From: Candidatus Baltobacteraceae bacterium
GTDB lineage: Bacteria > Vulcanimicrobiota > Vulcanimicrobiia > Vulcanimicrobiales > Vulcanimicrobiaceae
NCBI GenBank assembly: GCA_036489885.1
Contig: DASXEW010000001.1
Location: forward strand, 806,001-870,000
DNA length: 64,000 nt
Direction of reading: 5' to 3'
Part shown: positions 1 to 64,000 of the stretch, piece after piece
How positions within the stretch are numbered: the stretch's first letter is position 1
Layout of the letters: every line of letters begins with the position of its first letter
Program-made: the position numbers and the translations under genes
Notes under the pieces: generated by a model
Told to the model about the DNA's origin: nothing
The model's input: only the letters and a program-made list of their open reading frames with translations
Databases searched by the model: none

Positions 1-727
1 GTGCAAAGTAGCCGATCGTGTTGTAGCCCCAATAATTGCGCAGGCCTTTTTCGACCAGGGTGCGGTCGTCGACGGACGCGTGGACCGGGAGCATCTCGAC
101 GGCCGTAACGCCGAGCTTGGTGAGGTACTCGATGTTCGGCGGCGAGCCAAGCGCCAGGATGCTGCCTCGTAACTCCGGCGAAATGAGCGAATTCTTCATC
201 GAGAACCCGCGCACGTGCAACTCGTACACGATCGTGTTCGTCCACGGCGTCTGCAAGAGACGGTCGTCGCCCCAACTGAATGCGGTGTCGACGACGACGC
301 ATTTCGGTATCGCTGCCGCGTTGTCGCGGCGGTCGAACGAAAGGTCTGCACGTGGCGCGCCGATGCGATATCCGAAGTTCGCGTCGGTCCACCGAAGCGT
401 GCCGCTCAGCTGTTTTGCGTACGGATCGATCAGCAGCTTGTGATGGTTGAAGCGGTGACCGTGGGCCGGATCGTACGGGCCATAGACGCGGTAACCGTAG
501 AGCGTTCCGGGAACCGTATCGGGAAGATAGCCATGCCACACCTGGTCGGTGTACTCGGGTAAGACGACGCGGCGAAGCTCGCGGGTACCGCGCGCATCGA
601 AGATGCACAGCTCGACTTTCTCCGCGTGCTCGGAGAAGAGGGCAAAGTTGACGCCGCTTCCGTCCCACGTTGCGCCGAGAGGATAGTGCCGGCCGGGTAG
701 GACAGTCGCACGCGTTTGACGTTGCAC
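1..727 (-). CDS. glgX: Glycogen debranching enzyme GlgX/TreX, N-terminal part (runs off window)
   Basis: Isoamylase-type GH13 enzyme that hydrolyses alpha-1,6 branches of glycogen, supplying linear maltodextrins to TreY. Translating the minus strand gives about 242 residues opening with GTG at 727. An N-terminal CBM48 part (GATWDGSGVNFALFSEHAEK) leads to YGPYDPAHGHRFNHHKLLIDP, then the start of the barrel (VYELHVRGFS) and NYWGYNTIGYFA at the window edge, all typical of GlgX. It starts 2 nt after the glgB stop, so it is probably in the same operon as glgB and the GH15 gene. The catalytic residues lie outside the window. The start codon is inferred from the spacing and from where homology begins. 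Confidence 0.9.
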   Translation of the reverse strand, partial: MQRQTRATVLPGRHYPLGATWDGSGVNFALFSEHAEKVELCIFDARGTRELRRVVLPEYTDQVWHGYLPDTVPGTLYGYRVYGPYDPAHGHRFNHHKLLIDPYAKQLSGTLRWTDANFGYRIGAPRADLSFDRRDNAAAIPKCVVVDTAFSWGDDRLLQTPWTNTIVYELHVRGFSMKNSLISPELRGSILALGSPPNIEYLTKLGVTAVEMLPVHASVDDRTLVEKGLRNYWGYNTIGYFA

Positions 728-729
728 GT

Positions 730-2616
730 CTATGCGAATTCCGGCGCCAAAATGAGGACGCCGAGCGGCGGAAGAATAAAGGCTGCTGAGTGCGTCTGTC
801 CGTGAGCGGCGACGTCGTCGACCGTGATTGCGCCGAGGTTCCCGACGTTCCCGCCGCCGTAAACCTCCGCGTCGCTGTTGAGCACCTCGCGCAGACGTGC
901 GCAGGACGGGACTCCGATCCGGTAATTCTCACGTACCAGCGGCGTGAAATTGCAGACGCAAACAACGAAATCATCGGGACGCTCGCCGCGTCGCAGATAC
1001 GAGATCACGCTTCCTTCGACGTCTCCCGCCAGCCATACAAAGCCTTCGGGGACTGCGTCGCGTTCATAGAGCGCCGGTGTTTGGGTGTACACATGGTTGA
1101 GGTCTCGAACCAGACGCGCGACCCCGGCGTGCGCGGGATCGCCGAGCAAATGCCAGTCGAGCGAGGCGTCGTGATTCCATTCGTTCTCTTGTGCGAACTC
1201 GTTCCCCATGAAGAGTAGCTTCTTTCCGGGATGGGTGAACATATACGCGTAGAGCAGCCGGACGTTGGCGAATTTCTGCCAGCGATCTCCCGGCATCTTG
1301 CCGAGAATCGAACCTTTTCCGTGCACGACTTCATCGTGTGAAAGTGGGAGCACGTAGTTTTCGCTAAAGGCATAGATCAGCGAGAACGTCAGCTGATCGT
1401 GATGATACTTGCGATAGATCGGGTCGTGTTCGATGTACGCGAGCGTATCGTGCATCCAGCCCATGTTCCATTTGAACCCAAAGCCAAGGCCGCCAAGATA
1501 GGTCGGCGCCGAGACTTGTGGCCAGGCCGTCGACTCTTCGGCGACGGTTGTACACGCCGGCTGGTGTTCGTATGCGAGCTCGTTGAGGCGCCGCAAGAAT
1601 GCAGCGGCTTCGAGATTCTCGCGTCCGCCGAAGCGGTTCGAAACCCATTCCCCTTGCTTGCGGCTGTAATCGAGATACAGCATCGATGCGACGGCGTCGA
1701 CACGCAATCCATCGATGCCGTACGTCCCGAGCCAAAAGAGCGCGTTGGCCAACAGATAGTTCGCGACTTCGTTACGCCCAAAATTGTAAATGAACGTATT
1801 CCAATCTGGGTGGTAACCCTGGCGCGGATCCGCATGCTCGTACAGATGCGTGCCGTCGAAGCGCGCCAGACCATGCTCGTCGTTCGGAAAATGGCCCGCG
1901 ACCCAGTCGATGAGGACGCCGAGCTCGAGCTCGTGCGCGCGCGACACAAGGTACCGGAAATCCGCGGGTGAGCCGAAACGGCTGGTGACCGCGTACATTC
2001 CTATCGGCTGATATCCCCACGAACCGTCGAACGGATGCTCTGAAACCGGCAGCAGCTCGACGTGCGTGAAACCCATCTCTTTAACATAGGGAAGAAGCTG
2101 ATCGGCTAGCTCGCGGTAGGTAAGAAAGCGATTCCCATCTTCAGGACGCCGTTTCCACGAACCCAAGTGTACTTCATAGATCGAAACGGGTGCGGCGCGA
2201 TGCTGCAGGGGATGCCAATCATCTCGAGTCTCGAGATCGAGTTCGGTCACGATCGATGCGGTTGCCGGACGCATCTCTGATGAAAAACCGAACGGATCGG
2301 CCTTAAATGGTATGAGCGAGCCATCGGGTCCCCAGATTGCGAACTTGTAACGTTGACCTTCACGCGCGCCTTCGATGAAGGATTGCCAGACGCCGCAGGC
2401 GTGCACGATGTCCATCGGGTTGCGGGTCGCGTCCCATTCGTTGAAATCTCCGATTACGCTCACGGCGCGCGCGCTGGGCGCCCAGACTGCAAAGGCGACA
2501 CCGTCCAGCGAACCTTCGCGAATGCGATGCGCGCCGAGCTTGCGATAGAGATCGTAATGCTTTCCCTCCGCGATGAGGTACGCGTCGAGCTCGCTGATGA
2601 GGCGGTAGGAGATCAA
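730..2616 (-). CDS. glgB: 1,4-alpha-glucan branching enzyme GlgB
   Basis: Makes alpha-1,6 branches in glycogen or in the glucan produced by GlgE. The 628-residue protein has an N-terminal CBM48 domain ([20 protein letters not shown]), a GH13 barrel and a C-terminal beta domain. The nucleophile Asp is visible in [18 protein letters not shown], the acid/base Glu in [10 protein letters not shown] and the third carboxylate in [12 protein letters not shown]. Length is as expected for a short-form GlgB. The start ATG overlaps the stop of the GH15 gene by 4 nt (ATGA), which indicates translational coupling. It lies between the GH15 gene and glgX on the minus strand. Confidence 0.97.
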
Positions 2617-4400
2617 CGTTGTTCCTTTGCTTCGGCGTCGAGTAGCATCATGGCGGCGTTGATAAAGGTGGCGTGCGAGAATGTTTGCGGAAAATTTCCG
2701 ACCATTGCCTTGAGGCGCACGTCGTACTCCTCCGCGAAGAGACCAATGTCGTTCGCAATCGCACGAACACGGTCAAGGAGCACCCGTGCGTCATTCAGAC
2801 GGCCGGCCAGCACGTAGCACTGGACGAGCCAGAGATTGCAAGCCAGGAATGCGCCTTCAGTCGGCTTGAGGTTGCCGGACGGATCGCGTTCGACATGACG
2901 CGAGTCGCGCATGACGAAACCGTCGATCATCAGCTCGCGCTCGATCGTGGCGATCGTCTGGACGATACGCGGATCGGTAGACGGAAGAAAATCGAAGATC
3001 GGCATGAGCAGGACGCTGGCGTCGAGCGATTGCGATCCGTAGCTTTGCACGAAAGTCCCTCGCGCGCGGTTGTAACCGCGGTCGCAAACCTGCGCATGTA
3101 TCTCATCGCGTATGCTTTTCCAGCGCTCCAGCGGGCCATCATAGCCTTGTTCCACTGCGCGCACCGCACGATCGAGCGTTACCCACGCCGTCAATCGCGA
3201 GGACGTATAGTATTCCGGCCGCTCGCGATATTCCCAAATTCCGGAATCCGGGAGCGTCCAGACCTTGCAGACGTGTTCGACGAGCTTGCTCAGCATCGCC
3301 CAAGCTTCCGTATCGATGCCGATACCGGCGCGGTCGTGTGCCGTGAAGATTGATTGCATGAGATGCCCGTAGATGCCGAGCTGGAATTGCACGTGAGCTG
3401 CGTTGCCGATTCGCACCGGCTTTGAATCTTCAAAGCCGCGCAACCACGGCGCTTCGTACTCGGGCAGATAACGGTCGCCGCCAACCGAATACATGATTTG
3501 CAAGCGACTGGGTTCGCCGCCCAGCATCCTCAAGAGCCAATCGCGCCAGGTGAGGGCCTCATCACGAAAGCCGCACTCGACGAGCGCGTTGATCGTGAAC
3601 GCGGAATCGCGGACCCATGCAAAACGATAATCCCAGTTCAAATCACCACCGACGTCTTCGGGGAGGGAGGTGGTGGGCGCCGCAACGCAGCCACCGGTCG
3701 GCTCGTACATCAGCGCTTTGAGCACGATTAACGAACGAATGATTTCGGCGCGGTAGCGTCCGGAGCAAACCGCGTCCTTCGTCCAGTCGAGCCATGCCGT
3801 CTCGGTTTTGCTTTCGAGCTCGAACGGATCGACGGCGGCCGGGGGCGCCTCATGCGAGGGAAACCATTGCAAGACGAGGGCCGCCTTCTGGCCCGATGCG
3901 ACGCTGAACTTGGCCTTCGCATCCGGCACGACGATGTCGAACTCGACCGAACCTCGCAACGAGAGTGCGTCCGGTCCGATTGTCATCGTGATTGCATCGC
4001 CGAGCCGGCGTGTCCACGGTGGAAGCGAGCCGAATGCGAACCTGCACGCAACGAGCGATTCCATTTCTACCGTTCCGTCGAGACCCTCGATAATGCGGAC
4101 GATCGTCGGATTGTCGATTCGGCGCGGCATAAAGTCGATGACTCTGACGCTGCCCGCCTCACAGCGAACCGTCGTTTCGAGAACGAGCGAGTCCTCGCGA
4201 TAGCGGCGCTTCGTGGAAAGTACCTTCGTCGCCGGCGAAAGCTTCCAGCATCCATTTTCTTCATCGCCTAACAGCGACGCGAAAACGCTATCGGAATCGA
4301 ATCGCGGCACACATAACCATTCGATGGTTCCTTGCCGAGAGACGAGAGCAGCCGTATGCAAGTCTCCAATTAACGCAAAATCTTCGATCAATCGTGGCAT
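2613..4400 (-). CDS. GH15 family glucoamylase/trehalase-like hydrolase
   Basis: Hydrolase of the GH15 family. In bacteria this family includes glucoamylases, glucodextranases and trehalases, so the substrate (maltodextrin or trehalose) cannot be decided here. Homology begins at [20 protein letters not shown], the classic N-terminus, so the ATG at 4400 is chosen. The reading frame stays open to 4634, but that extension would overlap glgE. The (alpha/alpha)6 barrel shows [16 protein letters not shown] and the catalytic Glu region [21 protein letters not shown]. About 595 residues, normal for the family. It is the first gene of the minus-strand operon GH15-glgB-glgX and is divergent from glgE across about 84 nt. 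Confidence 0.9.
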
Positions 4401-4484
4401 GATGCCGTAGCCACTTACCCCGGAATCGAAGCTGGCAAGCTTGGGCAAGGTTGCAGAACCTGCGCTCGCGGGTATGAGCCACGC

Positions 4485-6416
4485 GTGGGAGTCGCAATCG
4501 CCCCTCGCATCATTCTTCGGGAACCGATCGTCATTCAAAACGTCGAGCCCGAATTGAATTGCGGACGTTATCCCGTCAAACGCGAGCTCGGTGACTGGCT
4601 CGTCGTTCGCGCCGATATTTTCCGCGAAGGGCACGATCTCCTGAATGCAGCCGTTCTTTACCGCTCTCCACAGTCGGATGAATGGAGCGAAACCTCGCTA
4701 CGGCTCGGCGTCAACGATCGATGGGAAGGCTCATTTCCGCTCGACCGTATCGGCCACTGGCATTACACGGTCGAAAGCTGGACCGACCGTTTCGGATCTT
4801 GGGCTGCGGATACGCGCAAGAAGTACGAAGCCGGTCAGAACGTCGAGCTCGAGGTCCGCGAAGGACTGTTGCTGATCGAAGCTACGCTCGAACGCGTGCG
4901 CACCAGCGCGGATCGTGACCTATTGACGCGCACGCTGCACGAGGGAAGCGTCGAGGTGCTGCTCGGCTCGCAGATTGCAACGACCATTCGACGTTATCCC
5001 GATCGTTCGCGCGCGGCACGCTACGAGAAAGAGCTGGCAGTTACCGTAGATCGAGAACGTGCCCGGTTCGCCGCATGGTACGAGCTCTTCCCGCGTTCGC
5101 AGTCGACGCGTTCGGGTACGCATGGCACGTTCGCGGATGTCGAGCGTCGCGTCCCCGAGATCGCGGACCTTGGATTCGACGTACTTTACTTACCGCCGAT
5201 TCATCCGATCGGGCGTACGCACCGCAAGGGCCGCAATAATACAGCCGGAGCCGGTGAAGGTGAGGTTGGCTCACCGTGGGCGATTGGTGCGGAAGAAGGC
5301 GGACACATGGCCGTTCACCCGCAGCTAGGAACACTCGACGATTTCCGGCGTCTGGTGCGGACGGTGCGTGCTAGCGGCATGGAGTTGGCGCTCGATTACG
5401 CCCTGCAATGTTCGCCCGATCACCCGTGGATTGCCGAACATCCTGAGTGGTTTTCGTTTCGGCCGGACGGCTCGATCCGGTACGCTGAGAACCCACCGAA
5501 GAAATATCAGGACATCGTCAACTTCAATTTCGAATCGCCGAACGCCCGGGCGCTTTGGGATGCGCTGCGTGACGTCTTGTTTTTCTGGGTCGATCAGGGC
5601 GTCAAGATTTTCCGGGTCGACAACCCGCACACCAAACCAGTACCGTTTTGGGAGTGGGTTATCGCAGAAATTCAGGAACGCGATCCCGGCGTGATCTTTC
5701 TCGCAGAAGCGTTCACGCGGCCGAAGATGATGTGTGAGCTCGCCAAGGCCGGCTTCACGCAGTCATATACGTATTTTACTTGGCGAAACACCAAAGACGA
5801 GCTGACCGCCTACGCTCTCGAGCTCGCGCACGAGACAAACGAGTTTCTACGGCCGAATTTCTTTGCAAACACCCCCGACATTCTTCATCGCTTCCTGCAA
5901 GACGGAGGTCGCCCGGCGTTCCTGATCCGCTTGGTCTTGGCGGCAACGCTTTCGTCGCTGTACGGAATCTATAGCGGCTACGAGCTGCTAGAAGCCTCGG
6001 CGCTTCGTGATTCGGAAGAGTACTCAAACTCGGAGAAATACGAAATTCGTGCACGCGACTGGCATGCACCGGGAAACATTGCGGCCGATATCCGGCGCGT
6101 CAACGCGCTGCGCCGCGCGAATCCAGCCTTGCACGAATTCGAAAACGTGCGCTTCTTTCCGTCAAACGACGACTCGGTTATTTTCTACGGCAAGGTCGAT
6201 TTTCGCCAACGCAATCTCGTTTTCGTCGCCGCCAATTTGGATCCGAAAGCACCCCGTGCGCCAGCGCTCGAGTTCCCGACCGGCGAATTCAATATCGATC
6301 CCGGCGCTCTCAAAGACGTGCTCTACGGGTCGCAGCTTCGCTGGTCGTACGGCCGCGCGTACACCGTCCTCGACCCGGAACACAACCCCGCGGCAATCTT
6401 CGTGGTGAACCGATGA
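4485..6416 (+). CDS. glgE: Alpha-1,4-glucan:maltose-1-phosphate maltosyltransferase GlgE
   Basis: GH13_3 enzyme that transfers maltose from alpha-maltose-1-phosphate to a growing alpha-1,4-glucan. The 643-residue protein has an N-terminal beta domain and helical insert, then the barrel with DLGFDVLYLPPIHPIG, LDYALQCSPDHPW, VKIFRVDNPHTKPVPFWEW (nucleophile Asp near residue 378) and VIFLAEAFTRPKMM (acid/base Glu). The start is GTG at 4485; an ATG at 4474 is out of frame. It ends in a 4-nt ATGA overlap with treS. Directly followed by the TreS-maltokinase fusion, which supplies its maltose-1-phosphate, so the pair reconstitutes the GlgE pathway. Confidence 0.96.
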   Translation: MGVAIAPRIILREPIVIQNVEPELNCGRYPVKRELGDWLVVRADIFREGHDLLNAAVLYRSPQSDEWSETSLRLGVNDRWEGSFPLDRIGHWHYTVESWTDRFGSWAADTRKKYEAGQNVELEVREGLLLIEATLERVRTSADRDLLTRTLHEGSVEVLLGSQIATTIRRYPDRSRAARYEKELAVTVDRERARFAAWYELFPRSQSTRSGTHGTFADVERRVPEIADLGFDVLYLPPIHPIGRTHRKGRNNTAGAGEGEVGSPWAIGAEEGGHMAVHPQLGTLDDFRRLVRTVRASGMELALDYALQCSPDHPWIAEHPEWFSFRPDGSIRYAENPPKKYQDIVNFNFESPNARALWDALRDVLFFWVDQGVKIFRVDNPHTKPVPFWEWVIAEIQERDPGVIFLAEAFTRPKMMCELAKAGFTQSYTYFTWRNTKDELTAYALELAHETNEFLRPNFFANTPDILHRFLQDGGRPAFLIRLVLAATLSSLYGIYSGYELLEASALRDSEEYSNSEKYEIRARDWHAPGNIAADIRRVNALRRANPALHEFENVRFFPSNDDSVIFYGKVDFRQRNLVFVAANLDPKAPRAPALEFPTGEFNIDPGALKDVLYGSQLRWSYGRAYTVLDPEHNPAAIFVVNR

Positions 6417-9400
6417 TCGCTAATGGGGGGCGCACAGCCCGGGGCGAAGCGCCATTGGATTGGTATAAGGACGCGGTCATTTACCAGCTTCACGTCAAGG
6501 CGTTTTATGACGGCAACGACGATGGAATCGGAGACTTTCGCGGACTGACCGCCAAGCTCGACTACATCAGGGATCTCGGCGTCGACGTGATCTGGCTCTT
6601 GCCGTTCTATCCCTCGCCGCTGCGTGACGACGGCTACGATATCTCCGACTATTACGGCGTCCATCCAGCGTACGGAACGATGGGGGATTTTCGCGCCTTT
6701 TTGCGCGCGGCGCATGCGCGTGATTTACGCGTCGTCACCGAGCTCGTCATCAACCATACATCGGATCAGCATCCGTGGTTTCAACGCGCACGGCGTTCGC
6801 GGCCGGGCTCCGCGTGGCGCGACTTTTACGTCTGGAGCGAAGACGACACGAAATACGCGGGGACGCGCATCATTTTCAGCGACACCGAAAAATCGAACTG
6901 GTCGTGGGACCCGGTAGCGAAGCAGTACTACTGGCATCGCTTTTTCAGCCATCAGCCGGACCTGAACTTCGATAACCCGCGCGTTTTCGAGGCCGTGGCC
7001 AACGTGATGCGTCACTGGTTCGACGCCGGTGTCGATGGGATGCGTCTAGATGCGGTTCCGTATCTCTGCGAGCGAGAGGGTACCAACAACGAGAATCTTC
7101 CCGAGACGCACGCCGTCATCAAGGGATTGCGCAAGATCGTTGACGACGAGTATCCGGGCCGATTCATCCTTGCGGAAGCGAATCAATGGCCGGAAGACGT
7201 GCGCGCTTATTTCGGCGACGGCGATGAATGTCACATGGCGTTTCATTTCCCGCTGATGCCGCGGATGTTCATCGCGATCGCATCCGAGGATCGCTATCCG
7301 ATTCACGACATCATGAATCAGACCCCGCCCATTCCGCAAGCGTGCCAGTGGGCAATCTTTTTGCGCAACCACGACGAGCTGACGCTGGAGATGGTGACCG
7401 ATCGCGAGCGAACGTTTTTGTATTCCGTGTATGCCCCCGACATTCGCGCCCGCCTGAATCTCGGAATTCGCCGCCGTCTGGCGCCGCTGATGGATAACGA
7501 CCGCCAGCGCATGGAGCTGATTACGAGTCTCCTGTTTTCAATGCCGGGGACGCCCGTGATGTACTACGGCGATGAAATCGGAATGGGCGATAACATCTAT
7601 CAGGGAGATCGCGATGGCGTGCGGACCCCGATGCAGTGGTCGATCGACCGTAACGGCGGCTTTTCGCGAGTCGACGCGCAGCGTCTCTATCTTCCAATCA
7701 TTCAGGATCCTGTCTACGGTTACACGTCGGTCAACGTCGAGGCGCAGGTCCGCTCGTCATGGTCGCTGCTCAACTGGATGCGCAGGATGCTGGCGGTCCG
7801 CAAAGCGCAGCGTGTGTTCGGGCGCGGTTCGATAACGTTTCTACACCCCGAAAATCGCAAGGTGCTCGCCTACGTGCGCGAGTTCGAGGGGCAGACGGTC
7901 TTATGCGTTGCCAATCTCTCGAACGTTCCGCAATTCGTCGAGCTCGATCTTAGCCGTTACGTCGGGAGCGTTCCGATCGAGATGTTCGGCTGGAGCGCGT
8001 TCGCGCCGATCACCGGTAATCACTACGTGCTCACACTCCCGCGCTATGCTTTCTATTGGTTCTCCCTCTCGCCGGACCCGGTCGCCCGGGAGACGATGAC
8101 GGTGGTTCCGGAATTCGTTACAGTCGTTTTGCCGCACGGGTTGCGCAGCTTTTTGAATCCGGCCGCGCGTAAGACCTTCGAACAAGAAGTCGTTCCGGCG
8201 CTGCTGCCGGCGCGCCGTTGGTTCAACGCGAAGAACGCGACGATTGTCTCGTCACATGTCGTCGACGCCGGAACGCTTGGCGAAGATCGCGACGGTTCCG
8301 TGCTCCTGACGCCGATCGACGTCCACTTCGCCAACGGACACGCCGAGCGTTATCTGCTGACTCCGTCGCTCGCGCTCGAGGCCGGGGGAGAATATCCACC
8401 CACGGTCGTCGCAAATGCAATTTGCCGCTTTCGAACCGGTCCGCTTGTTGGACTCGTTCACGACGCATCGCAGAGCGACACGTTTTGGAATCTGCTTGCG
8501 CGCACGATACGCGAGTCGATGCGAATCGGTGCGGAACATGGTGTGTTCGCGGGAGCCGCGAGCGAGAGCTTTGCTGCGCTCAGCCTGGACTGGCCGGCCG
8601 AGATACAGCGCGTCCAGGCTGAGCAATCGAACTCTTCCGCGATCGTCGGCGGGAAAGTAATGCTCAAGCTCTATCGGCGCTTGCAATCCGGAATTCATCC
8701 GGAGATCGAGATGTCGCAGTTCTTGCTCGCGCACGGTTACGCTAACACGCCCAAGATTTTGGGGACGCTGACCTACCTCGACGAAGGCGGAACGCCGACG
8801 GCGATCGCGGTTGCACACGAATTCGTCCTGAGTCAGGGTGACGGGTGGCGCGTGACGCTGACGTTCCTCAAGGCCTTCCTAGAGCGACGGCTTGAAGAGG
8901 ATCCACTCGCAATCTATACGCGCTACGCGCGCATCTTAGGACGCCGGCTGGCGGAGATGCACGCCGTGCTTCGTGTCGACGAACGCGATCCGTCGTTTGC
9001 TCCTCAAGCATTCGAGATGGACGATCTCATCTCGCTCGGAGAGGAGATCGCGGAGTCCGCGACCTCGATACTCGAGCTCGTCGACTTCAGCATCCCGGCT
9101 CTCGGTGCGGCACAAGAAGATGCACGCCGCCTCGTTGCGCACCGCGACGATCTGCTCGCCCGCATTCGCGAGCTCGCGCGGGAAGCGCGTCCGACGTACA
9201 AAACGCGCATTCACGGCGACTTTCACTTGGGACAGGTATTGGTCGTAACCGACGACGTTCTGATCGTCGACTTGGAGGGCGAAACGCAACTGCCGTTCGA
9301 GCGCCGCCGCAACAAGCATCCGCAACTGCGCGACGTCGCGGGAATGCTGCGATCCTTCGACTACGCAGCGGTGCACTCGCTCGTGGACATCGGTCCGGAG

Positions 9401-9646
9401 CGCTTCGAAGAAACGACGAGCGCCTTTCGCGAGGAGATCGAGCGCTGGCGCCGCGGCGCGATCGATGCGTTTCTCTCGGAGTACGAGACCGTTTCCGGCG
9501 CGCCGGTCGACCGGCGTCTGCTCGATTTGTACGTCGTCGCAAAAGCGATCTACGAGCTCGGATACGAGGTCTCGAATCGTCCGACATGGGCGCAGATTCC
9601 GATGCGAGGCCTCCTGGCGCTGCTCGATACCGTAGCCGCGCGGTGA
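6413..9646 (+). CDS. treS: Trehalose synthase / maltokinase fusion (TreS-Mak)
   Basis: Bifunctional 1077-residue protein. The N-terminal GH13_16 domain (about residues 15-555) interconverts trehalose and maltose; it shows DWYKDAVIYQLHVKAF, VDGMRLDAVPYLCEREG (nucleophile), ILAEANQWPEDV and FLRNHDELTLEM. The C-terminal domain (about 590-1077) is an aminoglycoside-phosphotransferase-like maltokinase with the IHGDFHLGQVLVV catalytic loop and LIVDLEGE metal motif, phosphorylating maltose to maltose-1-phosphate for GlgE. Its ATG overlaps the glgE stop by 4 nt. The first 14 codons coincide with a 30-nt element also found upstream of yebC, so translation might alternatively begin at TTG 6455. TreS-Mak fusions are known in other phyla. 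Confidence 0.95.
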   Translation: MIANGGRTARGEAPLDWYKDAVIYQLHVKAFYDGNDDGIGDFRGLTAKLDYIRDLGVDVIWLLPFYPSPLRDDGYDISDYYGVHPAYGTMGDFRAFLRAAHARDLRVVTELVINHTSDQHPWFQRARRSRPGSAWRDFYVWSEDDTKYAGTRIIFSDTEKSNWSWDPVAKQYYWHRFFSHQPDLNFDNPRVFEAVANVMRHWFDAGVDGMRLDAVPYLCEREGTNNENLPETHAVIKGLRKIVDDEYPGRFILAEANQWPEDVRAYFGDGDECHMAFHFPLMPRMFIAIASEDRYPIHDIMNQTPPIPQACQWAIFLRNHDELTLEMVTDRERTFLYSVYAPDIRARLNLGIRRRLAPLMDNDRQRMELITSLLFSMPGTPVMYYGDEIGMGDNIYQGDRDGVRTPMQWSIDRNGGFSRVDAQRLYLPIIQDPVYGYTSVNVEAQVRSSWSLLNWMRRMLAVRKAQRVFGRGSITFLHPENRKVLAYVREFEGQTVLCVANLSNVPQFVELDLSRYVGSVPIEMFGWSAFAPITGNHYVLTLPRYAFYWFSLSPDPVARETMTVVPEFVTVVLPHGLRSFLNPAARKTFEQEVVPALLPARRWFNAKNATIVSSHVVDAGTLGEDRDGSVLLTPIDVHFANGHAERYLLTPSLALEAGGEYPPTVVANAICRFRTGPLVGLVHDASQSDTFWNLLARTIRESMRIGAEHGVFAGAASESFAALSLDWPAEIQRVQAEQSNSSAIVGGKVMLKLYRRLQSGIHPEIEMSQFLLAHGYANTPKILGTLTYLDEGGTPTAIAVAHEFVLSQGDGWRVTLTFLKAFLERRLEEDPLAIYTRYARILGRRLAEMHAVLRVDERDPSFAPQAFEMDDLISLGEEIAESATSILELVDFSIPALGAAQEDARRLVAHRDDLLARIRELAREARPTYKTRIHGDFHLGQVLVVTDDVLIVDLEGETQLPFERRRNKHPQLRDVAGMLRSFDYAAVHSLVDIGPERFEETTSAFREEIERWRRGAIDAFLSEYETVSGAPVDRRLLDLYVVAKAIYELGYEVSNRPTWAQIPMRGLLALLDTVAAR
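6424..6453 (+). repeat. 30-nt GCGAAGC-type repeat, copy 1 (inside the start of treS)
   Basis: These 30 bases match 14337-14366 at 27 of 30 positions (six Gs, a CGC-CAGCC block and a GGGCGAAGCGCC end). The copy falls within the first codons of treS and encodes GGRTARGEAP, residues without an obvious counterpart in TreS homologues. It contains GCGAAGC, a heptamer known to form an unusually stable DNA mini-hairpin. Confidence 0.6.
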
Positions 9647-11439
9647 CACGGTTGGAGTACGAGCTAATGTGGGGCGCGGACGTCCGTGAAGACGGCGTCC
9701 GCTTTCGCTTGTGGGCTCCAGCTGCACAAAACGTCTCGACTGTGCTGATCGGCGGTGACGGCGAGCGCATCGTCCCAATGAAATATGGCGGAGAGGGATG
9801 GTACGAATGCATCGATCCCTCCGCGCACGCGGGTACACGTTACTTCTTCGAGATCGATAGCAAAGACCGGGTTCCCGATCCAGCCGCGCGCTTTGCGCCG
9901 GAAGGCCCGCGCGGTCCAAGCGAAGTCATCGATCTGTCAAAGTTTCGCCCGAATAAGCGAACGAAGGGGATCCCGGCTTTCGAGCGGCTCGTGCTCTACG
10001 AGCTGCACGTCGGCACGTTTACGAAGTCCGGGACGTATGCCGAGCTGGCTACGCGTCTCGATTATCTCTCCGAGCTTGGAATCAATGCCATCGAGCTGAT
10101 GCCGCTCGCGGATTGGCCGGGCGAGCGCAACTGGGGATACGATGGCGTGCTCTTCTACGCCCCGGCGCATCGGTACGGCCGTCCCGAGGAGCTCCGCGCG
10201 TTGATCGACGCTGCGCACGCGCGTGGGATCGCGATGTTTCTGGATGTCGTCTACAACCACTTCGGGCCGCAAGATAACTATTTGCGACGCTATGCGCCGC
10301 AATTCTTCACGCGCGATCACGCGACACCGTGGGGAGAAGCGATCGACTATAGCTCGCCGCACAACGACCCGGTACGCAGGTTCGTCATCGACAACGCTGC
10401 TTATTGGCTGCGCGACTATGGATTTGACGGTCTGCGTCTGGACGCCACGCAGGCCATCTTCGATACCCGCAAACCGCACGTGCTCGGCGCGCTCGCGCTG
10501 AGCGCCAAGAGTGACCCATTCTCTACGGCATACCTCGTTCTCGAAAATGACGACAACGACGTCCGGCTCCTGACCGGCGGCTACGATGCACAATGGAACG
10601 ATGATCTGCATCATTGCTTGCACGTTGCCTTGACGGGCGAACGTGACGGCTACTATCAGGACTACATCCAGGATCCCGTCGGCCTCCTCGGACGAACGCT
10701 TACACACGGTTTTGCGTACCAGGGCGAACCGTCTGAATTTCGCGAGGGCCGCGCACGTGGTGCGCCGAGCGGCGGGCTCGAGCTCTCGAGCTTCGTGAAC
10801 TTTCTCCAGAATCACGACCAAATTGGGAACCGCGCCTTCGGAGACCGGATCACGGCGATTGCGGCACCGGAGGCCGTTCGGGCTGCGACGGCCGTCTTGC
10901 TTCTCGCGCCGTCACCTCCGATGCTGTTCATGGGAGAAGAATGGGGCGCATCGAGTCCGTTCCTATTCTTTTGTGACTTCGAGCCTAGGCTGGCTAAGCG
11001 AGTTACAGAAGGACGCCGCAACGAGTTTGCGCGTTTTGCGCGATTCTCGGATGCGAAGCTGCGTGCTAACATTCCAGATCCCTCAGCGGAAGAGACGTTC
11101 CTACGGAGTAAGCTCGACTGGGACGAGCCTTCGCGCGAGACGCATCGCGAGCAGCTCGAGCTGCACCGGGAATTGTTGCGGATTCGTCACGTCGAGATCG
11201 ACCCGCGGCTGCATGCGCTCTCGGGACGCGACGCATGGTACGAGATGCGCGGAGCGCGAGCGCTCTTCGCGCGCTGGGTGCTGGCGCAAGAAAGCGGCCT
11301 GGTCCTCGAAGTGAATCTCTCCGATGCGCCGCAAGCCGGCTTTACCGAACATGCGCGCGGCCGTCTCTTGTACGCGACGCATGACTCGTTCGCCGGTGGC
11401 GTGGCGCCCGGCTGGAGCGTACGGTGGAGCATCGAATAG
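9643..11439 (+). CDS. treZ: Malto-oligosyltrehalose trehalohydrolase TreZ
   Basis: Releases free trehalose from maltooligosyl-trehalose made by TreY. About 598 residues from GTG 9643, whose GTGA overlap with the treS stop decides the start; the longer frame from 9586 only re-reads treS. Domains: N-terminal CBM48-like sandwich (GVRFRLWAPAAQNVSTVLI), GH13_10 barrel with LYELHVGTFTKSGTY, FLDVVYNHFGPQDNY, GFDGLRLDATQAIFD (nucleophile Asp), YLVLENDDND (catalytic Glu) and FLQNHDQIGNRAFG. Its 3' end overlaps treY by 16 nt, so TreZ and TreY should be co-translated, as the two-step pathway requires. Confidence 0.96.
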   Translation: MTRLEYELMWGADVREDGVRFRLWAPAAQNVSTVLIGGDGERIVPMKYGGEGWYECIDPSAHAGTRYFFEIDSKDRVPDPAARFAPEGPRGPSEVIDLSKFRPNKRTKGIPAFERLVLYELHVGTFTKSGTYAELATRLDYLSELGINAIELMPLADWPGERNWGYDGVLFYAPAHRYGRPEELRALIDAAHARGIAMFLDVVYNHFGPQDNYLRRYAPQFFTRDHATPWGEAIDYSSPHNDPVRRFVIDNAAYWLRDYGFDGLRLDATQAIFDTRKPHVLGALALSAKSDPFSTAYLVLENDDNDVRLLTGGYDAQWNDDLHHCLHVALTGERDGYYQDYIQDPVGLLGRTLTHGFAYQGEPSEFREGRARGAPSGGLELSSFVNFLQNHDQIGNRAFGDRITAIAAPEAVRAATAVLLLAPSPPMLFMGEEWGASSPFLFFCDFEPRLAKRVTEGRRNEFARFARFSDAKLRANIPDPSAEETFLRSKLDWDEPSRETHREQLELHRELLRIRHVEIDPRLHALSGRDAWYEMRGARALFARWVLAQESGLVLEVNLSDAPQAGFTEHARGRLLYATHDSFAGGVAPGWSVRWSIE

Positions 11440-14255
11440 CGGTCGTACCGCTCTCGACGTACCGGCTGCAATTCTCGCCGCGTTTCCGGTTTGCGGATGC
11501 CTCGGCGATCGTTCCATATCTCGCGGAGCTTGGAATCGGAGCAATCTACGCGTCGCCTTATCTTCGTGCACGACCCGGAAGCGAGCACGGTTACGACGTC
11601 GTCGATCACAACGCGCTCAATCCCGAGATCGGAAATGCCGACGAGCATCGCGCGATGATCGCTGCTGCTCAGGAGCACGGCCTCGGTCACGTCCTCGATT
11701 TCGTTCCCAATCATATGGGGATTCTGGGCATGTCCAACGCGTGGTGGTTCGACGTGCTCGAATGGGGACAGGATTCGCCGTTTGCGAAATTCTTCGACAT
11801 CGAATGGCACCCGCAGCGCGCCGATCTCGCGGGAAAAGTGCTGTTACCGTTCTTAGGCGATCACTACGGCCAAGCACTCGAACGCGGCGAGCTCAAGCCT
11901 CGCTTCGACGCGGAGCGGCGGATGTTCGTCGTGACATACTACGATCTCGAGTTTCCGCTCGCGCCGCAGACGTATGCGCCCATCCTGGCACATGCTGCTG
12001 CACTGGCCGACGCACGCACTTCCCGAGCCTTGCGCACGCTAGAAGCAAGTTTCGAATTGAACGGCGGCGACGCGCGCGCGCGAACGTCGCTCGCCAAGGA
12101 CGAGCTCGCTGTCCTGCTCCGTGATGACCCGAGCGCGGCGTCTGCGGTCGAGCGCAGCCTCGGTAATTGGCGGCCGCACGGCAGCGGGAACGGCGAGGTC
12201 GAGCACCTGCACGCGCTGCTCGAGCAGCAGCACTATCGCCTGGCCTCGTGGCGAGTCTCATTGCACGAGATCAACTACCGGCGGTTCTTTGACATCAACG
12301 AGCTTGCTGCGCTGCGTGTCGAGGACGCCGAGGTTCTGGCGCAGACGCATCGCCTGATCTTCGACATGATCGCGGATGGACGCTTACAGGGGCTGCGGAT
12401 CGATCACATCGACGGCTTGTTCAACCCGGGTGCGTATTGCCGGCTGTTGCGCGAGCGCTCCGCGGTGCTCGACCAACCGCTATACCTTCTCGTCGAGAAG
12501 ATTCTGGCTCGATTCGAGCGGCTCTCTAAGAGTTGGAGTGTGGACGGTACGACCGGCTACGATTTCATGAATGAGGTAAACGAGCTTTTCGTAAGCTCCC
12601 GTTCCGAGGCCGCGTTCGATCGTATCTATACCGAATTCGCAGCGTCGGAAGAGCGTTTTGAAGACGTCGCCTATACTGCCAAACAGTACATCATGCGCAA
12701 CGTACTTTCGAGCGAGCTGACGCTTTTGGCCAACTCGCTCTCGCGCATCGCGTTGTCCGATGTGCGTTCGAGCGACTACACCTACGAGGGGTTACGCGAT
12801 GCGATCGCGGGTGTGGTGGCGGCATTCCCCGTCTATCGCACGTATATCTCGGGCGGCCCGATTGACGAAGAGGATCTCCGTTTCATCGAGTGGGCGGTCG
12901 TCCAAGCTGCGCGGCACAGCGAGGTCCCGGATGATACCGTGTTCGAGTTCGTCGCCGACGTCCTCACCGGAAAGATTCTCGAGACGCCGCATTCTCACTA
13001 TGATCCCGGCGAAGTGCTGCACTTTACAATGAAGTTCCAGCAATACACGGGGCCCGTGATGGCAAAGGCGGTCGAGGACACGGCGTTCTATCGCTACGTG
13101 CGTCTCATATCGCTCAACGAAGTCGGCGGCGATCCACGGCGCTTCGGCGCGCCGACAGCTACGTTCCATCGCCGCAACTCGATGCGCGCGGAAGATTTTC
13201 CGCGCACCCTGCTCGCGACCGCGACCCACGATCACAAGCGCGGCGAAGACACGCGCTTGCGAATCGACGCGCTCTCCGAGATGCCGGGACGTTGGCGGCA
13301 AACCTTGCGCGCGCTGACGCGCATTGCGAAGGAGCGCGCGCTCGTCGAGTCGATGCATGCGCCGACCAGACGAGACGAATACGCTATTTATCAAACGCTG
13401 GTAGGGACGTGGCCGACCACGTGGCTGCAAAGCGACGAGCGGCCGCCGGAGCCGGAAGTCGAGAGCTACGTCGCGCGTCTTTCCGAATGGTGCCGCAAAA
13501 CGATCCGGGAAGCGAAACTGCAATCGAGCTGGACGCACCCGAACGAGGCCTACGAAGAGGCGACGCTCGGATTCATCCGTCGAATCTTTGAAGGGGGCGC
13601 CGCACACATCTTTCAGCGTGAAATGCAGCGGTTGCTCGGCGACGTCGCGCTGGTCGCGATGGTCTCGGGGCTCTCGCAGGTGACGCTCAAGCTTACATCT
13701 CCGGGCGTAGCCGACGTCTATCAGGGCTGCGAGCTGTGGGATTTCTCGTTGGTCGACCCCGACAATCGCCGTAACGTTGATTTCGTTCATCGCGCGCGAT
13801 TGCTTGAAGAGATCCGGCGCGACGCCGGTTCGCCGAACCGGATACGATTCGTGCAAGAGCTGCTCGGATCGTGGCCGGATGGGCGAATCAAGATGTTCGT
13901 AACGTGGTCGTTGCTGCAGCTACGAAAAGCGTACGACGCCGCGTTCGTTTCCGGCTCGTACCGCTCGCTTCGTACCGGCGGCCGTCACGGAAACTCGCTC
14001 GTTGCCTACGCACGCGATCACGTCATCGTCGTCGCGCCGCGCCTCGTATATCCGGTCCTGCGCCGAATGGATGATGGAATGCCGCATCTCGATTTCTCGA
14101 ACGAGTACGTGGCGCTGACCTCCAAGCTGTCCGGCCGCTACACGAACATCTTCACGAACGAAGAGGTGCACGTCGAAAGTACCCGCCGCCCGCGCCTCGA
14201 CGCTCGAACCCTGCTGAAAGACTTCCCGGTTGCTGTCTTGGTGCCGAAGGCGTGA
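11424..14255 (+). CDS. treY: Malto-oligosyltrehalose synthase TreY
   Basis: Intramolecular transglycosylase that turns the reducing-end alpha-1,4 linkage of maltodextrins into an alpha,alpha-1,1 trehalosyl end. 943 residues, the upper part of the family range. Visible motifs: PLSTYRLQFSPRFRF near the N-terminus, GLGHVLDFVPNHMGI, GLRIDHIDGLFNPG (nucleophile Asp), YLLVEKIL (acid/base Glu) and LATATHDHKRGEDTRLR. The GTG start at 11424 lies 16 nt inside treZ. It is the last gene of the glgE-treS-treZ-treY run; a palindromic intergenic region follows before yebC. Confidence 0.95.
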   Translation: MEHRIAVVPLSTYRLQFSPRFRFADASAIVPYLAELGIGAIYASPYLRARPGSEHGYDVVDHNALNPEIGNADEHRAMIAAAQEHGLGHVLDFVPNHMGILGMSNAWWFDVLEWGQDSPFAKFFDIEWHPQRADLAGKVLLPFLGDHYGQALERGELKPRFDAERRMFVVTYYDLEFPLAPQTYAPILAHAAALADARTSRALRTLEASFELNGGDARARTSLAKDELAVLLRDDPSAASAVERSLGNWRPHGSGNGEVEHLHALLEQQHYRLASWRVSLHEINYRRFFDINELAALRVEDAEVLAQTHRLIFDMIADGRLQGLRIDHIDGLFNPGAYCRLLRERSAVLDQPLYLLVEKILARFERLSKSWSVDGTTGYDFMNEVNELFVSSRSEAAFDRIYTEFAASEERFEDVAYTAKQYIMRNVLSSELTLLANSLSRIALSDVRSSDYTYEGLRDAIAGVVAAFPVYRTYISGGPIDEEDLRFIEWAVVQAARHSEVPDDTVFEFVADVLTGKILETPHSHYDPGEVLHFTMKFQQYTGPVMAKAVEDTAFYRYVRLISLNEVGGDPRRFGAPTATFHRRNSMRAEDFPRTLLATATHDHKRGEDTRLRIDALSEMPGRWRQTLRALTRIAKERALVESMHAPTRRDEYAIYQTLVGTWPTTWLQSDERPPEPEVESYVARLSEWCRKTIREAKLQSSWTHPNEAYEEATLGFIRRIFEGGAAHIFQREMQRLLGDVALVAMVSGLSQVTLKLTSPGVADVYQGCELWDFSLVDPDNRRNVDFVHRARLLEEIRRDAGSPNRIRFVQELLGSWPDGRIKMFVTWSLLQLRKAYDAAFVSGSYRSLRTGGRHGNSLVAYARDHVIVVAPRLVYPVLRRMDDGMPHLDFSNEYVALTSKLSGRYTNIFTNEEVHVESTRRPRLDARTLLKDFPVAVLVPKA

Positions 14256-14389
14256 ATGTTGTTACGCGACCCCTCGGGGAATCGTGAAACATGGAAACGG
14301 TGAGGGAGCGGCCGTTCGGGGGCCCCATGCGAAGCATGGGGGGCGCGCAGCCTAGGGCGAAGCGCCTGTAAAACAGAAAGCGCAAGGCT
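14256..14389 (+). repeat. Intergenic palindromes and 30-nt repeat, copy 2
   Basis: This 134-nt gap between treY and yebC holds three elements. A CCCC-TC-GGGG palindrome lies near 14270. A perfect 8-bp stem with a GAA loop spans 14323-14341 (CCCATGCGAAGCATGGG core). Immediately after it, 14337-14366 is the second copy of the 30-nt repeat seen at 6424-6453. Both the stem-loop and the repeat contain GCGAAGC. No T-run follows, so it is not a canonical intrinsic terminator, though it could stall or terminate treY transcripts. Confidence 0.6.
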
Positions 14390-15145
14390 ATGTCCGGGCA
14401 CTCCAAGTGGCACAATATCAAGCTGCGCAAGGGAAAAGCCGACGCGCAACGCGGCGCGCTATTTTCAAAGCTGTCAAAAGAGATCATTCTTGCCGCCAAA
14501 TCCGGTTCGACCGATCCGGAAGCAAACTATCGGCTGAAAATGGCAGTTGAGAAAGCGCGCGAAAATAATGTCCCCGCCGACAACATCAAGCGCGCGATCG
14601 CGCGTGCTGCGGGCGAAGGCGAGCGCGACATTGAAGAGATTCGTTACGAAGGCTACGGTCCGGCCGGCCTTGCGGTCGTCATCGATGCCGCGACGGACAA
14701 CAGGAATCGAACCGCGTCGGAGATCCGTTTTCTGTTTACGCGCAACGAGGGCAACCTGGGTGAGACCGGCAGTGTCGGGTGGATGTTCGACGCGCGCGGC
14801 TTCCTTGACGTCGAAAATGCGAAGTTGGACGAGGATGGCCTCACCGAAAAGGCTCTATTTGCAGGCGATGGCGTGATCGACGTACGGTTTGGGGCCGAAC
14901 GGTCCGAGATTCTTACGGAAGACACGGCGCTGGGCAACGTGCGCGAGGCGCTCAGCGGCCAGGGTCTGCGCGTCACCGATGCATATGTCGGGATGGAGCC
15001 GAAACAGCCGCTGCACGCGGAAGGCGAGACTCTGCGCAAGATGATTGCGTTCCTGGACGCTCTCGAAGAGCACGAAGACGTGCAACGCGTCTACTCGAAT
15101 TTGCATTTGGACGAAGCGCAGGTCGAGGCCTTAGCGCGCGCTTGA
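14390..15145 (+). CDS. yebC: YebC/TACO1 family protein
   Basis: 251-residue YebC/TACO1 family member. Proteins of this family have been described as DNA-binding regulators and as translation factors that help ribosomes through proline stretches. The diagnostic N-terminus MSGHSKWHNIKLRKGKAD is intact, followed by the GAIFSKLSKEI-like helix and the middle-domain signature RYEGYGPAGLAVVIDAATDN. Full length for the family. ATG start. The stop overlaps the next gene's TTG start by 4 nt (TTGA), making it the first gene of a yebC-PASTA-rpe-thiL operon. Confidence 0.97.
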   Translation: MSGHSKWHNIKLRKGKADAQRGALFSKLSKEIILAAKSGSTDPEANYRLKMAVEKARENNVPADNIKRAIARAAGEGERDIEEIRYEGYGPAGLAVVIDAATDNRNRTASEIRFLFTRNEGNLGETGSVGWMFDARGFLDVENAKLDEDGLTEKALFAGDGVIDVRFGAERSEILTEDTALGNVREALSGQGLRVTDAYVGMEPKQPLHAEGETLRKMIAFLDALEEHEDVQRVYSNLHLDEAQVEALARA

Positions 15146-16212
15146 TAGCGAAGTTGAAGCCGCAGGCGAAACGTCTGCCGCTCGCAGAGGCGCGCCGCTG
15201 GCTTGCCGACCGCGATCTCGTCCTTGCGCTGGCCCTCGCTTTCGCAGTCGGAGTCGGCGTGTGGTTCTTTCGCGCGATCGAAGACTTTTTCGCACCCTCG
15301 GGCGCGACGATTCTCGTACCCTCGCTGGTGGGGCAGACCGAAACCGACGCGATCTCGCTAGGCGAGACGCTGCACTTGAAACTGGTCGTCGTTTCGCGCG
15401 CAATCAGCGAACAATTTCCGCGCGACGTCGTGATGGCGCAGCAGCCTTCATCGGGGACGCGTGTCCGCGAAGGCCGTCAGGTGTCCTTGATCGTCAGTCA
15501 AGGCGTCAACATTTATACGATGCCGGATCTGCGGTTCTCGTCATTGCGTGATGCCGGCCTCACGCTGTCGCGTCTGAAACTCAATCTGGGCAAGACGACG
15601 ATGGTCGCCGACGATGACGTACCGTTCAATCACATCGTCGCGCAAAACCCGCCGCCTTTGGCCAGCGTCCGCGAGGGTTCGAGCGTGAGCTTCGTGCTTT
15701 CGAAGGGGCCGCCGTCGAATGTTCGGGCGCCGGACTTCGTCGGAAAAGATATCGACACAGCACGCGCCGATGCACTGCGCGCAAAAGTGCATCTCGGGCA
15801 AGTCGTGTGGACGCCGTTTGGCATCAAGGGTCCACCGCGCGGGATCGTCGTCCGGCAAATCCCAGGACCGGGCATCCTCAGTGACCCGCTCGAGCCCGTC
15901 TCGCTGCAAGTCAGCGCAGGGCCGGGGGAATACGGATATCTCATTCGCCAAGTACATACGGCGGTGGTTATACCGAATGACGAAAGCGGTCAGTCACAAC
16001 GCGTTCGTATTAGCGTGCGCGACGATACCGGTGAGTGGAACGTTTACGATGGATTTGCCATGCCGGGACAGCGTCTGGACTTCGACCTCACCGTCGTCGG
16101 TACGTCGTCGGTCGACGTTTATTTGAACAACGAGCTGCAAAGCCAAACACAGCTCGGCAAAGAACCGCCGCGGCCGACACCGTCGCCTGGACGCATCGGA
16201 CTGCCGAAGTGA
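15142..16212 (+). CDS. Membrane-anchored PASTA-repeat protein without kinase domain
   Basis: 356-residue protein. A short basic cytoplasmic tail is followed by one membrane helix (about residues 28-45, LVLALALAFAVGVGVWFF). Three PASTA modules come next (about 57-125, 126-193 and 194-262), recognisable by VPSLVGQTETDAISLGE, MPDLRFSSLRDAGL and APDFVGKDIDTARADAL, and then a C-terminal beta domain and a Pro-rich tail. PASTA domains bind muropeptides or beta-lactams in other proteins. It sits upstream of rpe, where Bacillus-type genomes have the PASTA kinase PrkC, but no kinase motifs are present. TTG start by TTGA overlap with yebC. Confidence 0.88.
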   Translation: MIAKLKPQAKRLPLAEARRWLADRDLVLALALAFAVGVGVWFFRAIEDFFAPSGATILVPSLVGQTETDAISLGETLHLKLVVVSRAISEQFPRDVVMAQQPSSGTRVREGRQVSLIVSQGVNIYTMPDLRFSSLRDAGLTLSRLKLNLGKTTMVADDDVPFNHIVAQNPPPLASVREGSSVSFVLSKGPPSNVRAPDFVGKDIDTARADALRAKVHLGQVVWTPFGIKGPPRGIVVRQIPGPGILSDPLEPVSLQVSAGPGEYGYLIRQVHTAVVIPNDESGQSQRVRISVRDDTGEWNVYDGFAMPGQRLDFDLTVVGTSSVDVYLNNELQSQTQLGKEPPRPTPSPGRIGLPK

Positions 16213-16886
16213 CGCGCAAGGTTCGCATCGCGCCGTCGATACTCGCGGCGGATTTCTCGAAAATTGCCGACCAAATCGCCGCAGCCGAAGCGGGCGGAGC
16301 CGATATGTTTCATCTGGATACGATGGACGGCTCGTTCGTTCCGAACATCAGCTGGGGCCCCAAGATCGTCGCCGACCTGCGCAAGCTCACCAAGCTTCCA
16401 TTTGACGCGCATCTGATGATCGTCGAACCCGAACGTTACGTCGATCGCTTCATCGAGGCCGGTTGCCAATACGTGACGTTTCACTACGAAGCGACACCGC
16501 ATGCGCACCGTTTATTGACGCATTTGCGGTCGGCAGGCGTGAAGGCCGGCATCGCGATCAATCCGCAAACCCCGGTTGCGATGCTCAAAGACATCATCGA
16601 CGTAACGGACATGGTGCTCGTGATGAGCGTCAACCCCGGGTTCGGGGGGCAACCGTTCATCGAGCATGCGCTTGCGAAGCTGGTGGAAGCTCGTGAGCTG
16701 ATCGATGCGTCTAACCCGGAATGCGAGCTCGAGATCGATGGCGGAATCGGGTCGGCGAATATCGAGCGTGCGTGCGAAGCGGGCGCAACGATTCTCGTCG
16801 CGGGATCGTCCGTTTTTGAGGAGCACGATCCCGCAAAGGCGGTGCGCTCGCTCAGGGAACGCATCAGCGGCCGGTCACGCAGCTGA
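16209..16886 (+). CDS. rpe: Ribulose-phosphate 3-epimerase
   Basis: Interconverts ribulose-5-phosphate and xylulose-5-phosphate in the pentose phosphate pathway. About 225 residues of a TIM barrel: APSILAADFSKI at the N-terminus, FHLDTMDGSFVPN metal/active-site motif, HLMIVEPERYV, VMSVNPGFGGQPFI and the phosphate-binding LEIDGGIGSANIERA. The true start is GTG 16209, overlapping the preceding stop (GTGA); the open frame further upstream is spurious. Its stop in turn overlaps the inferred CTG start of thiL. Confidence 0.97.
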   Translation: MTRKVRIAPSILAADFSKIADQIAAAEAGGADMFHLDTMDGSFVPNISWGPKIVADLRKLTKLPFDAHLMIVEPERYVDRFIEAGCQYVTFHYEATPHAHRLLTHLRSAGVKAGIAINPQTPVAMLKDIIDVTDMVLVMSVNPGFGGQPFIEHALAKLVEARELIDASNPECELEIDGGIGSANIERACEAGATILVAGSSVFEEHDPAKAVRSLRERISGRSRS

Positions 16887-17890
16887 CGTCGACGCGAAGC
16901 GCTGAAGACCGCCTCATCGAGGCGATACGCGCAATCGCGACGACGACATACGCGTCGCAAGGGAAGAAGATACGTGCCGGCATCGGAGATGATGCCGCGA
17001 TTTGGAAGCCGGCGCGCGACGCCGAGAGTGTCGTTACGACCGATGCGCTCGTAGAAGACATTCATTTTCTGCGCGACGGCATGAGTGCGGCCGACGTCGG
17101 TTGGCGTGCGCTGGTATCGAATCTCTCCGATCTTGCCGCAGTCGGGGCGCGTCCCGTCCTCGCAACGATTGCGCTCGGTGTTCCGCGCGGCGTCCATGAA
17201 GACTGGATACTGGATTGCTATCGCGGCATGGCAGAGCTGGCAATCCGAAGCAAAATCGCGCTTGTCGGCGGAGACGTCGTCCGCGCGCCTGCGCTGTTTC
17301 TTTCGATCACCGCGATCGGCGAAGTGCGTCCGTCGCACCGAAAGATGCGCAGCGGCGCACGGCCCGGTGACGTTCTCGCGGTCACAGGTCCGCTGGGCGC
17401 GAGCCGCGCCGGAATCGACGTCTTGCTCGATCGTCCGAACCTTGACGAGCAGCATTTCCGCGACGCGCTCGCCGCCTATCGACGACCGCACGCGCGGCTG
17501 GCTGAAGGCCGGCGTTTTGGCGGATCGGCGAACGTTCACGCGATGATGGATATCTCAGACGGACTCTCGACCGATCTGCATCGCTTGTGCGCCGCCTCGC
17601 ACGTCGGAGCTGAGATCGATGCCGGTGCGCTGCCCGTCGCGACGTGCGCATATCCGATCGCAGAGGCGCTGAAAAAGGAGCCGCTCTCCTACGCGCTTGG
17701 GGGCGGCGAAGATTTCGAGCTGCTGGTTGCGATCGCGCCGCGCGCGTTTTCGACGATTGCAAACCGCTTCGAGCACACGTTTGGGCGCCCGCTCTCTCGA
17801 ATCGGCGCGATTACGGCCGAAGAATCAGTTCGCTTGCGCGACGACGCCGGAGTGCGCGCGCTCGAGCCGACGGGCTGGGAGAGCCTCTAG
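16883..17890 (+). CDS. thiL: Thiamine-monophosphate kinase (apparent CTG start)
   Basis: ATP-dependent kinase making thiamine pyrophosphate from thiamine monophosphate. The PurM-like fold is visible: [66 protein letters not shown] and [14 protein letters not shown]. The first ATG in frame (17081) would delete the essential N-terminal Asp motifs, and no ATG, GTG or TTG lies upstream in frame. The CTG at 16883 forms a 4-nt CTGA overlap with rpe, like the ATGA/GTGA/TTGA junctions around it, and gives a normal length of 335 residues. The stop shares a palindromic CTAG with the convergent rpmB stop. Confidence 0.93.
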
Positions 17891-18078
17891 CCGGCGCGGC
17901 GGACTTTCTTGGCGCGCAAGCACGAGGTGCAGACGCGTGCGGTGCGGTGCGTGCCATGATCGTCGACGCGGACGCGCTGAAGATTCGGAAGCCAGCGGCG
18001 CTTCGTTTTGTTCATGGCATGGCTGACGTTGTTACCCGCCATCGGTCCCTTGCCACAAACATCGCAACGCTTCGCCAT
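17887..18078 (-). CDS. rpmB: 50S ribosomal protein bL28
   Basis: 63-residue ribosomal protein L28. It has the zinc-type N-terminus [12 protein letters not shown] and second Cys pair [11 protein letters not shown], so it is a four-Cys (C+) form. [19 protein letters not shown] is the family core. It lies on the minus strand, convergent with thiL, and its stop overlaps thiL's by 4 nt. In Bacillus-type genomes rpmB lies in the same neighbourhood (rpe, thiN, rpmB, yloV). Confidence 0.97.
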
Positions 18079-18248
18079 CTAACTGCCCTTCGATAAAAGA
18101 CACGCTTCGCCGAAACGCCGGCGGAGCAACCGCGGAATAATACCACGCCGGGTGGTGAACTGTCCACGACAGTCCTCCTTTGGGAGGGAAGCGGGCGAGA
18201 GTCGGTCAGCCAAGGAGAGGCCCCCGCGCTCCCCCAAGGACGGGCCGC
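18079..18248. other. Divergent intergenic region between rpmB and the FakA-like gene
   Basis: 170 nt carrying the divergent promoters. Reading toward rpmB there is a plausible but weak pair, TGGACA and TATTAT with about 18 nt between them. The right half (18172-18240) is rich in G and C tracts with imperfect inverted repeats (TCCTTTGGGAGGG against CTCCCCCAAGGA), suggesting a structured leader for the downstream gene. A GCC-AAGGAGAGGCCCCCGCG stretch here resembles one upstream of the response regulator at about 30282-30300. Confidence 0.4.
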
Positions 18249-19784
18249 ATGCGGGCTGTCACCGTTCTCGACGGTCAAGGCTTCATCAAGCTCATCGCCG
18301 CCGGCGCGTACTTCCTTAAGAAGTATCGCGTTCTGCTGAACGACCTCAACGTTTTTCCCGTCACCGACGGCGACACGGGATCCAACCTCTACGTAACGGC
18401 GAGGTCGGCGCTCCTCGCGGCGGGGCGGGCTCGGGGCAAGTCTCTCGGCGAGATCGCCACGGCAGCGGCAGGCGGAGCGCTGCTCGGCGCGCGCGGGAAC
18501 TCGGGCGTGATTTTCTCGCAGATGCTGCGAGGGTTTGCGGATGCCGTGCGCAGCCCGCGAGTGGTCACGTCTTCCGAAGTTGCTCCGGCGCTTCAGCGAG
18601 CCGTCGCAGAAGCCCGAGCGGCCCTGCTCGATCCCGTTGAGGGCACGATCATCTCGGTTGCAGCTGCGGCCGCGGACGAGGCCGCTCTGGCAGGCACGCA
18701 CGCGAACGATCTTTACGAGCTGGGCGAAGCCATCGTGCGCGCCGCCGGGGACGCGCTCGAACGCACGCCGCAGCAGCTTGCGATCTTACGCGATGCCGGT
18801 GTCGTCGACGCCGGCGGCGCGGGACTGTTATACTTTCTCGAAGCCATCTTGCGTTTCGGTTCCGGCACACGTGCGCGTGCGACGTCCTATCCGCGCCATG
18901 CGCATCGAACCCGGGCTTTCATCGAACGTCAAGATGTCTCGTCGAACAAGTACTGCACGGAATTCGTGTTGAGTGAAGCCTCGATCGAACCGCATGCGCT
19001 CAAGACGCATTTGACTCCGCACGGCGATTCGCTGCTGGTCGCCGGCGCGCGACCGACGTTGCGCATTCACATTCATACCGATATTCCGGAGCGGGTGCAG
19101 TCGATCGCTGCCGAACACGGAACGGTCGATCGTGTCAAGATCGACGACATGCAGCAGCAGCATCGCGTCCTGCTCGCGCAGCGGCCTAAGCGCGCGCTCT
19201 CATTCGTTGTCGTCGTCCCTGGAAGCGGATTCGAGCGCATCGCGCGCGAGCTGGGTGCAGCCGAAACGATCGTAACGCAAGAGAAGAAGCCGAATCGCGA
19301 AGAGATCGCGGACGCGATCGCCGCGTGCAACTCGGATGTCGTCGTCGTTCTGCCGGACGATCCGAATACGAACGTGCTCGCCGAAGAGGCCGCGGCTGCA
19401 ACGAACGGCAGCGCCGTGATCGTGCTACCGCCGTATGGCGCGGCTGCGAGTTTGGCGGTATTGGTCGAATTCGGCGGCCGCATGGAAGCCGGGCCCGTTC
19501 CATCGCGGATCGAGCTTGACGCAGCCGCCACGCGCGTGCGTGCCGCGACGATCGGGGCCGACCTCCTCACAAACGGTGCTCCCGAACAGGTGCTCGGGGA
19601 TGTTGCGCTCCGTCTGGGCGCGGTCTCGGGAGGACTTGTGACGCTCTACTACGGGGGAACCCAAGAGGAACGCGACGCGGAGAACCTGACGAATGCGCTT
19701 CGCGAGCGCATGCCGAAGGTCGAATTCGAATGGTTTTACGGTGGGCAGCGAACGTCGGAGTACGTGGTGGCATTTGAACGGTAA
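18249..19784 (+). CDS. DAK2/DhaL-domain protein, fatty acid kinase FakA-like (YloV family)
   Basis: 511-residue protein. The N-terminal DhaL-type ATP-binding domain (about 1-200) shows the Mg-ATP motif NVFPVTDGDTGSNLYVT and GARGNSGVIFSQMLRGF; a middle linker and a C-terminal domain follow, as in YloV/FakA. FakA phosphorylates fatty acids bound to DegV-fold FakB partners. Here a DegV-family gene and plsX, which uses acyl-phosphate, lie just downstream, so a FakA-FakB-PlsX fatty-acid-activation route is a reasonable inference. ATG at 18249 is where homology begins; the frame upstream is not conserved. Confidence 0.88.
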   Translation: MRAVTVLDGQGFIKLIAAGAYFLKKYRVLLNDLNVFPVTDGDTGSNLYVTARSALLAAGRARGKSLGEIATAAAGGALLGARGNSGVIFSQMLRGFADAVRSPRVVTSSEVAPALQRAVAEARAALLDPVEGTIISVAAAAADEAALAGTHANDLYELGEAIVRAAGDALERTPQQLAILRDAGVVDAGGAGLLYFLEAILRFGSGTRARATSYPRHAHRTRAFIERQDVSSNKYCTEFVLSEASIEPHALKTHLTPHGDSLLVAGARPTLRIHIHTDIPERVQSIAAEHGTVDRVKIDDMQQQHRVLLAQRPKRALSFVVVVPGSGFERIARELGAAETIVTQEKKPNREEIADAIAACNSDVVVVLPDDPNTNVLAEEAAAATNGSAVIVLPPYGAAASLAVLVEFGGRMEAGPVPSRIELDAAATRVRAATIGADLLTNGAPEQVLGDVALRLGAVSGGLVTLYYGGTQEERDAENLTNALRERMPKVEFEWFYGGQRTSEYVVAFER

Positions 19785-20796
19785 GGATAGACCCGTCATT
19801 GCGGTTGACGCGATGGGTGGGGACAACGCACCTCGCGAGATCGTTGCCGGCGCAATCGCCGCGTATCGCGACGGATTTGCGCGTGTCGTCTTAGTCGGCG
19901 ACAAAGAGCGTATCCGGCCGTTCTACACAGGCATAAGCGAAGACGAGATCCCGATCGTGCACGCGCCGGAAGTCATACCGATGGACGTAGCGCCATCGCA
20001 GGCGATTCGCGGCGCAGAGCATACGAGCTTAGGCGCGGCCGTCGAGCTCGTGCGTGACGACAAAGCCGACGCGATCGTCTCGGCGGGATCGAGCGGCGCA
20101 TTTCTGGCGATTGCGTTGATACGCTTGCGAACGATTACGGGGATCGCGCGGCCCGCGATCGGTACGATTTTGCCGACGCCGATTCAACCGGTCGTGCTTA
20201 TCGACGCCGGCGCGAACGTGGATTGCAAACCCGAGTGGTTGATGCAATTCGGGATCATGGGCTCGGCGTACGCGCAGGCCGTGCTCGGCGTGAAGAAGCC
20301 GCGCGTAGCGATCGTATCGATCGGCGAAGAGCGTGGCAAAGGGAATGCGCAAGTCCTCGAGGCAGCCGAGCTACTCGAGTCGGCTCCGATTAACTTCATC
20401 GGAAATGCGGAAGGCCGCGATGTCTTTTCGGGCCGCGCCGACGTGCTCGTGACGGATGGTTTCGTCGGTAACGTCATGCTCAAGCTCGCAGAGGCAGAAA
20501 GTATTGCTCTGCAGGGGGCGATTCGCGACGCATTGCTCTCGAGCGGCCCGGACGTACAGCTCGGTGCACTCTTGACGCGGCGGGCCTTCACGCGTCTCAA
20601 GCGCACTCTGCACTATGAGACATATGGCGGGGCGCCATTGCTCGGGTTGCGCGGAAATTGCATCGTGGCACATGGCCGCAGCAGCCGCATCGCAATTCGC
20701 AACGCAATTCGAGTCGCCGCGACCGAAGTGCACGAGGACGTCGTCGGGAAGATCGCGAGTCTGGTCGCGCCGCTCGTACAAGCCGCGCGCGCGTAG
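19774..20796 (+). CDS. plsX: Phosphate acyltransferase PlsX
   Basis: Converts acyl-ACP (and equilibrates acyl-phosphate) to acyl-phosphate for phosphatidic acid synthesis. About 340 residues starting PVIAVDAMGGDNAPREIV, followed by VSAGSSGAFLAIALIRLRTI, LIDAGANVDCKPEWL, GKGNAQVLEAAELL and VLVTDGFVGNVMLKLAE, all PlsX landmarks. The likely start is TTG 19774, 11 nt inside the preceding gene. It sits between the FakA-like and DegV genes. Confidence 0.95.
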   Translation: MNGKDRPVIAVDAMGGDNAPREIVAGAIAAYRDGFARVVLVGDKERIRPFYTGISEDEIPIVHAPEVIPMDVAPSQAIRGAEHTSLGAAVELVRDDKADAIVSAGSSGAFLAIALIRLRTITGIARPAIGTILPTPIQPVVLIDAGANVDCKPEWLMQFGIMGSAYAQAVLGVKKPRVAIVSIGEERGKGNAQVLEAAELLESAPINFIGNAEGRDVFSGRADVLVTDGFVGNVMLKLAEAESIALQGAIRDALLSSGPDVQLGALLTRRAFTRLKRTLHYETYGGAPLLGLRGNCIVAHGRSSRIAIRNAIRVAATEVHEDVVGKIASLVAPLVQAARA

Positions 20797-20797
20797 C

Positions 20798-21646
20798 TTG
20801 CGCGTCGCAGTCGTCACCGACTCGACGGCCGATCTCGAGCCGGAGGCCGCTGCGCATTTGGGCATCGATGTCGTCCCGCTCTTCGTCAACTTCGGTGAGT
20901 CGAGCTTTCGCGACGAAATAGACATCACGCGCGACGAATTCTATGCGCGCTTGGGTGCGGGCGACGTGCTACCGACGACGACGCAAGCTTCGACTGCGAG
21001 CTACGCCGAATGCTTTGCGCGTCTTGCCGATGCGGGACGAGAGATCGTTTGCGTCTCGATCTCGAGCGCGCTTTCGGGGACGATCAACGCTGCTTACGCG
21101 GCCGCCAAGGATGTCTCTTCTGCGGTGATTCACATCGTCGATTCACGTACGGTCTCGGCAGGCCTCATGCTGCTCGTCCGTACCGCCGCAGAACTGGCGG
21201 CAGAAGGAAAGACCGGCACGGAGATCGTGCGGAAGATCGAGGAACTGCGCGCGCGTCAGCGGCTGTTTGCGGCGATACCGGACCTATCGCACGCCGTGCG
21301 GACCGGACGGGTCTCCAAAGGAATGGCGATGCTAGGCGGGATCATGAAGCTCTCACCCGTGATCACACTCGACGAGAACGGCAAGATTGCAGAATTTGCG
21401 CGAGTACGCACATTCGAACGCGCGCTGGAGACACTTGTAGAGGCAACAGTCGTGCACGTCGCTTCCGCCGCCGGCGCGCGCATCGCGATCGTCCATTCGC
21501 GCGCATTCCGAACGGCCGAAGCGCTGCGCGACCGCTTACTTGCGAAACTGACGACGCGGCCGGCCCGCTTGGAGATCGTCGAAACAGGACCCGCAATCGC
21601 GGTGCACGCCGGTATCGGAGCCGCCGGTATCTTTTCCGTGTTCTAG
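20798..21646 (+). CDS. degV: DegV family fatty-acid-binding protein (FakB-like)
   Basis: About 282 residues. The N-terminus RVAVVTDSTADLEPEAA with the DegV TDST motif, TTTQASTASYAECF, ISSALSGTINAAYAAA and VDSRTVSAGLMLLV match DegV proteins, which bind one fatty acid and present it to FakA. The TTG start at 20798 is 1 nt after the plsX stop. Position next to the FakA-like gene and plsX supports a FakB role, by inference. Confidence 0.92.
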   Translation: MRVAVVTDSTADLEPEAAAHLGIDVVPLFVNFGESSFRDEIDITRDEFYARLGAGDVLPTTTQASTASYAECFARLADAGREIVCVSISSALSGTINAAYAAAKDVSSAVIHIVDSRTVSAGLMLLVRTAAELAAEGKTGTEIVRKIEELRARQRLFAAIPDLSHAVRTGRVSKGMAMLGGIMKLSPVITLDENGKIAEFARVRTFERALETLVEATVVHVASAAGARIAIVHSRAFRTAEALRDRLLAKLTTRPARLEIVETGPAIAVHAGIGAAGIFSVF

Positions 21647-21652
21647 ACGCCG

Positions 21653-22771
21653 ATGGCTTCGATCTACGTCCATCTCCCATTTTGCCCGTACATCTGCCCA
21701 TACTGCGATTTTGCCAAGTGGCCGTACCGGCGCAGCTCGGCGGAACGTTATCTTTCCGGATTGCACGCTGAGATTGCATCCGCGCCGCCGGTGGTGGCGT
21801 CGACATTGTTTTTTGGCGGCGGCACCCCGAACACGATTGCGCCGGAGGCGCTCGTCGAGCTGATCCGGGCGCTGAGTGCGCGATTTGGTCTGGCCGCGGA
21901 CGCCGAGATCACGCTCGAAGCGAATCCGGATCCGGACTTATGCGAGGCCTTGCTCGATTACCGGCGCGCGGGCGTCAACCGTTTGTCGATCGGCGCGCAA
22001 TCCTTCGAAAGCGCGGAGCTGCGAACGCTGGGCCGGCAGCATTCGCCGCAAGACGTTACGACGGTAGTGCAGCGCGCCCGGAATGCCGGCTTTGACAATC
22101 TTTCACTCGATCTTATGTTTGCGGTTCCGGGTCAAACGCTCGAATCGTGGAAGCGTTCGGTAAACGCTGCGCTCGCGCTCGAGCCGCAACACATCTCGAC
22201 GTACGCGCTCACGATCGAACCGTCAACACCGTACGAGGAATGGCAGAAGCGGCAGCCTGAGGCCTTCGTGGGCAACGATCTAGAAGCCGAGCAATACCGC
22301 TACGCGATCGATCGGCTCGTACAAGCCGGATTTGGGCACTACGAGGTTTCAAATTTCGCGCGCTCCGGATTCCGCTGCCGGCACAACCAGAACTATTGGC
22401 TAAACGGTGAGTATCTAGGACTCGGCGTTGGCGCGGCTTCGTATCTGGAGGGGACGCGGTCGGTCCATACCCGCGATCTCGAAGAGTACGTCCGCGCCGC
22501 GCTTTCCGGCGACCCGATCCCTGGGAGCTCCGAGCGCCTCGCGGGGGCGGCGCAGATCGGCGAGGCTGCGATGCTTGCGCTGCGTACCTACGAAGGAGTC
22601 GATCTGTCCCGTTTCCGCGAACGCTATGGGATTGATTTTCTGTCTTCATACCAGCGTTCGATCCGGGACCTCGAGGGGGCCGGGATGCTCGAAATAACAC
22701 CGACGCACGTTCGCTTGACGGACGCCGGCAAATTTGTAGCCAACGATGTCTGCGCAGAGTTCATCGCGTAA
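21653..22771 (+). CDS. hemW: Radical SAM coproporphyrinogen III oxidase-like protein HemW
   Basis: 372-residue radical SAM protein. The cluster motif Cys-x3-Cys-x2-Cys is at residues 11-18 (FCPYICPYCDF), with a GGGTPNT SAM motif and NRLSIGAQSFESAELRTLGR. The C-terminal HemN-type domain contains YEVSNFARSGFRCRHNQNYW, a HemW signature. HemW is a heme chaperone rather than the HemN decarboxylase; the short N-terminus ahead of the first Cys favours HemW. ATG start 6 nt after degV. Confidence 0.9.
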   Translation: MASIYVHLPFCPYICPYCDFAKWPYRRSSAERYLSGLHAEIASAPPVVASTLFFGGGTPNTIAPEALVELIRALSARFGLAADAEITLEANPDPDLCEALLDYRRAGVNRLSIGAQSFESAELRTLGRQHSPQDVTTVVQRARNAGFDNLSLDLMFAVPGQTLESWKRSVNAALALEPQHISTYALTIEPSTPYEEWQKRQPEAFVGNDLEAEQYRYAIDRLVQAGFGHYEVSNFARSGFRCRHNQNYWLNGEYLGLGVGAASYLEGTRSVHTRDLEEYVRAALSGDPIPGSSERLAGAAQIGEAAMLALRTYEGVDLSRFRERYGIDFLSSYQRSIRDLEGAGMLEITPTHVRLTDAGKFVANDVCAEFIA

Positions 22772-23846
22772 GCCCGAAGCCGACGTTGCCGGAGCGCTGC
22801 TGCGCGTTCTGTTCGCGATCGCTTTTGCAACGGCGGGATTCTTGCTGGGACGCGAGCTGTACGACCGGACGCTTTCGCTCCACGTAGCAGGGGCGCGTTT
22901 ACAGCTGACGCTGCTGATCGTTTCCCCCGTCGTCGGTGCGCTGGCGGGCGTGCTCTTGACGCCGTACGCGCAGGTCTTTTTCGAGAGCGCGCTATCCGCC
23001 ACGGAGCGCAGTATCGAACGCCGAGCTCCAAGTGAGATCGCGGGCGGCGTGGTCGGACTCATCGCCGGATTGATCATCGCATTCCTGATCAAGAGTATTC
23101 TCTTCGACTACATTCGCTTCGTCGGCCAGGCCGGGATATACGTTGCCGCGGTGCTGTATTTGATCGTGAGCATCTTCGCCGCGTATCTCGGCGCGCGCGT
23201 CGGTGCCAAACAGCGTGTCGGCTTAGGGGGCGCCGACGGCGCGAAAGCCGTGCAGAAATTCCCCGCAAAGATCATCGATACGTCGGTGATCGTTGACGGC
23301 CGCATCACCGAGATCGTCGAGAGTGGATTTCTCGACCCGCCATATATCGTTCCGCGCTTCGTGCTTCACGAGATTCAATTGATCGCGGATTCGACCGATG
23401 GAATGAAACGGTCGCGCGGACGGCGCGCCCTCGACGTGCTCTCCAAATTGCAGGAAATCGTGCCGATCGAGATCAGCGAGATCGACTATCCCGAGGTCGT
23501 CGGTGTCGATGCCAAACTGGTTCGAATGGCGCGCGAGACGGGCGGGCGTCTCGTCACCAACGACTACAACTTGAATCGGGTCGCCCACGTCGAAGGCGTA
23601 GCAGTGTTGAACATCAACGAGCTGGCGAACGCGGTCAAGCCGATCGTTCTGCCCGGCGAGGAGATGCACGTCGCGATTTTGCGCGAAGGAAAAGAATCAC
23701 AACAGGGTGTCGGCTATCTCGACGACGGAACGATGATCGTCGTCGAAAATGGACGCCGCTTGATCGGCGAGAGTGCCGACGTCGTGGTTACGAGCGTTCT
23801 GCAGACGGTAGCCGGTCGCATGATTTTTGCAAAGACGAAACGGTGA
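22746..23846 (+). CDS. PIN/TRAM-domain membrane protein (YacL family)
   Basis: 366 residues. About four membrane helices fill the first 150 residues (VLFAIAFATAGFLLG, LLIVSPVVGALAGVLLTP, VVGLIAGLIIAFLI, YVAAVLYLIVSIFAAYLG). A PIN nuclease domain follows with acidic residues in IIDTSVIVDGRI and GGRLVTNDYNLNRVA, and a C-terminal TRAM domain (LREGKESQQGVGYLDDGTMIVV). Same architecture as Bacillus YacL, whose gene also precedes ispD. It overlaps hemW by 26 nt and ispD by 4 nt. Confidence 0.9.
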   Translation: MSAQSSSRKPEADVAGALLRVLFAIAFATAGFLLGRELYDRTLSLHVAGARLQLTLLIVSPVVGALAGVLLTPYAQVFFESALSATERSIERRAPSEIAGGVVGLIAGLIIAFLIKSILFDYIRFVGQAGIYVAAVLYLIVSIFAAYLGARVGAKQRVGLGGADGAKAVQKFPAKIIDTSVIVDGRITEIVESGFLDPPYIVPRFVLHEIQLIADSTDGMKRSRGRRALDVLSKLQEIVPIEISEIDYPEVVGVDAKLVRMARETGGRLVTNDYNLNRVAHVEGVAVLNINELANAVKPIVLPGEEMHVAILREGKESQQGVGYLDDGTMIVVENGRRLIGESADVVVTSVLQTVAGRMIFAKTKR

Positions 23847-24541
23847 GCTGGGGCGCGGTCATCGTCGCTGCCGGAAGCGGCCAACGTTTCGGACAGCCGA
23901 AGCAATTGATCGATATTGCCGGAAAACCAATGCTTGCGTGGTCGGTCGAAACGTTCGCGGCGATGCCGGAAGTCTCGACGCTCGTCGTAACGACCGAAGC
24001 CGAATTCGTTCCTTCAGTCGAGACGCTTGTGAAACGCGCGGCGTCCAAACTCGACACGCGGGTGATCGTGGGTGGTGCCGAGCGGCAAGATAGCGTTCGA
24101 CTCGCGCTGGTCGCGCTCTCCGAAGGTGCGGGAACCGGACCGCAGTATGCGTTCATCCATGACGGCGCCCGTCCGATGATTCGCATCGAGGACGTTCGTC
24201 GCGGAATGGCGGTGGTTGCGCCCGGCGTTGGTGCGTTGCTCGCGATCCCGGTCGTCGACACCATCAAGCAAGTCAATGGTTCGCGAAAGGTTACCGGCAC
24301 GCTCGATCGGGCCAAACTGTGGGCAGCGCAGACGCCGCAATTCGGAATGCTCGATGACCTGCTGCGCGTGCACCGGGCTGCCCAGACGCAGGGAATTCGT
24401 GTCACCGACGACGCAGCGTTGCTCGAAGATGCCGGACTGGCCGTGATTGTCGTCGAGGGGAACGCGGAGAATTTCAAGGTAACCGTGCCGGCCGATCTTG
24501 CGCGTGCCGAGCTAATCTTGCGTGAGCGGGCCGCAGTCTAA
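23843..24541 (+). CDS. ispD: 2-C-methyl-D-erythritol 4-phosphate cytidylyltransferase
   Basis: MEP-pathway enzyme forming CDP-methylerythritol. 232 residues; the CTP-binding loop VIVAAGSGQRFGQPKQLIDI is near the N-terminus, and FIHDGARPMIRIEDV and LLEDAGLAVIVVEGNAENFKVT are typical IspD motifs. GTG start 23843 by GTGA overlap with the yacL-like gene. It is followed at once by ispF, the MEP enzyme two steps later. Confidence 0.96.
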   Translation: MSWGAVIVAAGSGQRFGQPKQLIDIAGKPMLAWSVETFAAMPEVSTLVVTTEAEFVPSVETLVKRAASKLDTRVIVGGAERQDSVRLALVALSEGAGTGPQYAFIHDGARPMIRIEDVRRGMAVVAPGVGALLAIPVVDTIKQVNGSRKVTGTLDRAKLWAAQTPQFGMLDDLLRVHRAAQTQGIRVTDDAALLEDAGLAVIVVEGNAENFKVTVPADLARAELILRERAAV

Positions 24542-25014
24542 TGCGCATCGGCCACGGTTTTGACGCTCACCGGCTCGAAGCGGGGCGCAAGTTCGTTGTG
24601 GGCGGCGTCCAGATCGCACACGATCGAGGACCCGCCGGTCATTCGGATGGCGATGCACTGGCGCATGCGATTTCGGATGCGATCCTCGGCGCGTGCGCGC
24701 TCGGTGATTTGGGGACGCATTTCCCTTCCAGCGACGAACGCTGGCGCGACGCGGATTCGATGTATCTGCTGGCGGCGTGCGTCCAGATGGCCGCGGAAGC
24801 GGGATATCAGGTGAGCAATCTGGATGCCACCGTCATCGTGCAGCGGCCGGTGCTCGCGCCGCACATTGCTGCAATTCGTGCCTCCCTCGCAACCGTGCTC
24901 GGCATTGAGCTCGCGAGCGTGAGCATCAAAGCAAAGACGACCGACGGCATGGGATTCACGGGCGATGGGAGCGGAATTGCCGTGCACGCGGTCGCATTGA
25001 TCGAGAGACGATGA
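24541..25014 (+). CDS. ispF: 2-C-methyl-D-erythritol 2,4-cyclodiphosphate synthase
   Basis: 157-residue IspF, normal length. Metal ligands Asp8 and His10 are in MRIGHGFDAHRL and the third His in PAGHSDGDALAHAI. LGDLGTHFPSSDERWRDADS, IKAKTTDGMGFTGDGSGIAVHAV complete the family pattern. Its ATG overlaps the ispD stop by 1 nt (TAATG). Confidence 0.97.
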   Translation: MRIGHGFDAHRLEAGRKFVVGGVQIAHDRGPAGHSDGDALAHAISDAILGACALGDLGTHFPSSDERWRDADSMYLLAACVQMAAEAGYQVSNLDATVIVQRPVLAPHIAAIRASLATVLGIELASVSIKAKTTDGMGFTGDGSGIAVHAVALIERR

Positions 25015-26327
25015 CTCGGCTCGACTACGACGTTCCGCAACGCGTCCGCTATGCACCCTCGCCGACCGGAGGCTTGCATGTCGGGAATGCGCGCACCGCG
25101 CTGTTCAATTACCTGCTCGCGCGCCGTACACGCGGTGCGTTCATCGTGCGCATCGAGGATACCGATGCGAGCCGCAACCGCACGGAGACGGAAGCGCCGC
25201 ATCTCGAAGCGCTTCACTGGCTCGGACTAAGCTGGGACGAAGGCCCAGACGTCGGCGGAAAGTACGGTCCGTACCGTCAATCGGAACGCGCCGAAATCTA
25301 TCGTGGGTTTGCGCAGCGCTTGCGTGAGGCCGGCCTCGCATATGAAAATGAAGGCGCATTGCGGTTTCGCATCCCGCCAGGCAAGACGAGCATCGATGAT
25401 CTGGTGAAAGGAACGGTCGTTTTCGAGAACGCTTTGATCCCCGATCCGGTAATCGTCAAAACTGCCGGCGGTCCGACGTATAATTTCGCCGCGTCGGTCG
25501 ACGACGCGCTGATGGAGATCGATGTCGTCGTGCGCGGGGACGAGCATCTTCCAAACACCCCGGTGCAAATGCGGATTCTCGAAGCACTCGATTTGCGAGC
25601 GCCACGCTACGCACATGTGCCGTTGATCCTCAACGAGCAGCACCAAAAGCTTTCGAAGCGTCACGATACCGTGAGTATCGAGGAGTTTCGCGAGATCGGT
25701 ATTCAGCCGGGTGCCATGGTCGATCATCTCGCGCTTCTAGGATGGTCCGCGCCTGACGGACGTGAGGACTTGACGCTCGATGAGCTCGCAAAAGTCTTCT
25801 CACTCGAACGCGTGCAGCACGCGGGCGCGATCTTCAACGAAGGAAGGTTGCTGGCGTTCAATCAGCGCGCGTTGCGGAAGCTGCCGCGCGAGCGTCTGAC
25901 CGTGCTACTGACGGAGTCGATGCAACAGTGGGGATACCGGCAAACGCCTGAGTGGATCGGCTTGTTCATCGACGCATACGGCGAAGAGCTGCAAACGATC
26001 GCGCAAGCGCGTCCATTCGTGACCGACCTCTGTGTAGACTCGATCGAGCTGCCATCCGAAGAGCGCGGTCTTTTCGAGGACCCCAGCGTCCGGCGCTTGC
26101 TGGCGGCGATTGCGGGCGAACCGGACGCGCGCAGCATCCCACGGCTTTCCGAGCAGTTCGGCGTCGAGAAGAAGCGAGCGTATCACGCGGTCCGCCTCGC
26201 GCTGACCGGGCACGCAAAGGGCGCGCCACTCGCGCTCGTCTTCCCGCTTCTCGGTGAAGCGCGCATCCGCGCGCGCATCGACGCGGCCGGCGCTTCCGGC
26301 AACCGTGACGCGGCAAATGCGCGTTAG
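25011..26327 (+). CDS. gltX: Glutamyl-tRNA synthetase
   Basis: Class I aminoacyl-tRNA synthetase, 438 residues, slightly short for a GluRS because the anticodon-binding domain is compact. RYAPSPTGGLHVGNARTALF is the HIGH region (HVGN here), FIVRIEDTDASRNRTE the Glu-site motif and HQKLSKRHDTVSI the KMSKS loop. ATGA overlap with ispF. In Bacillus gltX likewise sits between ispF and cysE. Confidence 0.96.
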   Translation: MTRLDYDVPQRVRYAPSPTGGLHVGNARTALFNYLLARRTRGAFIVRIEDTDASRNRTETEAPHLEALHWLGLSWDEGPDVGGKYGPYRQSERAEIYRGFAQRLREAGLAYENEGALRFRIPPGKTSIDDLVKGTVVFENALIPDPVIVKTAGGPTYNFAASVDDALMEIDVVVRGDEHLPNTPVQMRILEALDLRAPRYAHVPLILNEQHQKLSKRHDTVSIEEFREIGIQPGAMVDHLALLGWSAPDGREDLTLDELAKVFSLERVQHAGAIFNEGRLLAFNQRALRKLPRERLTVLLTESMQQWGYRQTPEWIGLFIDAYGEELQTIAQARPFVTDLCVDSIELPSEERGLFEDPSVRRLLAAIAGEPDARSIPRLSEQFGVEKKRAYHAVRLALTGHAKGAPLALVFPLLGEARIRARIDAAGASGNRDAANAR

Positions 26328-26337
26328 TAGGTAATCG

Positions 26338-27072
26338 ATGACGAGACCTTGGGAAACGTTCCTCGCCGATCTCCGGGCGCCGCTCGAGCGCGACCCGGCA
26401 GCCGACGGCATTCTGGACATCGTGCTGTCGTATCCAGGCTTCCACGCGATCACCGCGCACCGTGCGCTTCACGCGATGTACAAAGCGGGCGTGCCGGTCC
26501 TGCCGCGATTTCTCGCGCACATCGTACGCTTTGCAACCGGAATCGAGATTCATCCGGGAGCGATGATCGGCGAGGGGTTTTTCATCGATCATGGGATGGG
26601 CGTCGTGATCGGCGCTACGACGATCATTGGGCGGAACGTCACGTTGTATCAGGGCGTAACATTAGGCGGTACGTCGCTCAAACCCGGAAAACGGCATCCG
26701 ACATTACTCGACAACGTCGTCGTCGGCGTCGGTGCAGCGATCCTGGGTGACATCCTCGTCGGCGAGAATGCGCACGTCGGTGCAGGCTCCGTCGTCGTCA
26801 AAGACGTTCCGCCGGGCGCAACGGTCGTCGGCATCCCGGGCCGGATCGTTTCGAAAGACGGAAAACCCGCGCCGGAAGCGGCCGAAGCCGAACCCACGTC
26901 GCGCGCACAAGTGCAAATGCCCGATCCGACGGCGACGATGATCGCGCGCCTCGAAGCTCGGATTCGCACGCTCGAGGAGCGCCTGCGCATCGCGCAGGCC
27001 GCAGCCGAGACGGTCGCAACCGAGACCGAAGTCGAAATCGAGCCTGACAGTCTGGATGCTGCGGCTCTATAA
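26338..27072 (+). CDS. cysE: Serine O-acetyltransferase
   Basis: Makes O-acetylserine for cysteine synthesis. 244 residues: a short N-terminal helical part ([20 protein letters not shown]), then left-handed beta-helix hexapeptides with [33 protein letters not shown] and [21 protein letters not shown]. The C-terminal 60 residues form a Pro/Glu/Ala-rich tail with a predicted coiled coil ([18 protein letters not shown]). It overlaps cysS by 17 nt, linking cysteine synthesis to its charging, as in Firmicutes. Confidence 0.95.
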
Positions 27073-28513
27073 CACTCGCTCGCGCCGGGTCGAAGAATTT
27101 GCGCCGGTGCGCGAGGGCGAGGTTCGGATATACGTCTGTGGATTGACGCCCTCGGGTGAACCGCACCTCGGTCACGCGCGCTCGTTTTTATTCTTCGACG
27201 TCTTTCGGCGCTATTTGCGGCACCTCGGTTACAAAGTTACCTACGTGCAAAACGTAACCGATATCGACGACCGCTCGATCGAGGCGTCACGTCAAGAAGG
27301 CCGCCCATGGCATGAAATCATCGAGCGGTATTACTCGAGCTTCAAACGCTCGATGCGGCGCCTGGGCGTCGCAGAACCCGACGTCGAACCGCGCGCGACG
27401 GAATATATTCCACAGATCCTGAAGATGATCGAGGAATTGGTTGGAACCGGCCATGCGTACGCGAGCGAGGACGGCGTCTACTTCCGCGTCGCATCGTTTC
27501 CGGCGTACGGCAAACTCTCCGGCGAAAACCCCGACGAGCTGATGATCGGCGCGCGTATTCGCGAGAACGAGAAGAAGCAGAACCCGCTTGATTTCGCGCT
27601 ATGGAAATTTGAGAAACCGGGCGAGCCGTCGTGGCCCTCGAGTTTCGGTCCGGGCCGGCCCGGATGGCACATCGAGTGCTCGGCGATGGCACACGATCTG
27701 CTCGGCGAGCCGTTTGACATTCACGGCGGCGGCGCGGATCTGATCTTCCCGCATCACGAGAACGAAATCGCGCAAAGTGAATCGATCCTGCCGCCGCCGA
27801 TGGTGAATGTCTGGATGCATGGCGGGCTGCTCACCTTCGAGCAGCGTAAGATGTCGAAATCACTCGGCAACTACGAGCCGCTTTACGAGCTGCTCGATCG
27901 TGCCGATACGCAAGCGATTCGACTCCTGTTTTTGCAGACGGGATATCGCAAGCGCATGAATTTCACGGAAGATTCGTTCAGCGGGGCGACCGTCGCAGTC
28001 AACAAGCTGCGAAAGGCCTGGCGTACTCTGACGAGCGGCACATCCGTCGATTTCGAGACGCACGCCGAACATGACGGCATCGTCACGCGTATCGAGGAAG
28101 CGCTGGCTGACGATATGAATACGGCAGCGGCCCTCGCAGTCGTTTTCGAGACGGTGAATCGCGCCGAAGAATACGTCCAGCGCGGCGAAGCGCTCGATGC
28201 GGCACGTGCGCTCGGATACGCGCTGACGCTGCTGGGACTGGCTCCGGATGAGCGTTGGCTCACGGAACCCGTGATCGAAGTCGACATCGACGCCAAAGCG
28301 GAGCGGTTGCGCGAGAGCTTGGAGGCGGTCGTTGGTTTCGACGGCGATAGCGGCGAGCGAATCATCGCGCACGCAATAGCTGCGCGCGATGAAGCCCGTC
28401 GCAACAGAAATTTCGCGCTCGCCGATCAGATTCGCGATGCGCTTGTCGCCGAACGCATCGAGCTGCGCGATACGCGCGAAGGAACGACGACCTGGACCCT
28501 CGCCGGCGAGTAA
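27056..28513 (+). CDS. cysS: Cysteinyl-tRNA synthetase
   Basis: 485-residue class I synthetase. The zinc/active-site Cys and HIGH motif appear as [20 protein letters not shown], with further zinc ligands in [19 protein letters not shown] and [11 protein letters not shown], and the KMSKSLGNY loop. ATG at 27056 lies 17 nt inside cysE. Downstream is the SpoU methylase rlmB, the same order as in Bacillus. Confidence 0.97.
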
Positions 28514-29277
28514 ATCGCCGCAACGTCGTCGATCTCGACGGCATCGTCTACGGCGTTCACGCCGTTTCGGAAGCGCTCGCAGGCGGTGAGAAGCTGTTGC
28601 GCATTCATATCGGCGATGTACGGCGGCGCGATCCGGCGCTCCGCGAGCTGCTCGCGGCCGCAACCGATGCGGCTATTCCGGTGCGCTTTGAAGGCCGCGG
28701 ATTCTTCGCGCAGTTTCCCTACAAAGCGCATCAGAGCGTCGTCGCATTCACGGCACCCTTCGACTACGTCACCCTCGAAGACGTGCTCGAGCGGCGAAAG
28801 CGCCGCGCGGCGTCGCCGGCACTCATCGTCGTCCTCGACCACATCACCGATCCGCACAATCTGGGCGCGATCATCCGGACTGCGGAGGCGGTCGCGGCGG
28901 ACGCCGTTGTCGTACCCGAGCGCCGGAGCGCCGGCGTCAATGCGACCGTGCGCAAAGCCGCCGCCGGCGCCACGGCTTACGTTCCGATTGTCCGGGTGGC
29001 GAACGTGGCGCAATCGCTGCGCAGTCTTAAAAACGCCGGACTCTGGATCGCCGGGGCCGATCTCTCGGAGCAGGCGGTTCCCTACGATCAGGCTGACCTG
29101 CGGGCAGACCTGGCGCTCGTCATCGGTGCCGAGGGGGCCGGCATCTCGCCGGTCGTTCGCAAGGAGTGCGACTGGGTGCTGGGCATCCCGATGGCGGGCC
29201 GGATTGCCTCTTTGAATGCATCCGTGGCCGCGGCTGTGCTACTCTTCGAGGTACGCCGTCAACGGGCAGCTTGTTGA
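28492..29277 (+). CDS. rlmB: 23S rRNA 2'-O-methyltransferase RlmB/SpoU family (start uncertain)
   Basis: SPOUT-fold RNA 2'-O-ribose methylase. C-terminal motifs are clear: ILDHITDPHNLGAIIRTAEA-like motif 1, LVIGAEGAGISPVVRKECD motif 2 and LGIPMAGRIASLNASVAAA motif 3. The first TTG (28597) would cut the N-terminal substrate-binding domain. The frame upstream encodes DLDGIVYGVHAVSEALAGGE, a typical RlmB N-terminus, with no ATG, GTG or TTG. The nearest candidate is CTG 28492, 22 nt inside cysS. I give that start with low confidence; homology itself begins near 28540. Confidence 0.85.
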   Translation: MDPRRRVNRRNVVDLDGIVYGVHAVSEALAGGEKLLRIHIGDVRRRDPALRELLAAATDAAIPVRFEGRGFFAQFPYKAHQSVVAFTAPFDYVTLEDVLERRKRRAASPALIVVLDHITDPHNLGAIIRTAEAVAADAVVVPERRSAGVNATVRKAAAGATAYVPIVRVANVAQSLRSLKNAGLWIAGADLSEQAVPYDQADLRADLALVIGAEGAGISPVVRKECDWVLGIPMAGRIASLNASVAAAVLLFEVRRQRAAC

Positions 29278-29303
29278 CTGCTTAGGGAGGACCTCCCTAT
29301 ACT
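29274..29303 (+). promoter_or_regulatory. Sigma-70-like promoter with palindromic operator, upstream of sigH
   Basis: TTGACT at 29274-29279 and TATACT at 29298-29303 are separated by 18 nt. The spacer contains a perfect 7-bp inverted repeat around one central base, AGGGAGG-A-CCTCCCT (29284-29298), whose right arm touches the -10 box. It overlaps the rlmB stop. A repressor or MerR-type activator site is the natural reading. Confidence 0.65.
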
Positions 29304-29381
29304 CATCAGGATGTGCCCGGTTCGACAAGCCGCGGCTTGCGATTTCGGCACGTCGTTCTTTCCTGAGGTAAATAAGAAGAA

Positions 29382-30029
29382 ATGGCGCTCACGCAGCCGT
29401 CCGAGGGAACGCTCGATTATCACGAGCGGCCGGACGAGGACCTTGTCGCTATCGCGAAATCAGGCGACAACCTCGCAATGGAGTTCTTGCTCAACAAATA
29501 TAAGAACTTCGTGCGCATCAAAGCGAAGAGTTATTTTCTCATCGGCGCCGACCGCGAAGACATTATCCAAGAAGGGATGATCGGACTCTACAAAGCGGTT
29601 CGCGACTTCAAGGCCGACAAGCTTTCGAGCTTTCGTGCGTTTGCCGAGTTGTGCATTACACGTCAGATCATCACGGCCATCAAGACCGCGACGCGGCAGA
29701 AGCACATTCCGCTCAATCAATATATCTCGCTGAATAAGCCGATCTATGATGAAGACAGCGAGCGCACGCTGCTCGACGTCATGGCTTCACAGAAAACGAG
29801 CGATCCTGAAGAGCTCGTCATCAACCAAGAAGTCTCTGAAGATATCAAAGAACGTATCCAAGAGAATCTCTCGGATCTTGAATCGCAAGTTTTGCTCAGT
29901 TACCTCGAGGGCAAGAGCTATCAGGAAATGGCGCGCGATTTAAATCGTCACGTGAAATCGATCGACAATGCGTTGCAACGCGTCAAGCGCAAGATCGAGA
30001 AGAATCTCTCCGAGATCGAGCTTCCGTAA
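29382..30029 (+). CDS. sigH: RNA polymerase sigma factor, SigH/Spo0H-like
   Basis: 215-residue sigma-70 family protein. Region 2 includes FLIGADREDIIQEGMIGLYKAVRDF and FRAFAELCITRQIITAIKTATR; region 4 includes LSDLESQVLLSYLEGKSYQEMARDLNRHVKSIDNALQRVKRKI. It lacks region 1.1 and closely resembles Firmicutes SigH. It sits after cysS-rlmB exactly as in Bacillus. The 5' untranslated stretch is about 70-80 nt from the predicted promoter. A strong terminator follows. Confidence 0.92.
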   Translation: MALTQPSEGTLDYHERPDEDLVAIAKSGDNLAMEFLLNKYKNFVRIKAKSYFLIGADREDIIQEGMIGLYKAVRDFKADKLSSFRAFAELCITRQIITAIKTATRQKHIPLNQYISLNKPIYDEDSERTLLDVMASQKTSDPEELVINQEVSEDIKERIQENLSDLESQVLLSYLEGKSYQEMARDLNRHVKSIDNALQRVKRKIEKNLSEIELP

Positions 30030-30033
30030 AGTC

Positions 30034-30064
30034 AAAGAGCGCCCGTCATGGGCGCTCTTTCTTA
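30034..30064 (+). terminator. Intrinsic terminator after sigH
   Basis: Perfect 11-bp stem AAAGAGCGCCC / GGGCGCTCTTT with loop GTCAT (30034-30060), followed by CTTATTTT. It overlaps the 3' end of the convergent small ORF (stop at 30046-30048), so it probably acts in both directions. Confidence 0.9.
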
Positions 30065-30225
30065 TTTTCGGATTTGCGTTCACGCTTTTCTTCGATTTCG
30101 TCGACCTCTTCGTCCACATTCTCCCGCGCTTGTTCCAACAAGGGATCGTCGTCTTCGTCGAGCTCGAGATCGGGCGCTAAGAAGAGCCCGCGGTTCATTT
30201 GTTTGGCAACGCTGTCGTTATCCAC
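30046..30225 (-). CDS. Small acidic/charged protein of unknown function (59 aa)
   Basis: Minus-strand ORF of 59 codons from GTG 30225 to TGA 30046. A GAGG Shine-Dalgarno lies 6 nt before the GTG. The product starts VDNDSVAKQMNRGLFLAPDL, continues with a Glu/Asp-rich run (LELDEDDDPLLEQAREN) and ends in a Lys/Arg/Glu tail, probably helical or coiled. I recognise no family. The stop codon lies inside the sigH terminator hairpin. It faces the response-regulator gene divergently. Good ribosome site and low-complexity charge pattern argue for a real gene, but conservation was not tested. Confidence 0.55.
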   Translation of the reverse strand: MDNDSVAKQMNRGLFLAPDLELDEDDDPLLEQARENVDEEVDEIEEKRERKSENKKERP

Positions 30226-30265
30226 GATGTACCTCGCTCACAAAGTAAGGTTCGCGCGACATCGG

Positions 30266-30312
30266 GTGCTCGCCTCGGCGGCCGAGGGAGGGCCCCGCGG
30301 GTGAGCCGAACG
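30266..30312 (+). other. Structured leader before the response regulator
   Basis: GC-rich leader with a 6-bp stem CCTCGG-CGG-CCGAGG (30273-30287) nested inside a longer imperfect pairing of GCTCGCC with GGGTGAGC. It contains a GCCGAGGGAGGGCCCCGCGG stretch resembling one in the leader at about 18216-18235. Function unknown. Confidence 0.35.
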
Positions 30313-30320
30313 GCTGGAAC

Positions 30321-31466
30321 ATGAGCGTCGTTTCCAGCGTCGAGCTCGCGCATCGTCTTGCCAGCGAGTTAATCGCTACGCGTAAGGTCGAGGCCGTCCG
30401 CGTGTGGCTCTCCGAGGAACAGTTCGTCATACCCGCTGCCGAGAGCCCCGAGGGTTGGTTTGACGGCAAGGGCCTTTCCAGCGAAGAAGCGCGCGACCTC
30501 ATTTTCAGCGTCTCGCCCCTGCGTTTCGACAGTGGATTCCCCCTTGGGCTCAGCGAGCTGCGCTACGGTTACGTCGAGATTCCGAACGTCGATTCGCTCT
30601 CGGCCGACGCACGCAAGTTAATCGAAAAGCGCGTTCGCGCCGCGGGGGCCGCAATGTCGACCGCCAGCACGCTTGCGCAGGCCGAGTCAGCCGGACGAGG
30701 CCGCGTTCTCGTGGTCGACGACGACGAAGCGCTTCGGACCTTGCTCCGCAAGCTGCTCGAACGTGAGCGGTTCGAGATCAGCGAAGCGTCGAACGGACAA
30801 GAAGCGATTGAAGCCGCCGGCCGTATTCAGCCGGATTTGATCCTGATGGATTGGATCATGCCCGTCATGGACGGTGAAGAGGCAACGGAAACCCTGCGCA
30901 AAGAGCATCTAACCGCGCACATACCGGTCGTCATGCTGACGCATCGTTCGCGCCCGCAAGACAAGCTCGAGGCGTTGCACGCCGGGGTGCAAGACTTCGT
31001 TTCAAAGCCGTTCGATTTTCGAAGTCTGGTTCAAACGATCGACACGCAGCTGCGCTGGCGCCGGCTGCTCTCGCCACACGTAGGAAGCGCCGCGATTTTC
31101 GGCGGCCTGCCAACGTCCGCCCGTGAACCCCGCGGGGCGATGCTCGATTCGCTCATGAAGCTCATCCGTTCCGGCGAGCCGGAGGCCGCGATGGAGCGCG
31201 CAATCGCGGAAGCCGAGCGATTCGAAGAGCAACGCGCACACGATCGGGCCGGCGCAGCCTATAAGATCGCGGCCGATGCCGCCGAGGCACTCAATCACGA
31301 CGACTTGGCAAAACGGCTGCTTCGCCTGAGTGGACGGGCATATTTGAATTGGGCCCAAACCGCGCCCAAGGCTGAGGACAGCCAACGCGGCTATACGCTT
31401 TCGGTCCGGCGCTTCATGGAAGCCGGGAACCTCAAGCCGGGCGAAGACCTAGGGAAGGTGCCATGA
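30321..31466 (+). CDS. Response regulator with N- and C-terminal extensions
   Basis: 381 residues. A non-recognised N-terminal region (about 1-125, VELAHRLASELIATRKVEAV) is followed by a CheY-like receiver (about 128-245): VLVVDDDEALRTLLRKLLER, phospho-acceptor Asp177 in LILMDWIMPVMDG, conserved Thr in VVMLTHRS and Lys in DFVSKPFDF. The C-terminal 130 residues are helical (AMERAIAEAERFEEQRAHDRAGAAYKI) and resemble TPR-like bundles; no DNA-binding domain is evident, so output is probably protein-protein. It ends in an ATGA overlap with the next gene. Confidence 0.85.
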   Translation: MSVVSSVELAHRLASELIATRKVEAVRVWLSEEQFVIPAAESPEGWFDGKGLSSEEARDLIFSVSPLRFDSGFPLGLSELRYGYVEIPNVDSLSADARKLIEKRVRAAGAAMSTASTLAQAESAGRGRVLVVDDDEALRTLLRKLLERERFEISEASNGQEAIEAAGRIQPDLILMDWIMPVMDGEEATETLRKEHLTAHIPVVMLTHRSRPQDKLEALHAGVQDFVSKPFDFRSLVQTIDTQLRWRRLLSPHVGSAAIFGGLPTSAREPRGAMLDSLMKLIRSGEPEAAMERAIAEAERFEEQRAHDRAGAAYKIAADAAEALNHDDLAKRLLRLSGRAYLNWAQTAPKAEDSQRGYTLSVRRFMEAGNLKPGEDLGKVP

Positions 31467-31891
31467 TCAACGAGGCGACGATCGCCGGGATTACGGTCGC
31501 CGGTCAACCGAAAGATGCTGAGTTGGCTGAGCTTCCGGCCCAAGGGTACGGGACCGTCATCAATGTCCGGATGCCCGAGGAGCAAGAAGAACCCGAGGGG
31601 CCAAAAGTCGAGGCGCTGGGGATGCGCTACGTCTCGGTCCCGTATACGGGCCAGACGATGAGCCGGGAGGACGTCCACAAGATCCGGGAGGCGATCGAAA
31701 GTGCCCCGCCCGGCTCAAAAACGCTGACGCATTGAGCAGGTGGGACACGAATCGCGGTCGCGATTGGCATAATAGAGGCAGAGAAAAAAGGACAAGGGGC
31801 AGAAGCTGCTACAAAACTCGTAACTAACGCAGGCTTCCAGATAGCGGGGACCCCTTATGAAACGTTCATCCGAAAATACTTCGCTAGCTAA
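31463..31891 (+). CDS. DUF442/DSP-like phosphatase with in-frame TGA at the catalytic Cys: candidate selenoprotein
   Basis: Read through one TGA (31733-31735), this is a 142-residue protein. The first 90 residues (AGITVAGQPKDAELAELPAQ, YGTVINVRMPEEQEEP) match the DUF442/beta-lactamase-hydrolase-like phosphatase fold. The P-loop would read THUAGGTRIAVAIG: in that family the residue before AGGTR is the catalytic Cys of a Cys-x4-Arg loop, and here it is TGA (residue 91). The frame stays open for 51 more sense codons (GIIEAEKKGQGAEAATKLV, FQIAGTPYETFIRKYFAS) to a TAA at 31889. A SECIS-like hairpin follows the TGA. The gene overlaps the response regulator by ATGA. Alternatives: a nonsense mutation, a sequencing error, or a truncated 90-residue protein. 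The downstream half uses more A-rich codons than its neighbours. Confidence 0.6.
31733..31765 (+). promoter_or_regulatory. Putative bacterial SECIS element (TGA plus stem-loop)
   Basis: The TGA at 31733-31735 is followed after 14 nt by a perfect 6-bp stem AATCGC (31750-31755) / GCGATT (31760-31765) with loop GGTC. The loop begins 20 nt after the TGA. SelB-recognised SECIS hairpins lie directly 3' of UGA with a G-containing apical loop; E. coli fdhF has GGUC at a similar distance. I see no bulged U equivalent in the stem, which weakens the match. Confidence 0.45.
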
Positions 31892-32139
31892 CCTTGGTGG
31901 CGTAGGCGCACTTCCGGGCTAAAGCCCGCCCCAGGTGACACCCGGCTCCCGTTGACGGGGTTGTAAGGGGCCGGTATACTATTTGTCTATGCCCCTCGGC
32001 CGCTGAACGCGTACGAACGAACAGGCGAAGACGAGCTCGGGTTCTTTTTATTTCCCCGAGACGTTTTGCGCCTGATTCTGTGCGCCTCTGAGCTCCGAAG
32101 CGCTACAATCGGTGCGGGCTGCATCCCGCGGGAGTAAAA
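31892..32139 (+). promoter_or_regulatory. rpoC promoter and leader
   Basis: This gap contains a short hairpin CGGGCTAAAGCCCG (31915-31928) and then a near-consensus promoter: TTGACG at 31952-31957, a 17-nt spacer and TATACT at 31975-31980. Transcription from about 31987 gives a 150-nt leader with a loose hairpin (CTCGGG ... CCCGAG, near 32037-32064). The rpoC ribosome site GGGAG is 5 nt before the TTG start. A private promoter for rpoC is unusual. Confidence 0.75.
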
Positions 32140-35952
<3,813 letters not shown>

Positions 35953-35960
35953 GGAAAATG

Positions 35961-35995
35961 AAAACCCCGCCGATTGCTCGGCGGGGTTTTTTTGT
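35961..35995. terminator. Bidirectional terminator between rpoC and Pmp1
   Basis: Perfect 12-bp stem AAAACCCCGCCG / CGGCGGGGTTTT with loop ATTGCT (35961-35990), followed by TTTG on the plus strand; on the minus strand the AAAA arm provides the T-run. It serves the convergent rpoC and first beta-helix gene. The CCGCCGATTGCTCGGCGG core recurs after the next two beta-helix genes. Confidence 0.92.
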
Positions 35996-38900
35996 TTATC
36001 GCCTTCGCGCGTTGCTTTGCGTCGTCGCCGTGCCGCTGAACTCGTACGCGCCGATGTCGCACACGCTGCCCGTCCCTCGCGTGAACCCGCGTTGATCGAC
36101 GGTTAGGCCGCCGGCGCCACAGCCTCCGCTATACGGAATGTAGCCGCGACCAGGACTCGTGCTCGTATCCGAGAGCGTTAGCGTCGTGCCGCCGTTGTTT
36201 GCGAGACTCGTAGAGACCTCCGGACTAACGCCGAGCTTGTCGTGCGAGCCTGGCGTGAACGATCCGGCAATCGTGCCTTGAATCAAGTTGTAGTCATTGG
36301 ACGTCAGCGAGGAGGTGTTGTTCAGCTCCGCACCGCTTGCCGCGGTTCCACCAGCGAAGATTGAATTCTGAATGTACGAACTCGAGGAATTGTCGAGACT
36401 GCCACCGGCCGCCGTCGCGGTATTCCCGAAAATCGTCGCATTGGTGACGTACAGAGACGATTGGTTCTCGAGTCCTCCGCCGTTGATCGCCGAGATGTTT
36501 TCAAAGAACGTCGAGTTGGTGATGGTCGCGGTGGAATAGTTGAACAGGGCACCCCCGCCGGCCCCGGCGACGCTTCCCGAAACGGTGTTTCCGTTCAGCG
36601 TGCTCATATCGAGAACAAGCGTCGAATCGTTGTACACGCCGCCACCACCGTCGTAACTATTTTGTACTGCGGAAACGCTGTTGCCGGTGATCGTGCTGTT
36701 TTCGATTACGACATCGTCATCTCCATACAAACCGCCGCCCTCCGTGAGAGACGTGTTGTTCGTGACCGACCCCGTGAATGTCAACTCATAATCGCAATAG
36801 ACGGCGCCGCCGTATGTCGTTGCGCCGGACCCGATTGCGAGCGCCTGGTTCTTATTGAAGGTTCCCGTGACCGTCGCGTCGTCGTCGAAGTACATGCCGC
36901 CGCCGTATGCATCGCCGCTAAGGCCGGCACTCGCGACGTTGCTCGTGAAGGTGAGATTTGCCCACGTGATGCCGCCGCTCTGCGGGGAACGCCGCTGTCC
37001 TTTTACGTACGTCTTCGCGATTTTCGTCAAGATCGCTTTGACGTGGTGTACGTTCCGAATCGCGGCCATCTTCGATTTCGGCGCGCTCGGTGTGCGGGGC
37101 GCAGCCGGTGGTTTGGCGGCCACTTGCGCAGCATGGCGGCTCTGATGCGCGGCATGGCGTGCATCGCGCGCCGTCAGTCGCGCGATGAGCTGCGAGTGCG
37201 GCCCGCGCTTCACCATCAATCGTGCGGCCTGGCTCGTGCCGAGTGTCGGAGGATCCTGATAGAGGCCGCCGCCATCGGCTTCGCCGTACGCGGTTGCGGT
37301 GCCGCCGGTCGCCGTATTCGACGTGAACGTCACGCCGCTCAAGCCGAGAACGCCGTCCAGATACGCGCCGCCTCCATAAGCGTATTCTGCGCTTGCCGAG
37401 TTATTGTTGAAAGTTGCCGTCGTTAGGGTCGCATCGGAGTCAACGTAGAGTGCGCCTCCGAGGGCCTCTCCTTCAAGCCCCCCGGACGACGTCGCCGAGT
37501 TGTTTTCAAACGTGAGGTTGGTGCCGATCAGATCATCGGCGTAAACCGCACCGCCGTACACGTATGCGCCGCTGATTCCGACGCCGGAGTTGCCGGTGAA
37601 CGTGACGTTGTTTGCGGTAAGCGTATCGTTGACGGCGACCGCACCGCCGTAAGCGTATTCGTCGTAGCCCGAGCGAGCCGAGTTCGATGTGAACGTCTCG
37701 TTCGTAAGCGTCGTCGGGTCGTCGGTATAGATCGCGCCTCCGTCAGCTTCGTCGTCACTCGACGACGCGTCGGCGACGTTGTTTGAATACGAGTCACCGC
37801 TCGCATTCGTGCCGTACTCCAGAGCTACTGCTCCGCCAACAACGTAATAGCCGACAGCCTTGTTGTTCGTGAACGTGTTAGCGCTTAGCGTCGTCGGATA
37901 GCCGGAGTCGTCGTAGATTGCGCCGCCGTAGGCCTCGTAATAGCCGCCCGGGCCGCCCGCGTAATTTCCGGAGGCTGCCGACGTGCCGCCGAAGGTCGAG
38001 TTCGTTATCGACGCCGCTATGCTACCGCTTTCGATGGAAATCGCGCCGCCGTAGCCATCGGCGGCTATCGACGTGCTCCCGGCACTGTTACTGGTGAAGG
38101 TCGAGCTATCGACGCTAATATTAGCGTAGGCGTAAATGGCCCCGCCCTCACCATAGTAACTGTTGTCGAACGCGACATTGTTCGTAAAGAGGCAGCGGCT
38201 GAAGGTCGTGCCATTGTCGTCGTAATACGCGCCGCCTTCTTCGCCTGTATTGTTCGTGAAGGTCGAAGCGAGCACCGTATCGTTCGTTCCGCCCGGACCC
38301 TCGTCGTAGACGGCGCCGCCCTCGCCGCCCGGGCCGGCATTGTTGCCGGAGAAAATCATGTTGGCGATCGCCAAGGTGCCATAATTTTCAATCGCGGCGC
38401 CGGCTTCGTCCGCCGAAGCATTGTAGCCGTTGGCAAGCGTCAAGCCGTCGATCGTCAGGCTGCCCGTATCGACAATGAACATTCCCGTCGAATTTCCGCC
38501 GCTGATTGTCAAGTTGGACGACGCTGACGGCGCACCGACGCCCGCGGTGTTCGAGGCGGAAGCGCCCGGACCGAGAACGATGATGCTCTGATTGCTGATC
38601 GTGATCGGAGTGCCGACCGTAATCGACGTCACGCCGGAGAACATGATCGCGGTCACAACGCCTGCCGTCGTGCTCGCTTCCGCAACGGCTTCCCGCAGCG
38701 TGCACGTCGCGGAACCCGCCGCACAACTGTTGGATCCGCCGCTCGTGTCGGCGTTGCTGTTGACCGTCAGGATGTTTCCGGCGATCGCGCTTGCCGTGTT
38801 CGGGCCGCTCGCGGTGACGTTGAGCGTCACTGCGGCTGCATTGAGCTCGGTTCCGGTTCCATTCGGACCGCTCCACGTCAGTATAAGGAAGCTGTCTAGC

Positions 38901-39280
38901 CCGTAGTTCGCGCCGACTGAAAGGACGCAGGTCAAATTCGGGGAGCCCGTGCACGCCGACGTGTTGAAATTCTGCGGTGTTCCGCCGTTGACGGTCACGG
39001 AGATCGACTGTGTCTGGGATGAGATCGTCGCGGGTTTGCGTACGGCGCTCGCCGTCGAGACGACCGATCTACCGCTGCTCGCGGTCGTGGTACCTGGCGG
39101 TAGTTGGACCGTGACGGCGATCGTTCTACTGCCGCTGCTTGGACCCGAGGCGCCGCCGTTGCCGCCGGGCGAGCCGGTTCCGGATCCACCTAAGAGCGAC
39201 TTTGCACCGCCCCCACCGCAAGCGGCCAACCCGAAGCAAACGGCGAGACACAATGCTGCACTACGAATCCCTGTAATCAC
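35996..39280 (-). CDS. Pmp-like beta-helix lipoprotein 1 (CSLREA, choice-of-anchor Q type)
   Basis: 1094 residues from GTG 39280, with GGAGG 7 nt upstream. A signal peptide ends in lipobox GLAAC followed by a Gly run, so it is a predicted lipoprotein. Then comes a Ser/Thr/Gly linker, an Ig-like part (VTVNGGTPQNFNTSACTGSP), the CSLREA-type segment CTLREAVAEAST and a long right-handed beta-helix of GGAxY and TFxxN repeats as in chlamydial Pmps. The C-terminal VDQRGFTRGTGSVCDIGAYEF is the choice-of-anchor Q motif. No autotransporter barrel. Around residues 680-770 a basic Ala/Arg/His-rich insert (LIARLTARDARHAAHQSRHA, VHHVKAILTKIAKTYVKGQR) interrupts the acidic helix. Function probably surface adhesion or structure (inference). 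Confidence 0.88.
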   Translation of the reverse strand: MITGIRSAALCLAVCFGLAACGGGGAKSLLGGSGTGSPGGNGGASGPSSGSRTIAVTVQLPPGTTTASSGRSVVSTASAVRKPATISSQTQSISVTVNGGTPQNFNTSACTGSPNLTCVLSVGANYGLDSFLILTWSGPNGTGTELNAAAVTLNVTASGPNTASAIAGNILTVNSNADTSGGSNSCAAGSATCTLREAVAEASTTAGVVTAIMFSGVTSITVGTPITISNQSIIVLGPGASASNTAGVGAPSASSNLTISGGNSTGMFIVDTGSLTIDGLTLANGYNASADEAGAAIENYGTLAIANMIFSGNNAGPGGEGGAVYDEGPGGTNDTVLASTFTNNTGEEGGAYYDDNGTTFSRCLFTNNVAFDNSYYGEGGAIYAYANISVDSSTFTSNSAGSTSIAADGYGGAISIESGSIAASITNSTFGGTSAASGNYAGGPGGYYEAYGGAIYDDSGYPTTLSANTFTNNKAVGYYVVGGAVALEYGTNASGDSYSNNVADASSSDDEADGGAIYTDDPTTLTNETFTSNSARSGYDEYAYGGAVAVNDTLTANNVTFTGNSGVGISGAYVYGGAVYADDLIGTNLTFENNSATSSGGLEGEALGGALYVDSDATLTTATFNNNSASAEYAYGGGAYLDGVLGLSGVTFTSNTATGGTATAYGEADGGGLYQDPPTLGTSQAARLMVKRGPHSQLIARLTARDARHAAHQSRHAAQVAAKPPAAPRTPSAPKSKMAAIRNVHHVKAILTKIAKTYVKGQRRSPQSGGITWANLTFTSNVASAGLSGDAYGGGMYFDDDATVTGTFNKNQALAIGSGATTYGGAVYCDYELTFTGSVTNNTSLTEGGGLYGDDDVVIENSTITGNSVSAVQNSYDGGGGVYNDSTLVLDMSTLNGNTVSGSVAGAGGGALFNYSTATITNSTFFENISAINGGGLENQSSLYVTNATIFGNTATAAGGSLDNSSSSYIQNSIFAGGTAASGAELNNTSSLTSNDYNLIQGTIAGSFTPGSHDKLGVSPEVSTSLANNGGTTLTLSDTSTSPGRGYIPYSGGCGAGGLTVDQRGFTRGTGSVCDIGAYEFSGTATTQSNARRR

Positions 39281-39329
39281 GAACTGACCTCCGCCCTAAA
39301 GTTGATCGTTACTTAAGCGGTAGGGCAAG

Positions 39330-39339
39330 AATTACTTGT
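39330..39339 (-). promoter_or_regulatory. Shared upstream motif, copy at Pmp1
   Basis: Plus-strand AATTACTTGT (reading ACAAGTAATT toward the gene), 50 nt upstream of the Pmp1 start. Equivalent motifs occur 45-50 nt upstream of the other three beta-helix genes, after choosing starts by ribosome site. Confidence 0.5.
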
Positions 39340-39355
39340 CGGAGCGATGTCACAA

Positions 39356-39385
39356 AGAGCCCCGCCGATTGCTCGGCGGGGCTCT
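39356..39385 (-). terminator. Terminator after Pmp2
   Basis: Perfect 12-bp stem AGAGCCCCGCCG / CGGCGGGGCTCT with loop ATTGCT, just 3' of the second beta-helix gene on the minus strand. Core and loop are identical to the terminator at 35961. The following run is weak in T, so efficiency is uncertain. Confidence 0.75.
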
Positions 39386-39397
39386 CCGTTTGGAGAT

Positions 39398-42300
39398 CTA
39401 CTTCCCGGCTCGGATAAACCTCGTTACGCGAGGAGCAGCACGCCGTACGCTCTGCGTTCCCGAAGAAGCCCCCGAGAATTCGTACGCTCCTACGTCGCAA
39501 ACCGATCCGGCTCCACGGGTGTAGCCGCGTTGGTCGACGTTCGTTCCGTTCTGTCCATTGCACTCGCCGCTTGCGAACGGAATGTGTCCCGTACCCGGGC
39601 TTGACGCCGTATCGGAGAGCGTTTGCGTTGGCCCGCCATTCGCCGCAAGAGCCATCGATATCAGCGGATTCGTGCCGATGAGATCGCCCGTTTGCGGAGT
39701 ATTGGCAGTGCCGCTTCCGAAGTTCGTGCTTTGCTGCACGATGTTGTATCCGGACGAGATGAACTGGTCGAGATTCCACACGTCCGAGCCGCTTGCAGCG
39801 GTACCGCCGGCGAGAATCGTGTTCGCGATATAGACGAACGTCGATCCGGGAGCCTGGTCGGCCGGATCGTTGTTGACGTTTCCGCCATGCCCCGTCGCCA
39901 TGTTCTGCGTGATCGTCGCGTTCGTGAGATCCAGCTCCCCGTTGCCTGCATTTTCGATCCCTCCGCCATCGACGCTCGACGTGTTGTTGAAGATCGTCGA
40001 ATTGACGACGTTCGTGTAGTTGGAGTACGTAAGGATTCCGCCGCCCCCGGTGCCTGCAACCGCTCCGGCGACGCTATTGCCGCTCACCAAGCTTTGCACC
40101 ACGGTCATCGTGTCGTAGTTCCACAATCCGCCGCCGCCGTCGTTTATGTACGCGACAGCGGTCACGCTGTTGCCGCTGACCGTGCTGCTTTCGATGTCGA
40201 CCTCGCCGCAGACGTTCCATATTCCGCCGCCCGCGTTGGTCGCGCTGTTGCCGCTGATGGTTCCGGTAAAGGTTAAGGTGTCGCAGCTATCCTCGTTGCC
40301 GTACGTGAAGCCGCCACCCACGGCGTAGCCACCCGTACCGGAAGCTTCCGCGATGTTCCCGGTGAACGCTACCGCATTTGTCGTCGGGTATCCGGAGAAT
40401 TCGGCGCCGCCGCCATACGCGTAACCGCCGGCGCCGGCGTTCGCTGTGTTGTTCATAAACGTCACGGTGTCGAGCCCGTTCGGCGGACCGGACGCGCCTT
40501 GTGGTTTTCTCACTGCCGCCTGCTGTGCGGCGGCCCAGGCGTGCTTCGTATTCTTCGGCGTTCGAGCCAGAGCGAGAGCTTGCATTCGAGCAAGTGTCGA
40601 GGCTCGATGCGCCTTCATCGACGCAAAGCGCGCTACGCGTCGCGCGAGACGTGCGGCATGCGCCTTTGCAGCGGGCGGCAGAGCGCGTTGTACGGTGGCG
40701 TTAGCATTGCGCGCTTTCGAGCACTGCTCGTCGCAGCAGTCACCGCAGCCCTGATTCTGCGAGTCGCCGGAATAATATTCGAATCCACCGCCAAGCGCGT
40801 TACCCGGATACGTGGCGTTCCCTGTAGCCGTCGCGGTGTTTCCGCTAATCGTAACGTTCGACCAGCTGATCGGCGCGTAGTCTATCTCGAGCCCACCGCC
40901 TTCCGCTTCCGGAGAGTCTTGCGGGTTGCCCGGTATGGACGCCGTCGCCGAATTGGCTGTAAACTGGACGCTTGAAAAGACGACCGTGTCGGACGGGTCA
41001 TCATCATAGACCGCGCCACCGTACGCGTCATCAGCAGCCGCTACCGAGTTGTTCGAGAAGGTGGTTTGCGTCGCGCTCAACGCACCGTCTGAGTAAATCG
41101 CGCCGGCGCTGCTTCCGGCGTATGGAGAAGTGCCTCCGAGTGCCTGGTTGCCGGAGAACATGTCACTTGTAAATGAGATAGCTCCCGAGTCATAGACAGC
41201 GCCGCCGTAAGCGTCGCTTGAATTCGTCGCGGCCGTCCCATCGGCAACGTTGTTCGTAAACGTGTCTGTGGTACTGGTGATGCCGCGGTCATCCCAGATC
41301 GCGCCTCCGGAAGCTTCGTCGCCGCCCTTCGCAATATTATGCGAGAACGTGTTGCCGCTGAACGTCATGGGTTGAGTGCTTGGGCCGCCGTTGTAAATTG
41401 CGCCCCCGATTCCGTCGTCGTTTGAACCAGCGCCGCCTGCGAAATTGCCTGCAGACGCAGTGCTCCCGCCGAACGTCGAGTTCGTGATCGACGGACTGAG
41501 CGAGTCGTAGAAGATTGCGATCGCGCCGCCCGAGCCCGTGAAGCCGCTTGCAGTCTGGCTTCCTGCGACGTTCGCTGTGAACGTCGAGCTATCGACGTTG
41601 AGATTCCAATAGGCGTAGATCGCGCCGCCGGAACAATTGCAGCCGCCAGACGAGAAAGCGGCGTTTCCAGTGAACAGCGTGCGGCTGAACGACGCCCCGG
41701 CGTCGTTGTAATACGCGCCGCCCTGATAGAGCGCCGTGTTGTTCGTGAAGGTCGAGGCTGCAATCGTCGATGGTACTGCTCCTTCGTCGTATACGGCACC
41801 GCCGTAGATTGTGGACGATCCGCCGTTGCCGCTGAAAATAGTGTTCACGATGGCGAGCGATCCGTTGTTTTCAACCGCTCCGCCGGAGCCTTCGGCGGGA
41901 GCAACCCCTCCCGAGAGTGTTACACCATCGATGAAGAGCGAAGAGCCCTGATTGACGCCGAAAATTTGCGAAACTCCGCCGCCGCTGATTGTCACGCCCG
42001 ACGATTCGGATGGCGCGCCCACGCCGGCGCTATTTGGTGCCGAGGCTCCCGGACCGAGAACGATGATGCTTTGACCGCTGAGCGTGATCGGTGTTGAGAC
42101 TGTAATCGACGAGACGCCCGAGAACATCAGCGCAGTGTAGACGCCGGCCGTTGTGCTTGCTTCGGCAACCGCTTCGCGCAAGGTGCATGTTGTGGTGCCG
42201 CCTGCACAGCTATTCGAGGGGCCACTCCCGTCGCCGCTACTCGTGACGGTAAGCAAATTTCCCGCCGTCGCACTCGCAGTATTTGGACCGCTGCTACTGA

Positions 42301-42745
42301 CATTGAACGTTACGGCTGCAGCGTTGAGGGCCGTTCCAGTTCCGTTCGGCCCACTCCACGTGATGATGAGGAAGCTGTCGAGTCCGTAGTTCGCGCCGAT
42401 GGACAAAACGCACGTCAGGTTAGGGCTGCCGCTGCACGATGAGACATTGAAAATCTGCGGCGTTCCGCCGTTGACGCTCACGGTGATCGATTGCGTGCCG
42501 GACGATATCGTCTGCGGCTTGGCAACACTATCGACGACCCGCTTGGCGCTGGACGTGGTCGATGACGAACCCGCAGCCGGGATCGTTAGCGTGAACTGGA
42601 CGTTTCCTTTACCGCTCGCTGCGCCGGAAGGTGAGCCGCCGTTCCCCGAGCTGCCACCGAGAAACGATCGGCCGCCGCCTCCACCGCAGGACGTCAAAGA
42701 GAAGATCGAGGCGAGTATGAAGCCGGCAACGCGAAGACCACGCAT
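39398..42745 (-). CDS. Pmp-like beta-helix lipoprotein 2 (CSLREA, choice-of-anchor Q type)
   Basis: About 1115 residues. The ATG at 42745 is chosen because CGGAGGG precedes it by about 10 nt and the signal peptide starts MRGLRVAGFILASIF; the frame extends to 42772. Lipobox SLTSC, Gly-rich linker, CTLREAVAEAST, then GGAVYD and STFTNN repeats, ending VDQRGYTRGAGSVCDVGAYEF plus a basic tail (RRAAPRVTRFIRAGK). The insert at about residues 660-756 is Ala/Arg/Lys-rich (AAKAHAARLARRVARFASMK) and begins with a four-Cys cluster CGDCCDEQC that the paralogues lack. Downstream terminator shared in type with Pmp1 and Pmp3. Confidence 0.88.
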   Translation of the reverse strand: MRGLRVAGFILASIFSLTSCGGGGGRSFLGGSSGNGGSPSGAASGKGNVQFTLTIPAAGSSSTTSSAKRVVDSVAKPQTISSGTQSITVSVNGGTPQIFNVSSCSGSPNLTCVLSIGANYGLDSFLIITWSGPNGTGTALNAAAVTFNVSSSGPNTASATAGNLLTVTSSGDGSGPSNSCAGGTTTCTLREAVAEASTTAGVYTALMFSGVSSITVSTPITLSGQSIIVLGPGASAPNSAGVGAPSESSGVTISGGGVSQIFGVNQGSSLFIDGVTLSGGVAPAEGSGGAVENNGSLAIVNTIFSGNGGSSTIYGGAVYDEGAVPSTIAASTFTNNTALYQGGAYYNDAGASFSRTLFTGNAAFSSGGCNCSGGAIYAYWNLNVDSSTFTANVAGSQTASGFTGSGGAIAIFYDSLSPSITNSTFGGSTASAGNFAGGAGSNDDGIGGAIYNGGPSTQPMTFSGNTFSHNIAKGGDEASGGAIWDDRGITSTTDTFTNNVADGTAATNSSDAYGGAVYDSGAISFTSDMFSGNQALGGTSPYAGSSAGAIYSDGALSATQTTFSNNSVAAADDAYGGAVYDDDPSDTVVFSSVQFTANSATASIPGNPQDSPEAEGGGLEIDYAPISWSNVTISGNTATATGNATYPGNALGGGFEYYSGDSQNQGCGDCCDEQCSKARNANATVQRALPPAAKAHAARLARRVARFASMKAHRASTLARMQALALARTPKNTKHAWAAAQQAAVRKPQGASGPPNGLDTVTFMNNTANAGAGGYAYGGGAEFSGYPTTNAVAFTGNIAEASGTGGYAVGGGFTYGNEDSCDTLTFTGTISGNSATNAGGGIWNVCGEVDIESSTVSGNSVTAVAYINDGGGGLWNYDTMTVVQSLVSGNSVAGAVAGTGGGGILTYSNYTNVVNSTIFNNTSSVDGGGIENAGNGELDLTNATITQNMATGHGGNVNNDPADQAPGSTFVYIANTILAGGTAASGSDVWNLDQFISSGYNIVQQSTNFGSGTANTPQTGDLIGTNPLISMALAANGGPTQTLSDTASSPGTGHIPFASGECNGQNGTNVDQRGYTRGAGSVCDVGAYEFSGASSGTQSVRRAAPRVTRFIRAGK

Positions 42746-42793
42746 GAAGAAAGGCCCTCCGATTCGCGCCAATCGTTTTAGCGATGCTACAAG

Positions 42794-42803
42794 AATTACT
42801 TAT
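42794..42803 (-). promoter_or_regulatory. Shared upstream motif, copy at Pmp2
   Basis: Plus-strand AATTACTTAT, 49 nt upstream of the ATG at 42745. Same position and near-identical sequence as at the other three array genes. Confidence 0.5.
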
Positions 42804-42835
42804 TGTTGTAGAGGCACCTGGGCGCGAATGAGATC

Positions 42836-42868
42836 AAAAAACCCCACCGATTGCTCGGCGGGGGTTTC
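42836..42868 (-). terminator. Terminator after Pmp3
   Basis: Stem AAACCCCACCG / CGGCGGGGGTTT with loop ATTGCT, one internal mismatch and one bulge; it lies between the Pmp3 stop and the Pmp2 leader. Same CCGATTGCTCGG core as the two terminators at 35961 and 39356. Confidence 0.75.
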
Positions 42869-42877
42869 TGATGTTTG

Positions 42878-45800
42878 CTAGTGGCTTCTCTGCAGGTTCT
42901 TCGAGTTGCGTGAATGCCTGACGATGGCCGCCTGCTGCGTCGTTGCGGTTCCACTGAGCTCGTACGCTCCGACGTCACACATGTTGTTCGCGCCACGCGA
43001 GAACCCGCGTTGGTCGACATTCGTTCCAGAGAACCCGTTGCACTCGCTGCTCGCGAACGGGATGAGCGCCTTGCCGGGACTCGAGCTCGTGTCCGCAATG
43101 GTTGACGTCGGGCCGCCGTTGCTTGCCAATGAGGCGAGCGCAGGACTCTGCCCTATGATGTCGCCCGTTTGCGGAGCGTTGCTCGAACCGCTTCCGTAGT
43201 TCGAACTCTGCTGAACGACGTTGTAACCGTACGAGTAAAACGTGTCGAGGTTCCAGATGTCCGACCCGCTTGCCGACGCGGTGTCACCGGCAATGATACT
43301 GTTCGCAGCATACACGTACGCGGACCCCGACCCGGCATCGTCGTTGCTGATTCCGCCGCCGTTGCCGGTCGCCGTGTTTTGGTAGATCGTTACGTTGACG
43401 AGATCTGTCTCGGCATTGTATGTGTTCTCGATTCCGCCACCGTCGACTGACGACGTGTTTGCCGTAATCGTCGAGTTCGTGATCGTTACATCGCCTTGAT
43501 AGTTCAAGAAGCCGCCGCCTCCCGAGTGTGCAACGGTTCCGGCAACCGAATTGCCGTTGATCGTCGTCTGTCCGATCGCGACGCTTTCGCAGTCGGAGTA
43601 TATTCCGCCGCCGCCGTCGCCGGCGTAGGCGACAGCCGTGACTTTATTACCCGAGACCGTGCTCTGTGTGAGCGTGAACTGGTTGCACACGTTGTAGATG
43701 CCGCCGCCGCCGTTGGTCGCGCTATTGCCGCTGACCGTTCCCGTGAACGACATGCTTGCGCATCCACCGTATGAACCGTTCGAGAAACCACCGCCCGCCG
43801 CATATCCATCAGTGTTGGCAATGGTCGTCGTAGCGGAGTTGCCGCTGAGCGTGGTCGCCGTAATGACCGGCGAGCCCGAGAAGTCGGCGCCGCCGCCGAA
43901 GGCATAGCCTTGGGTACCTGCGGTCGCCGTGTTGCCCGAGAAGCTGGTGTTGCTCATCGCGCTGGCGACCGAGACGATTTGAGCGCGGCGTGTCGAGCCT
44001 GGCGCCGTGCGTCGCGAGTACGCAAGCGATGCGTGCTTCGACTTCTTGTTCATGTGCGCAAGCGTCAGGGCTTGCGTGTGCGTAAAGACGCGCGCCACGT
44101 GTTTCGCCTGTCGCGACGCGTCCTTCGCGTGCCGGGCGACCATAGCCGGCGGGGCACGCCGCGCGATGGAGTCCAGTTCCGCTTCATCGCCATACGCGAA
44201 TTCAAGCCCGCCACCGTAGGCCTCGTTATCGGTGGTCGTGCCGGTGATCGATGCGGTGTTGTTCGTAAACGTGAGGCCGCTGAACGTGATGTAAGCGTAC
44301 TCGACGAATACACCGCCGCCGAATGCCGACCCGCTTTGCGCGGTTGCCGTGTTTCCCGTGAACTTATCGTTCGTGAGTGTAGCGACGCCGTAGTAATCGT
44401 CAACGGCAAGTCCACCGCCGTAAGCCTCGTAAACGCCGCCGTTCGCGGTATTGTTCTGGAACGTGCTGCCCGTGACGGTGATCCCGCCGCCGTAATAGTC
44501 GAAGAGCGCGCCACCATACACGTTTGCCGATCCGTTGAGCGTCCCGAGCGCCTGGTTTCCGGTGAACGTAGCGGTTGTCCATGTGCTCGGTTCATCCGTA
44601 TAGACGGCGCCGCCGTAAGCGTACATTTCGCAACCGGTCATAGCGGCCGTAGCGTCGGCGGTATTGTTCGTGAACGTGTCGCCGGTGCTGCTGACGCCTT
44701 CGTAATCGCTGATGGCGCCACCGGACGCGTCCTCGCCACCCTTGACCGTATTGTTGCTAAAGGTATTGCCGTTGAGCGTTATCGGGTTGTCGCCGTCGTT
44801 GTAAACCGCGCCGCCTTCGCCCTCGGCAGTTGCTCCCGGGCCGCCCGCAAAGTTGCCGGCCGACGCCGAGCTGCCACCAAAGGTCGAAGCTGTGATCGTC
44901 GGGGCGTTATTAGTGTCATCGATGTAAATGGCGCCGCCGTAACCGCTGACGTTGGAAACGCTCGTGCTGCCTGCTACGTTCGCCGTGAACGTCGAGTTGC
45001 TAACGAACAAGTCGTCATCGGCGTAGATCGCGCCGCCGGTTCCGTAGGAGCTGCCGTCGAATGCGACGTTGCCGTTGAAGAGGTCATGGCTTATTGATGC
45101 GCCGGCGTCTTCGTAGATTGCGCCGCCGTAGTATTCGCCTCTGTTGTTTGTGAAGGTGGAATAAACGATGGTCGCGGGCGCAGTGCCTTCGTCATAGACG
45201 GCGCCGCCGTATACTACTCCGGCGCTCCCGTTATTGCTGAAGATCGAGTTGACGATGGCGAGCTGGCCATAGTTTTCGATCGCTCCACCATCGTTATCCG
45301 ACGTAACGCCGCCGGAGACCGTCACGCCGTCGACTAAGAGCGACGAGCCTGAATTAACGTAGAAAATCTGCGAGGTTCCGCCGCCGCTGATGGTCACTCC
45401 CGAGGATGCAGAGGGTGCACCCACGCCGGCGGCGTTCGCCGCCGAGGCTCCCGGGCCGAGAACGATCATGTTTTGACCGCTGAGCGTGATCGGACTCGTG
45501 ACCGTAATGGACGAAACGCCCGAGAACATCAAGGCCGTGAAGACGCCGGACGTCGTGCTCGCCTCCGCGACTGCTTCGCGAAGCGTGCAGGTCGTCGTGC
45601 CGCCGGCACAGCTGTTCGAGGGGCCACTGGTGTCGGCGCTGCTGGTGATCGTAAGCAGGTTTCCGGCGGTCGCGCTGGCCGTGTTCGGGCCGCTCGCGCT
45701 GACGTTGATCGTTACCGCGGCCGCGTTGAGAGCCGTTCCTGTTCCGTTCGGGCCGCTCCACGTGAGAATGAGGAAGCTATCGGCACCGTAGGTCGCGCCG

Positions 45801-46177
45801 ACCGAGAGTTGGCACGTCAGGTTCGGGCTTCCCGAACACGACGTGACATTGAAGATCTGAGGCGTGCCGCCGTTAACGCTTACAGTGATCGACTGCGTGC
45901 CGGAGGAAATCGTCTGCGGCGAGGCGCCCTGCGGCTTGCGAACGGCGCTTGCGCTCACGATTCGATTGGTGCTCGAGGTCGTCGATGTAGTCGGACCCGG
46001 AATTGTCAAGGAAACCTTAACGCTTGTGTTCCCGCTTAGCGGGCTCGTAGGTGCGCCTCCGCCGGACCCGCTCGAGCCGGCGCCGCCGAGGAACGATGAA
46101 CCGCCCCCGCCGCCGCATGACGTTAACGCGAAAAATGAGGCAAAAGCGAGACTGACAATACGAAATCCACGGATCAA
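42878..46177 (-). CDS. Pmp-like beta-helix lipoprotein 3 (CSLREA, choice-of-anchor Q type)
   Basis: About 1099 residues from TTG 46177, which follows TCGGAGGG by 8-9 nt; the open frame runs to 46201. Signal peptide with lipobox ALTSC and Gly run, linker, CTLREAVAEAST, beta-helix repeats (GGAVYDEGTAPATIVYSTF, GGAIYADDDLFVSNSTFTAN), C-terminal VDQRGFSRGANNMCDVGAYEL. The insert at about residues 667-741 is rich in Ala, Arg, His and Lys (MVARHAKDASRQAKHVARVF, HMNKKSKHASLAYSRRTAPG). Together with Pmp2 it is the most similar pair, so recent tandem duplication is likely. Confidence 0.88.
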   Translation of the reverse strand: MIRGFRIVSLAFASFFALTSCGGGGGSSFLGGAGSSGSGGGAPTSPLSGNTSVKVSLTIPGPTTSTTSSTNRIVSASAVRKPQGASPQTISSGTQSITVSVNGGTPQIFNVTSCSGSPNLTCQLSVGATYGADSFLILTWSGPNGTGTALNAAAVTINVSASGPNTASATAGNLLTITSSADTSGPSNSCAGGTTTCTLREAVAEASTTSGVFTALMFSGVSSITVTSPITLSGQNMIVLGPGASAANAAGVGAPSASSGVTISGGGTSQIFYVNSGSSLLVDGVTVSGGVTSDNDGGAIENYGQLAIVNSIFSNNGSAGVVYGGAVYDEGTAPATIVYSTFTNNRGEYYGGAIYEDAGASISHDLFNGNVAFDGSSYGTGGAIYADDDLFVSNSTFTANVAGSTSVSNVSGYGGAIYIDDTNNAPTITASTFGGSSASAGNFAGGPGATAEGEGGAVYNDGDNPITLNGNTFSNNTVKGGEDASGGAISDYEGVSSTGDTFTNNTADATAAMTGCEMYAYGGAVYTDEPSTWTTATFTGNQALGTLNGSANVYGGALFDYYGGGITVTGSTFQNNTANGGVYEAYGGGLAVDDYYGVATLTNDKFTGNTATAQSGSAFGGGVFVEYAYITFSGLTFTNNTASITGTTTDNEAYGGGLEFAYGDEAELDSIARRAPPAMVARHAKDASRQAKHVARVFTHTQALTLAHMNKKSKHASLAYSRRTAPGSTRRAQIVSVASAMSNTSFSGNTATAGTQGYAFGGGADFSGSPVITATTLSGNSATTTIANTDGYAAGGGFSNGSYGGCASMSFTGTVSGNSATNGGGGIYNVCNQFTLTQSTVSGNKVTAVAYAGDGGGGIYSDCESVAIGQTTINGNSVAGTVAHSGGGGFLNYQGDVTITNSTITANTSSVDGGGIENTYNAETDLVNVTIYQNTATGNGGGISNDDAGSGSAYVYAANSIIAGDTASASGSDIWNLDTFYSYGYNVVQQSSNYGSGSSNAPQTGDIIGQSPALASLASNGGPTSTIADTSSSPGKALIPFASSECNGFSGTNVDQRGFSRGANNMCDVGAYELSGTATTQQAAIVRHSRNSKNLQRSH

Positions 46178-46222
46178 GAGAAAGCCCTCCGACAACCCCA
46201 ACCGCTTACACGGCCGTCCGCG

Positions 46223-46232
46223 GATTACTTGT
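46223..46232 (-). promoter_or_regulatory. Shared upstream motif, copy at Pmp3
   Basis: Plus-strand GATTACTTGT, 46 nt upstream of the TTG at 46177. Belongs to the set of four described for the array. Confidence 0.5.
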
Positions 46233-46284
46233 TATTGCTTGGACACACCTTGAGCGTGAACCGGATCACACCCCAGCTTTACGT

Positions 46285-49128
46285 TTAAGGCGAAGCTCCG
46301 CTGAATTCGTAAGCGCCGACGTCGCAAACGCCACCCGAACCACGGCTGAAACCGCGTTGATCGACGTTTGTTCCCGTGGCTCCGTTACATAGCCCGCTCG
46401 CAAATGGGATATGTCCCTTTCCGGGGCTGCCGGCGCTATCCGCGAGCGTCGGTGTTGGGCCGCCATTCTGGGCAAGGCTCGACGCAAGGCCGGGACTCTG
46501 GCCGATGAGATCTCCCAGTTGCGGCGCGTTGCTCGTGCCGCTGCCGTAATTCGAGCTTTGCTGAACGAGATTGTAACCGAGCGACGTGAACGTATCGAGA
46601 TTCCATATGTCGGCGCCGCTCGGTGCCGTACCGCCGGCAGCCAACGAGTTTTGCACGGAAATCACGTTGCTTCCGTCGCCGTCGGCATTGTAGATGTTGC
46701 CGCCGGCGCTCGTCGCGGTGTTTTGATAAGCGGTCCCGTTCGTAATCGCGATCGTGCTTCCAGCGCCGGCATAGCTGTTCATCATGCCGCCGCCGAAGTT
46801 GTTCGACGTGTTCGCAAATAGCGTCGAGTTCAGGATCGTCGTTGTTGCCGTCGCGGTGCCGCCGACGGCAAAGATTCCACCGCCGCCGGTACTAGAGCTT
46901 GAGACGCTATTGAATGCGATCGTGCTCCCACTGACGTTCAGAACGGACGAGCCGTTCGCGAGGCCACCGCCGCCGAAGCCGACATTATTGGCGCCGCTCA
47001 GCGAGTTGCCGGCTATCGTGCTGTTCGTGACGGCTAAGTTTCCGGCATACACGGTCGCGCAGATGCTGTAGGCTGCGCCGCTGAATCCGACGACGACTCC
47101 GCCGCCGCGCGTAATCGCGGAGTTTCCGGCAGCTTGCGAACCAATCGTGCTGTTATCGATCGTCACGACGCCGCTGAAGATATCGACCCCGCCGCCGTCA
47201 CCATAGAGGCCCGTTCCCGTCACGGAGTTCGATGTAATCGTTGCGTTCGAAATTGTGAATGGTGGAACGTAGCCGTTCTGCGCTTCGATGTCGATGGCGC
47301 CACCGGCTGCGCCGTATGTCACGCTCGGGCCGGCCGTGTTCGACGCGAACGTTCCGCTGATCGACGAGTCTTGTGCGAACGTCATCGGCCGCCGGGTTCC
47401 GGCGGACCGCCGTATCGTGCTTGAACGCATCGTAGATTGCGTAACCATGTGATGCAACGCGAGAGCAGCGCGTCCGCCGCCCTTTTGGTTTGAGGCCGGC
47501 GCGGGTCCACGCGCAATCGAAGCCGTGTCATAGATGCATGGGAATGCGTTGTAGGAGATCGCTCCTCCAAAGGCGCCGCCGTCGCTCGAGTCGGTCGTTT
47601 TTACGACGTTGCCGGTGAATGTGCTACCGGCACCGATCAAAATGTAGCCGGCGGTCTCGACGTCATCGATGGCGCCGCCAGAGGCGCTATACCCGCCGGT
47701 TGCGCTGTTTCCGGTGAACGTGTTCGGACCGGTTAATGCAACATTGTCGTCGGTGTCGTCGACGAAGAGCGCCCCACCAAGAGAATACCCCCCACTCGGC
47801 GTCGTTGCGGTATTGGCGACGAATGAATTGCCGCCTATTCCACCGTCTGTCAGCGTGCCGCCATTTTGACCGAAGTATTCGATCGCGCCGCCGCCGGCTT
47901 CGTATTCCGCGCTTGTGCTATTTCCGGCTCCGGACTTGCCGAATGTATCGTTCATAATGGTCATCGACGGCGTGTCGGAGTTGTCCTCAATCGCCCCGGC
48001 GGCAGCGTAACCTTGCGGGGCGCTCGCGCTGTTCGAGTAGAACTGCGAATTCGTGACGGTTAGTCCGGCCGTCGTCGCGCGGTCTTCGGCAATCGCGCCG
48101 CCGTATGCGGATCCGTTCGAAGCGTTCTGCGTGACGGAGTTACCCGTGAAGGTCGAAGAGTCGATCGTCGCCTGGACCCATGATTGGATTGCTCCGCCCT
48201 CGGCAACAGGACCCGGCGTGGACTTCGTCACGCTGTTGTTCGTGAATGTCGAGCCGGTGACGACGAGGCTGCCGCTTTCCGCCAAAATTGCGCCGCCGCC
48301 GACGATCGCCGAGTTGTTGGAAAAGGTCGAGCTGAAGATTGAAAGAGTTCCGTCGCTGACGATCGCGCCGCCTTGCGTGGTCGATACGCCCTGCGTAAGC
48401 GTCAAACCGTAGAAGACGGCGTTCATGCCGCTACTGACGGTGAAGAGTGAGGTCGCGCCGCCGCCGCTGATCGAAAGGCTCGATGCACCCGGGCCGATGA
48501 TCGCAACATTCTGGGCGATCGCAATCGGCGATGCGAGCGTGATCGTTCCGGTCACGCCTTGAAACAGCACTGCCGTCGTAACGCCGGAAGCCGCGCTTGT
48601 AATTGCTGCACGCAACGATCCCGCTCCGCTGTCGGCGTTTGTCGTCACGAAGACTGCAGTTCCGGCGGTCGTGCTGAAACTGTTGGGCCCACTCGACGTA
48701 ACGTTGAGTGTTTCAGCGGCGGCGTCGAGGATAGTTCCGCTGCCGTTCGTTCCGCTGTACATCAAGATCAGGAACGTATCCAGGCCATACGATACGCCGA
48801 CGGTAAACGTACAGGTCGTTACTCCATTGTTGGACGTGCACGCGCTGCCCGAAACGTCAAAGATTTGCGCGGTACCGCCGTTTACCGAGACGGTCACCGA
48901 TTGTGTGGATGACGAAATCGTCTTTGGTCTGCGCGCAATGCCGGACGAGGACGCGCCCGCAGCGGGGATCACGAGCGTTACGCCGATGTTCCGTTTTCCG
49001 TTCGCGGGCGTAGATCCGGAGCCGGATCCCCCGGCGCCAAGAGCATTGTGCAGCAACGCTCCCCCGCCGCCACCGCACGAAGACAAAGCAAAAAATCCCA
49101 ACGCGCTAAGAGCGAGCAACCGCCGCAT
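46285..49128 (-). CDS. Pmp-like beta-helix lipoprotein 4 (divergent paralogue)
   Basis: About 947 residues from ATG 49128, chosen because GAGGAG lies 6 nt upstream; two earlier in-frame ATGs (49134, 49146) exist. Signal peptide MRRLLALSALGFFALSSC ends in a lipobox. In place of CTLREAVAEA it has the related GAGSLRAAITSAASG. Repeats of GGAI and STFTNN type follow. The basic insert is shorter (about residues 532-582; GGGRAALALHHMVTQSTMRS, TIRRSAGTRR). The C-terminus VDQRGFSRGSGGVCDVGAYEF ends almost immediately. No ATTGCT-type terminator follows; the 46201-46284 gap instead holds the Pmp3 leader. Confidence 0.88.
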   Translation of the reverse strand: MRRLLALSALGFFALSSCGGGGGALLHNALGAGGSGSGSTPANGKRNIGVTLVIPAAGASSSGIARRPKTISSSTQSVTVSVNGGTAQIFDVSGSACTSNNGVTTCTFTVGVSYGLDTFLILMYSGTNGSGTILDAAAETLNVTSSGPNSFSTTAGTAVFVTTNADSGAGSLRAAITSAASGVTTAVLFQGVTGTITLASPIAIAQNVAIIGPGASSLSISGGGATSLFTVSSGMNAVFYGLTLTQGVSTTQGGAIVSDGTLSIFSSTFSNNSAIVGGGAILAESGSLVVTGSTFTNNSVTKSTPGPVAEGGAIQSWVQATIDSSTFTGNSVTQNASNGSAYGGAIAEDRATTAGLTVTNSQFYSNSASAPQGYAAAGAIEDNSDTPSMTIMNDTFGKSGAGNSTSAEYEAGGGAIEYFGQNGGTLTDGGIGGNSFVANTATTPSGGYSLGGALFVDDTDDNVALTGPNTFTGNSATGGYSASGGAIDDVETAGYILIGAGSTFTGNVVKTTDSSDGGAFGGAISYNAFPCIYDTASIARGPAPASNQKGGGRAALALHHMVTQSTMRSSTIRRSAGTRRPMTFAQDSSISGTFASNTAGPSVTYGAAGGAIDIEAQNGYVPPFTISNATITSNSVTGTGLYGDGGGVDIFSGVVTIDNSTIGSQAAGNSAITRGGGVVVGFSGAAYSICATVYAGNLAVTNSTIAGNSLSGANNVGFGGGGLANGSSVLNVSGSTIAFNSVSSSSTGGGGIFAVGGTATATTTILNSTLFANTSNNFGGGMMNSYAGAGSTIAITNGTAYQNTATSAGGNIYNADGDGSNVISVQNSLAAGGTAPSGADIWNLDTFTSLGYNLVQQSSNYGSGTSNAPQLGDLIGQSPGLASSLAQNGGPTPTLADSAGSPGKGHIPFASGLCNGATGTNVDQRGFSRGSGGVCDVGAYEFSGASP

Positions 49129-49172
49129 CGTCATCTCCTCAGACAAGCGTGCTGTTTAATGCCCGGCGGACC

Positions 49173-49182
49173 GATTACCTGT
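49173..49182 (-). promoter_or_regulatory. Shared upstream motif, copy at Pmp4
   Basis: Plus-strand GATTACCTGT, 45 nt upstream of ATG 49128 and within the gap after the RsbW-like gene, suggesting Pmp4 has its own promoter. Confidence 0.45.
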
Positions 49183-49187
49183 GGCTA

Positions 49188-49610
49188 TCAGGCCCGCATC
49201 GCGCTGTCGATCATGGCCGTCTCGTTGTCGATGTTCTTCCACAGTCGAACCAGCCGCCCATTACGCTCGAACGACACGCGATCGGCCATCGCTCGCATGA
49301 TCGTGATGCCGTAACCGCGGGCGGCATTTTCATCTGGATCGCTGAGACCGCTCGGGTCGAAGCCCTCACCGTCGTCCTGAACCTCGATCACGATTGCGTC
49401 TTCGTGGTCTGAGCGCCACACACGAATTTGAAAATACGTTCGTTCGCGAAAACCGTGCTCGACGGCATTCGCCAAGGCCTCGCCCAAGGCATAACCGAGA
49501 TCCTCGAGCTTCTCATCCGGAAGGCCGAGCGCGCGGGCGAATTCAAGCGCCGTTCGTCGTGCGACCCCGACGTACGCGCGCGAATTCGGAAAGCGAACGC
49601 TACGATTCAA
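49188..49610 (-). CDS. RsbW-like anti-sigma factor / serine kinase (HATPase_c)
   Basis: 140-residue GHKL ATPase of the RsbW/SpoIIAB type. N-box EALANAVEHGFRER, G1 box EVQDDGEGFDPSG and G2 box RGYGITIMRAMADRV are all present. Such proteins bind a sigma factor or phosphorylate an STAS antagonist; neither partner is encoded nearby in this window apart from sigH 19 kb away. It lies upstream of, and co-directional with, the beta-helix array, ending 59 nt before Pmp4. The start is TTG 49610 without a clear ribosome site. Confidence 0.85.
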   Translation of the reverse strand: MNRSVRFPNSRAYVGVARRTALEFARALGLPDEKLEDLGYALGEALANAVEHGFRERTYFQIRVWRSDHEDAIVIEVQDDGEGFDPSGLSDPDENAARGYGITIMRAMADRVSFERNGRLVRLWKNIDNETAMIDSAMRA

Positions 49611-49714
49611 GCTGATCGTGTACTAGAGGTAGCCTTCCTGCGAATCCTGGCGCTGGAGCGATTCTGCATTCTCCTCTAAAAGGCGTCGGCCCGGCGCCGC
49701 CGCTCGTCAGACAC

Positions 49715-50182
49715 GTGCCCAATTCTGCCCAAATTGGCTCGGGAGCCGAAACCGGCAAGGGAGAGGCTGAACGGCGGGTTCCCAGCGAAGATACGCGCGT
49801 GCATCCCCTGGATATTTTCCGGCACGACGACGCTCACGCTGAATCGTACGCAGCCGGCGCGACCCTGTTTAATCAAGGCGAATCGGCCGACTACATGTAC
49901 GTCGTCGTCGAGGGAGCAATCGACATCCGGATTGGTGAGACGATTCTCGAAACGGTTACACCGGGCGGGATGATCGGTGAGATGGCGTTGATCGAACAAC
50001 TTCCGCGTTCGGCCACGGCGGTTGCAGCGAAAGATAGCAAAGTCAGCGCGGTCGACCGCAAGCGGTTCTTATTCCTCGTTCAAAACCATCCATTCTTTGC
50101 TTTGCAAGTAATGGAAGTGCTCGCGAACCGGTTGCGCCGTATGGATGACACGCTGACGAAAGTGCTCCCCGAGCCGGCCTAG
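49715..50182 (+). CDS. Cyclic nucleotide-binding domain protein
   Basis: 155 residues. A single cNMP-binding beta-roll: AAGATLFNQGESADYMYVVVEGAIDI, then GGMIGEMALIEQLPRSATAVA, which is the phosphate-binding cassette with the Arg that contacts the nucleotide phosphate, and a C-terminal helix QVMEVLANRLRRMDD. There is no helix-turn-helix, so it is not a CRP-type transcription factor by itself. GTG 49715 is the longest start; GTG 49799 (VHPLDIFRHDD) is an alternative that would drop a low-complexity leader. It is divergent from the RsbW-like gene. Confidence 0.85.
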   Translation: MPNSAQIGSGAETGKGEAERRVPSEDTRVHPLDIFRHDDAHAESYAAGATLFNQGESADYMYVVVEGAIDIRIGETILETVTPGGMIGEMALIEQLPRSATAVAAKDSKVSAVDRKRFLFLVQNHPFFALQVMEVLANRLRRMDDTLTKVLPEPA

Positions 50183-50189
50183 TCGCTAC

Positions 50190-51353
50190 GTGAAGGCGGC
50201 CGTCGATGCGGCGATCGTCGGCGCCGGTATCGTCGGCACGTCGATTGCGCAGCGCCTCATCGAGCGCGTTCCCGGTTGGCGAATCGTGCTGCTCGAAGCC
50301 GAGGGTTCTCCGGGTACTGGCGAATCGCGTTGGGCAACGGGCGGCGTACGCGCACAGTTCGCGACCGAGGCGAACATCATGCTGAGTTTGATCAGCATGC
50401 GGGTGTTCGAGAATTTCGAACGAGCCTACGGCGTCGATCCGCATTTCCGTCGAAACGGGTACTTGTTCGTAACGGCGGACGAAAAGCGGTTAGCGATCAT
50501 GGACGAAGAGCTGCGGATGCAGCATGCGCTCGGCGTCGAGACCGTTCGCCTCGACCCGGGCGCGATACACGAGCTTTGCGAACCGCTTGCGACCGATGAC
50601 TTGCTGGGCGGGAATTATTGCGCGACCGACGGCTCGATCGAGCCGGCAACGCTCTTGCACGCCTACCTCGAATCGTTTCGCCGGCAAGGCGGAGCGATGG
50701 CAACTGAAGCCCGCGTGCTTTCGATCGAGCGCACCGGCGACGTCTGGACGCTGAAGACTCCGCGCGTTGAGTATGAAACGCCGGTCATCGTTCTTGCCTG
50801 CGGGACGCGCGCGCGCGCAGTTGCTGCGCTGGCCGGTTTGGAGATTCCAGTGCACGCCTTCGCGAGGCAAGTGTTCGTTGCGGAGCGCGTCGCCGGCGTT
50901 CCCGAGCAGATGCCACTCGTCGTTGACATCGATACCGGATGGTACATGCACGCGCAGCGTGCGGAATTGTTGCTCGGTGGAACCGATAAAGATGCGCGTC
51001 CGATACCGGACGGAGCAGCACCGGGCGAAGCCGATTGGGATGGACTCGACGCCGTCTCTCGCGCCGCAACTCACCGGATGCCGATTCTTGCGGATGCCAA
51101 GATCGTCCGCGCCTACGCCGGAGCGCGCACGTTGACGCCGGATCATCACGCCATCCTCGGGCCGGTCGCATCGCATCCCGGGCTTTTTCTCGCTACAGGC
51201 TTTTCCGGACACGGCATCATGCACTCGCCGGCGGTGGGGATTCTGCTCGCTGAGTGGATAACCGAAGGCGAGCCCAGGACTTGGGACGCTCGCCCGCTGA
51301 TGCTCGAGCGATTTGCCTTGCAGAACCTCCGAGGAGAGAGCGCAGTTTTCTAG
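50190..51353 (+). CDS. FAD-dependent oxidoreductase, DAO/sarcosine oxidase beta-like
   Basis: 387 residues. N-terminal Rossmann FAD site AAIVGAGIVGTSIAQRLIE with acidic LLEAE end, GESRWATGGVRAQFATEANI loop, and the C-terminal FAD motif GARTLTPDHHAILGPV, GLFLATGFSGHGIMHSPAVG. This is the pattern of the DAO superfamily (sarcosine oxidase beta, glycine oxidase, D-amino acid dehydrogenases); the substrate cannot be fixed. It abuts the molybdenum hydroxylase genes (1 nt to the small subunit), suggesting one catabolic operon. Confidence 0.88.
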   Translation: MKAAVDAAIVGAGIVGTSIAQRLIERVPGWRIVLLEAEGSPGTGESRWATGGVRAQFATEANIMLSLISMRVFENFERAYGVDPHFRRNGYLFVTADEKRLAIMDEELRMQHALGVETVRLDPGAIHELCEPLATDDLLGGNYCATDGSIEPATLLHAYLESFRRQGGAMATEARVLSIERTGDVWTLKTPRVEYETPVIVLACGTRARAVAALAGLEIPVHAFARQVFVAERVAGVPEQMPLVVDIDTGWYMHAQRAELLLGGTDKDARPIPDGAAPGEADWDGLDAVSRAATHRMPILADAKIVRAYAGARTLTPDHHAILGPVASHPGLFLATGFSGHGIMHSPAVGILLAEWITEGEPRTWDARPLMLERFALQNLRGESAVF

Positions 51354-51821
51354 GTGAGCCAACACTCGATCACGTTCACGCTGAACGGAAAACCACAAAC
51401 GCTCGCGATCGAAGCCAATCGTCTGTTGCTCGACATGCTGCGCGACGATTGCAAGTTAACCGGGACAAAAGAAGGATGCGGCATCGGTGTGTGCGGCAGT
51501 TGCAGCGTGCTCATCGACGACAAGCTGATGTCGGCGTGTCTCGTCTTGGCGGCGACTGTCGACGGCAGCAACATCCGTACGGTCGAAGGCCTCGCGAACG
51601 GCGGAGAGTTGACTAAGCTACAGCAAGCTTTCGTGCAGCACGGTGGATTTCAATGCGGAATCTGCACTTCGGGGCAAATCGTAGCTGCAAAAGCGTTGTT
51701 AGAAGAAAATCCACATCCCTCAGCTGACGACGTGCGCGCGTGGATGATGGGAAATCTGTGCCGCTGCACAGGTTACTATCAAATTGTCGAAGCGGTCGTT
51801 GCGGCCGCACGTGAGCGCTAG
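51354..51821 (+). CDS. Molybdenum hydroxylase small subunit, [2Fe-2S] (CoxS/XdhC-like)
   Basis: 155 residues with two [2Fe-2S] sites. The plant-ferredoxin type is GTKEGCGIGVCGSCSVLIDD with a following Cys in LMSACLVLA; the helical one is FQCGICTSGQIVAAKALLEE with GNLCRCTGYYQIVEAV. GTG start immediately after the FAD oxidoreductase stop. It relays electrons between the Mo cofactor subunit and the FAD subunit encoded next. Confidence 0.95.
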   Translation: MSQHSITFTLNGKPQTLAIEANRLLLDMLRDDCKLTGTKEGCGIGVCGSCSVLIDDKLMSACLVLAATVDGSNIRTVEGLANGGELTKLQQAFVQHGGFQCGICTSGQIVAAKALLEENPHPSADDVRAWMMGNLCRCTGYYQIVEAVVAAARER

Positions 51822-51822
51822 A

Positions 51823-52683
51823 GTGGCGACCTTCGAGTATCTCGAGCCGGCGACGCTCGAGGAGGCCTTCAATGCTCTCGAGCGCGGAGGCGAAGATGCG
51901 CATCTGCTGGCAGGTGGGACCGCGCTCGTCTTATTGATGCGTTTGGGCCTCGTTCTTCCGGAGTACGTTATCGGCTTGCGCCGGATCGAAGGCTTGCGCG
52001 AGATCGGTATCTCTAAGGAAGGCGGCCTCGAGATCGGCGCGCTCGTCACCCACGCGGAGATCGAACGCTCGGCACTCGTTCAACGTTTCTTCGCGCCGTT
52101 GGCGCAGACGTTCGGACACGTCGCAACGGTTCGCATCCGCAATCAAGCCACTCTCGGCGGCAATCTCGTCCATGCCGATCCGGCCAGCGATCCGCCACCG
52201 ATGCTAATCGCAATGGACGCCGAAATCGTCGTCGCGCGACGCGGCGGCGTTCGCACCATCGCGGCCGGGGATTTCTTTCGGGACGTCTTCGACGTTGCGC
52301 TCGAACCGGGCGAGATCGTCACCGCGATTCGGATTCCTCCGCCGCCCCGCGGGATGCTCGGCACTTACGTGAAGTTCTTGCCGGCTTCGAAAGACGATTT
52401 TGCGACGGTCTCGGTCGCCGCCACCGTCCGCCTCGACGCGAACGGTGGTTGTGAGGATGTTCGTTTGGCGCTTGGATCCGTTGCAACGACGCCGGTGCGC
52501 GCGCGGCGGGCTGAAGAAGCGCTACGCGGAAAGGCGATTACGCGCCAAACGATCGACGCAGCGGCTACGATCGTCGCAGAAGAAGTCGATCCGCTCGACG
52601 ACGTCCGCGGTTCGGCAACCTACAAGCGGGAGATGGCGCGCGTGTGGACGCGCCGCGCGCTGCAACAGTTGGTGCCGGCATGA
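51823..52683 (+). CDS. Molybdenum hydroxylase medium subunit, FAD-binding (CoxM-like)
   Basis: About 286 residues from GTG 51823 (GTG 51811 is possible). FEYLEPATLEEAFNALERGG at the N-terminus; FAD motifs HLLAGGTALVLLMRLG and TVRIRNQATLGGNLVHADPASD; C-terminal CO dehydrogenase flavoprotein domain (PASKDDFATVSVAATV). The stop overlaps the large-subunit ATG (ATGA). Confidence 0.93.
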   Translation: MATFEYLEPATLEEAFNALERGGEDAHLLAGGTALVLLMRLGLVLPEYVIGLRRIEGLREIGISKEGGLEIGALVTHAEIERSALVQRFFAPLAQTFGHVATVRIRNQATLGGNLVHADPASDPPPMLIAMDAEIVVARRGGVRTIAAGDFFRDVFDVALEPGEIVTAIRIPPPPRGMLGTYVKFLPASKDDFATVSVAATVRLDANGGCEDVRLALGSVATTPVRARRAEEALRGKAITRQTIDAAATIVAEEVDPLDDVRGSATYKREMARVWTRRALQQLVPA

Positions 52684-54836
52684 GCACCGTAACGCCGACG
52701 CGCCGCGCCCATCCGCTGATTTTCGATCGGAACGAGCTGCGAGTCGATGGGCGTGAGAAAGTGACCGGACAAGCGCAATACGCAGCCGATTTCGAGCTGC
52801 CGGGAATGCTTCACGCCGCATTTACGACGAGCCCGTTTGCGCACGCACGCATCGTTTCGATCGACGTTGAGCGCGCACGCGCGCTTGCGGGTGTCCATGC
52901 CGTTCTGACAGGTCGCGACATCGGCGAACATCGCTACGGCCGTCGCTTCTTCGACCGGCCGTCGATTTGCGTTGACCGCGCGCTCTTTATCGGTGATGCG
53001 GTCGCCGCAGTGGCGGCAGAAACCCGTGAGATCGCGGAGAGTGCAGCTGCACTCGTAGACGTCGAGTACGAAGAGCTTCCGGTCGTTCTCGAGCCGGAGG
53101 ATGCACTCGCTCCGAATGCACCGATACTTCACGAGAAGATCGAGGGCTACTATTTCCACGGCGGCAAGCGCGCTGCGGTACCGCACCCGAACGTGCAAGG
53201 CCACCGCGTCATGCTCAAAGGTAATGTCGACGAGGGTTTTGCGCGCGCCGACCACATCTTCGAGCACTCATTTACGACGCCGCGGTATCATGGCGGGTAT
53301 CTCGAGCCTCGCGCAACTGTTGTATGGATCGATGCTCAGGGTATCATTCATCTCATTGCGACCAATAAAGCGCCGTTTGCACTGCGCGAACAGTTTGCAA
53401 TCTGCGTCGGCGTCCCGGTCGATTCGGTACGGATCGAGCCGGCTTACATCGGCGGTGATTTCGGCGGCAAAGGCCTTTCGGTCGACGAGTACCCGTGTTA
53501 TTTCCTTGCCCGGGCGACGGGAAGGCCTATCAAATACGTCCGCTCGTACCTCGAAGATATGCGCGCGAGCACGGTGCGGCACGCATCCCATACGACGATA
53601 CGAACCGGTGTAACGCACGACGGCTACATTACGGCGATGGATGCGAAGATCGTCTTCAACGGTGGCGCATATGCGGCCGGTAAGCCGGCGCCGACCCTGT
53701 TGCCCGGACTCGATCCGAAGCTCCCGTACGATATCCCGGCGGGACGCTTGGAACGCACGTCCGTTTATACCAACACGGTCCCGGGGGGGCACATGCGGGC
53801 ACCGGGAGACGTGCAGTTCATCTTTGCAGTCGAATCGCATATCGACATGATCGCGCACGAGCTGCGGATCGATCCACTCGAGATTCGCATGCGGAACGCC
53901 GTAAGCGGGGACGGCTCGGACTTCGAGGACGTTCCGTATCTCGAACCGTCAGCGCGCGAGATGCTGGAGAAGATGCGTAGTGCCTCGCACTGGGGTGAAC
54001 CGCTTCCACTGGGACGGGGTCGTGGAATTGGATTTGGCGTGCGCCACATCGGCGGCGGGAAAGCCGAAGTGACGTTACGCGCGCTTCCATCCGGTGATGT
54101 CGAGGTCATCACCGGCGCAGCCGAGCAAGGAATGGGAATCCTGACGCTCCTGCAACGTGTCGTTGCGGCAGGACTCGAACTCGGGCTCGAGCGCGTGAAC
54201 GTTCTTCGAGAAGCCGCGATGACGCAAACGCCGTTCGATCCGGGTGCTGGTGGAAGCCGTCAAACGCATGTTACAGGGAACGCGGCACTCGATGCGGTGC
54301 GCCGGCTGAAAGAACGTGTTGCCGCGAGCGGTTGGCCGGCGAACGAGCCGGTTGAAGTGCGTGGTATCTTCGAGGCAGTGCACGGACACGAAGCCGCGCC
54401 GCACGGATTCTGCGGCTTCGTCGCCGAGGTGAGCGTTGATGTGGAGACCGGCGTGGTGGACGTTCTCGACGTCGTGTGCGTCTCGGATGTAGGAACGATC
54501 CTCAATCCGGTCGCGCATCGCGGGCAGCTGGCAGGCGGCTTTGTCATGGGCTTGGGTCACGCGCTTACTGAAGAGTTGCGCGTGAGCGAAGGTAAGATCG
54601 AAAATCCGTCCCTTGCCGACTACAAACTTCCGACCCAGATGGACATACCGCCGCTGCGTTTTATCAATATCGAGAATATCGCCGGCCCCGGTCCATTCGG
54701 CGCCAAGATGGCCGGAGAAATCAATACCGCAGCAGTCGCGCCTGCAATCGCAAACGCGATCGCGAACGCATGCGGCGCGCGCGTTACGGCGCTTCCGCTA
54801 ACGGCAGAGCGTGTTTTGTCGGCGTTGCGTCTTTAG
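52680..54836 (+). CDS. Molybdenum hydroxylase large subunit (xanthine dehydrogenase family, not CO dehydrogenase)
   Basis: About 718 residues binding the molybdopterin cofactor. Domain 1 begins KVTGQAQYAADFELPGMLHA; the Mo domain shows YIGGDFGGKGLSVDEYP, GGHMRAPGDVQFIFAVE and the C-terminal FGAKMAGEINTAAVAPAIAN with the presumed catalytic Glu in KMAGE. The active-site loop lacks the AYxCSFR motif of form I CO dehydrogenase and the AYRGAGR of form II, so CO oxidation is not supported. Purine, aldehyde or N-heterocycle oxidation is more likely. ATG at 52680 is set by ATGA overlap; the frame upstream to 52644 is not homologous. Confidence 0.93.
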   Translation: MSTVTPTRRAHPLIFDRNELRVDGREKVTGQAQYAADFELPGMLHAAFTTSPFAHARIVSIDVERARALAGVHAVLTGRDIGEHRYGRRFFDRPSICVDRALFIGDAVAAVAAETREIAESAAALVDVEYEELPVVLEPEDALAPNAPILHEKIEGYYFHGGKRAAVPHPNVQGHRVMLKGNVDEGFARADHIFEHSFTTPRYHGGYLEPRATVVWIDAQGIIHLIATNKAPFALREQFAICVGVPVDSVRIEPAYIGGDFGGKGLSVDEYPCYFLARATGRPIKYVRSYLEDMRASTVRHASHTTIRTGVTHDGYITAMDAKIVFNGGAYAAGKPAPTLLPGLDPKLPYDIPAGRLERTSVYTNTVPGGHMRAPGDVQFIFAVESHIDMIAHELRIDPLEIRMRNAVSGDGSDFEDVPYLEPSAREMLEKMRSASHWGEPLPLGRGRGIGFGVRHIGGGKAEVTLRALPSGDVEVITGAAEQGMGILTLLQRVVAAGLELGLERVNVLREAAMTQTPFDPGAGGSRQTHVTGNAALDAVRRLKERVAASGWPANEPVEVRGIFEAVHGHEAAPHGFCGFVAEVSVDVETGVVDVLDVVCVSDVGTILNPVAHRGQLAGGFVMGLGHALTEELRVSEGKIENPSLADYKLPTQMDIPPLRFINIENIAGPGPFGAKMAGEINTAAVAPAIANAIANACGARVTALPLTAERVLSALRL

Positions 54837-54840
54837 TCGT

Positions 54841-54870
54841 ACACCGATAACGAATCGTTACAAGCGGTGT
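54841..54870 (+). other. Stem-loop after the molybdenum hydroxylase operon
   Basis: Two nested perfect pairings: ACACCG (54841-54846) with CGGTGT (54865-54870), and TAACGA (54848-54853) with TCGTTA (54855-54860). There is no T-run, so it is not a standard intrinsic terminator, but it lies 5 nt after the large-subunit stop and may end or protect the transcript. Confidence 0.5.
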
Positions 54871-54918
54871 AACAGGGCTCACCGGTTTCGCGATCCGGGA
54901 AGCGTAGAATTGCGGTAG

Positions 54919-55791
54919 ACAACACGCCTCAAAGGCATCCACTATGCGCAACACCGGGTATGGTTCGCGTACGATTATTGGCAGGGCACAGGCGACATCT
55001 CAATCTTCGCGCAGGACGAAAGCGATGCGTTCGATCGTATTCTCGCCGTGATGCGCATCGAACAGCATCACAACTCACGCTCTGCGTACCGGCATGCGGC
55101 ACTTGCCAATGGTGGTCGTGGCAGCCGCGTCGCGTACACCGGAATGGTGTGGACGGGGTTCCGGCCCTCCGACGATCCAGCGCGCTATCATTTCAACATC
55201 CCGGTCAACATGCTAGCCGTCGTCGTTTTGCATGATTTGGCGCAGATCGAGCGCGATGTGTATCGCGATGAGTCGCGCGCCCAAAAGGCAGAGCAGCTCG
55301 CCGGCGAGATTCAAAATGGAATAGAAAAGTACGGTCGCACGGTCGTCGCCGACATCGGCGTCATGTACGCCTACGAAGTCGACGGCCTCGGACATCGCAG
55401 CCTAATGGATGACGCCAACGTTCCGTCCTTGCTCTCGATTCCGTACATCGGCTATCTCCCCGCGTCGGATCCCGTCTATCAGAATACGCGCCGCTTCATT
55501 CTCTCGGACCGTAACCCGTACTACTACGCCGGTAAATACGCAAGTGGAATCGGCAGCCCGCATACGCCGCACGGTTACGTTTGGCCGCTCGCGCTCGTCA
55601 TGCAAGCTCTGACCTCGACGGATTCAAGTGAGACCGAACGCGTGCTGGGGTACATCGTGGCTTCCGAACTCGGCGATCATCGTCTGCACGAGTCGTTCGA
55701 TCCGGATGCGCCGCAAACGTTTACGCGCGCCGATTTCGCGTGGCCGAACGCACTCTACACGGAGCTGGTTGCGAAGACGGCATCTCTATGA
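54919..55791 (+). pseudogene. 5'-truncated GH125 exo-alpha-mannosidase remnant
   Basis: The frame encodes the C-terminal two thirds of a GH125 (DUF1237) enzyme: WFAYDYWQGTGDISIF, MRIEQHHNSRSAYRHAAL, GMVWTGFRPSDDPARYHFNI, PYIGYLPASDPVYQNTRRFI, SGIGSPHTPHGYVWPLALVM and a C-terminal HESFDPDAPQTFTRADFAWP. Family members are about 430 residues; here about 290 codons are homologous at most. The frame is closed upstream by TAG at 54916, and no ATG, GTG or TTG occurs before GTG 55045, which is already inside conserved sequence. The N-terminal part of the catalytic domain is therefore missing. Either a decaying gene or an unusual short protein from 55045/55048. It is coupled to the next gene by an ATGA overlap. 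Confidence 0.7.
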
Positions 55792-56483
55792 TCGGGCGTT
55801 CGCGCGAATTTCGCGCCGGAATTCTGATGCTCGATACGCGCTTCCCGCGTATTCCCGGTGACGTTGGAAACCCGGTGACGTGGCCGTTTCCAGTCGAGCT
55901 TGAGACGGTCGGCGGGATCGGCGTCGAGCTGGCGGTGCGCGAAGGCGATCCCTTGCGCTTCGAGCAGCCGTTCGTCGATGCTGCGCACCGCCTCGAGGAG
56001 CGCGGCGTCAGCCTCATCACCACGAGTTGCGGCTTTCTGATTCTCTTGCAAGACCGGTTGCAATCGGCGGTGCGCATGCCCGTTTTGACGTCGAGCTTGC
56101 TGCAAGTGCCTTGGATCTCGGCGTTCCTCGAGCCGCACGCCAAGATCGCGATTCTAACGTTCGAGCGTTCTTCGCTCAGCCCGGCTCATTTATGGGCTGC
56201 CGGGATCAATCCGTCGCGCGTTGTGATCGCAGGCTTGGAGGGCACGCCGTTCCATGCGACGATCGCGCTGGATCTCGACGTGCTCGACGAAGATCGCGCG
56301 CGACAGGATCACGTAGACGTCGCTCGCCGTCTGGTCGCGCAGCATCCGGAGATCGAAGCCATCGTGCTCGAGTGCACAAACATGCCGCCCTATGCCGCGG
56401 CAATTCGCGAAGCTACCGGCTTGCCGGTCTACGATGCGACGACCCTGATCAATTGGGCGGCCGCGGCATTCATGCACGACTAG
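55788..56483 (+). CDS. Aspartate/glutamate racemase family protein
   Basis: 231 residues. Two catalytic-type cysteines sit in LITTSCGFLILLQ and AIVLECTNMPPYAAAI, the two-Cys arrangement of Asp/Glu and hydantoin racemases and maleate isomerases. ATG 55788 overlaps the preceding stop. Substrate not determinable; proximity to an amine oxidase and gamma-glutamyl enzymes suggests amino-acid metabolism. The stop shares a CTAG with the convergent prepilin gene. Confidence 0.85.
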   Translation: MIGRSREFRAGILMLDTRFPRIPGDVGNPVTWPFPVELETVGGIGVELAVREGDPLRFEQPFVDAAHRLEERGVSLITTSCGFLILLQDRLQSAVRMPVLTSSLLQVPWISAFLEPHAKIAILTFERSSLSPAHLWAAGINPSRVVIAGLEGTPFHATIALDLDVLDEDRARQDHVDVARRLVAQHPEIEAIVLECTNMPPYAAAIREATGLPVYDATTLINWAAAAFMHD

Positions 56484-57610
56484 CTGCCGCCGGGACTGCC
56501 GGGTTGCGCCGGCGGCGGAAAGACGTCGTTGTTGAACGGGCCGCTGTAGCCACCGACCAAAATCGTTTCGAGCGACTGGACGGGCGAACCGATCGAGTTC
56601 CAGTAGCCGAAGCTCAGCCATCCGGCGATCGTCGGCGTGAATGCGCACTGGAAATAATACGAGCCGGACGGATCGGTGACGTTGACGTCGCGTAGCTCGG
56701 ATGCGTAGACGAATTGATTCCCCGAAATACCGCTGTCGCAGCTGGTGTTGATGTATACGGTCTGTCCGACCAAAACGCCGATCACCGGAACGCTCGCTCC
56801 GGCGTTGTACCAAATGCCGGGCGGATTGAGATACTCCATGACGTCGGCCCAATACGTCGTTTCCGTATCGGGGTTTTGATAGGTCGTCGCATAGAGATAT
56901 TCGGCACCGGGAACGGTCGGCGACGGGGCCGGCGCCGGAGCACTCGGTGCGGACGTTGCGGTCGGCGCCGGTGTCGGAGTAAACGTTGAAACGATCACGG
57001 CGAACCCTGATGTCATCGTCCCGGGCAGAAGCTCGAGCGTGAATGTGTCGCGGTGATCGCCGAAGTTAACGGCGACGATCGCGTTTCCGCCATTGACGCT
57101 CGGATAGTTGAAATTGACCGCGACGTCGCGTGTCACGTAGCCGTTTGCGAAAGGGGAGCTCAGAGAGCTGGCGGATTTTCGCGTCGTCGCGAACGAAGCG
57201 ATGCCGCGCAGCGGTGGATCGCTCGGCGTCGCAACCGATCCGGGCGCCGAATACGTGTAGCGCTGGAGCGTGCTCGCCTGCCGGTCAAAGCGGTACGCCC
57301 AGAAACGCCCGTTGCGAAGGGCATCGCGTGAGTAAAAATCGAGCTCGTGGCCATCCGCATTGTTCGTCCCGAGCACATCGCGCGGCGGTACGAAGATCGC
57401 GAGGGCTGAGCTCGATTCGGCATCGAGCGTCTCGATCAATTGAGTCAACGCGACGTATGCGCGTTGCTGGGCCGCGCCCGCGCGCGCAGCGCCGAGCAAC
57501 CCTTGCGTCACGAACAACAAGGTCCCGCCGAGCACGATCCAAAGACCGGTTGCGACCAGGACTTCGACGAGCGTGAAGCCCCGTTCGCTCGAGCGTGGGC
57601 ACCGTCGCAT
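56480..57610 (-). CDS. Prepilin-type N-terminal cleavage/methylation domain protein
   Basis: 376 residues. The type IV prepilin signature ERGFTLVEVLVATGLWIVLG gives cleavage after Gly11 and a single hydrophobic helix. The rest looks extracellular: a beta-rich region, a Pro/Ala/Thr linker (TFTPTPAPTATSAPSAPAPA) at about residues 210-230, then a C-terminal domain with two Cys (INTSCDSGISG, YYFQCAFTPT). A pseudopilin such as a GspJ-like minor pilin is possible, but no other pilus gene is present here. ATG start. Confidence 0.85.
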   Translation of the reverse strand: MRRCPRSSERGFTLVEVLVATGLWIVLGGTLLFVTQGLLGAARAGAAQQRAYVALTQLIETLDAESSSALAIFVPPRDVLGTNNADGHELDFYSRDALRNGRFWAYRFDRQASTLQRYTYSAPGSVATPSDPPLRGIASFATTRKSASSLSSPFANGYVTRDVAVNFNYPSVNGGNAIVAVNFGDHRDTFTLELLPGTMTSGFAVIVSTFTPTPAPTATSAPSAPAPAPSPTVPGAEYLYATTYQNPDTETTYWADVMEYLNPPGIWYNAGASVPVIGVLVGQTVYINTSCDSGISGNQFVYASELRDVNVTDPSGSYYFQCAFTPTIAGWLSFGYWNSIGSPVQSLETILVGGYSGPFNNDVFPPPAQPGSPGGS

Positions 57611-57651
57611 CTACCGCGAGCAGTGCCCACTCCGGTCGAGCTCAGGCTATC

Positions 57652-58971
57652 TTAGGGCCAGGTGAACAGCACCTCGGCTGCGATCGAGCTGTTGTTGGAC
57701 GCCGCCGTTCCGAGCGGTGACGTATAGCGTGCGAAGACGGGTTGATTCGACCAGTCGTCGCGATACTCGAGTCGCGCTTTCCAGTTGGGTGCGAACTGCG
57801 GCACGAACTGAACGGTAGCAGTGGCTTCGTTCCAGGTTTGCGCGAAGCCGGTCCGCACGCCGTTCGTGTCGTTGAAGGATTCGTAACGTCCCGAGAACGT
57901 GAGGTGCGAAGTCGCGTTCCAAACGCCATACCCTGCGACGCCGTTCCACTTCGCCGTTGCGAGAATCGGAGCGCCGGCCAGATTGGTCGTAACCGCGCCC
58001 GTGCTGGTGAAGAGCTGATCGTTTGTCTGTTGTGCCGTATCGTAGTTCACGCCGAAGTTCAGCACACTGCTGGGGTTCCAGTGTCCGACGACGTCAACGA
58101 GCGTACGCGTCCCGTAAATCGTTCCGGTGATCGTTCCGAAGCCATAGGCGTACATCGCCGTGTTGGATGGTTTGGGTGCGATCGTTCCACCGTTCGGATA
58201 GGGCGTCAGCGCCGACGGCTCCGAACCGCTGTACAGGTCGCCGCTTACGGAGAAGATCGAGGACGGGTTCCATGCGATGCCGCCCTCGAACGTCCCGAGC
58301 CCCTGTGTCTGAATGATCTGGTCCCAGCCATAGTTAACGCCGGCCGTAAACGTCCAGTGCGGCGGCGCGTACTGCAAGCGAAGTCCTGTATTGGTGAAAT
58401 TAATCGCGTATCCGAACAAGATCGAGCGCGATATTTGATTGTTGTTGGGGTTCTCGATGACTTCGTAACCCGCCAGTGTTTCGAATTTGCCCGCGGTCAG
58501 CGTCAACGGACCTAGAGCGTAATAGAGATTCGCTTGCGTGATGTCCGTGTATGTGCCGGCAGCGCCGCCATAGGATGCGATCACATTCGCATCCGAGCCA
58601 AGGCTGAATTCGACGTCGCCGCCCAGCCCTTGCGACGTATTCTTGCGCAGGTTGAAGTTGAGGTTGTTCGGGACGAAGTCCGTCTGGTTTGGCGCTTTCG
58701 TGTTGATACCGCTAATGCCGTCGAAAACGCGGTCCGGTGCGCCGTTCGTGAACACGAACGTGCCTCCGGTCGGAAGCGGCCTTGTGTACGTAACGTCGCC
58801 GAATCCGGAAAGGCTCCAGGGCGGAGTCGGTGTCGCAGTCGGCGAGGGCGATGCGGCGGGAGACGCTGCCGGTGATGCGGCCGTCGCCGGTGCCGTTTGC
58901 GCAGACGTGGCTGCGAACGACACGGCGATGAGCGCCGCGAGCATAAACGTCCCGATCATGACTCTTCGCAA
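57652..58971 (-). CDS. Outer-membrane beta-barrel (OmpL/BBP2-like porin)
   Basis: 439 residues. A signal peptide (MIGTFMLAALIAVSFAATSA) is followed by an Ala/Pro/Ser/Thr linker (ASPAASPAASPSPTATPTPP), then an all-beta region of alternating strands (LTAGKFETLAGYEVIENPNN, ILFGYAINFTNTGLRLQYAP) ending in the aromatic-terminated AAEVLFTWP. The pattern fits the putative beta-barrel porin-2 family. The TTG start at 58971 has AAGGAG about 10 nt upstream; ATG 58959 is an alternative. This gene requires an outer membrane. Confidence 0.8.
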   Translation of the reverse strand: MRRVMIGTFMLAALIAVSFAATSAQTAPATAASPAASPAASPSPTATPTPPWSLSGFGDVTYTRPLPTGGTFVFTNGAPDRVFDGISGINTKAPNQTDFVPNNLNFNLRKNTSQGLGGDVEFSLGSDANVIASYGGAAGTYTDITQANLYYALGPLTLTAGKFETLAGYEVIENPNNNQISRSILFGYAINFTNTGLRLQYAPPHWTFTAGVNYGWDQIIQTQGLGTFEGGIAWNPSSIFSVSGDLYSGSEPSALTPYPNGGTIAPKPSNTAMYAYGFGTITGTIYGTRTLVDVVGHWNPSSVLNFGVNYDTAQQTNDQLFTSTGAVTTNLAGAPILATAKWNGVAGYGVWNATSHLTFSGRYESFNDTNGVRTGFAQTWNEATATVQFVPQFAPNWKARLEYRDDWSNQPVFARYTSPLGTAASNNSSIAAEVLFTWP

Positions 58972-59308
58972 GAAATATCTCTCCTTGTATCAATTGAAGA
59001 AACCGCGCAGCCCTCTGATGGATCTGCGCGGCTCCTTCACGGCGACGTGCCGAGAGGGGATTCGGCTATCGTTGTGCCGCTAGGTCTTTGTGTACGATCT
59101 TCATGACAGCCGCACAAGCGTCCAAACGGATCATCCACTCGACCGCAACCACAGCATAGCAAGTCGCGGACGCTCGGCCATTCGACTGTCGGTAAACTAA
59201 GCACGTGTTGCGTTCGACAATCGTTTTTCTTAGGTTGCTGCATTTGTCGCAAGAAAACGAAAAACCGCGCTAGGTGCGCGGTTCCCCGAGAGACGTGTTT
59301 GAGTTAGT
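58972..59308 (-). promoter_or_regulatory. Porin leader with attenuator-like hairpin, and upstream gap
   Basis: On the minus strand, about 30 nt before the porin start, a perfect 8-bp stem CCGCGCAG / CTGCGCGG (59003-59010 with 59024-59031, 13-nt loop) is followed by TTTCTTC. It resembles a weak intrinsic terminator in the leader, so attenuation is possible. No convincing promoter or gene was found in 59040-59255. The right end carries the terminator at 59259-59283. Confidence 0.45.
59259..59283 (-). terminator. Intrinsic terminator after the small membrane protein
   Basis: Minus-strand stem AACCGCGC / GCGCGGTT with loop ACCTA (59263-59283), followed by TTTTCGTTTTC. It ends the transcript of the 38-residue ORF at 59309-59425. 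Confidence 0.8.
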
Positions 59309-59425
59309 TTACGCGGCCGGGCGGAGCTCCGTCGCTGCGCGAGCAACCGATTTTCTCGAATCAGGCACCGCGAACAAGATGGCCATCACTCCGACGAACG
59401 CGATCAGCGACCACAAGCTATCCAC
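59309..59425 (-). CDS. Small single-pass membrane protein (38 aa), unknown function
   Basis: GTG 59425 with AGGAG 9 nt upstream opens a 38-residue ORF, VDSLWSLIAFVGVMAILFAV followed by a short charged tail (PDSRKSVARAATELRPAA). One membrane helix covers about residues 4-20, with the basic tail probably cytoplasmic. A longer frame from 59512 exists but has no ribosome site. The strong ribosome site and the terminator 26 nt downstream make it a self-contained transcription unit. I recognise no family. Confidence 0.6.
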   Translation of the reverse strand: MDSLWSLIAFVGVMAILFAVPDSRKSVARAATELRPAA

Positions 59426-59566
59426 GAAGATGTTCTCCTCTGACCGAAAGGTGACGCCCGCAACGTGGGCGCCTCCTGAAAATAGCATAGCCGAAGTGCC
59501 CCACGCGGGCATTGGACAGACGGAGCGGCCTTAGGCGACCGCTTTCGACAATCGGCGGCCGCGGAT

Positions 59567-60391
59567 TCAGCCCGCTACGGTATTGACCAGACTGAGCGGG
59601 CCGACGTTCACGCGGACACGGTCGCCGATCGCGAGCGAGAAATCATCGGGCGGGACGATCCCGGTACCCGTCATGAGGAGCACGCCTTGGGGGACCTCAT
59701 ACTCGCTGAGCAGATAGCGAGCCAGGTCCGGGAAGGCTCGCTTCATCTGCGACGTCGAGGCCGTCCCGGAGAAAATTTCGTTGTCATTCCGCTTGATGCC
59801 AAGGCCTATCGTGACGTCGCCGAGCTCGTCGGCTTGGGCCAGAACGATCGCGGGACCGACGCTGCACGAGCCGTCGTACACCTTAGCCTGCGGTAGATAG
59901 AGCGGATTTTCGCCCTCGATGTTGCGCGAGCTGACGTCGTTCCCGGCCGTGTAGCCGACGATCTCGCCGAAGCGATTGATCACGAGGACCAGCTCCGGCT
60001 CGGGGACGCTCCAAGTCGAGTCCTTGCGAATGCGCACCGTGCCGTTCGTACCGACGGCCCGCCAGCCGATGCACTTGAGAAACAGCTCGGGACGCTCCGC
60101 ATCGTACACGCGCTCGTAGATGTCGGCGACGTTTGACTCTGCCTTGCGAGCTTCGCGGCTGCGCACGTACGTAACCCCGCTTGCCCAGACTTCTTGCATC
60201 GGGTCGATCGGCGCCAAGAGCGGTTCGTTCGCTTCTTCGTCCACCGCAAGCTCGCCGAGGATCGCGCCCATGCTTTCTGATGGAAGCGTCAAGAGCAATG
60301 ACAGGCCAACGCGGATCGGAAGGTAGCGTCCGTCATACGCCCACCGCGGACCCGACGACGTTGCATGTCGAGATAAACGGCCGCTCGGCAT
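59567..60391 (-). CDS. Fumarylacetoacetate hydrolase-fold enzyme (2-keto-3-deoxy-sugar-acid dehydratase-like)
   Basis: About 274 residues from ATG 60391. The FAH core shows VWASGVTYVRSREARKAESN, YERVYDAERPELFLKCIGWR, PEPELVLVINRFGEIVGYTAGNDVSSRNIEGENPLYLPQ (in two parts) and GVLLMTGTGIVPPDDFSL. The spacing resembles 2-dehydro-3-deoxy-D-arabinonate dehydratases as well as generic FAH hydrolases. The frame is open to 60601, but an upstream start at 60451 would share a CATG with the divergent gene; ATG 60391 is preferred without a clear ribosome site. Confidence 0.82.
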   Translation of the reverse strand: MPSGRLSRHATSSGPRWAYDGRYLPIRVGLSLLLTLPSESMGAILGELAVDEEANEPLLAPIDPMQEVWASGVTYVRSREARKAESNVADIYERVYDAERPELFLKCIGWRAVGTNGTVRIRKDSTWSVPEPELVLVINRFGEIVGYTAGNDVSSRNIEGENPLYLPQAKVYDGSCSVGPAIVLAQADELGDVTIGLGIKRNDNEIFSGTASTSQMKRAFPDLARYLLSEYEVPQGVLLMTGTGIVPPDDFSLAIGDRVRVNVGPLSLVNTVAG

Positions 60392-60449
60392 TACCACGCA
60401 GTTTGCGGATGCGGAGGGCCGCGCCTCTTGCGCGGCAATAGGTGAGGGC

Positions 60450-62048
60450 ATGTCCGTGGCTCGCTCGACGAAAGGAATGGTCGCGTCGCCGCACGCTCTC
60501 GCGACCGCTGCGGGTGCTGCCGTTTTGCGGGCGGGCGGTAACGCGGTCGATGCTGCGATTGCAACGAACGGCGTGCTCTCCGTCGTGTACCCGCAAGCCA
60601 ACGGATTCGGTGGCGATGCGTTTTGGATGATCTACGATCCAGAGACCGCCGATGTCGTTACATATAACGGAAGCGGCCGCGCGCCGCGAAACCTCGAAGC
60701 CGGCGATTTGCGGGAGCGTGGCCTCTCGGAGATGCCGGCGCGTAGTGGGTTTGCGGTGACGGTTCCCGGCGCAGTGCGCGCATGGGAAGACGTGCTCGAA
60801 GCGCATGGAACACGCATGCTCGATGCGCTGTTGGCGCCGGCGGAACAATACGCGCGCGACGGCTATGTCGTCTCCCAGACGGTAGCGTACTATCTCGAGC
60901 TCAACGCGACCATTCTGGAGCAGTGCGCGGACGCGAAGGCCTTGTTCCTCGGCCGCGGTGTCCCGCGGCCCGGAGACGTCTTGCATAACCCGGGGCTTGC
61001 GAAGACGATCGCGCAGGTTCGGCAGGGCGGCGCGGACGCGTTTTACGAGGGTTCGGCGGGTGAAGCAATCGTCGCACGATTGCGAGCGGCGGGAAGTCCG
61101 ATGGACGGAGAAGACCTTCGGAGCCATCGCACGCAGCGGACGACGCCGTGGCGTTTGGCGTGGCGTGAAGGCGAAGTCCTCGCGCATCCGCCTAATTCGC
61201 ACGGGGCGTGCGCGCAAATGGTGCTGGGCGCGCTCGGGAACGAACGTAGCGACGATGGACTCTGGGCGCATATGGCGATCGAAGCGTTCAAGACTGCCTT
61301 CGATGTGCGAGACTCGCGGTTCGGCGATCCGGACTTCGTAGACCTGAACGAAAATGACATTATTGGTCCACGCCGTCTGGAGGCGATGCGGGCTCGCATC
61401 GATCCCGAACGCGTCACGGCCCAGTTCGGCTCGCCGCACTTACCTCTGCGTACGGACTTCGGTGACACGATTGCAATCGTCACCGCGGATGCTGACGGCC
61501 AAGCGGTTTCGTTAATTCAGAGCTTGTATATGAACTTCGGTTCGGGGTTGGTCGCCGGCGAATCCGGGATCGTGCTGCAGAATCGCGGCGCATATTTCAA
61601 TCTCATCGCCGGACATCCAAACGAGCTGCACGGCGGCCACCGGCCGGTTCACACGCTCGCGCCCGCGATGTACCTGCGTAAGGGTAAACCGGAGCTAGTG
61701 TACGGGACGATGGGTGGCGATGGACAACCGCAGATCCACGTTCAGATTCTCCGCGGCGTCTTCGATCGCGATCTCGACGTGCAGGCAGCGGTCGACGCGC
61801 CGCGTTGGATTGCAGGCCGTCCGCATGTCCCGGGCCGGGAAGACGTCATGACTGACACAGTCGTCGTCGAATCACGCATGCCGGACGCGATCGTCGACGG
61901 GCTAACTCGGCGCGGTCACGTCGTCGAACGTTTAGGCGCATACGACCACACGATGGGACACGCGCAGGCAATTCGCATCGATCACACCCAAGGGACATTT
62001 TCCGGCGGTGCCGATCCGCGCGCTGATTCGCTGGCGCTGGGCGTATGA
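60450..62048 (+). CDS. ggt: Gamma-glutamyltransferase family protein
   Basis: 532 residues of the Ntn-hydrolase GGT family, which cleaves gamma-glutamyl bonds of glutathione-like compounds. The N-terminus is TKGMVASPHALATAAGAAVLRAGGNAVDAAIA (in two parts), then VVYPQANGFGGDAFWMIYD. The small-subunit start with the nucleophile Thr is probably in RTDFGDTIAIVTADADG, followed by LIQSLYMNFGSGLV and GMYLRKGKPELVYGTMGGDG-like residues near the C-terminus. No signal peptide is visible, so it may act in the cytoplasm. ATGA overlap with the next gene. Confidence 0.9.
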   Translation: MSVARSTKGMVASPHALATAAGAAVLRAGGNAVDAAIATNGVLSVVYPQANGFGGDAFWMIYDPETADVVTYNGSGRAPRNLEAGDLRERGLSEMPARSGFAVTVPGAVRAWEDVLEAHGTRMLDALLAPAEQYARDGYVVSQTVAYYLELNATILEQCADAKALFLGRGVPRPGDVLHNPGLAKTIAQVRQGGADAFYEGSAGEAIVARLRAAGSPMDGEDLRSHRTQRTTPWRLAWREGEVLAHPPNSHGACAQMVLGALGNERSDDGLWAHMAIEAFKTAFDVRDSRFGDPDFVDLNENDIIGPRRLEAMRARIDPERVTAQFGSPHLPLRTDFGDTIAIVTADADGQAVSLIQSLYMNFGSGLVAGESGIVLQNRGAYFNLIAGHPNELHGGHRPVHTLAPAMYLRKGKPELVYGTMGGDGQPQIHVQILRGVFDRDLDVQAAVDAPRWIAGRPHVPGREDVMTDTVVVESRMPDAIVDGLTRRGHVVERLGAYDHTMGHAQAIRIDHTQGTFSGGADPRADSLALGV

Positions 62049-62686
62049 AAGCTGCGGTTGGGTTCTTGCATGCCGGTGAGAAATCGAAAGAGGCGACGAT
62101 AGCTCTCCTTGCCAAGCGCGGCAAGGAAAATGCTGCCGTCCATCTCGTCGACTCAACCCTCGTCGATGCGAGCGCAACCGACTTTCCAATCAATCCGGAG
62201 CGTTATGCCAAACTGCGCAAACGCGCGGTAGATCTGGCCCGCGATGCGGAGCGCATCGTCCTTTCGTGCTCGGTCTATAATGAAGCGGCACGCTGGCTGA
62301 GCGACGATCTCGGCATGCGTGTCGAACGCTCGGATGCAGCCGGTGCGCACGCGCTCATTAGAACGCATGGTCCGGTCGGAATTCTCGTTAGCTATCCGCC
62401 GAGCCGGCCGGTTGTCGTCGACTATGTCAGCGAAGTGCTCGCGAAAGAAGAGCAAGATCGCGAGATTCGGTCGTCGCTAACAGAAGATGCACCCCCGTTT
62501 TCGACCCCTGATGACGTGTATCGTCGCGCGCTGATCGACGCCCTTGCGCCGCTCAAAGGATGCGGCGTGTTGTTCCTTTCGCAATTCACGATGAACGAGC
62601 ATACGAAACTGATTCGCGAGGTCTGGGGAACGGCACCGATCGTCAGCGCAGTCGAAGCGACGGTCGCCGAACTCTTCCCGGCTTAG
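62045..62686 (+). CDS. Asp/Glu racemase-fold protein with one catalytic Cys replaced
   Basis: 213 residues. The N-terminus KAAVGFLHAGEKSKEATIAL, then VLSCSVYNEAARWLSD carries the first racemase-type Cys. At the second site the expected Cys-Thr is LSQFTMNEHTKL, with Gln in place of Cys. The remainder (VGILVSYPPSRPVVVDYVSE) fits the two-domain racemase/maleate isomerase fold. Loss of one Cys suggests a lyase/isomerase or regulatory role rather than two-base racemisation. It lies between ggt and a gamma-glutamylcyclotransferase-like gene with 4-nt and 1-nt overlaps. Confidence 0.7.
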   Translation: MKAAVGFLHAGEKSKEATIALLAKRGKENAAVHLVDSTLVDASATDFPINPERYAKLRKRAVDLARDAERIVLSCSVYNEAARWLSDDLGMRVERSDAAGAHALIRTHGPVGILVSYPPSRPVVVDYVSEVLAKEEQDREIRSSLTEDAPPFSTPDDVYRRALIDALAPLKGCGVLFLSQFTMNEHTKLIREVWGTAPIVSAVEATVAELFPA

Positions 62687-63150
62687 TGCTGTATTTCGCT
62701 TACGGATCGAATCTATCGAAAAGCGCGATGCGTTCGCGTGCACCGGGCGCGGAGCCGGTGAGCGCGGCCGTTTTGCCGGATCACGCCCTCGTCTTTGAAT
62801 CGAATGAGCCGCAAGGCGCGCCGGATGCGTACTTCGCCAACGTGCGCGCCGATGCGAAGTTCTCCGTTCCGGGCGCCTTGTATGAAATCGAAGCGCGCGA
62901 CCTTGCCGCCCTGGACGCGTATGAAGACGTCGCGCATGGCGTCTACGAGCGCGTCGTGCTGAGTGTCGCACGCGCTGACGGAACGCGTGCGGATGCGGTC
63001 GTCTATCGCATGAACGTCGCGCGCCGCGCGCGCTTCGGGCCGCCTTCCCCCGTCCAACTCGAGCAGATACGCGCGGGTTATGCCGACTGGGGCTTGGATT
63101 TACGCGTCTTGGAAGGCTTGCTCGACTCCATCAAACCGAGGATCGCCTGA
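62686..63150 (+). CDS. Gamma-glutamylcyclotransferase-like protein
   Basis: 154 residues of the GGCT/AIG2 fold. LYFAYGSNLSKSAMRSRAPG is the substrate loop, and ALDAYEDVAHGVYERVVL contains the presumed catalytic Glu. The GTG at 62686 overlaps the previous stop by 1 nt (TAGTG). With ggt it could form a gamma-glutamyl recycling module producing 5-oxoproline. Its 3' end overlaps the convergent meaB gene by 73 nt. Confidence 0.88.
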   Translation: MLYFAYGSNLSKSAMRSRAPGAEPVSAAVLPDHALVFESNEPQGAPDAYFANVRADAKFSVPGALYEIEARDLAALDAYEDVAHGVYERVVLSVARADGTRADAVVYRMNVARRARFGPPSPVQLEQIRAGYADWGLDLRVLEGLLDSIKPRIA

Positions 63151-64000
63151 ACGACTTCGCGCCGTGCTATTTTCCCGGCTTCGAGATCACGCAGCAAGTC
63201 CGCAGCTTCGTTTGAATCGAGCGCGATGCGCGCCGAACGCGCCGCGCCTTCGCGTGCAACGCGAACGACTTCGAACCGTACCGCGCGCGTGGCATTGGGT
63301 GCGCCGCGAACTTCGAATTGACGAAGAGCTTCGACCAGCTCGTCGACGCCGGTTCCGTCGCTGGCGATCGTTTGCAGCACGGGTACGTCGCGCGCGCTTT
63401 CGCGCAGCATGTGCTTGAGGTCGACGGTCGTAGCGTTCGCGCCGGGGCGGTCGGCCATGTTCACGACGAAAACGTCTGCGATTTCGGTCAATCCGGCCTT
63501 GATCGTCTGGACGCTGTCGCCGAGTGCCGGGACCGTAACGACGACGACCACATCGGCGATCGCGACGATCTCGAGCTCAACTTGCCCGACGCCGACCGTC
63601 TCGATCATGCACAAGTCGAACCCCGCTGCTTCGATCAGCGCGACAGCCTCGCGCGTCGCGGGCGCGATTCCGCCCGCGCCTTCGCGCGAAGCCATACTTC
63701 GTATGAAGACACCGCCATCGCTCGAGTGGCGCTGCATTCGAACGCGGTCTCCGAGAACGGCGCCCCGCGTGAACGGAGAGGACGGATCGATAGCAACGAC
63801 GGCGACGGTCTTGCCCTGGTCGCGGAATTTTCCGATCAATCTGTCGACGAGGGTCGATTTCCCGGCACCTGGGGGACCGGTGATCCCAAAGACGGAGAGT
63901 CGGGCGAGGGCTGGATCGCGCGGGCCGACTGTCTCCAGCAGCTCGTCCGGCTCAGCATGCCCGTTTTCGACCTTGCTAATAGCACGCGCCAGATCGCGCT
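63078..64000 (-). CDS. meaB: Methylmalonyl-CoA mutase-associated GTPase MeaB (N-terminus outside window)
   Basis: At least 306 residues. The P-loop FGITGPPGAGKSTLVDRL, switch region VAVVAIDPSSPFTRGAVLGDRVRMQRHS (two parts), FDLCMIETVGVGQVE (Walker B) and VFVVNMADRPGAN (NKxD-like guanine site, with Ala in place of Lys) are visible. MeaB/ArgK G-proteins protect and load B12-dependent methylmalonyl-CoA mutase. The C-terminal dimerisation arm ends in a basic SKPSKTRKSKPQSA tail that overlaps the convergent gene. The start lies beyond position 64000. Confidence 0.94.
   Translation of the reverse strand, partial: RDLARAISKVENGHAEPDELLETVGPRDPALARLSVFGITGPPGAGKSTLVDRLIGKFRDQGKTVAVVAIDPSSPFTRGAVLGDRVRMQRHSSDGGVFIRSMASREGAGGIAPATREAVALIEAAGFDLCMIETVGVGQVELEIVAIADVVVVVTVPALGDSVQTIKAGLTEIADVFVVNMADRPGANATTVDLKHMLRESARDVPVLQTIASDGTGVDELVEALRQFEVRGAPNATRAVRFEVVRVAREGAARSARIALDSNEAADLLRDLEAGKIARREVVQAILGLMESSKPSKTRKSKPQSA

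Follow-up and report, generated by a model that had tools for sequence, protein, structure and literature searches.

An in-frame TGA at the catalytic site of a DUF442 gene

Does the TGA triplet inside a DUF442 gene of a Candidatus Baltobacteraceae genome encode selenocysteine (Sec), or does it mark a gene broken by mutation? The gene lies in a 64,000-nucleotide stretch of DNA, here called the window, and reading of the frame confirmed the open reading frame (ORF) described in the initial annotation: it runs from an ATG at 31463 to a TAA at 31889–31891 and specifies 142 residues including the TGA, which is preceded by LTH and followed by AGGTRIAVAIG, with 51 sense codons downstream. The features of the locus are as follows.

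30321..31466, + strand: upstream response-regulator gene (PF00072), with its stop and the DUF442 start sharing 4 nt (ATGA)
31463..31891, + strand: Sec-DUF442 gene, matching PF04273; 142 codons, the UGA counted as Sec, and a TAA stop
31733..31735, + strand: in-frame TGA at residue 91, the putative Sec codon, which would supply the nucleophile of the H-U-A-G-G-T-R loop; TGA or Cys codons in orthologues
31736..31888, + strand: conserved C-terminal coding part, 51 codons after the UGA, kept in all orthologues, with dN/dS of about 0.37
31750..31765, + strand: predicted bacterial SECIS apical stem-loop, AAUCGC-GGUC-GCGAUU, showing covariation, with the loop at 31756–31759, 20 nt after the UGA

Translated with the TGA counted as a residue, the protein matched Pfam PF04273 (BLH_phosphatase, equivalent to DUF442) at 38.5 bits, above the cut-off of 26.1, and the TGA coincided with the invariant Cys column of the DUF442 alignment, which bears out the earlier placement of the triplet at the catalytic Cys. 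The product made without recoding would have 90 residues, with both the active-site nucleophile and the Arg absent. Taken together with the orthologues, the hairpin and the Sec machinery described below, the gene at 31463–31891 is very probably a conserved selenoprotein gene, and comparative genomics robustly indicates that Sec-DUF442 constitutes a new selenoprotein family.

The overlapping response-regulator gene is likely co-transcribed with the Sec-DUF442 gene. Analysis of the gene neighbourhoods of the orthologues revealed mostly housekeeping genes, with no informative operon and no clear functional link. Elsewhere in the window, the minus strand at 35996–39280 carries a 1094-aa ORF in which Gly, Ser, Asn and Thr abound and motifs of the GG/NN type recur; with its lipoprotein-like start, it looks like a repeat-rich surface protein.

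Conservation of the TGA/cysteine site among orthologues

Orthologues were sought in 98 related genomes and then in 149 genomes of the phylum (Candidatus Eremiobacterota); these searches yielded 21 full-length DUF442 orthologues. The codon for residue 91 was TGA in 16 of them, spread over two families, and TGC or TGT in the other five, always at the same position, so that the occurrence of TGA at that site is more than chance. Alignment at the site thus revealed only TGA or Cys codons and intact frames in the full-length copies, and no other in-frame stop was found in any of the 21; relatives with other stop codons or broken frames, which the initial annotation had named as evidence that would count against a selenoprotein, were not seen among these copies. 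The orthologue tree requires a minimum of two Sec/Cys switches. The median dN/dS after the TGA was 0.37 in Sec forms (113 pairs) and 0.34 in Cys forms, values indicating that the part downstream of the TGA is under purifying selection. One genome (G060; C164; L020/L054) additionally contained a decayed second DUF442 gene: TGA stands at its Sec site, but a further TAG is present and the frame breaks after the Sec codon.

A pattern scan of genome contigs, in which the critical codon was fixed as Cys, accordingly recovered only Cys forms, from Eremiobacterota MAGs, together with weak Streptomyces matches. A plasmid search gave a single weak Cys-form match, from Methylobacterium.

A covarying hairpin downstream of the TGA

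The GGTC-loop stem-loop that had been noticed at the place of a bacterial SECIS proved to be a feature shared by the TGA genes. Numbering the TGA as columns 1–3, columns 18–23 pair with columns 28–33, forming a 6-bp stem around an invariant GGUC loop at a UGA-to-loop distance of 20 nt. In the 16 TGA genes, 97.9% of the stem cells were standard pairs, and four of the six stem pairs were changed on both sides (12 double-change cells). None of 500 shuffles reached the pairing values of the TGA genes, and sliding the partner strand by 1–3 columns destroyed the signal. The commonest double changes, at columns 18/33 and 21/30, link third codon positions and are therefore mostly synonymous. The five Cys genes paired less well (76.7%, not clearly above shuffles), which is suggestive of a hairpin freed from selection once Sec was lost, although from five genes only. 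An Rfam scan of the locus gave nothing near the gathering score and no match to a SECIS family.

UGA recoding with a downstream hairpin that has a GGUC or similar loop is also seen in FdhA and SelD of the window genome, where the loop starts about 18 nt (fdhA) and 32 nt (selD) after the UGA, compared with 20 nt in Sec-DUF442; FdhA and SelD, however, belong to long-known selenoprotein families and are enzymes unrelated to DUF442.

Selenocysteine machinery and the reading of the TGA

A search for the Sec machinery found all of its parts in the window genome: tRNA-Sec (74.8 bits, anticodon UCA (tca)), selA (503 bits), the adjoining selB (291 bits) and selD (375 bits). The selD gene itself contains one TGA, placed where Sec is expected, and two formate dehydrogenase (fdhA) genes carry TGA at the U-H-x-P motif; the window genome thus holds known selenoprotein genes as well. 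Among the genomes with the Sec form of the gene, SelA was above cut-off in all 13 tested and selD in 15 of 16, and 13 of 16 yielded a tRNA-Sec. An intact tRNA-Sec was not found in the Sec-form draft genomes G004, G039 and G063, and the latter two gave no match of any length. In G004 (C55; L130:1501-1538) the 5' half of a tRNA-Sec continues up to the anticodon loop and is followed by unrelated sequence, which may reflect an integration site in tRNA-Sec. The Cys-form genome G031 contained no selA, no tRNA-Sec, and no selB or selD above cut-off. A single contig in each of G061 and G062 carries selA-selB, the Sec-DUF442 gene and tRNA-Sec inside a span of 13 kb. In genus g39, a thioredoxin gene (PF00085) is located directly upstream of selA-selB, and the window genome has a gene of the same sequence cluster upstream of selA; the loci concerned are L057:653-997 and L068:944-1549.

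Two other readings of the TGA were weighed against these data. A nonsense mutation, or a pseudogene, in which the stop fell on the catalytic codon by chance, as the initial annotation had proposed in the alternative, would fit one property of the window copy, namely that its GC content at third positions falls from 0.77 before the TGA to 0.45 after it; this drop is absent in the other 20 orthologues. The presence of TGA at the same codon in 16 orthologues from two families, together with the conserved and selected protein sequence beyond it, rules out a chance mutation, and we regard this reading as refuted. Insertion of another amino acid at UGA through a changed code or a suppressor, or general readthrough, would likewise account for an open frame taken alone, but TGA is an ordinary stop in the window, where it ends 13 of 36 long ORFs; the site is always a TGA or Cys codon, and a covarying hairpin and a tRNA-Sec are present. 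This explanation was accordingly rejected as extremely improbable. The selenoprotein reading put forward in the initial annotation is supported by the same three lines of evidence: machinery, a site confined to TGA and Cys, and hairpin covariation.

In that reading, UGA 91 would be decoded as Sec by tRNA-Sec and SelB, guided by the hairpin with the GGUC loop located within the coding sequence, and recoding would give a full-length DUF442 enzyme with the active-site loop U-A-G-G-T-R.

Predicted fold, active-site loop and proposed activity

The AlphaFold2 model of the Sec-DUF442 protein had a pLDDT of 96.9 and a pTM of 0.90. Comparison of this predicted fold with solved structures revealed DUF442 proteins as the best matches, 3gxg (Z 18.6, rmsd 2.2, 137 residues aligned) and then 3gxh (Z 18.1), followed by protein tyrosine phosphatases (PTPs) and dual-specificity phosphatases (DSPs), of which many chains scored Z 15–17. 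Classical PTPs and DSPs share the overall fold and the H-C...R loop with Sec-DUF442; however, their loop has the form C-x5-R and they possess a conserved Asp general acid, and both the loop length and the Asp are missing in Sec-DUF442, in which no invariant or nearly invariant Asp was found among 18 aligned sequences. The active-site loop, H-U-A-G-G-T-R, is instead U-x4-R, and its six residues equal the rhodanese active-site loops in length (PMC8533005). No conserved second Cys was found in the aligned orthologues. In NCBIfam (June 2026), the best matches were the TIGR01244 sulfur transferase and the Blh bifunctional enzyme, neither of which reached its cut-off; the TIGR01244 score was 47.9 bits against a cut-off of 85.85, yet 18 of the 18 aligned members matched this model at E up to 0.001. 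There was no Pfam match to PF00581 (rhodanese) at E up to 10.

Previous studies demonstrated rhodanese activity in DUF442 domains whose loop is C-x4-R: thiosulfate sulfur transfer was measured for those found in Xylella Blh and in Cupriavidus SQR, and in the latter it depends on both the Arg and the Cys of the loop (PMC5823870, PMC8533005). By analogy with these domains, the selenolate would replace the Cys thiolate as the nucleophile and take up sulfane sulfur, forming a Se–S intermediate with the aid of Arg96, and the sulfane sulfur would then be passed to a thiol acceptor. Given that the gene encodes a selenoprotein, a Sec-based sulfane-sulfur transferase is the activity that we consider probable, and it is favoured over a phosphatase because of the six-residue U-x4-R loop and the published DUF442 biochemistry. 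The description of the protein as a DUF442 phosphatase therefore stands in its first half, given the PF04273 score and the fold match, and is doubtful in its second.

A Sec-containing phosphatase, with the selenolate attacking a phosphoester as in PTPs and DSPs, would agree with the PTP-like predicted fold and the H-C/U...R loop. The loop is nevertheless one residue shorter than in these enzymes, no general acid is evident, the best NCBIfam matches are sulfur-transferase models and the characterised DUF442 domains transfer sulfur, so that we consider a phosphatase unlikely. A peroxidatic or redox selenoprotein, in which peroxide or persulfide would oxidise the selenolate and thioredoxin or a small thiol would restore it, appears slightly less likely again. 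A redox function is assumed for most selenoproteins (PMC13188914), and the thioredoxin gene upstream of selA in genus g39, with its counterpart in the window genome, points in the same direction; but this gene adjoins selA and not the Sec-DUF442 gene, and the protein lacks a conserved second Cys to resolve oxidised Sec. As regards a possible pathway for the favoured sulfur transferase, a Blh/persulfide dioxygenase search of the window genome gave no match at E up to 1e-15; a Blh-type sulfide pathway is thus unsupported, since no strong persulfide-dioxygenase partner was detected there.

Relation to known systems

Sec-DUF442 resembles the DUF442 sulfur transferases Xylella Blh and Cupriavidus pinatubonensis SQR (loop CRTGTR) in its membership of PF04273, its DUF442 fold and its six-residue C/U-x4-R loop. 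It differs from them in having Sec for the catalytic Cys and in being a stand-alone protein of about 140 residues, with no fusion to a dioxygenase or SQR. The rhodanese-like selenoproteins (PF00581, UxxG; PMC13188914) have in common with it a Sec-UxxG motif, which presumably starts a six-residue sulfur-transfer loop, but are unrelated in family and in fold, that of Sec-DUF442 being PTP/DUF442; the use of Sec in the two groups is apparently convergent.

An inventory of May 2026 (PMC13188914, Table 1) covers 119 families and subfamilies of prokaryotic selenoproteins. The initial annotation knew of no DUF442 or dual-specificity-phosphatase selenoprotein, and that table likewise has no entry for DUF442, PF04273 or TIGR01244, the nearest being the PF00581 rhodanese-like UxxG proteins (PMC13188914). 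In the open-access journal literature, we found no paper that joins DUF442 with a selenoprotein or Eremiobacter with selenocysteine, and NCBIfam (June 2026) had no Sec-specific model matching Sec-DUF442.

The known selenoproteins would thereby gain a family and, judged by the 2026 inventory, a fold. Sec-DUF442 is seen across many related soil bacteria. Where gene callers take TGA for a stop, the gene would be annotated as a 90-residue fragment missing the catalytic loop. The protein would represent a Sec-for-Cys swap in a loop of six residues, x-x-G-x-R, carried by a scaffold that has no relation to that of the rhodanese selenoproteins, and the same swap on unrelated scaffolds suggests a common chemical advantage, testable with the natural Sec and Cys orthologues. 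We give about even chances to a further reading, in which Sec-DUF442 would be a Sec-dependent transferase of sulfur (or selenium) and the first selenoenzyme to have a protein-tyrosine-phosphatase fold; encoded near tRNA-Sec and selA-selB in one genus, it could donate sulfane chalcogen to acceptors that belong to selenium or sulfur metabolism.
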